Source of the DNA: a virus
Length of the DNA: 20,032 bases
Direction: 5' to 3' (one strand)
Virus record (IMG/VR): IMGVR_UViG_3300047474_000629
Span: 1-20,032 of that record
A model generated the notes under the pieces. The model searched no databases. It saw nothing but the letters and a program-made list of their open reading frames with translations, and had not been told where the DNA came from. A program made the position numbers and the translations under genes. Of this stretch, positions 1 through 20,032 are shown piece after piece (the first letter of the stretch is position 1; every line of letters starts with the position of its first letter).

Positions 1-4599
<4,599 letters not shown>

Positions 4600-4602
4600 A
4601 TT

Positions 4603-5610
4603 TTATCCTTTTAATCCAGTTCCAGGTTCATTTTTCATTTGTACCCCTGATGGAGTATCAGATATATTTGCTATATTACCTTCAATATCTCTTGCTTTTC
4701 GTGTTCTACCGTCTCTTGTTTTAGTTACATTAGCATCAAATATTTCTGAGTTTGAAGTTGTTTCCATTTGTACTACAAATTTAGATTTAGAATTATATTT
4801 TGAAATAGAATTCATATCTTTTTGTATAGTATCAGGTATAATATACCCCCTTAATCTAATATTAAATGTTCCCTTTACCAACCTATCTTTACCAGCTGTT
4901 AAAGAAGTTTCAGTTGAAAAACTATCAATAAATGCTCTAAATTTAAATCTTTCAGGATTACCCCAATATGCATCTGAAGCGTACTCACAAGATTCAATTA
5001 TTTTGTTTAATTGTTCCATATAATAAGTTTGGATTAAACAACTATACTCTAAATTAACAAAATCAGGAACTGCTACAGCATAAAATTGTTTAGCTGGGAT
5101 TTTATTGTTAATAGCTGCAAAATTATTATAGAAATTTTTAGGATTCCAAGCACGTTGAAAACTTCCATATAAATTAGGGCTATTAGCATCTAATTTATTA
5201 TACACAGTTCTATCTTTTGTAATAGAATTTCTTTTTAAAACAATAATAGGTAACATTATAGCACCATTTTTATCTCTATAATAATTATCTTTTTGATATG
5301 ATTTCCATCTTTCAGGAGAACCATAAATTATTGGGACTTCTCTTCTTTCACCATTTTGATAAACAAATGGTTTAATTACATTTTGAAAATAATAAAATAC
5401 AGCTTCATCTAAATCTTTAATACCAATTGAAAAAGGTTTAGTTGTATCATCAGTCCAAGATAATTTTTCAGATCTGTTAAAAGATATTCCTGTTTCACTT
5501 TCATTAGATGCTAAAGGTATATTAGGATTACCATATCTAGCTGACGTCGGTCTAATTTGGTCATTAGATAATTCTTTTTGTTGTTTTGGTATGGGTTTTC
5601 TAAGTGCCAT
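4603..5610 (-). CDS. gp15: T4 gp15-like tail completion / sheath stabiliser (probable)
   Basis: A 335-residue protein. T4 gp15 caps the tail tube and sheath at the head-proximal end and joins the tail to the neck. The resemblance is one of pattern: a VPIIYGSPERW segment after a basic stretch (about residues 90-105), then MLPIIVLKR, then a central FVNLEYSCLIQTYYMEQLNKI helix region, and a later strand-rich part with GTFNIRLRGYIIP. These match the order of elements in gp15 (VPITYAS, LPRI, YELSIFTR, LTFEVNGWMYP). It is longer than T4 gp15 (272 aa), mainly through N- and C-terminal polar extensions. Its ATG overlaps the stop of the gp14-like gene by one base (TAATG), implying coupled translation. 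Its place after gp13- and gp14-like genes matches the T4 order 13-14-15 and supports the call. Confidence 0.6.
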   Translation of the reverse strand: MALRKPIPKQQKELSNDQIRPTSARYGNPNIPLASNESETGISFNRSEKLSWTDDTTKPFSIGIKDLDEAVFYYFQNVIKPFVYQNGERREVPIIYGSPERWKSYQKDNYYRDKNGAIMLPIIVLKRNSITKDRTVYNKLDANSPNLYGSFQRAWNPKNFYNNFAAINNKIPAKQFYAVAVPDFVNLEYSCLIQTYYMEQLNKIIESCEYASDAYWGNPERFKFRAFIDSFSTETSLTAGKDRLVKGTFNIRLRGYIIPDTIQKDMNSISKYNSKSKFVVQMETTSNSEIFDANVTKTRDGRTRKARDIEGNIANISDTPSGVQMKNEPGTGLKG

Positions 5611-6143
5611 TAAAATCTTTCTTTATAAGGTGAAATTGCTACTTTATCTGCTGGGATATAATATGTAGAACATAATATAGAAACACTTTCTCCAAACTGG
5701 TCTAAATCTGGGTTTAGTGGATTTGGAGTTCCATCTGAGTTATTGTTTGGGTATGATGGGTTTTTCCCTCCCCAATATTGATTAGCAACTGTACTAGTAA
5801 TACCATAGTACCCTTCTTGATATAAGATAATATCTCCTACTTCAGGGACTAAATTTGCTTTTTTTAGATCGTCTCTAAAGAAATAGAAATCAATAGCTTG
5901 ATTAAACTGTATACCTTCTTCATCCTCACCAAAAGCTTGGTCTTGTCTATTTATAAAAACATTAAATAAAAAAGGACCATTATAAAATTTTTCTTCAGAA
6001 GCTTCACCGTAAATATTTACTTTAGTTTCTTCTAATTTAAATTGATATATAGCACATTGTTGGGTAACAATATTACCCATTAATTCTCTATTAATTTTTC
6101 TTAACAAAGAGACATCTCTTTGTCTAGTATACATTGCGCACAT
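5610..6143 (-). CDS. gp14: T4 gp14-like neck protein
   Basis: A 177-residue protein with the pattern of T4-type gp14 neck proteins: an N-terminal RKINRELMGNIVTQQ segment, then FKLEETKVNIYGEA, an NRQDQ motif, FYFFRDDL, and VPEVGDIILYQEGYYGI followed by a loop rich in Asn and Pro and a final strand region (STYYIPADK). gp14 joins gp13 at the portal vertex to form the neck that receives the tail. T4 gp14 is about 256 aa, so this is a shorter version, as in marine T4-like phages. The first Met is followed three residues later by another (MCAM); either could be the start. It lies 1 nt after the gp13-like gene and overlaps the gp15-like gene by one base. Confidence 0.7.
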   Translation of the reverse strand: MCAMYTRQRDVSLLRKINRELMGNIVTQQCAIYQFKLEETKVNIYGEASEEKFYNGPFLFNVFINRQDQAFGEDEEGIQFNQAIDFYFFRDDLKKANLVPEVGDIILYQEGYYGITSTVANQYWGGKNPSYPNNNSDGTPNPLNPDLDQFGESVSILCSTYYIPADKVAISPYKERF

Positions 6144-6144
6144 A

Positions 6145-7326
6145 TTAACCTATATAAATAAAATTTGGTACTCCTTCTAATTCTTTATCCATACTTTCTT
6201 TTTCTGATGCCTTTCTAGCTAATAATGCTGCCCTTGAAGTTTCATCAAAATAAGCTCTTAACCTTTCTAATAATGCTGTCTTTTCTGCTGTTGCCGCAGC
6301 TAATAAATCTGATTGGTTTAATGTTACATCTGAGTTTGGAATTGGGATAGTACCATACTTACCTCTAATATAACCTAGTATTTCTTTACATAAAGCTAAA
6401 GTATATTCAAAAATCCATTGTCTACCAATTGAATTAATTAAATTATAATCAGGATTAGTATAAGGGACATTTGATGCATTTGATACCTTATCACAAGCAG
6501 GTATTACACTTCCACTAATTATATCGTTAGTTTTGGTATATTCAAACCAAACATTACCTGCATTGATATTTTCATTTGTAACATTATGTACATTAGGTCC
6601 AGGGATTGGGAATAATCTTAGTACATTATTATGCATTTCAAAGCTATAATTAGATAATCTAATTTGAGTATTCATTTCAATAGCTTGAATAACTTGCATA
6701 TCATAATGTAAAGGCATCATTAAATATCCTGTACCGCCCCCAAATCCTCCTAGTTCAGTTAAACCAGCAGCAGCTACTCCTCCAAATCCAAATCCATCGT
6801 AAGGATCTAGATACCTTGCAGAAGCTGGAATTGGTTCTTGGTAAAAAACTCTTTTTATTTCTATACTACCCGTAATCCCTTCACTTTGAGCCCAAGCATT
6901 TAAATCATAATCTTGAATACTAGAAGTAAGTGGAATATAACCTGTATACCACGGTACATTACCGCCTGTTCCCGCTTCAGCACCATATTGTTCAGCTATT
7001 TTTATTACGTATTGTAAATTAGGGGCAATAATGCTTCTATTTAAAAATTCAAAGTCTTCTATTTGAAATCCTTCTAAAGTTAATAAATTATCTCTTATTA
7101 AATAAGCATATAATTCATTTCCATAAACCGTAATTGCTTCTTCAAAAGCTGTAAATATTGATCCTGATTGTAATTCTACATCAACTAATGGATAACCTAA
7201 TCTAATAGCAACAAATTCTGCTACTTTAACACAATCAACCTGAAAATCGTGGTATTGGTTATAAAACCCAAAAGGTAATGAATTAGGATTCCAAAGGGGA
7301 TTACCGTCATAGATAGGTACATTCAT
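6145..7326 (-). CDS. gp13: T4 gp13-like neck / head-completion protein
   Basis: A 393-residue protein. The N-terminal region has FVAIRLGYPLVDVEL and an acidic FEEAITVYGNELYAY segment, and the C-terminal third has WIFEYTLALCKEILGYIRG followed by IPIPNSDVTLN and a long helix. This layout is typical of gp13-type neck proteins in marine T4-like phages, which sit on the portal after packaging. A Gly/Ala-rich insert (about residues 179-200, FGFGGVAAAGL...) looks like a flexible surface loop. It is the first gene of the neck set, after a terminator (7360-7380) and a conserved A/T motif 13 nt upstream of its ATG, so it probably begins a transcription unit. Identity rests on motif pattern and the adjoining gp14- and gp15-like genes. 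Confidence 0.65.
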   Translation of the reverse strand: MNVPIYDGNPLWNPNSLPFGFYNQYHDFQVDCVKVAEFVAIRLGYPLVDVELQSGSIFTAFEEAITVYGNELYAYLIRDNLLTLEGFQIEDFEFLNRSIIAPNLQYVIKIAEQYGAEAGTGGNVPWYTGYIPLTSSIQDYDLNAWAQSEGITGSIEIKRVFYQEPIPASARYLDPYDGFGFGGVAAAGLTELGGFGGGTGYLMMPLHYDMQVIQAIEMNTQIRLSNYSFEMHNNVLRLFPIPGPNVHNVTNENINAGNVWFEYTKTNDIISGSVIPACDKVSNASNVPYTNPDYNLINSIGRQWIFEYTLALCKEILGYIRGKYGTIPIPNSDVTLNQSDLLAAATAEKTALLERLRAYFDETSRAALLARKASEKESMDKELEGVPNFIYIG

Positions 7327-7339
7327 AATATATCTAGTT

Positions 7340-7352
7340 TTATTATAAATAT
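7340..7352 (-). promoter_or_regulatory. conserved A/T start-proximal motif (copy 1)
   Basis: The coding strand reads ATATTTATAATAA, ending 13 nt before the ATG of the gp13-like gene and lying just downstream of the 7360-7380 terminator. A signal between a terminator and the next start is where a promoter is expected. The core TATTTATA is the reverse complement of the T4 late promoter. Confidence 0.5.
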
Positions 7353-7359
7353 GAAAAAA

Positions 7360-7380
7360 AGGGACTCAAATTGAGTCCCT
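7360..7380 (-). terminator. rho-independent terminator after the 145-aa gene
   Basis: On the minus strand the sequence AGGGACTCAATTTGAGTCCC is followed by seven T residues. The stem is at least 8 bp (7360-7367 with 7373-7380) and the loop is short. It lies 28 nt past the stop of the 145-residue gene. The plus-strand side is also T-rich, so it may act in both directions. Confidence 0.8.
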
Positions 7381-7408
7381 ATAATTTTATTTTTTATTTA
7401 AATAAAGA

Positions 7409-7846
7409 TTAATCTCTTACCATTAAATATTTAGAATTTTCAGCACTACCTGATAACCATAATCTACCAGATCCTGTAGGTTCTGTAGTAGATAAGTTAT
7501 TAATATAAAATTCTGTTCCGTCTATTGATCCTGAAAAGGTACCATTAAAAGATCCTGTAAAACTACCATCTCCTGATCCTGTAAAAGAACCAGTTAAGTC
7601 TCCGTCAAATGAACCAGTTAAGTCTCCGTCAAATGAACCAGTAAATGAACCTGTTAGAATTACATCTTCAGTAGTAATAATAGATCCTGATACCACAAGT
7701 GATCCTGTTATATCACATGAACCTGATATAGTTAACGATCCTGTTATATCATGGGACCCTGTAAAGTGTCTAAAGTTATTATCTAGTTCATCAATTGTTA
7801 AAGCTGAACCTTTACCACCTGAACCTGTTCTGAATGTTAATGCCAT
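7409..7846 (-). CDS. small repetitive beta-rich virion/fibre-like protein
   Basis: A 145-residue protein. The N-terminus (SALTIDELDNNFRHF) is a short conserved segment seen at the start of many marine phage structural proteins. Residues 29-110 are low-complexity repeats of the type ITGSLTISGS, then TGSFDGDL and TGSFTGS, alternating Gly-Ser turns with hydrophobic or aromatic residues, as in beta-solenoid or fibrous phage proteins. The C-terminus (TGSGRLWLSGSA...YLMV) looks like a folded cap. It starts after a conserved A/T motif and ends before a terminator, so it could be a single-gene unit. I infer a decoration, whisker or fibre component; no enzymatic motif is present. Two exact 24-bp tandem units sit inside it. 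Confidence 0.7.
   Translation of the reverse strand: MALTFRTGSGGKGSALTIDELDNNFRHFTGSHDITGSLTISGSCDITGSLVVSGSIITTEDVILTGSFTGSFDGDLTGSFDGDLTGSFTGSGDGSFTGSFNGTFSGSIDGTEFYINNLSTTEPTGSGRLWLSGSAENSKYLMVRD
7587..7634 (-). repeat. 24-bp exact tandem repeat (two copies)
   Basis: Two perfect copies of a 24-bp unit (7587-7610 and 7611-7634) are followed by the first 8 bases of a third. Each encodes an eight-residue unit of the TGSFDGDL type. Exact identity, including synonymous positions, points to recent duplication. Confidence 0.85.
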
Positions 7847-7865
7847 TTTTTAATTAAATTTAATT

Positions 7866-7878
7866 TTATTATAAATAT
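7866..7878 (-). promoter_or_regulatory. conserved A/T start-proximal motif (copy 2)
   Basis: The coding strand reads ATATTTATAATAA, identical to copy 1, ending 19 nt upstream of the 145-aa gene. Its first base overlaps the last base of the TAA stop of the preceding 180-aa gene. Confidence 0.5.
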
Positions 7879-8420
7879 TAAGAAGATCCTACAAAATACT
7901 CTATTTGAACATCTGCAGTATCAGCTTTTGCTTTAATTGAAGTTAATGAAGCAAATGAAGAAAAATATTGTAAATCAACATATCCATCTACTACATAATC
8001 ATAATAATTGCTGCTTTCAAATTGTGCATTAGATAACATCATAGATTTACCAGGATCTAATCTAAATACACCTTCATCACCTGACCCAACATTACCTGAA
8101 TTTGGTGAATCAGCTTGTGGACTATCTTGAACTAAATAAAGTGAAACAAAATTATTTTTATCTAAATTTGTAAATCTTAAATATTTAACTGTATCTCTTA
8201 CAAATGAACCTGCCGTTTGTGAAGCTTCATCAGCTACAAATCTTAAAATTTCTACTCCTGTATCTTCCCAATATGAAGAAATTGTATCAATTCTTCTTAC
8301 TACTTGTTTTACATTTGGGATAACTACTGTATTTAATGCACTTTCAATATTACCATTTGGTAATTGAATATTTTCTGAAATTGTTACAGTAAGAGAGCCT
8401 GTTGGGTTACAGATTGCCAT
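7878..8420 (-). CDS. unknown protein, probable virion component
   Basis: A 180-residue protein that I do not recognise as a family. It starts MAICNPTGSLTVTISENIQL, which reads like beta strands, and contains YLRFTNLDKNNFVSLYLVQ (about residues 84-102) and LDPGKSMMLSN (122-132), a pattern seen in small beta-sandwich structural proteins of marine phages. There is no signal peptide, membrane segment or enzyme motif. It lies between the PhoH gene and the fibre-like 145-aa gene and has two copies of the conserved A/T motif upstream, at 9 and 36 nt. Context inside the capsid-to-neck block suggests a virion decoration or accessory tail protein. Confidence 0.65.
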   Translation of the reverse strand: MAICNPTGSLTVTISENIQLPNGNIESALNTVVIPNVKQVVRRIDTISSYWEDTGVEILRFVADEASQTAGSFVRDTVKYLRFTNLDKNNFVSLYLVQDSPQADSPNSGNVGSGDEGVFRLDPGKSMMLSNAQFESSNYYDYVVDGYVDLQYFSSFASLTSIKAKADTADVQIEYFVGSS

Positions 8421-8429
8421 AATATATTT

Positions 8430-8442
8430 TTATTATAAATAT
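8430..8442 (-). promoter_or_regulatory. conserved A/T start-proximal motif (copy 3)
   Basis: The coding strand reads ATATTTATAATAA, ending 9 nt before the ATG of the 180-aa gene, in the gap after the phoH stop. It is identical to copies 1 and 2 and is preceded 27 nt away by copy 4. Confidence 0.5.
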
Positions 8443-8446
8443 GATA

Positions 8447-9184
8447 TTAATTTTTATTATTATAAATATATGAACCTGAAGTTGTAATAGTTATTCCTTT
8501 TTCTACTGCTTCTTGATAATATTGTAGTAAATCTTCTACAATAGAATCTCTATGGTTGCTATGTAATGTAATAGCTTCTAAATTTTTAATTTTTCTAGCT
8601 GCTGTATATAGGAATTTAAATCCAGATTCTGATTTTTTCTTTAAATCAGTTTGGTATTGGTCTCCACATATCATCATTTTACTTCTTAAACCAATACGAG
8701 ATGTAATCATTTCCATTTGTTCGTGAGTAACATTTTGTGCCTCATCTACAATAATCATTGAATCTAAAAATGTTCTACCCCTCATAAAAGATACAGGTAC
8801 TATTTCAATTTTACCATCTTCGATTAATTTTTCTACTTTAACTTTATCGTGGAGTTGAAATAAATTTTGATATATTGGTTGAACCCAGGGATCCATTTTT
8901 TCTCTTAAATCACCAGGTAAAAATCCTATCTCTTCTTTTGATACTGTAGGTCTAGTGATAATAATTTTTTCATATTGTCTACGTAATAAACCATCTAATG
9001 CAACATTACATGCTAGAAGTGTTTTTCCACTTCCAGCTCCACCTGCTAATAAGGTAATTGTATTTTCAAGTATAGAGGATTTCGCTTCTTTTTGTTCGGC
9101 ATTAAGTTGGAGTTTGAACTTAATTGGGTTTTTTGGAATTCTCTTCGGACGGTAAACGTCGTCAGTGTGCGGTTTAGACGCCAT
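8447..9184 (-). CDS. phoH: PhoH-like P-loop ATPase
   Basis: A 245-residue protein of the PhoH family (helicase superfamily 1-like ATPases). The Walker A motif is GGAGSGKT at residues 48-55, followed by ITRPTVSKEEIGFLPGD. Walker B is IIVDEAQN at 144-151, and the later GDQYQTDL (174-181) and HSNHRDS (208-214) motifs match the family. PhoH proteins are common in marine T4-like phages; their job is unsettled, with RNA metabolism the usual proposal. The start is well defined because a stop lies four codons upstream in frame. It sits just after the capsid gene and its terminator. The C-terminal codons (YIYNNKN) contain a full copy of the conserved A/T motif. Confidence 0.93.
   Translation of the reverse strand: MASKPHTDDVYRPKRIPKNPIKFKLQLNAEQKEAKSSILENTITLLAGGAGSGKTLLACNVALDGLLRRQYEKIIITRPTVSKEEIGFLPGDLREKMDPWVQPIYQNLFQLHDKVKVEKLIEDGKIEIVPVSFMRGRTFLDSMIIVDEAQNVTHEQMEMITSRIGLRSKMMICGDQYQTDLKKKSESGFKFLYTAARKIKNLEAITLHSNHRDSIVEDLLQYYQEAVEKGITITTSGSYIYNNKN
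8457..8469 (-). promoter_or_regulatory. conserved A/T motif inside the phoH 3' end (copy 4)
   Basis: The coding strand reads ATATTTATAATAA, encoding most of the C-terminal YIYNNKN of PhoH. It lies 36 nt upstream of the 180-aa gene, in tandem with copy 3. Confidence 0.4.
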
Positions 9185-9294
9185 AGACTTCTTAATTTAG
9201 GGGTTATACAAATGATTAAAGCAAACAGTATAAATACGTTAATAAACGGGTAAATTTTAATATAAAAATATAATGAGATAAGTAGTATACCCAT
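9046..9294 (-). CDS. possible small membrane protein overlapping phoH
   Basis: An 82-codon frame. The first ~36 residues lie in the gap between the capsid terminator and phoH, and the rest overlaps the phoH 5' end out of frame. Residues 2-30 are strongly hydrophobic (LLISLYFYI, then VFILFALIICI), consistent with one or two membrane segments, followed by a basic tail. Its ATG is 10 nt downstream of a variant of the conserved A/T motif, the same geometry as accepted genes here, and that motif follows a terminator. Against it, the overlap with phoH is 139 nt and the tail has no recognisable family. It could be a real small membrane protein or only an AT-rich phoH leader. Confidence 0.35.
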   Translation of the reverse strand: MGILLISLYFYIKIYPFINVFILFALIICITPKLRSLWRLNRTLTTFTVRREFQKTQLSSNSNLMPNKKKRNPLYLKIQLPY

Positions 9295-9304
9295 GTAACG
9301 TTTG

Positions 9305-9318
9305 TTAGTTATAAATAT
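9305..9318 (-). promoter_or_regulatory. conserved A/T motif variant (copy 5)
   Basis: The coding strand reads ATATTTATAACTAA, sharing the first ten bases of the consensus. It lies between the terminator after the capsid gene and the possible 82-codon ORF (10 nt to its ATG), about 120 nt upstream of phoH. It probably starts the phoH transcription unit. Confidence 0.45.
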
Positions 9319-9332
9319 GAAAAAAATAAAAA

Positions 9333-9353
9333 AACCCGGTCAAAGACCGGGTT
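9333..9353 (-). terminator. strong rho-independent terminator after the capsid gene
   Basis: The minus strand has the stem AACCCGGTC and its complement GACCGGGTT around a TTT loop (9 bp, GC-rich core), followed by seven T, one A and then seven more T. It sits about 29 nt past the capsid stop codon and should end the prohead transcription unit. Confidence 0.9.
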
Positions 9354-9381
9354 AATTTATTAAGAAAAGTTAAATATCTAA

Positions 9382-11052
9382 TTATAGAGTATTTAAACCT
9401 GCTACATTGATAGTACCATAGAATTCCGGACGAACCATTTTCTTAGCATATCTAGTTAATAGACCTTTTCTTGGTACGAACGTATCTGGATCGTATACAA
9501 GAGGAGTCATGATTAACGGAATGTAAGGAGCGAATACAGCACCACTTTCCAAGAACTGAGTACCACGGTATCCTAATAGGATTGTGTTAGCAGTCATGTA
9601 AGGGTTTTTGTATACTTTTTGGCGGCTATTTAAAGCACCAACTTTTTGTACACCAAATGCGTAACTTGCTTTAGCAGCATCTCCATCTGAATCAGCAGCA
9701 AATCCAGGAATAGATTCCAAGATAGTAGCTACAGTTGGGGAAACAACCATAAAGTTAGCACCACCACGTAAAGTTTTCTGGTGGATGATGTTGCTCAATT
9801 TTTGGATTTTAGTTCCAAGTGTTTGGAACCACTGTCCTTGAGAATTGTAGAATCCTAAGTCAGACTGTACAAGACCATCAATTGCTTGATTGTTTACAGC
9901 AGACCATACTTCTGTTCCTGCAGCAGCACTTTCAATCAACATAGAAAGAATTTCTAGGTCAATTTCTAATGAAATGTACTCACTAAGGATAGAAGTTAAT
10001 TCAGCTTCAGCATCTAATGCATGGTATGCATTCAAATCCTGTGCGAATTCTGGAGTCCATACAGCTTTAAGTTTTCTAGTTTTAGCAACAATAGCAGATG
10101 ATTGCATCTGGATGTTGATTTCTGGAATAACTTGCTCAGGAGTTCCTTCAGCGTTAAATGTATTTGGGGTTGCGTTGCCAGCTTCAAAATCACCTCTAGC
10201 ATTATCTTGAGGTTGGATTTGATAGTTAACAAGCACGTTAAGGTTACCACCAGCTGCAATATCAGCATCAGCACATACAAATTTAACACTTGTACCATCG
10301 TACTTTGTAAATTCAGATAATTGTACACCAGCAACAGAACCATCAGATCCTGTAATTACAGAAGTAGATAAAGATCCACTAAATAATTGGAATCCTTGTA
10401 CACCTTCTAAATCAGCATAAGCTAAGTCATCAGCAGCAACAGAAATTACTTGGTAAGTACCAGCAGAAGCTGAAGCAGAGTAATCAGAGTTATAGTTGAA
10501 ATCATCCCATTCTGCAGATTCAATAAGAGTAGCAGTTACAGCTGATTCAGTGTTTTGAATAGAATACCCGAAACGACCAGATCCGTAAAGACCACCTGTG
10601 TTTGTATTACCAAAAGGGTTGTTACCACCTTTGTCACCATATAAAGAACCACCAGCAGCGAATGGAGACTTAGCAGATCCATATTGGAAATCTAAAAAGA
10701 ATACAAGGCCAGAAGGCAAGTTCATTGGTTGTACTGATACAAATTCCTGTGCAGCAATTTGACCAAATACTTTACGTACTAATGGTAAAGCTACACCAGC
10801 CCACTGTCCACCAACGTTTACGCCAGTTTGTGACTGAAATGTACCACCACCACTTACACCACCACTAGTTTGTGATGATTCTACAACAAGTTGTTTAGCT
10901 TGGTTTTCAAGGATCATACCCATGTTATTTTTCTGGGCACCACCTAAACCTTCTAATAAACCTGTTTTTTCCCATTTGCTAGCTAATCTAGCCGCGTCAG
11001 ACTGTAAAGACTGATATGGGTTCGCGCTTTCTAAAAGAGTATTTAAGCTCAT
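9382..11052 (-). CDS. gp23: major capsid protein, T4 gp23-like
   Basis: A 556-residue protein with clear gp23 features: KWEKTGLLEGL near the N-terminus, MILENQAKQ (46-54), then APLVRKVF-like ALPLVRKVFGQIAAQEFVSV followed by QPMNLPSGLVFFLDFQYG. Farther on are KTRKLKAVWTPEFAQDL and HALDAEAELTSILSEYIS, matching the T4 KSRALKAEYTTELAQDL and HGLDAETELANILS region. It forms the hexameric HK97-fold capsid lattice. The N-terminal ~58 residues are probably a delta domain removed by the prohead protease; VVE58 aligns roughly with the T4 cut site. Coding DNA is visibly less AT-rich than its neighbours and uses more C-ending codons, as expected for the most highly expressed gene. The scaffold gene is 35 nt upstream and a strong terminator follows. 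Confidence 0.95.
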   Translation of the reverse strand: MSLNTLLESANPYQSLQSDAARLASKWEKTGLLEGLGGAQKNNMGMILENQAKQLVVESSQTSGGVSGGGTFQSQTGVNVGGQWAGVALPLVRKVFGQIAAQEFVSVQPMNLPSGLVFFLDFQYGSAKSPFAAGGSLYGDKGGNNPFGNTNTGGLYGSGRFGYSIQNTESAVTATLIESAEWDDFNYNSDYSASASAGTYQVISVAADDLAYADLEGVQGFQLFSGSLSTSVITGSDGSVAGVQLSEFTKYDGTSVKFVCADADIAAGGNLNVLVNYQIQPQDNARGDFEAGNATPNTFNAEGTPEQVIPEINIQMQSSAIVAKTRKLKAVWTPEFAQDLNAYHALDAEAELTSILSEYISLEIDLEILSMLIESAAAGTEVWSAVNNQAIDGLVQSDLGFYNSQGQWFQTLGTKIQKLSNIIHQKTLRGGANFMVVSPTVATILESIPGFAADSDGDAAKASYAFGVQKVGALNSRQKVYKNPYMTANTILLGYRGTQFLESGAVFAPYIPLIMTPLVYDPDTFVPRKGLLTRYAKKMVRPEFYGTINVAGLNTL

Positions 11053-11087
11053 TTTTTTAAGTTTTAATAGGGTTAATTAATAGTTTT

Positions 11088-12269
11088 TTAAATTAATCCA
11101 GCAAGTTTACGCATACGATTGTATACATCATTGCTTTCAATAATAGGTTTTTTAGCTTCAGTTATTGTTCCAGTTGCCTTAGAAGCACTACCTTGTGGTC
11201 TTGCTTTAGCTTCTGTTTTTGGTACCAAACCTTCGTTTAGTGTTTCAAAAATAACTTTAGCTTCTTTTACTGTTGACGCTTTGTCAAATGCTTTGAGCAC
11301 TCTAACTTTTTTGTCTTCAGTTAAGTTTTTAGATTTAAAAACTTTGTTTGTGTAAAGAAGTTTAGCATTTAAAAGGTTAACTTCATTCAATTCTTTTTTA
11401 AGCTCTTGAATTTCTTCCATTGCTTCTTTGAATCTCATTTTTTCGGTTTCTTTTTCAACTTCGGAGTCATCTTTGTCTCCGTCCTCGTTTCCAACACCTG
11501 TTTCACCTTTGTCCATGTCTTTTGCTTCGTCGATTTCTACATCAACATCTACATCTTCAACATCTTCTACGTCTACAACGTCTTCAACATCTTCCTCTTC
11601 AAAATCCTCACCAGCTTCAATTGTTCCGTCTGCTACTAAATCTTTAATAACATCCTCAATGAATCCTTTTAAGTCGTCTTCTGACATATCTTCTAGATCA
11701 ATTTCTTCATCATCGATTTTGTCTTCTTCGTCTTCTTTTTCGTCTTTCATACCGTCAAGGTAGCCTTCTTCTTCAGCATCAGTTCTAGCATCTTCCTTAA
11801 TGTCATCCTTGTCGTCGCCTTTTTTAGCTTCGTCAACTTTTTCATCTTCGTCTTTTGCTTCTGATACTTTCATAGATTTAAGTTCTTTTTCGATGTCGTC
11901 TTTAGCGTCTTCGAATCCGTCCTTATAGCCTTCTTGTTCAGCATCTGTACGTTTGTCTTCATCCAATTCAAGTTCAGCAAGTAATTCGTCAAGGTTAATC
12001 TCGTCAAGCTCTTCTTTAGCTTCATCTACTTCTTCTTTCTTTTCTTCTACTGTATCTTCAGAAACTTCTTCTTTAACGTCGTCTTCTTCATACTTATCGT
12101 ATCCTTCGTCAACGTCTTCTTTGTCCATTTCTTCTAATTTTGCAGAAAGCATAGATTTCAAATGTGGTGTGAATGCTTCTTCAAGAGCAAGTTTTGCGTT
12201 TGCAATAGCAGTTTCTTTAACAGCTTTAGCATCAGCGATTGCTTCTTTTAACAAATCATTGTTTGCCAT
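11088..12269 (-). CDS. gp22: prohead scaffold / core protein, T4 gp22-like
   Basis: A 393-residue, extremely acidic protein between the protease and capsid genes, the T4 position of gp22. The N-terminal ~45 residues are an Ala/Lys-rich helix. Residues 50-250 are dominated by Glu and Asp, with a diverged internal repeat (RTDAEQEGYKDGFEDAKDD at 107-125 and RTDAEEEGYLDGMKDEKED at 162-180) and a VEDVEDV tract near 226-240. Residues 275-312 look like a coiled coil, and the C-terminus (NRMRKLAGLI) resembles the conserved end of gp22-type scaffolds. Scaffolds form the prohead core and are degraded by the gp21-type protease before packaging. The sequence itself is low complexity, so context carries much of the assignment. 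Confidence 0.85.
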   Translation of the reverse strand: MANNDLLKEAIADAKAVKETAIANAKLALEEAFTPHLKSMLSAKLEEMDKEDVDEGYDKYEEDDVKEEVSEDTVEEKKEEVDEAKEELDEINLDELLAELELDEDKRTDAEQEGYKDGFEDAKDDIEKELKSMKVSEAKDEDEKVDEAKKGDDKDDIKEDARTDAEEEGYLDGMKDEKEDEEDKIDDEEIDLEDMSEDDLKGFIEDVIKDLVADGTIEAGEDFEEEDVEDVVDVEDVEDVDVDVEIDEAKDMDKGETGVGNEDGDKDDSEVEKETEKMRFKEAMEEIQELKKELNEVNLLNAKLLYTNKVFKSKNLTEDKKVRVLKAFDKASTVKEAKVIFETLNEGLVPKTEAKARPQGSASKATGTITEAKKPIIESNDVYNRMRKLAGLI

Positions 12270-12394
12270 AATCTCAAAATTTTTTTTGTGAAATACGATT
12301 ATTAGGAATCGTAATAGGGAATAATATATATTGGTGTCATATCTAGGTACTCATGACACATTGCGATTATACGTATATGCAAATAAGGGAAAAA
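12270..12394 (-). promoter_or_regulatory. structured non-coding leader upstream of scaffold-capsid genes
   Basis: A 125-bp gap, the largest clearly non-coding one here. It contains a 7-bp inverted repeat GTGTCAT/ATGACAC (12334-12340 and 12353-12359), another TACGATT/AATCGTA (12294-12300 and 12307-12313), and two perfect 10-bp palindromes, TATACGTATA (12368-12377) and AATATATATT (12323-12332). No T-run follows either hairpin, so they are not classical terminators. The conserved A/T motif is absent. The region may hold a promoter, an RNA-processing site or a 5' stabiliser for the scaffold and capsid mRNA. Confidence 0.5.
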
Positions 12395-13000
12395 TTAAAA
12401 AATAGCACAATTTCCTTTAGAACAAAGGATTTCGTGTATTACTTTATTTACATTAGTATAATCATATGTAATCATATTTTTACCTTCATTTAAAGTATGC
12501 ATGTAAGAGCCTGGGTTAGATGGTGTTGAAACAAAATCCCAACACAATAATTCAAAGTCATCTTGTACTTCCATTACACCACCTCTTTCTTCTAAAGAAC
12601 CCATACCACGAGATGATACACCTACTGTAATACCACTTTTAATAAGTTCCTTTAATATATTACCTGATGGGGTTGGTAAGATTTCTATTTTACCCATCAC
12701 ATTATCTCCATCCCAAAAATAATCAGTAATTAAATGAGATACATTTTTTAAGTTTATAACAGTAGATTCTGGGTGGTCTAATTCTCCCATTGAACGTCTT
12801 TGTTCAATAAGCTCTTTATATTTATCCATTTCTCTATTCCAAAGATCTTTAGAGTAATAACGACCGTTACCATTTTTTACTTCAGCAGTAGCTAAAATAC
12901 CTTCTACCATTAAATTTCCATTATCTGAATTAACGTTTTCAGTTAATTGAGAAGGGGAAATCTTAACAGTATGAGTTTCTATTAAGAGTTTTTTACTCAT
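12395..13000 (-). CDS. gp21: prohead maturation protease, T4 gp21-like
   Basis: A 201-residue serine protease of the phage prohead/herpesvirus-assemblin type. Visible motifs are NGNGRYYSKDLW (43-54), GELDHPES with the likely catalytic His76, GVSSRGMGS with the likely nucleophile Ser129 or Ser130, and WDFVSTPSNPG (154-164) ending the fold. This enzyme sits inside the prohead core, cleaves scaffold and the capsid N-terminus, then destroys itself. Length is close to T4 gp21 (212 aa). It lies 2 nt after the 420-aa gene and directly upstream of the scaffold leader. The C-terminal ~25 residues after NEGKN are not conserved in pattern and may be a self-cleaved tail. Confidence 0.93.
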   Translation of the reverse strand: MSKKLLIETHTVKISPSQLTENVNSDNGNLMVEGILATAEVKNGNGRYYSKDLWNREMDKYKELIEQRRSMGELDHPESTVINLKNVSHLITDYFWDGDNVMGKIEILPTPSGNILKELIKSGITVGVSSRGMGSLEERGGVMEVQDDFELLCWDFVSTPSNPGSYMHTLNEGKNMITYDYTNVNKVIHEILCSKGNCAIF

Positions 13001-13002
13001 TT

Positions 13003-14265
13003 CTATTTATTTATAGCATAATCAGAAGTTGATTGACCTACTTTTTTAGGATCTCTTTCTCCAGCAGCACCTCTAGTTGGGTTATTTTTTTCATTCCAGC
13101 TTACAGCATCCATTTCGTCTACCATTTCAGCCTTTTTGTATTTTTTACCACACATTTTTTCATACATTTTTTCCATCTTGCCTTTTCTTTTTTCTAAAAG
13201 CTTGATTTCTTTTTGCATTGCCTTCATTTTAGACTTATCAATTAATTCTTTAAGATTATCATCTTCATTAATTGAACTTACTCTTTGAATTTTTTCATCA
13301 ATATGGTTAGATAAAAATTCTAATTGAGCTTCCATTTTTGTAATATCACCTGCTTTACCAATTTCAGCTAATTTAGAATCGATTGATTCTTTTTTAGGTT
13401 TTTTAGCTTTAGCTGCTTTGATTGCTTTATCTTTAGCTGCCATATAATCATCTGAATCTACATCACCGTCACCATCATGATCTTTACCTTTAGCTTCCAT
13501 AGTAGTATCTGAGTATGATACCGCTGTACCTTCATCTTCCATTTCATCCATTGGTAGTGGGGCTTCTTCTTTTTCAGCCATCATTTGTCTAATTACGTTT
13601 CCTGATTGAGCTGCTAATGAATTTGGGTTTCCTGAAGTTACTACTTGGCCAAAAGATTCATTGATTGATTCTTTTACCACTTGCATTTCAGTACTACTAT
13701 CTTTTAGTTTTTCACTAAAACCACTACCACCATATGTTTCACCAGTATTTTCTTGAACTTTTGGTTCTGTGTATCCAAGACCTTTAACACCAAATTGGCC
13801 TTCTTTTACATAAAATAATGGATCTTTAGCTAAGTTTTTAATAACAAGTTCTTTAGCTTCATCTAAAGTTAATTCTTGGTTATATTTAGTTTCTAACTGG
13901 ACTCCTTTTAGTAATTCTTCACCATTAACATTATTAATATTTTCTACAGATGGATTATAATCATAATTATGAGAATCTACGTTTTCAATAGTTTTGTCTA
14001 CTTTTTTAGCTTCAGCTTTAATTTTTTCATCTTCTTCTTTTGTATTTACTTTTTCTTCAGTATTTACAATAGGGTCTAATGTACCACCTTCAGCTAAAAA
14101 GTTTTCAAATTTAGTCCAAAATGGATCTTTAGCACTTGCCTCAATAGTATTGATTGGCTTTAAAGTTACTACTTGACCTAATTCCTCGTTGATTAATTCT
14201 TTATCTTTTTTAGGACTAAATTCCTTTGAAAGTTGTTCGAATAATTGATTTGGTGTTTGTTTCAT
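13003..14265 (-). CDS. unknown prohead-region protein with EF-hand-like loop
   Basis: A 420-residue, highly polar protein; family not recognised. Residues 262-273 (DHDGDGDVDSDD) form a 12-position Asp-rich calcium-binding loop of the EF-hand/dockerin type, with acidic residues at 1, 3, 5, 9 and 12, Gly at 6 and Val at 8, followed by a helix (YMAAKDKAIKAAKAKK). A short internal repeat is present: INEELGQVVTL (25-35) and INESFGQVVTS (201-211). Residues 310-375 look like a coiled coil rich in Lys, Glu and Met. There is no membrane segment. Position between portal and protease corresponds to T4 genes 67 and 68, so a prohead-core or internal protein processed by gp21 is the likeliest role (inference). 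Confidence 0.8.
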   Translation of the reverse strand: MKQTPNQLFEQLSKEFSPKKDKELINEELGQVVTLKPINTIEASAKDPFWTKFENFLAEGGTLDPIVNTEEKVNTKEEDEKIKAEAKKVDKTIENVDSHNYDYNPSVENINNVNGEELLKGVQLETKYNQELTLDEAKELVIKNLAKDPLFYVKEGQFGVKGLGYTEPKVQENTGETYGGSGFSEKLKDSSTEMQVVKESINESFGQVVTSGNPNSLAAQSGNVIRQMMAEKEEAPLPMDEMEDEGTAVSYSDTTMEAKGKDHDGDGDVDSDDYMAAKDKAIKAAKAKKPKKESIDSKLAEIGKAGDITKMEAQLEFLSNHIDEKIQRVSSINEDDNLKELIDKSKMKAMQKEIKLLEKRKGKMEKMYEKMCGKKYKKAEMVDEMDAVSWNEKNNPTRGAAGERDPKKVGQSTSDYAINK

Positions 14266-14272
14266 AATTATA

Positions 14273-14506
14273 TTATTGTAATAATGTTTCTATATCGTTA
14301 AAATAATCGTTAATCATATCTGTCCCAATTACGACAGCAAAACTTTCCGGATTATCTCTGTAATATTTTATTGTTTCTATTTTGCCTAGTTTGATTGCTT
14401 TTTTAATATTTTCAAATCTAGATTCTAATTTATCAAAAGCTTCTATACGTTCTGCATGAAATTTAGATGCTTTATCTTCGTTTTCTTTTATATTACGGTT
14501 ATACAT
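14273..14506 (-). CDS. small helical protein of unknown function
   Basis: A 77-residue protein, charged and probably all-helical (residues 5-45 read like an amphipathic helix or coiled coil with KASKFHAERIEAFDKLESRF), ending in VVIGTDMINDYFNDIETLL. Family not recognised. It lies 1 nt after the 220-aa gene and 7 nt before the 420-aa gene, so it belongs to the same transcript. Size and location resemble T4 gp67 (80 aa), a small prohead-core protein, but I see no sequence evidence for homology. Confidence 0.7.
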   Translation of the reverse strand: MYNRNIKENEDKASKFHAERIEAFDKLESRFENIKKAIKLGKIETIKYYRDNPESFAVVIGTDMINDYFNDIETLLQ

Positions 14507-14507
14507 A

Positions 14508-15170
14508 TTAAAATAGTTTTTTAACTACCATTCCTGATCCCTTTTGTACGTATGTACCATCTTTTGTTTTAGGAACTAATTTATATTTAAATTGTTTTGT
14601 ATAGGCACTATCAGTAACCCCATCAGGACCTGCTTTTGGTCCAGGGCCTAAGTCTGCGCCATCACCTAATTTACCTTCACCCATAGTATAACCTAAAGAA
14701 CTTACCATACCAGATGGCATTTTCATTTTATATTTACTTTTTTTTTTCTTTTTTTTAAAAGCGTAAGGGGTATTATAAGCACCAGCTGCACCAGAGGTTG
14801 AAACTTCTCCAATTTCCCCTTCCATAGTCATTCTTTTATACTCATCTGGGTATTCATTACGAAGGTGTTTTCTAATTTTATTTCTTAATAATCTAGCTTC
14901 TTCGTATATTTTTCTAAACTCTTCGTCTGATTTGGTTTTAGTATAAACCCCTTTAGCTGTAGAAACTAATTCATCAACATCATCATTTAATTTATCAAAT
15001 GCTGGTAGTTCAATTACTTTCCATCCTATTTGTCCTGTTTCTTTATCTATAGAGTTAACTACAAATTTAGTATCTCCATCTTTAGAATAAGATATATCAC
15101 CAATTTTAGCTCCAACTTGGGCGGCTAAATTGGGAGAGGGTGCTTCGCTAAGTTTATATTTGAGAGCCAT
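14508..15170 (-). CDS. unknown protein with poly-lysine segment
   Basis: A 220-residue protein; family not recognised. The N-terminal part (SEAPSPNLAAQVGAKIGDISY, then VNSIDKETGQIGWKVIELPAF) reads like a small beta domain. Residues 75-118 are helical and charged. Residues 139-150 are KKKKKKSKYKMK, followed by Gly-rich low-complexity sequence and a basic C-terminus (KYKLVPKTKDGTYV). The Lys run could bind DNA or the acidic scaffold. It overlaps the upstream 288-aa gene by 17 nt and is 1 nt from the next gene, so translation is probably coupled. Location suggests prohead assembly (inference). The Lys run is encoded by an A-rich tract containing a frameshift-prone heptamer. Confidence 0.75.
   Translation of the reverse strand: MALKYKLSEAPSPNLAAQVGAKIGDISYSKDGDTKFVVNSIDKETGQIGWKVIELPAFDKLNDDVDELVSTAKGVYTKTKSDEEFRKIYEEARLLRNKIRKHLRNEYPDEYKRMTMEGEIGEVSTSGAAGAYNTPYAFKKKKKKSKYKMKMPSGMVSSLGYTMGEGKLGDGADLGPGPKAGPDGVTDSAYTKQFKYKLVPKTKDGTYVQKGSGMVVKKLF
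14738..14756 (-). other. A-rich slippery tract in the 220-aa gene
   Basis: The coding strand has eight A, one G and ten A in a row. It contains the heptamer A AAA AAG in the zero-frame phase required for -1 ribosomal slippage. A -1 shift reaches a stop after four more codons (E K K K stop), and +1 also ends soon, so slippage would give a product of about 145-150 residues lacking the C-terminal third. Confidence 0.35.
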
Positions 15171-16020
15171 TTGCTACTTGTATTTCATTTATTAATTGAT
15201 AATAACGTAACAAATCAACTAAATTATCATCTCCAACTTTATCAGTTTTCTTTAATTCAGTTAAAAATTTAGATACTTCAGTAATTTTTATTTGAGTAGC
15301 TTTATCTTTAATATTTTTAGTTTCTTTAACTAAAATATTTTTTAATTCGCTAATTTTAGTATTATAAAAGTTTCTTAAATCAGGGGTTGAATCTACTGAA
15401 TTAATGTATTCTTTAAGTACTTGTTTTTGATCATTAGTTAATGAATCATATTTATCGTTAAATTTTTCTAGTAGTACTTTATAAGTAAGAGTTCTTATAT
15501 CTTTATCATATGTAGAAAATTCTTCAAGTACTGTTTGTTTTGAATTTTGAGTAACTTCTTTTTTAGTTAAATGTTCTAATAAGGTAATTTTATTATCAAC
15601 TAACTGTGTTGGGTTAGATATAGATTTTGAATTAACATTTTCTACTAAAGTATATAAAGCTGCTAATTCTTTATAGTTTGAAATTTTAGAACCAAAAAAA
15701 GATTCTAAATTATAATGTTTTTTAATTTCATTAATTAAATTATATTTTTGCTTTTTTAAAGATTTTCTGTTAAATTTAGTAGATGCCTCTAATATAGTAT
15801 CAATAACTAATGTAGCTCTACCCTCAGTTATTACTTTAGATTTAATTACAGATTCGTATAATTTATATTCTTTGCCTAAACTAGTATTAACAAAATATTC
15901 TTTTAATATATCTATAGCTGGTGAATTACCACCTTTAAGTGTATCAGCGGTAATTTGTCGTACTAACAGTTCAAATAATATGCCTGTATTTTTGTACTTT
16001 GAGTGTTTTATCTTCATCAA
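15154..16020 (-). CDS. unknown protein downstream of the portal gene
   Basis: A 288-residue, Lys- and Leu/Ile-rich, largely helical protein. The N-terminus (KHSKYKNTGILFELLVRQI) is the most distinctive part; I have an impression that it recurs in marine T4-like phage contigs but cannot name a family. Residues 215-265 (ELKNILVKETKNIKDKATQ and following) look like a coiled coil. No membrane segment or enzyme motif is seen. It starts 33 nt after the portal stop, with a variant of the conserved A/T motif 9 nt before the ATG, and overlaps the next gene by 17 nt. The first two codons are both ATG. It may be a prohead assembly or internal head protein, on position alone. Confidence 0.75.
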   Translation of the reverse strand: MMKIKHSKYKNTGILFELLVRQITADTLKGGNSPAIDILKEYFVNTSLGKEYKLYESVIKSKVITEGRATLVIDTILEASTKFNRKSLKKQKYNLINEIKKHYNLESFFGSKISNYKELAALYTLVENVNSKSISNPTQLVDNKITLLEHLTKKEVTQNSKQTVLEEFSTYDKDIRTLTYKVLLEKFNDKYDSLTNDQKQVLKEYINSVDSTPDLRNFYNTKISELKNILVKETKNIKDKATQIKITEVSKFLTELKKTDKVGDDNLVDLLRYYQLINEIQVANGSQI

Positions 16021-16029
16021 AAAATATAT

Positions 16030-16043
16030 TTATTTATAAATAT
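16030..16043 (-). promoter_or_regulatory. conserved A/T motif variant (copy 6)
   Basis: The coding strand reads ATATTTATAAATAA, one base longer than the consensus and with a palindromic core ATTTATAAAT. It ends 9 nt before the ATG of the 288-aa gene, inside the 33-nt gap after the portal gene. Confidence 0.45.
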
Positions 16044-16053
16044 GTAAAGTTTT

Positions 16054-17979
16054 TTATTTCTTTAACTGGTTTTCATCTAACAATGAAGTATTATCTTTAT
16101 TTTCTTCAAATACTAATTGCTTTTTGTTGGGTTGAGGAATAGACTTAAACATATCTAAGTTTTTTAGATATGTAGTTTTAGCACTTTCTAATGCTAATGG
16201 ACTACCTCCTTTAAATTTAGGTTTAATAGAATCAGAATCATTTTTATCTTTATCTTTCATACCCTTTACACCTAAACGATCTTTACCAAAATTATCATCT
16301 TGTGTATTTCGTTTTGTATTTGTTTTTTGTGGGCGTCCTAATTTAGGATCATCTTCATTATACCCATCAGGAACATTTCCAGGATCTGTATACATTCTAC
16401 CTTTACCATATAAAGAAGCTAAATCATGGGGTGTACCATATGATTTACCTGTTTCAACAGGATCATTTCCTTCTGCTTCAATTTGTGCTAATCTAAATTT
16501 ACGTTTGGCATCTTCTCTAGATAGATCTCTCATTTCATCATATTGATCTTCACTAAAGTGATAAACATTATCATAAATCCAATCAGATGATACTAAACCT
16601 TGTTCTAATAAATTTCCAGCTAGTTCTGTTTTGGATTTTAATAGTTCTACTTTTTCTTGTTCTAGTACTATTGAAGGGCTAGTCATATTTAATGAAAAAT
16701 TAGTTAAAGTTTCATTAGTATAACCTTGGGTATATAAATGGACTAAAGCAATTTTATTTAATTCTGAAAGGATTATTCGTTGTAATCTTTCAATTGTACG
16801 AGCAAATCTAATATCTTGGGCTGCCAATGTAGATTTTCCTTCTAGGTCTGCTTCATACCCCATAAAAGCTTTAGGAATTTTAAGGGCAGCGAACAGTTTT
16901 TCCCTTAAGTATTCTACATCTTGAATTCCATCATATTGTAATCCAGGTGTAGTATCTATTTTAGTTGTTTGATCATTTCCACGAACTGGGATGTAAAAAT
17001 CCTCCATCATGTTCATCATATTATATTTTAAATTATACTCACCTGTTTTATTATCTTGGAAAGGGGTGCGCTTTAAATTTGAAATAGTTTTTTGCATAAA
17101 TGCATCTATTTCATTTGGGGGAATAGATCCAACATTCATATAAAAAATACGTTTTTCAGGGGCACGAGCAATTCTATGGATTAACATTGCATCTTCCATT
17201 AATACATACTGTTTATATAATTTACGAGCAGGTTCGATATATGAACGACCGTAAGGAAGATAATTAACATCTGAAATAAGTCTAAAATGAGCCATTTCAT
17301 AGTTATCAAAATATATTCCAGGTTCATCCATTGTGCCCCCTGGTTGTTGACCACCTACAGGATACATACCTGAACTAATATTAGATAACCCATCTGGAGA
17401 ATATCTATATCTAATTTCTGTTGGGTTTTCAGGGTTGAATCCTTCTTGCCTTTCAATGTGGTATGCAGTGTAAGGGATTACATTATATACTCCATATTTT
17501 TCAGCGATTTCCATTTTTAGGAAAAAATCACCATATTTACACATTTGACGAATCCAAGGCCATAGATTAAATTCAACATTCAATACATCATAAAATAAAT
17601 TATAAAGTATTTTTTGAATATCTTCATTAGCACTTCTAATTTGAAGCACTTCACCCATATCATTTTTAAGTGTAGATTCATCAGCTAAAATATCAAGTGC
17701 TGAAGCTATGATAGCATCTTGATCCATTACATCGTATTCGGAATATAATGTTGGTCTAAGATATTGATAGTTTTGGTTAAATTGAGCTCCATATAAAGAT
17801 GAGGGGTTAGTAGAATATATTCTATTATATCTATCAATTAATGAGTTAGTTTCTAATTCACCAGTTGCTTGTATGGTACTACTATCTATTACTTTAATTT
17901 GATTACCCCCAACATTTCTGATAATTACATCAGTTGAAAATAATCTTTTTAATCTTGAAAATACGCTTTTATCAGCCAT
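16054..17979 (-). CDS. gp20: portal vertex protein, T4 gp20-like
   Basis: A 641-residue protein forming the dodecameric ring through which DNA is packaged and to which the neck attaches. Family marks include SEYDVMDQDAIIASALDILAD (81-100), WPWIRQMCKYGDFFLKMEI (140-158), the highly conserved MEDAMLIHRIARAPEKRIFY (261-280), and MMEDFYIPVRGNDQTTKIDT (324-343), which matches the T4 MTEDYWLQRRDG region. LREKLFAALKIPKAFMG (358-374) and the following helix fit the portal crown/stem. It is longer than T4 gp20 (524 aa) mainly because of a polar C-terminal tail (after about residue 490) rich in Lys, Asp and Asn. It lies 27 nt after the terminase, with the conserved A/T motif in the gap. Confidence 0.95.
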   Translation of the reverse strand: MADKSVFSRLKRLFSTDVIIRNVGGNQIKVIDSSTIQATGELETNSLIDRYNRIYSTNPSSLYGAQFNQNYQYLRPTLYSEYDVMDQDAIIASALDILADESTLKNDMGEVLQIRSANEDIQKILYNLFYDVLNVEFNLWPWIRQMCKYGDFFLKMEIAEKYGVYNVIPYTAYHIERQEGFNPENPTEIRYRYSPDGLSNISSGMYPVGGQQPGGTMDEPGIYFDNYEMAHFRLISDVNYLPYGRSYIEPARKLYKQYVLMEDAMLIHRIARAPEKRIFYMNVGSIPPNEIDAFMQKTISNLKRTPFQDNKTGEYNLKYNMMNMMEDFYIPVRGNDQTTKIDTTPGLQYDGIQDVEYLREKLFAALKIPKAFMGYEADLEGKSTLAAQDIRFARTIERLQRIILSELNKIALVHLYTQGYTNETLTNFSLNMTSPSIVLEQEKVELLKSKTELAGNLLEQGLVSSDWIYDNVYHFSEDQYDEMRDLSREDAKRKFRLAQIEAEGNDPVETGKSYGTPHDLASLYGKGRMYTDPGNVPDGYNEDDPKLGRPQKTNTKRNTQDDNFGKDRLGVKGMKDKDKNDSDSIKPKFKGGSPLALESAKTTYLKNLDMFKSIPQPNKKQLVFEENKDNTSLLDENQLKK

Positions 17980-17991
17980 AATTTGTTATTA

Positions 17992-18004
17992 TTATTATAA
18001 ATAT
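17992..18004 (-). promoter_or_regulatory. conserved A/T start-proximal motif (copy 7)
   Basis: The coding strand reads ATATTTATAATAA, starting 2 nt after the terminase stop codon and ending 12 nt before the portal ATG. It is the same 13-mer as copies 1 to 4. Confidence 0.5.
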
Positions 18005-18006
18005 TA

Positions 18007-19578
18007 CTATAGAAGCCACCTAATATCCTCTTTGCCATCTGCTGTTTGTATATTATATGGATTGCCTTGACTTGCATTATTTCCATACCCTGCTTGGAAA
18101 GGAGTTCTATTTACCGTCATACTTCCTAAGGCATTTTTTGTAGCATCTAAACCTCTTTGTCTCATTTTTAATGCTGTATCTCTAACATACATAGCAATTC
18201 CAAAGGACATTACTAAGTCATCATTATATCCACTTTGGGCTTCTGCTCTATTATTTTTCCATATAAAGGTTTTCATTTCTTCTATTAACCTTTTTGATTG
18301 TATTGTTACTCCTTTATCACCAATATATTCTTGAAATTTACCTATTATCATAGGTCTAGTTCTAGAAGACATAGTAAAACCAGCTACCATTTTGGAGTGG
18401 TCTTGATACTTGTCAAAATACGAATTAGCTGTTGGGGAATCACTCTTTTGTGAATAATAAAGATTAGGATATGCTCTATCAATAGCAACTTGTATAGTTG
18501 CCCAACCTATATTAGCATTTTCAATTACTAACATTGCCTCATTATATTCAGTAGCTAAACCTACTAGTAAATGCCCATACTCTTTAGTCCCTAATTGGCC
18601 CTTATATTCTGCTACTTGTACATTATTTGCTATATCAATTACATGACATGCGGAGTAATCTTTTCCATCGCCACGAGCAACATCAGCTACTACAACATAA
18701 TCCCTAGTATAATCAGGTGATTCCCAAACCCATAAATTTTGGTCTGCACCTCTTCTTTCCATTGGATCTTTTATATATGTTTTTTCATAAAAATCTATAT
18801 ATTCAGGATAAAATACAATATCACCTGAAGTGCTAAAATCGCAATCACATTCTTGTGCAGCCATTCTAGGATCACCTAGTAATTCATCTTGTCGTTTTCT
18901 CCATGCTTCGTCCCTTTCAGGATGTACATACCAAGGTAATTTAATAGGTAAGAATTGATTTTCACTAGATTCTGCTCTAACCCATGTTTGATGAAACCAA
19001 TTACCAGTACCATAAGGTGTAGATAATGCTATACAACCACCTCCAGTTGCTAATGTTTGTTGTGCTGATGCCCAAATCTCCCCAATGTTATCAATAAATG
19101 CTGCCTCATCAATTAGTAGTAAGGATACTGCTTCTGATCTACCGGCATCACTTGATGCTGATGTAGCTTTTATTTGGGATCCATTTACTAATCTTAGTGT
19201 TAATTTGTTATTTTCAGCTGCGTCTACTTTAAGCCATGAAGGTAAATTTTCATACATGAATTTTACCTTTGTAACCATGTTTTTAGCAGTTTCCTGCTTT
19301 GTCGCTATACAAAGTATGTTTTTGTCTTTGTGGAATATCATTAACCATAAAGAATAACCTGCTGATAATGTTGATATCCCTAACTGTCTAGATTTTAAGA
19401 TAATCGAATATGGATTATCGCGCATTAACGTTAATACTTTTTCTTGAAAAGGATAAAGATTAAACTGAATACGTCCTCTTTGTGGATGTTGTATATAACA
19501 ATATTTACGCATAAAGTGTACTGGGTCTTTAGCGCATCTTAAATATTCTTGACGTATTACCTTTTTTAAATCAGACAT
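18007..19578 (-). CDS. terL: terminase large subunit (packaging ATPase-nuclease), T4 gp17-like
   Basis: A 523-residue DNA packaging motor that docks on the portal, pumps DNA and cuts concatemers. ATPase motifs: Walker A variant SRQLGIST (64-71, S64 to T70 core), Walker B LLLIDEAAF (153-161, D157/E158), and the coupling motif STPYG (186-190). Nuclease acidic residues of the RNase-H-like fold appear as VVADVARGDGKDYS (D299), VIENANIG (E353) and YNDDLVMSFG (D453/D454). The N-terminal ADQ-type region (FMRKYCYIQHPQRGRIQFNLYPFQ) fits the family. It is a little shorter than T4 gp17 (610 aa). It starts 3 nt after the 134-aa gene and is followed directly by the portal gene; T4 has the tail sheath and tube genes 18 and 19 in between. 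Confidence 0.96.
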   Translation of the reverse strand: MSDLKKVIRQEYLRCAKDPVHFMRKYCYIQHPQRGRIQFNLYPFQEKVLTLMRDNPYSIILKSRQLGISTLSAGYSLWLMIFHKDKNILCIATKQETAKNMVTKVKFMYENLPSWLKVDAAENNKLTLRLVNGSQIKATSASSDAGRSEAVSLLLIDEAAFIDNIGEIWASAQQTLATGGGCIALSTPYGTGNWFHQTWVRAESSENQFLPIKLPWYVHPERDEAWRKRQDELLGDPRMAAQECDCDFSTSGDIVFYPEYIDFYEKTYIKDPMERRGADQNLWVWESPDYTRDYVVVADVARGDGKDYSACHVIDIANNVQVAEYKGQLGTKEYGHLLVGLATEYNEAMLVIENANIGWATIQVAIDRAYPNLYYSQKSDSPTANSYFDKYQDHSKMVAGFTMSSRTRPMIIGKFQEYIGDKGVTIQSKRLIEEMKTFIWKNNRAEAQSGYNDDLVMSFGIAMYVRDTALKMRQRGLDATKNALGSMTVNRTPFQAGYGNNASQGNPYNIQTADGKEDIRWLL

Positions 19579-19581
19579 ATA

Positions 19582-19986
19582 TTATTTTAATATAAGAATT
19601 ACCCCAGCAATAGCCACTAAACCAGCCCCACCCATTAGTTTAGTTTTTAATTTTTGTTTTTTTAAGTCTGTTTGAAGTCTTTTAGATAATTCCTGAGATA
19701 AAGCTAGTTGGTTTGATTTTGTTATCATTATAGATTCAAAATTTCCTACTTGGAAATTTAAATTTTTTATAACACTATCTTTTAAAACAACTTTCTGTTC
19801 TAATAATCTTAGTTTACTTAAACTAAGTGATAATTCTTCTTTAGCTCCATCACCAGTAATTAAATCCTTAATTACTAGTTTCGCTATTGGTTTTTTCAAT
19901 TGAATTGATGTACTGTCCGTAACGTTCTGTGAAAAACCTTTCAAGCTCATCATCATCAAAAGAATCAACGGCATTAACTTTTTCAT
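19582..19986 (-). CDS. secreted coiled-coil protein with C-terminal membrane segment (lysis-type candidate)
   Basis: A 134-residue protein. Residues 1-20 (MKKLMPLILLMMMSLKGFSQ) are a textbook signal peptide, with likely cleavage after Gln20 and no lipobox Cys. Residues 45-115 are Leu/Lys/Ser-rich and read like a coiled coil. Residues 117-133 (LMGGAGLVAIAGVILIL) form a C-terminal membrane span. The predicted layout is a periplasmic coiled coil anchored in the inner membrane at its C-terminus, reminiscent of spanins, but without a lipoprotein signal. Alternatives are a superinfection-exclusion or other envelope protein. It lies 3 nt before terL. Its first ~40 codons overlap the end of the preceding gene in a different frame; no later Met would keep the signal peptide, so the long overlap is needed if this start is right. 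Confidence 0.65.
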   Translation of the reverse strand: MKKLMPLILLMMMSLKGFSQNVTDSTSIQLKKPIAKLVIKDLITGDGAKEELSLSLSKLRLLEQKVVLKDSVIKNLNFQVGNFESIMITKSNQLALSQELSKRLQTDLKKQKLKTKLMGGAGLVAIAGVILILK

Positions 19987-20032
19987 TTACTTTCCATTTT
20001 AAAGTTCTTATTCTATTATCTTTTAAATCAAT
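19868..20032 (-). CDS. C-terminal end of an unidentified gene entering from the right edge
   Basis: An open frame from the window edge to a TAA at 19868-19870 (54 codons seen). The translation has ordinary protein character, with segments such as IRTLKWKVNEKV, FDDDELERFFTERYGQYI and a polar tail ending ETSN. It overlaps the first 119 nt of the 134-aa gene in a different frame. T4 has the small terminase gene just upstream of terL, but these residues are too few to support that assignment. The N-terminus is outside the window. Confidence 0.55.
   Translation of the reverse strand: MDLKDNRIRTLKWKVNEKVNAVDSFDDDELERFFTERYGQYINSIEKTNSETSN

Follow-up and report, generated by a model that had tools for sequence, protein, structure and literature searches.

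An out-of-phase overlapping gene pair, probably spanin-like, beside the terminase gene of a virus record with T4-like head genes and in the lysis cassette of Flavobacterium phage immuto

The stretch analysed here (the window) is the whole of IMG/VR virus record IMGVR_UViG_3300047474_000629, 20,032 nucleotides long, and its right edge is the end of the record. Its head genes are T4-like and lie on the minus strand, as do all the features below; two overlapping genes, here called A and B, lie at the right-hand end.

1-4599, minus strand: collagen-like open frame of ~1,530 aa, truncated at the end of the contig (Pfam Collagen)
8447-9184, minus strand: PhoH-like ATPase (E 3.4e-62), close to the major capsid gene
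9382-11052, minus strand: Gp23 capsid (profile scans)
12395-13000, minus strand: prohead protease (profile scans)
16054-17979, minus strand: portal (profile scans)
18007-19578, minus strand: TerL, the terminase large subunit (Pfam and PHROG scans), directly downstream of B, a neighbour outside the pair
19582-19986, minus strand: gene B, 134 aa, ATG start (ORF list, relatives)
19868-20032, minus strand: 3′ end of gene A, 54 of ~127 codons (relatives give the whole gene)
19868-19986, minus strand: A/B overlap, 119 nt, +1 frame (ORFs, alignment with relatives)
19946-19957, minus strand: GATGATGATGAG, Asp-Asp-Asp-Glu in A, inside the Met-Met-Met run of the B signal peptide

The 1-4599 frame matched Pfam Collagen in three stretches (E 2.8e-224) and probably encodes a very long collagen-like tail or fibre protein. 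Window-clade phages (see below) also carry a P-loop kinase and a nucleotidyltransferase-like ORF upstream of the A/B pair (L006:3616-4146); the kinase of L006 matched a thymidylate-kinase PHROG (E 1.5e-21).

Frame A has its stop side at 19868 and is open to the window edge, its visible 54 aa ending in VDSFDDDELERFFTERYGQYINSIEKTNSETSN. B starts inside the 3′ end of A, with its signal peptide coded over the conserved FFTERY end of A, and the triplets GAT GAT GAT GAG at 19957-19946 read DDDE in A and lie in the MMM run of B. An earlier reading from the sequence only had described the 119-nt overlap at 19868-19986 and the Asp run of one frame doubling as the Met run of the other, and both are confirmed; its impression that the upstream frame looks protein-like is borne out by relatives, in which A is seen whole as a protein of 127 aa with an N-terminal membrane helix, a long helix or coiled coil, and a C-terminal ELERFFTERY.

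A tblastn search with B found a relative in Flavobacterium phage immuto (MW353175), whose gp84 and gp85 are homologous to A (44% identity) and B (49%), both figures referring to the matched parts. Both are deposited as hypothetical proteins. The annotation of immuto gp85 (L082:4950-5351) begins at an internal start; reading from the ATG upstream brings back its signal peptide and lengthens the gp84/gp85 overlap from the annotated 47 nt to 89 nt. For the survey of virus loci we kept the best 80 of 165 from the search for B relatives (L002-L081), the best 80 of 106 from the search with immuto B and the best 80 of 441 from the search with A. Because the best-scoring loci were kept, the counts below, for a window clade and an immuto clade, weight close relatives, and many loci are near-copies; L082 and L083 are one phage, immuto, from two collections and are counted twice. 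Among bacterial genomes a single binned contig (L167) matched, hence there is no prophage series.

The pair was found in 160 of 162 sources across both clades, in the same +1 frame every time. The two sources without it are probably L014 and L019, both cut at a contig end. Frame A ends inside B in 79 of the 82 B-bearing sources formed by the window and L002-L082, and in the other three (L010, L014, L019) the contig ends inside B or within 20 nt of the B start. With the B start chosen by rule, 46 of the 84 window-clade pairs overlap by 119 nt and 31 by 128 nt, and 56 of the 76 pairs in the immuto clade overlap by 92 nt. Searching from A gave the same picture, with an intact overlapping B in 79 of the 80 loci kept; in the sole exception, L195, a single frame change breaks B. 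Save for this locus, no whole A or B without its partner was seen in the loci examined. The sequence-only reading had named disruption of either frame in relatives as evidence against itself; both frames remain open there, and this check did not refute it.

Codon-position conservation over 19868-19986, a check suggested in that reading, was examined by counting changes along a minimum spanning tree of distinct sequences, dropping edges with more than 12 changes; this kept 37 of 46 edges for the overlap in the window clade and 32 of 37 in the immuto clade (32 of 48 and 39 of 43 for the controls). Changes altering B within the overlap came to 0.71 of expectation in the window clade (189 changes) and 0.68 in the immuto clade (87 changes), against 1.09 and 1.20 for a control, a fictitious frame upstream of the overlap. 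This depletion relative to the control indicates that B is a genuine gene, subject to purifying selection. Changes altering both proteins were 43 against 87.1 expected in the window clade and 24 against 41.3 in the immuto clade, roughly half of expectation. Changes altering A showed no depletion in the overlap (0.96 of expectation in both clades), and outside it they came to 0.63 (window clade) and 0.41 (immuto clade). Most overlap changes fell at the first codon position of A, the third of B (101/189 and 46/87 in the window and immuto clades); in sequence coding for A only, most fell at A position 3 (87/164 and 132/177). Since A taken alone is undepleted in the overlap, constraint on A there is visible only jointly and is weaker than that on B; it appears in the few double changes, in the motif FF[TAS][EDN]RY, kept in 151 of 151 A proteins, and in the retention of the overlap in all pairs. 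The changes across the overlap fit selection on both frames, most clearly on B.

A is predicted to be an N-terminally anchored protein like an i-spanin: an N-terminal hydrophobic segment was predicted in every one of the 151 A sequences, as expected of that class, and the AlphaFold2 model has helices at 4-96 and 100-125 (mean pLDDT 75.1). A also matched Rz-like spanin PHROGs (E 0.025-0.074), but these hits lie among 42 weak coiled-coil matches and carry little weight as evidence. The top solved-structure matches of A, reovirus sigma-1 and influenza HA2, are generic coiled coils that we do not take as kinship.

B consists of a signal peptide ending GFS|Q, a conserved PIAKLVIKDLITGDGAKEEL, a long coiled coil, a basic cluster, a C-terminal helix and a final K. 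Its AlphaFold2 model has helices at 32-45 and 48-133 (mean pLDDT 75.5), and its invariant residues are concentrated in the signal peptide and in KDL..DG. The signal peptide ends in SQ in all 160 B proteins (SFSQ 93, GFSQ 51, TFSQ 11, CFSQ 4, GSSQ 1), each obeying the Q rule described for signal peptidase I in Bacteroidetes (PMC10367356). Such signal peptides make lipidation unlikely and point to a cleaved N-terminus, in which case B would be anchored by its C-terminal hydrophobic helix. No lipobox was found in the 160 B proteins screened, so that B lacks the lipidation signal of both o-spanin lipoproteins and unimolecular spanins; SLNC stands just before FSQ in four immuto-clade B proteins (L093, L096, L099, L108) and is not conserved. 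Cysteine is absent from all 84 window-clade B proteins, which therefore lack the residue for the intermolecular disulfide of two-component spanins, and one or more cysteines occur in 75 of 76 immuto-clade ones; immuto gp85 differs from window B in having one Cys in the conserved domain.

The C-terminal helix of window B has 17 uncharged residues. The segment is short throughout, 17 residues at the median and 15 for immuto-clade proteins, in which its hydrophobicity is modest, and a median of 5 (window clade) or 4 (immuto clade) of the 12 residues ahead of it are K or R. Hydropathy support for this helix is mixed: the C-terminal segment passes a simple cut in 90 of 160 B proteins (window B passes, at 2.52), and the N-terminal segment in 85 of 160. 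B had no Pfam or PHROG match, and hence none to a non-envelope family, which the sequence-only reading had singled out as contrary evidence; solved-structure searches gave generic coiled coils only, and Foldseek against viral models gave no match at E 0.001 or better.

The pair occurs in two gene contexts. In immuto it lies behind gp80, a GH19 endolysin (phrog_181, 3e-63), and gp81, annotated as the holin (phrog_199, E 0.00031), with two genes between gp81 and A. Among the 57 immuto-clade loci with both flanks, the holin is directly upstream in 44, TerL is downstream in 8, and neither holds in 5, a group in which immuto itself (L082, L083) is scored on account of those two genes; GH19 and holin are both upstream in 38 of the 51 immuto-clade loci with 1800 nt of upstream sequence. 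All 82 window-clade loci examined have TerL after B, whereas none of 68 has a holin adjoining the pair. Across 14 window-clade records, which are fragments searched without a positive-control match, no GH19 domain exceeded the cut-off (one weak match), and the same kind of search of these fragments gave the immuto-type holin in 0 of 14. The B of L084 is adjacent to TerL yet 81% identical to the lysis-cassette B of immuto, which indicates that A and B travel together from one of these locations to the other. We also inspected by eye the GH19 regions of phages Nekkels, Harreka and phi14:2, where no A/B-like pair was found among the neighbours; g076 of phi14:2 is an N-terminally anchored protein.

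Lipoprotein genes were sought around the pair with a lipobox screen of the loci. It yielded 17 ORFs, three of which are Pro/Tyr/His-rich lipoproteins of 63-72 aa encoded 7-8 nt after B (L101:5533-5751, L117:4152-4346, L120:1756-1947), and thus present in only 3 of the 73 immuto-clade pairs whose sequence continues for 300 nt past B; their composition is Rz1-like, making them candidates for a third lysis component. No lipoprotein gene was found beside the window's own pair. The sequence-only reading had noted that B lacks a lipoprotein partner in view, and for the window this stands, except that the likely partner of B is the upstream gene A itself. In G003, an 81-kb window-clade record (L170, L171), a cluster at ~36.9-39.6 kb holds a DUF5675 protein, a 196-aa lipoprotein-like ORF, a thioredoxin-like secreted protein and small membrane proteins; it is a possible lysis region apart from the A/B pair, which lies ~40 kb from the lipoprotein-like ORF.

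We propose, with a probability of about 0.7, that A and B together are a spanin-like pair of Bacteroidota phages for outer-membrane disruption, in which B is a tail-anchored protein processed by signal peptidase I and not a lipoprotein. The predicted role in lysis is well supported by synteny, homology and architecture; topology, the pairing of A with B and the disruption step we infer as follows. A would be anchored in the inner membrane via its N-terminal helix and extend a ~100-residue periplasmic rod tipped by FFTERY. B would leave the cytoplasm through Sec and lose its signal peptide to signal peptidase I, the cut falling directly ahead of the glutamine. Its C-terminal hydrophobic helix would then serve as the anchor, the inner membrane being the likeliest site (N-out, C-in), and the conserved PIAKLVIKDL..GDG domain would lie at the end away from it. 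The two rods may pair, antiparallel or end-to-end; after loss of the peptidoglycan to holin and endolysin action, collapse of the complex would draw the membranes together and open the outer one. Candidates for contact with the outer membrane are the tip of B or of A, the B helix itself, or a separate lipoprotein.

The last of these candidates would make a three-part system, with A and B both in the inner membrane and a phage outer-membrane lipoprotein in the o-spanin role. The Pro/Tyr-rich genes just after B in L101, L117 and L120 speak for it, as does the lipoprotein-like ORF among small membrane proteins beside the DUF5675 protein of G003; the former accompany so few immuto-clade pairs, with no counterpart beside the window pair, and the latter is so distant from its pair, that we regard such a system as possible but doubtful. 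It is unlikely, in our view, that B is instead the outer-membrane partner, its helix (or basic cluster plus helix) replacing the lipid and A and B bridging the envelope end to end like Rz-Rz1. The periplasm is 20 nm or more wide, and rods of ~100 and 90 residues (13-15 nm at 1.5 Å per residue) would be too short singly but could be long enough end to end; the K/R cluster ahead of the helix and the modest C-terminal hydrophobicity in the immuto clade point the same way. However, a C-terminal hydrophobic helix of a Sec-exported protein normally halts in the inner membrane.

Another reading is that A and B are membrane proteins regulating holin timing or superinfection exclusion. Small membrane proteins adjoining holin genes are often antiholins, and the position of the window-clade pair away from a holin also speaks for it. 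We think this improbable: spanins better account for the long coiled coils in the periplasm, for an overlapped pair closing the cassette, and for the joint inheritance of A and B in each of the two contexts. The invariable TerL gene after B in the window clade could suggest a packaging accessory or small terminase, but the pair has a signal peptide and membrane helices, lies by the holin rather than TerL in most immuto-clade loci and has no terminase match; we consider such a role very remote, and the small terminase subunit is rejected on the signal peptide and the changed neighbours. Returning to the spanin-like pair, a more far-reaching and decidedly tentative extension is a spanin class particular to Bacteroidota phages and without any lipidated subunit, in which type II and type I membrane rods are encoded in overlapping frames and protein helices alone would disrupt the outer membrane.

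By the account of Kongari et al. 2018, topologies like that of A/B fell outside the search criteria, and a 2025 survey that filtered o-spanins by lipobox states that Bacteroidetes phages use only unimolecular spanins (PMC12596118). Our search of the literature on spanins and lysis in Bacteroidota and flavobacterial phages, which covered subscription journals sparsely, found no description of the A/B pair. Here a conserved pair of overlapping genes, with the topology so excluded, lies in the lysis cassette of a cultured Flavobacterium phage, which makes outer-membrane breakage in Bacteroidota phages directly testable; FFTERY, the Q-rule signal and KDL..DG are motifs for finding more such pairs.

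Sphingomonas phage PAU has a similar overlapping pair, gp291/gp292, with coiled coils and a C-terminal helix. The annotated start of gp292 (L163:5107-5568) seems to lie too far downstream: read from the ATG before it, the protein gains a signal peptide, as B has, here with SSQ. Unlike A, gp291 has extra N-terminal hydrophobic segments, and a single weak match of A (E 0.3) is the link to A/B. Searching with gp292 led to no further relatives: IMG/VR gave only PAU, and among phages there were PAU and two matches at chance level. Its Q-rule-like signal makes the named host (Sphingomonas) worth checking.

Spanin architectures number three, overlapped genes being one of them (PMC6139136). Unimolecular spanins of the T1 gp11 type resemble B in having an N-terminal signal and a periplasmic domain, and also a C-terminal hydrophobic helix, for which hydropathy support in B is mixed; B differs in lacking a lipobox and in being helical (the periplasmic domain of T1 gp11 is mainly beta; PMC6139136), and they act as single genes whereas B always overlaps A where visible. 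The o-spanins of two-component systems are lipoproteins, whereas B has a signal of the signal peptidase I type and a C-terminal hydrophobic helix, and no sequence homology of the pair to such systems was found. The lysis reading drawn from the sequence only is supported, in that relatives sit after a GH19 endolysin and a holin; with no lipobox in B and no lipoprotein partner found for the window's pair, the pair is spanin-like rather than a demonstrated two-component spanin. Linkage to holin and endolysin is itself usual and not universal, the lysis genes of T4-like phages not being clustered (PMC6139136). What A/B share with overlapped two-component spanins of the Rz/Rz1 kind is the arrangement as adjacent, out-of-phase overlapping genes, the i-spanin build of A, with its predicted N-terminal membrane helix and periplasmic coiled coil, and, in immuto-clade relatives, the place after holin and endolysin.
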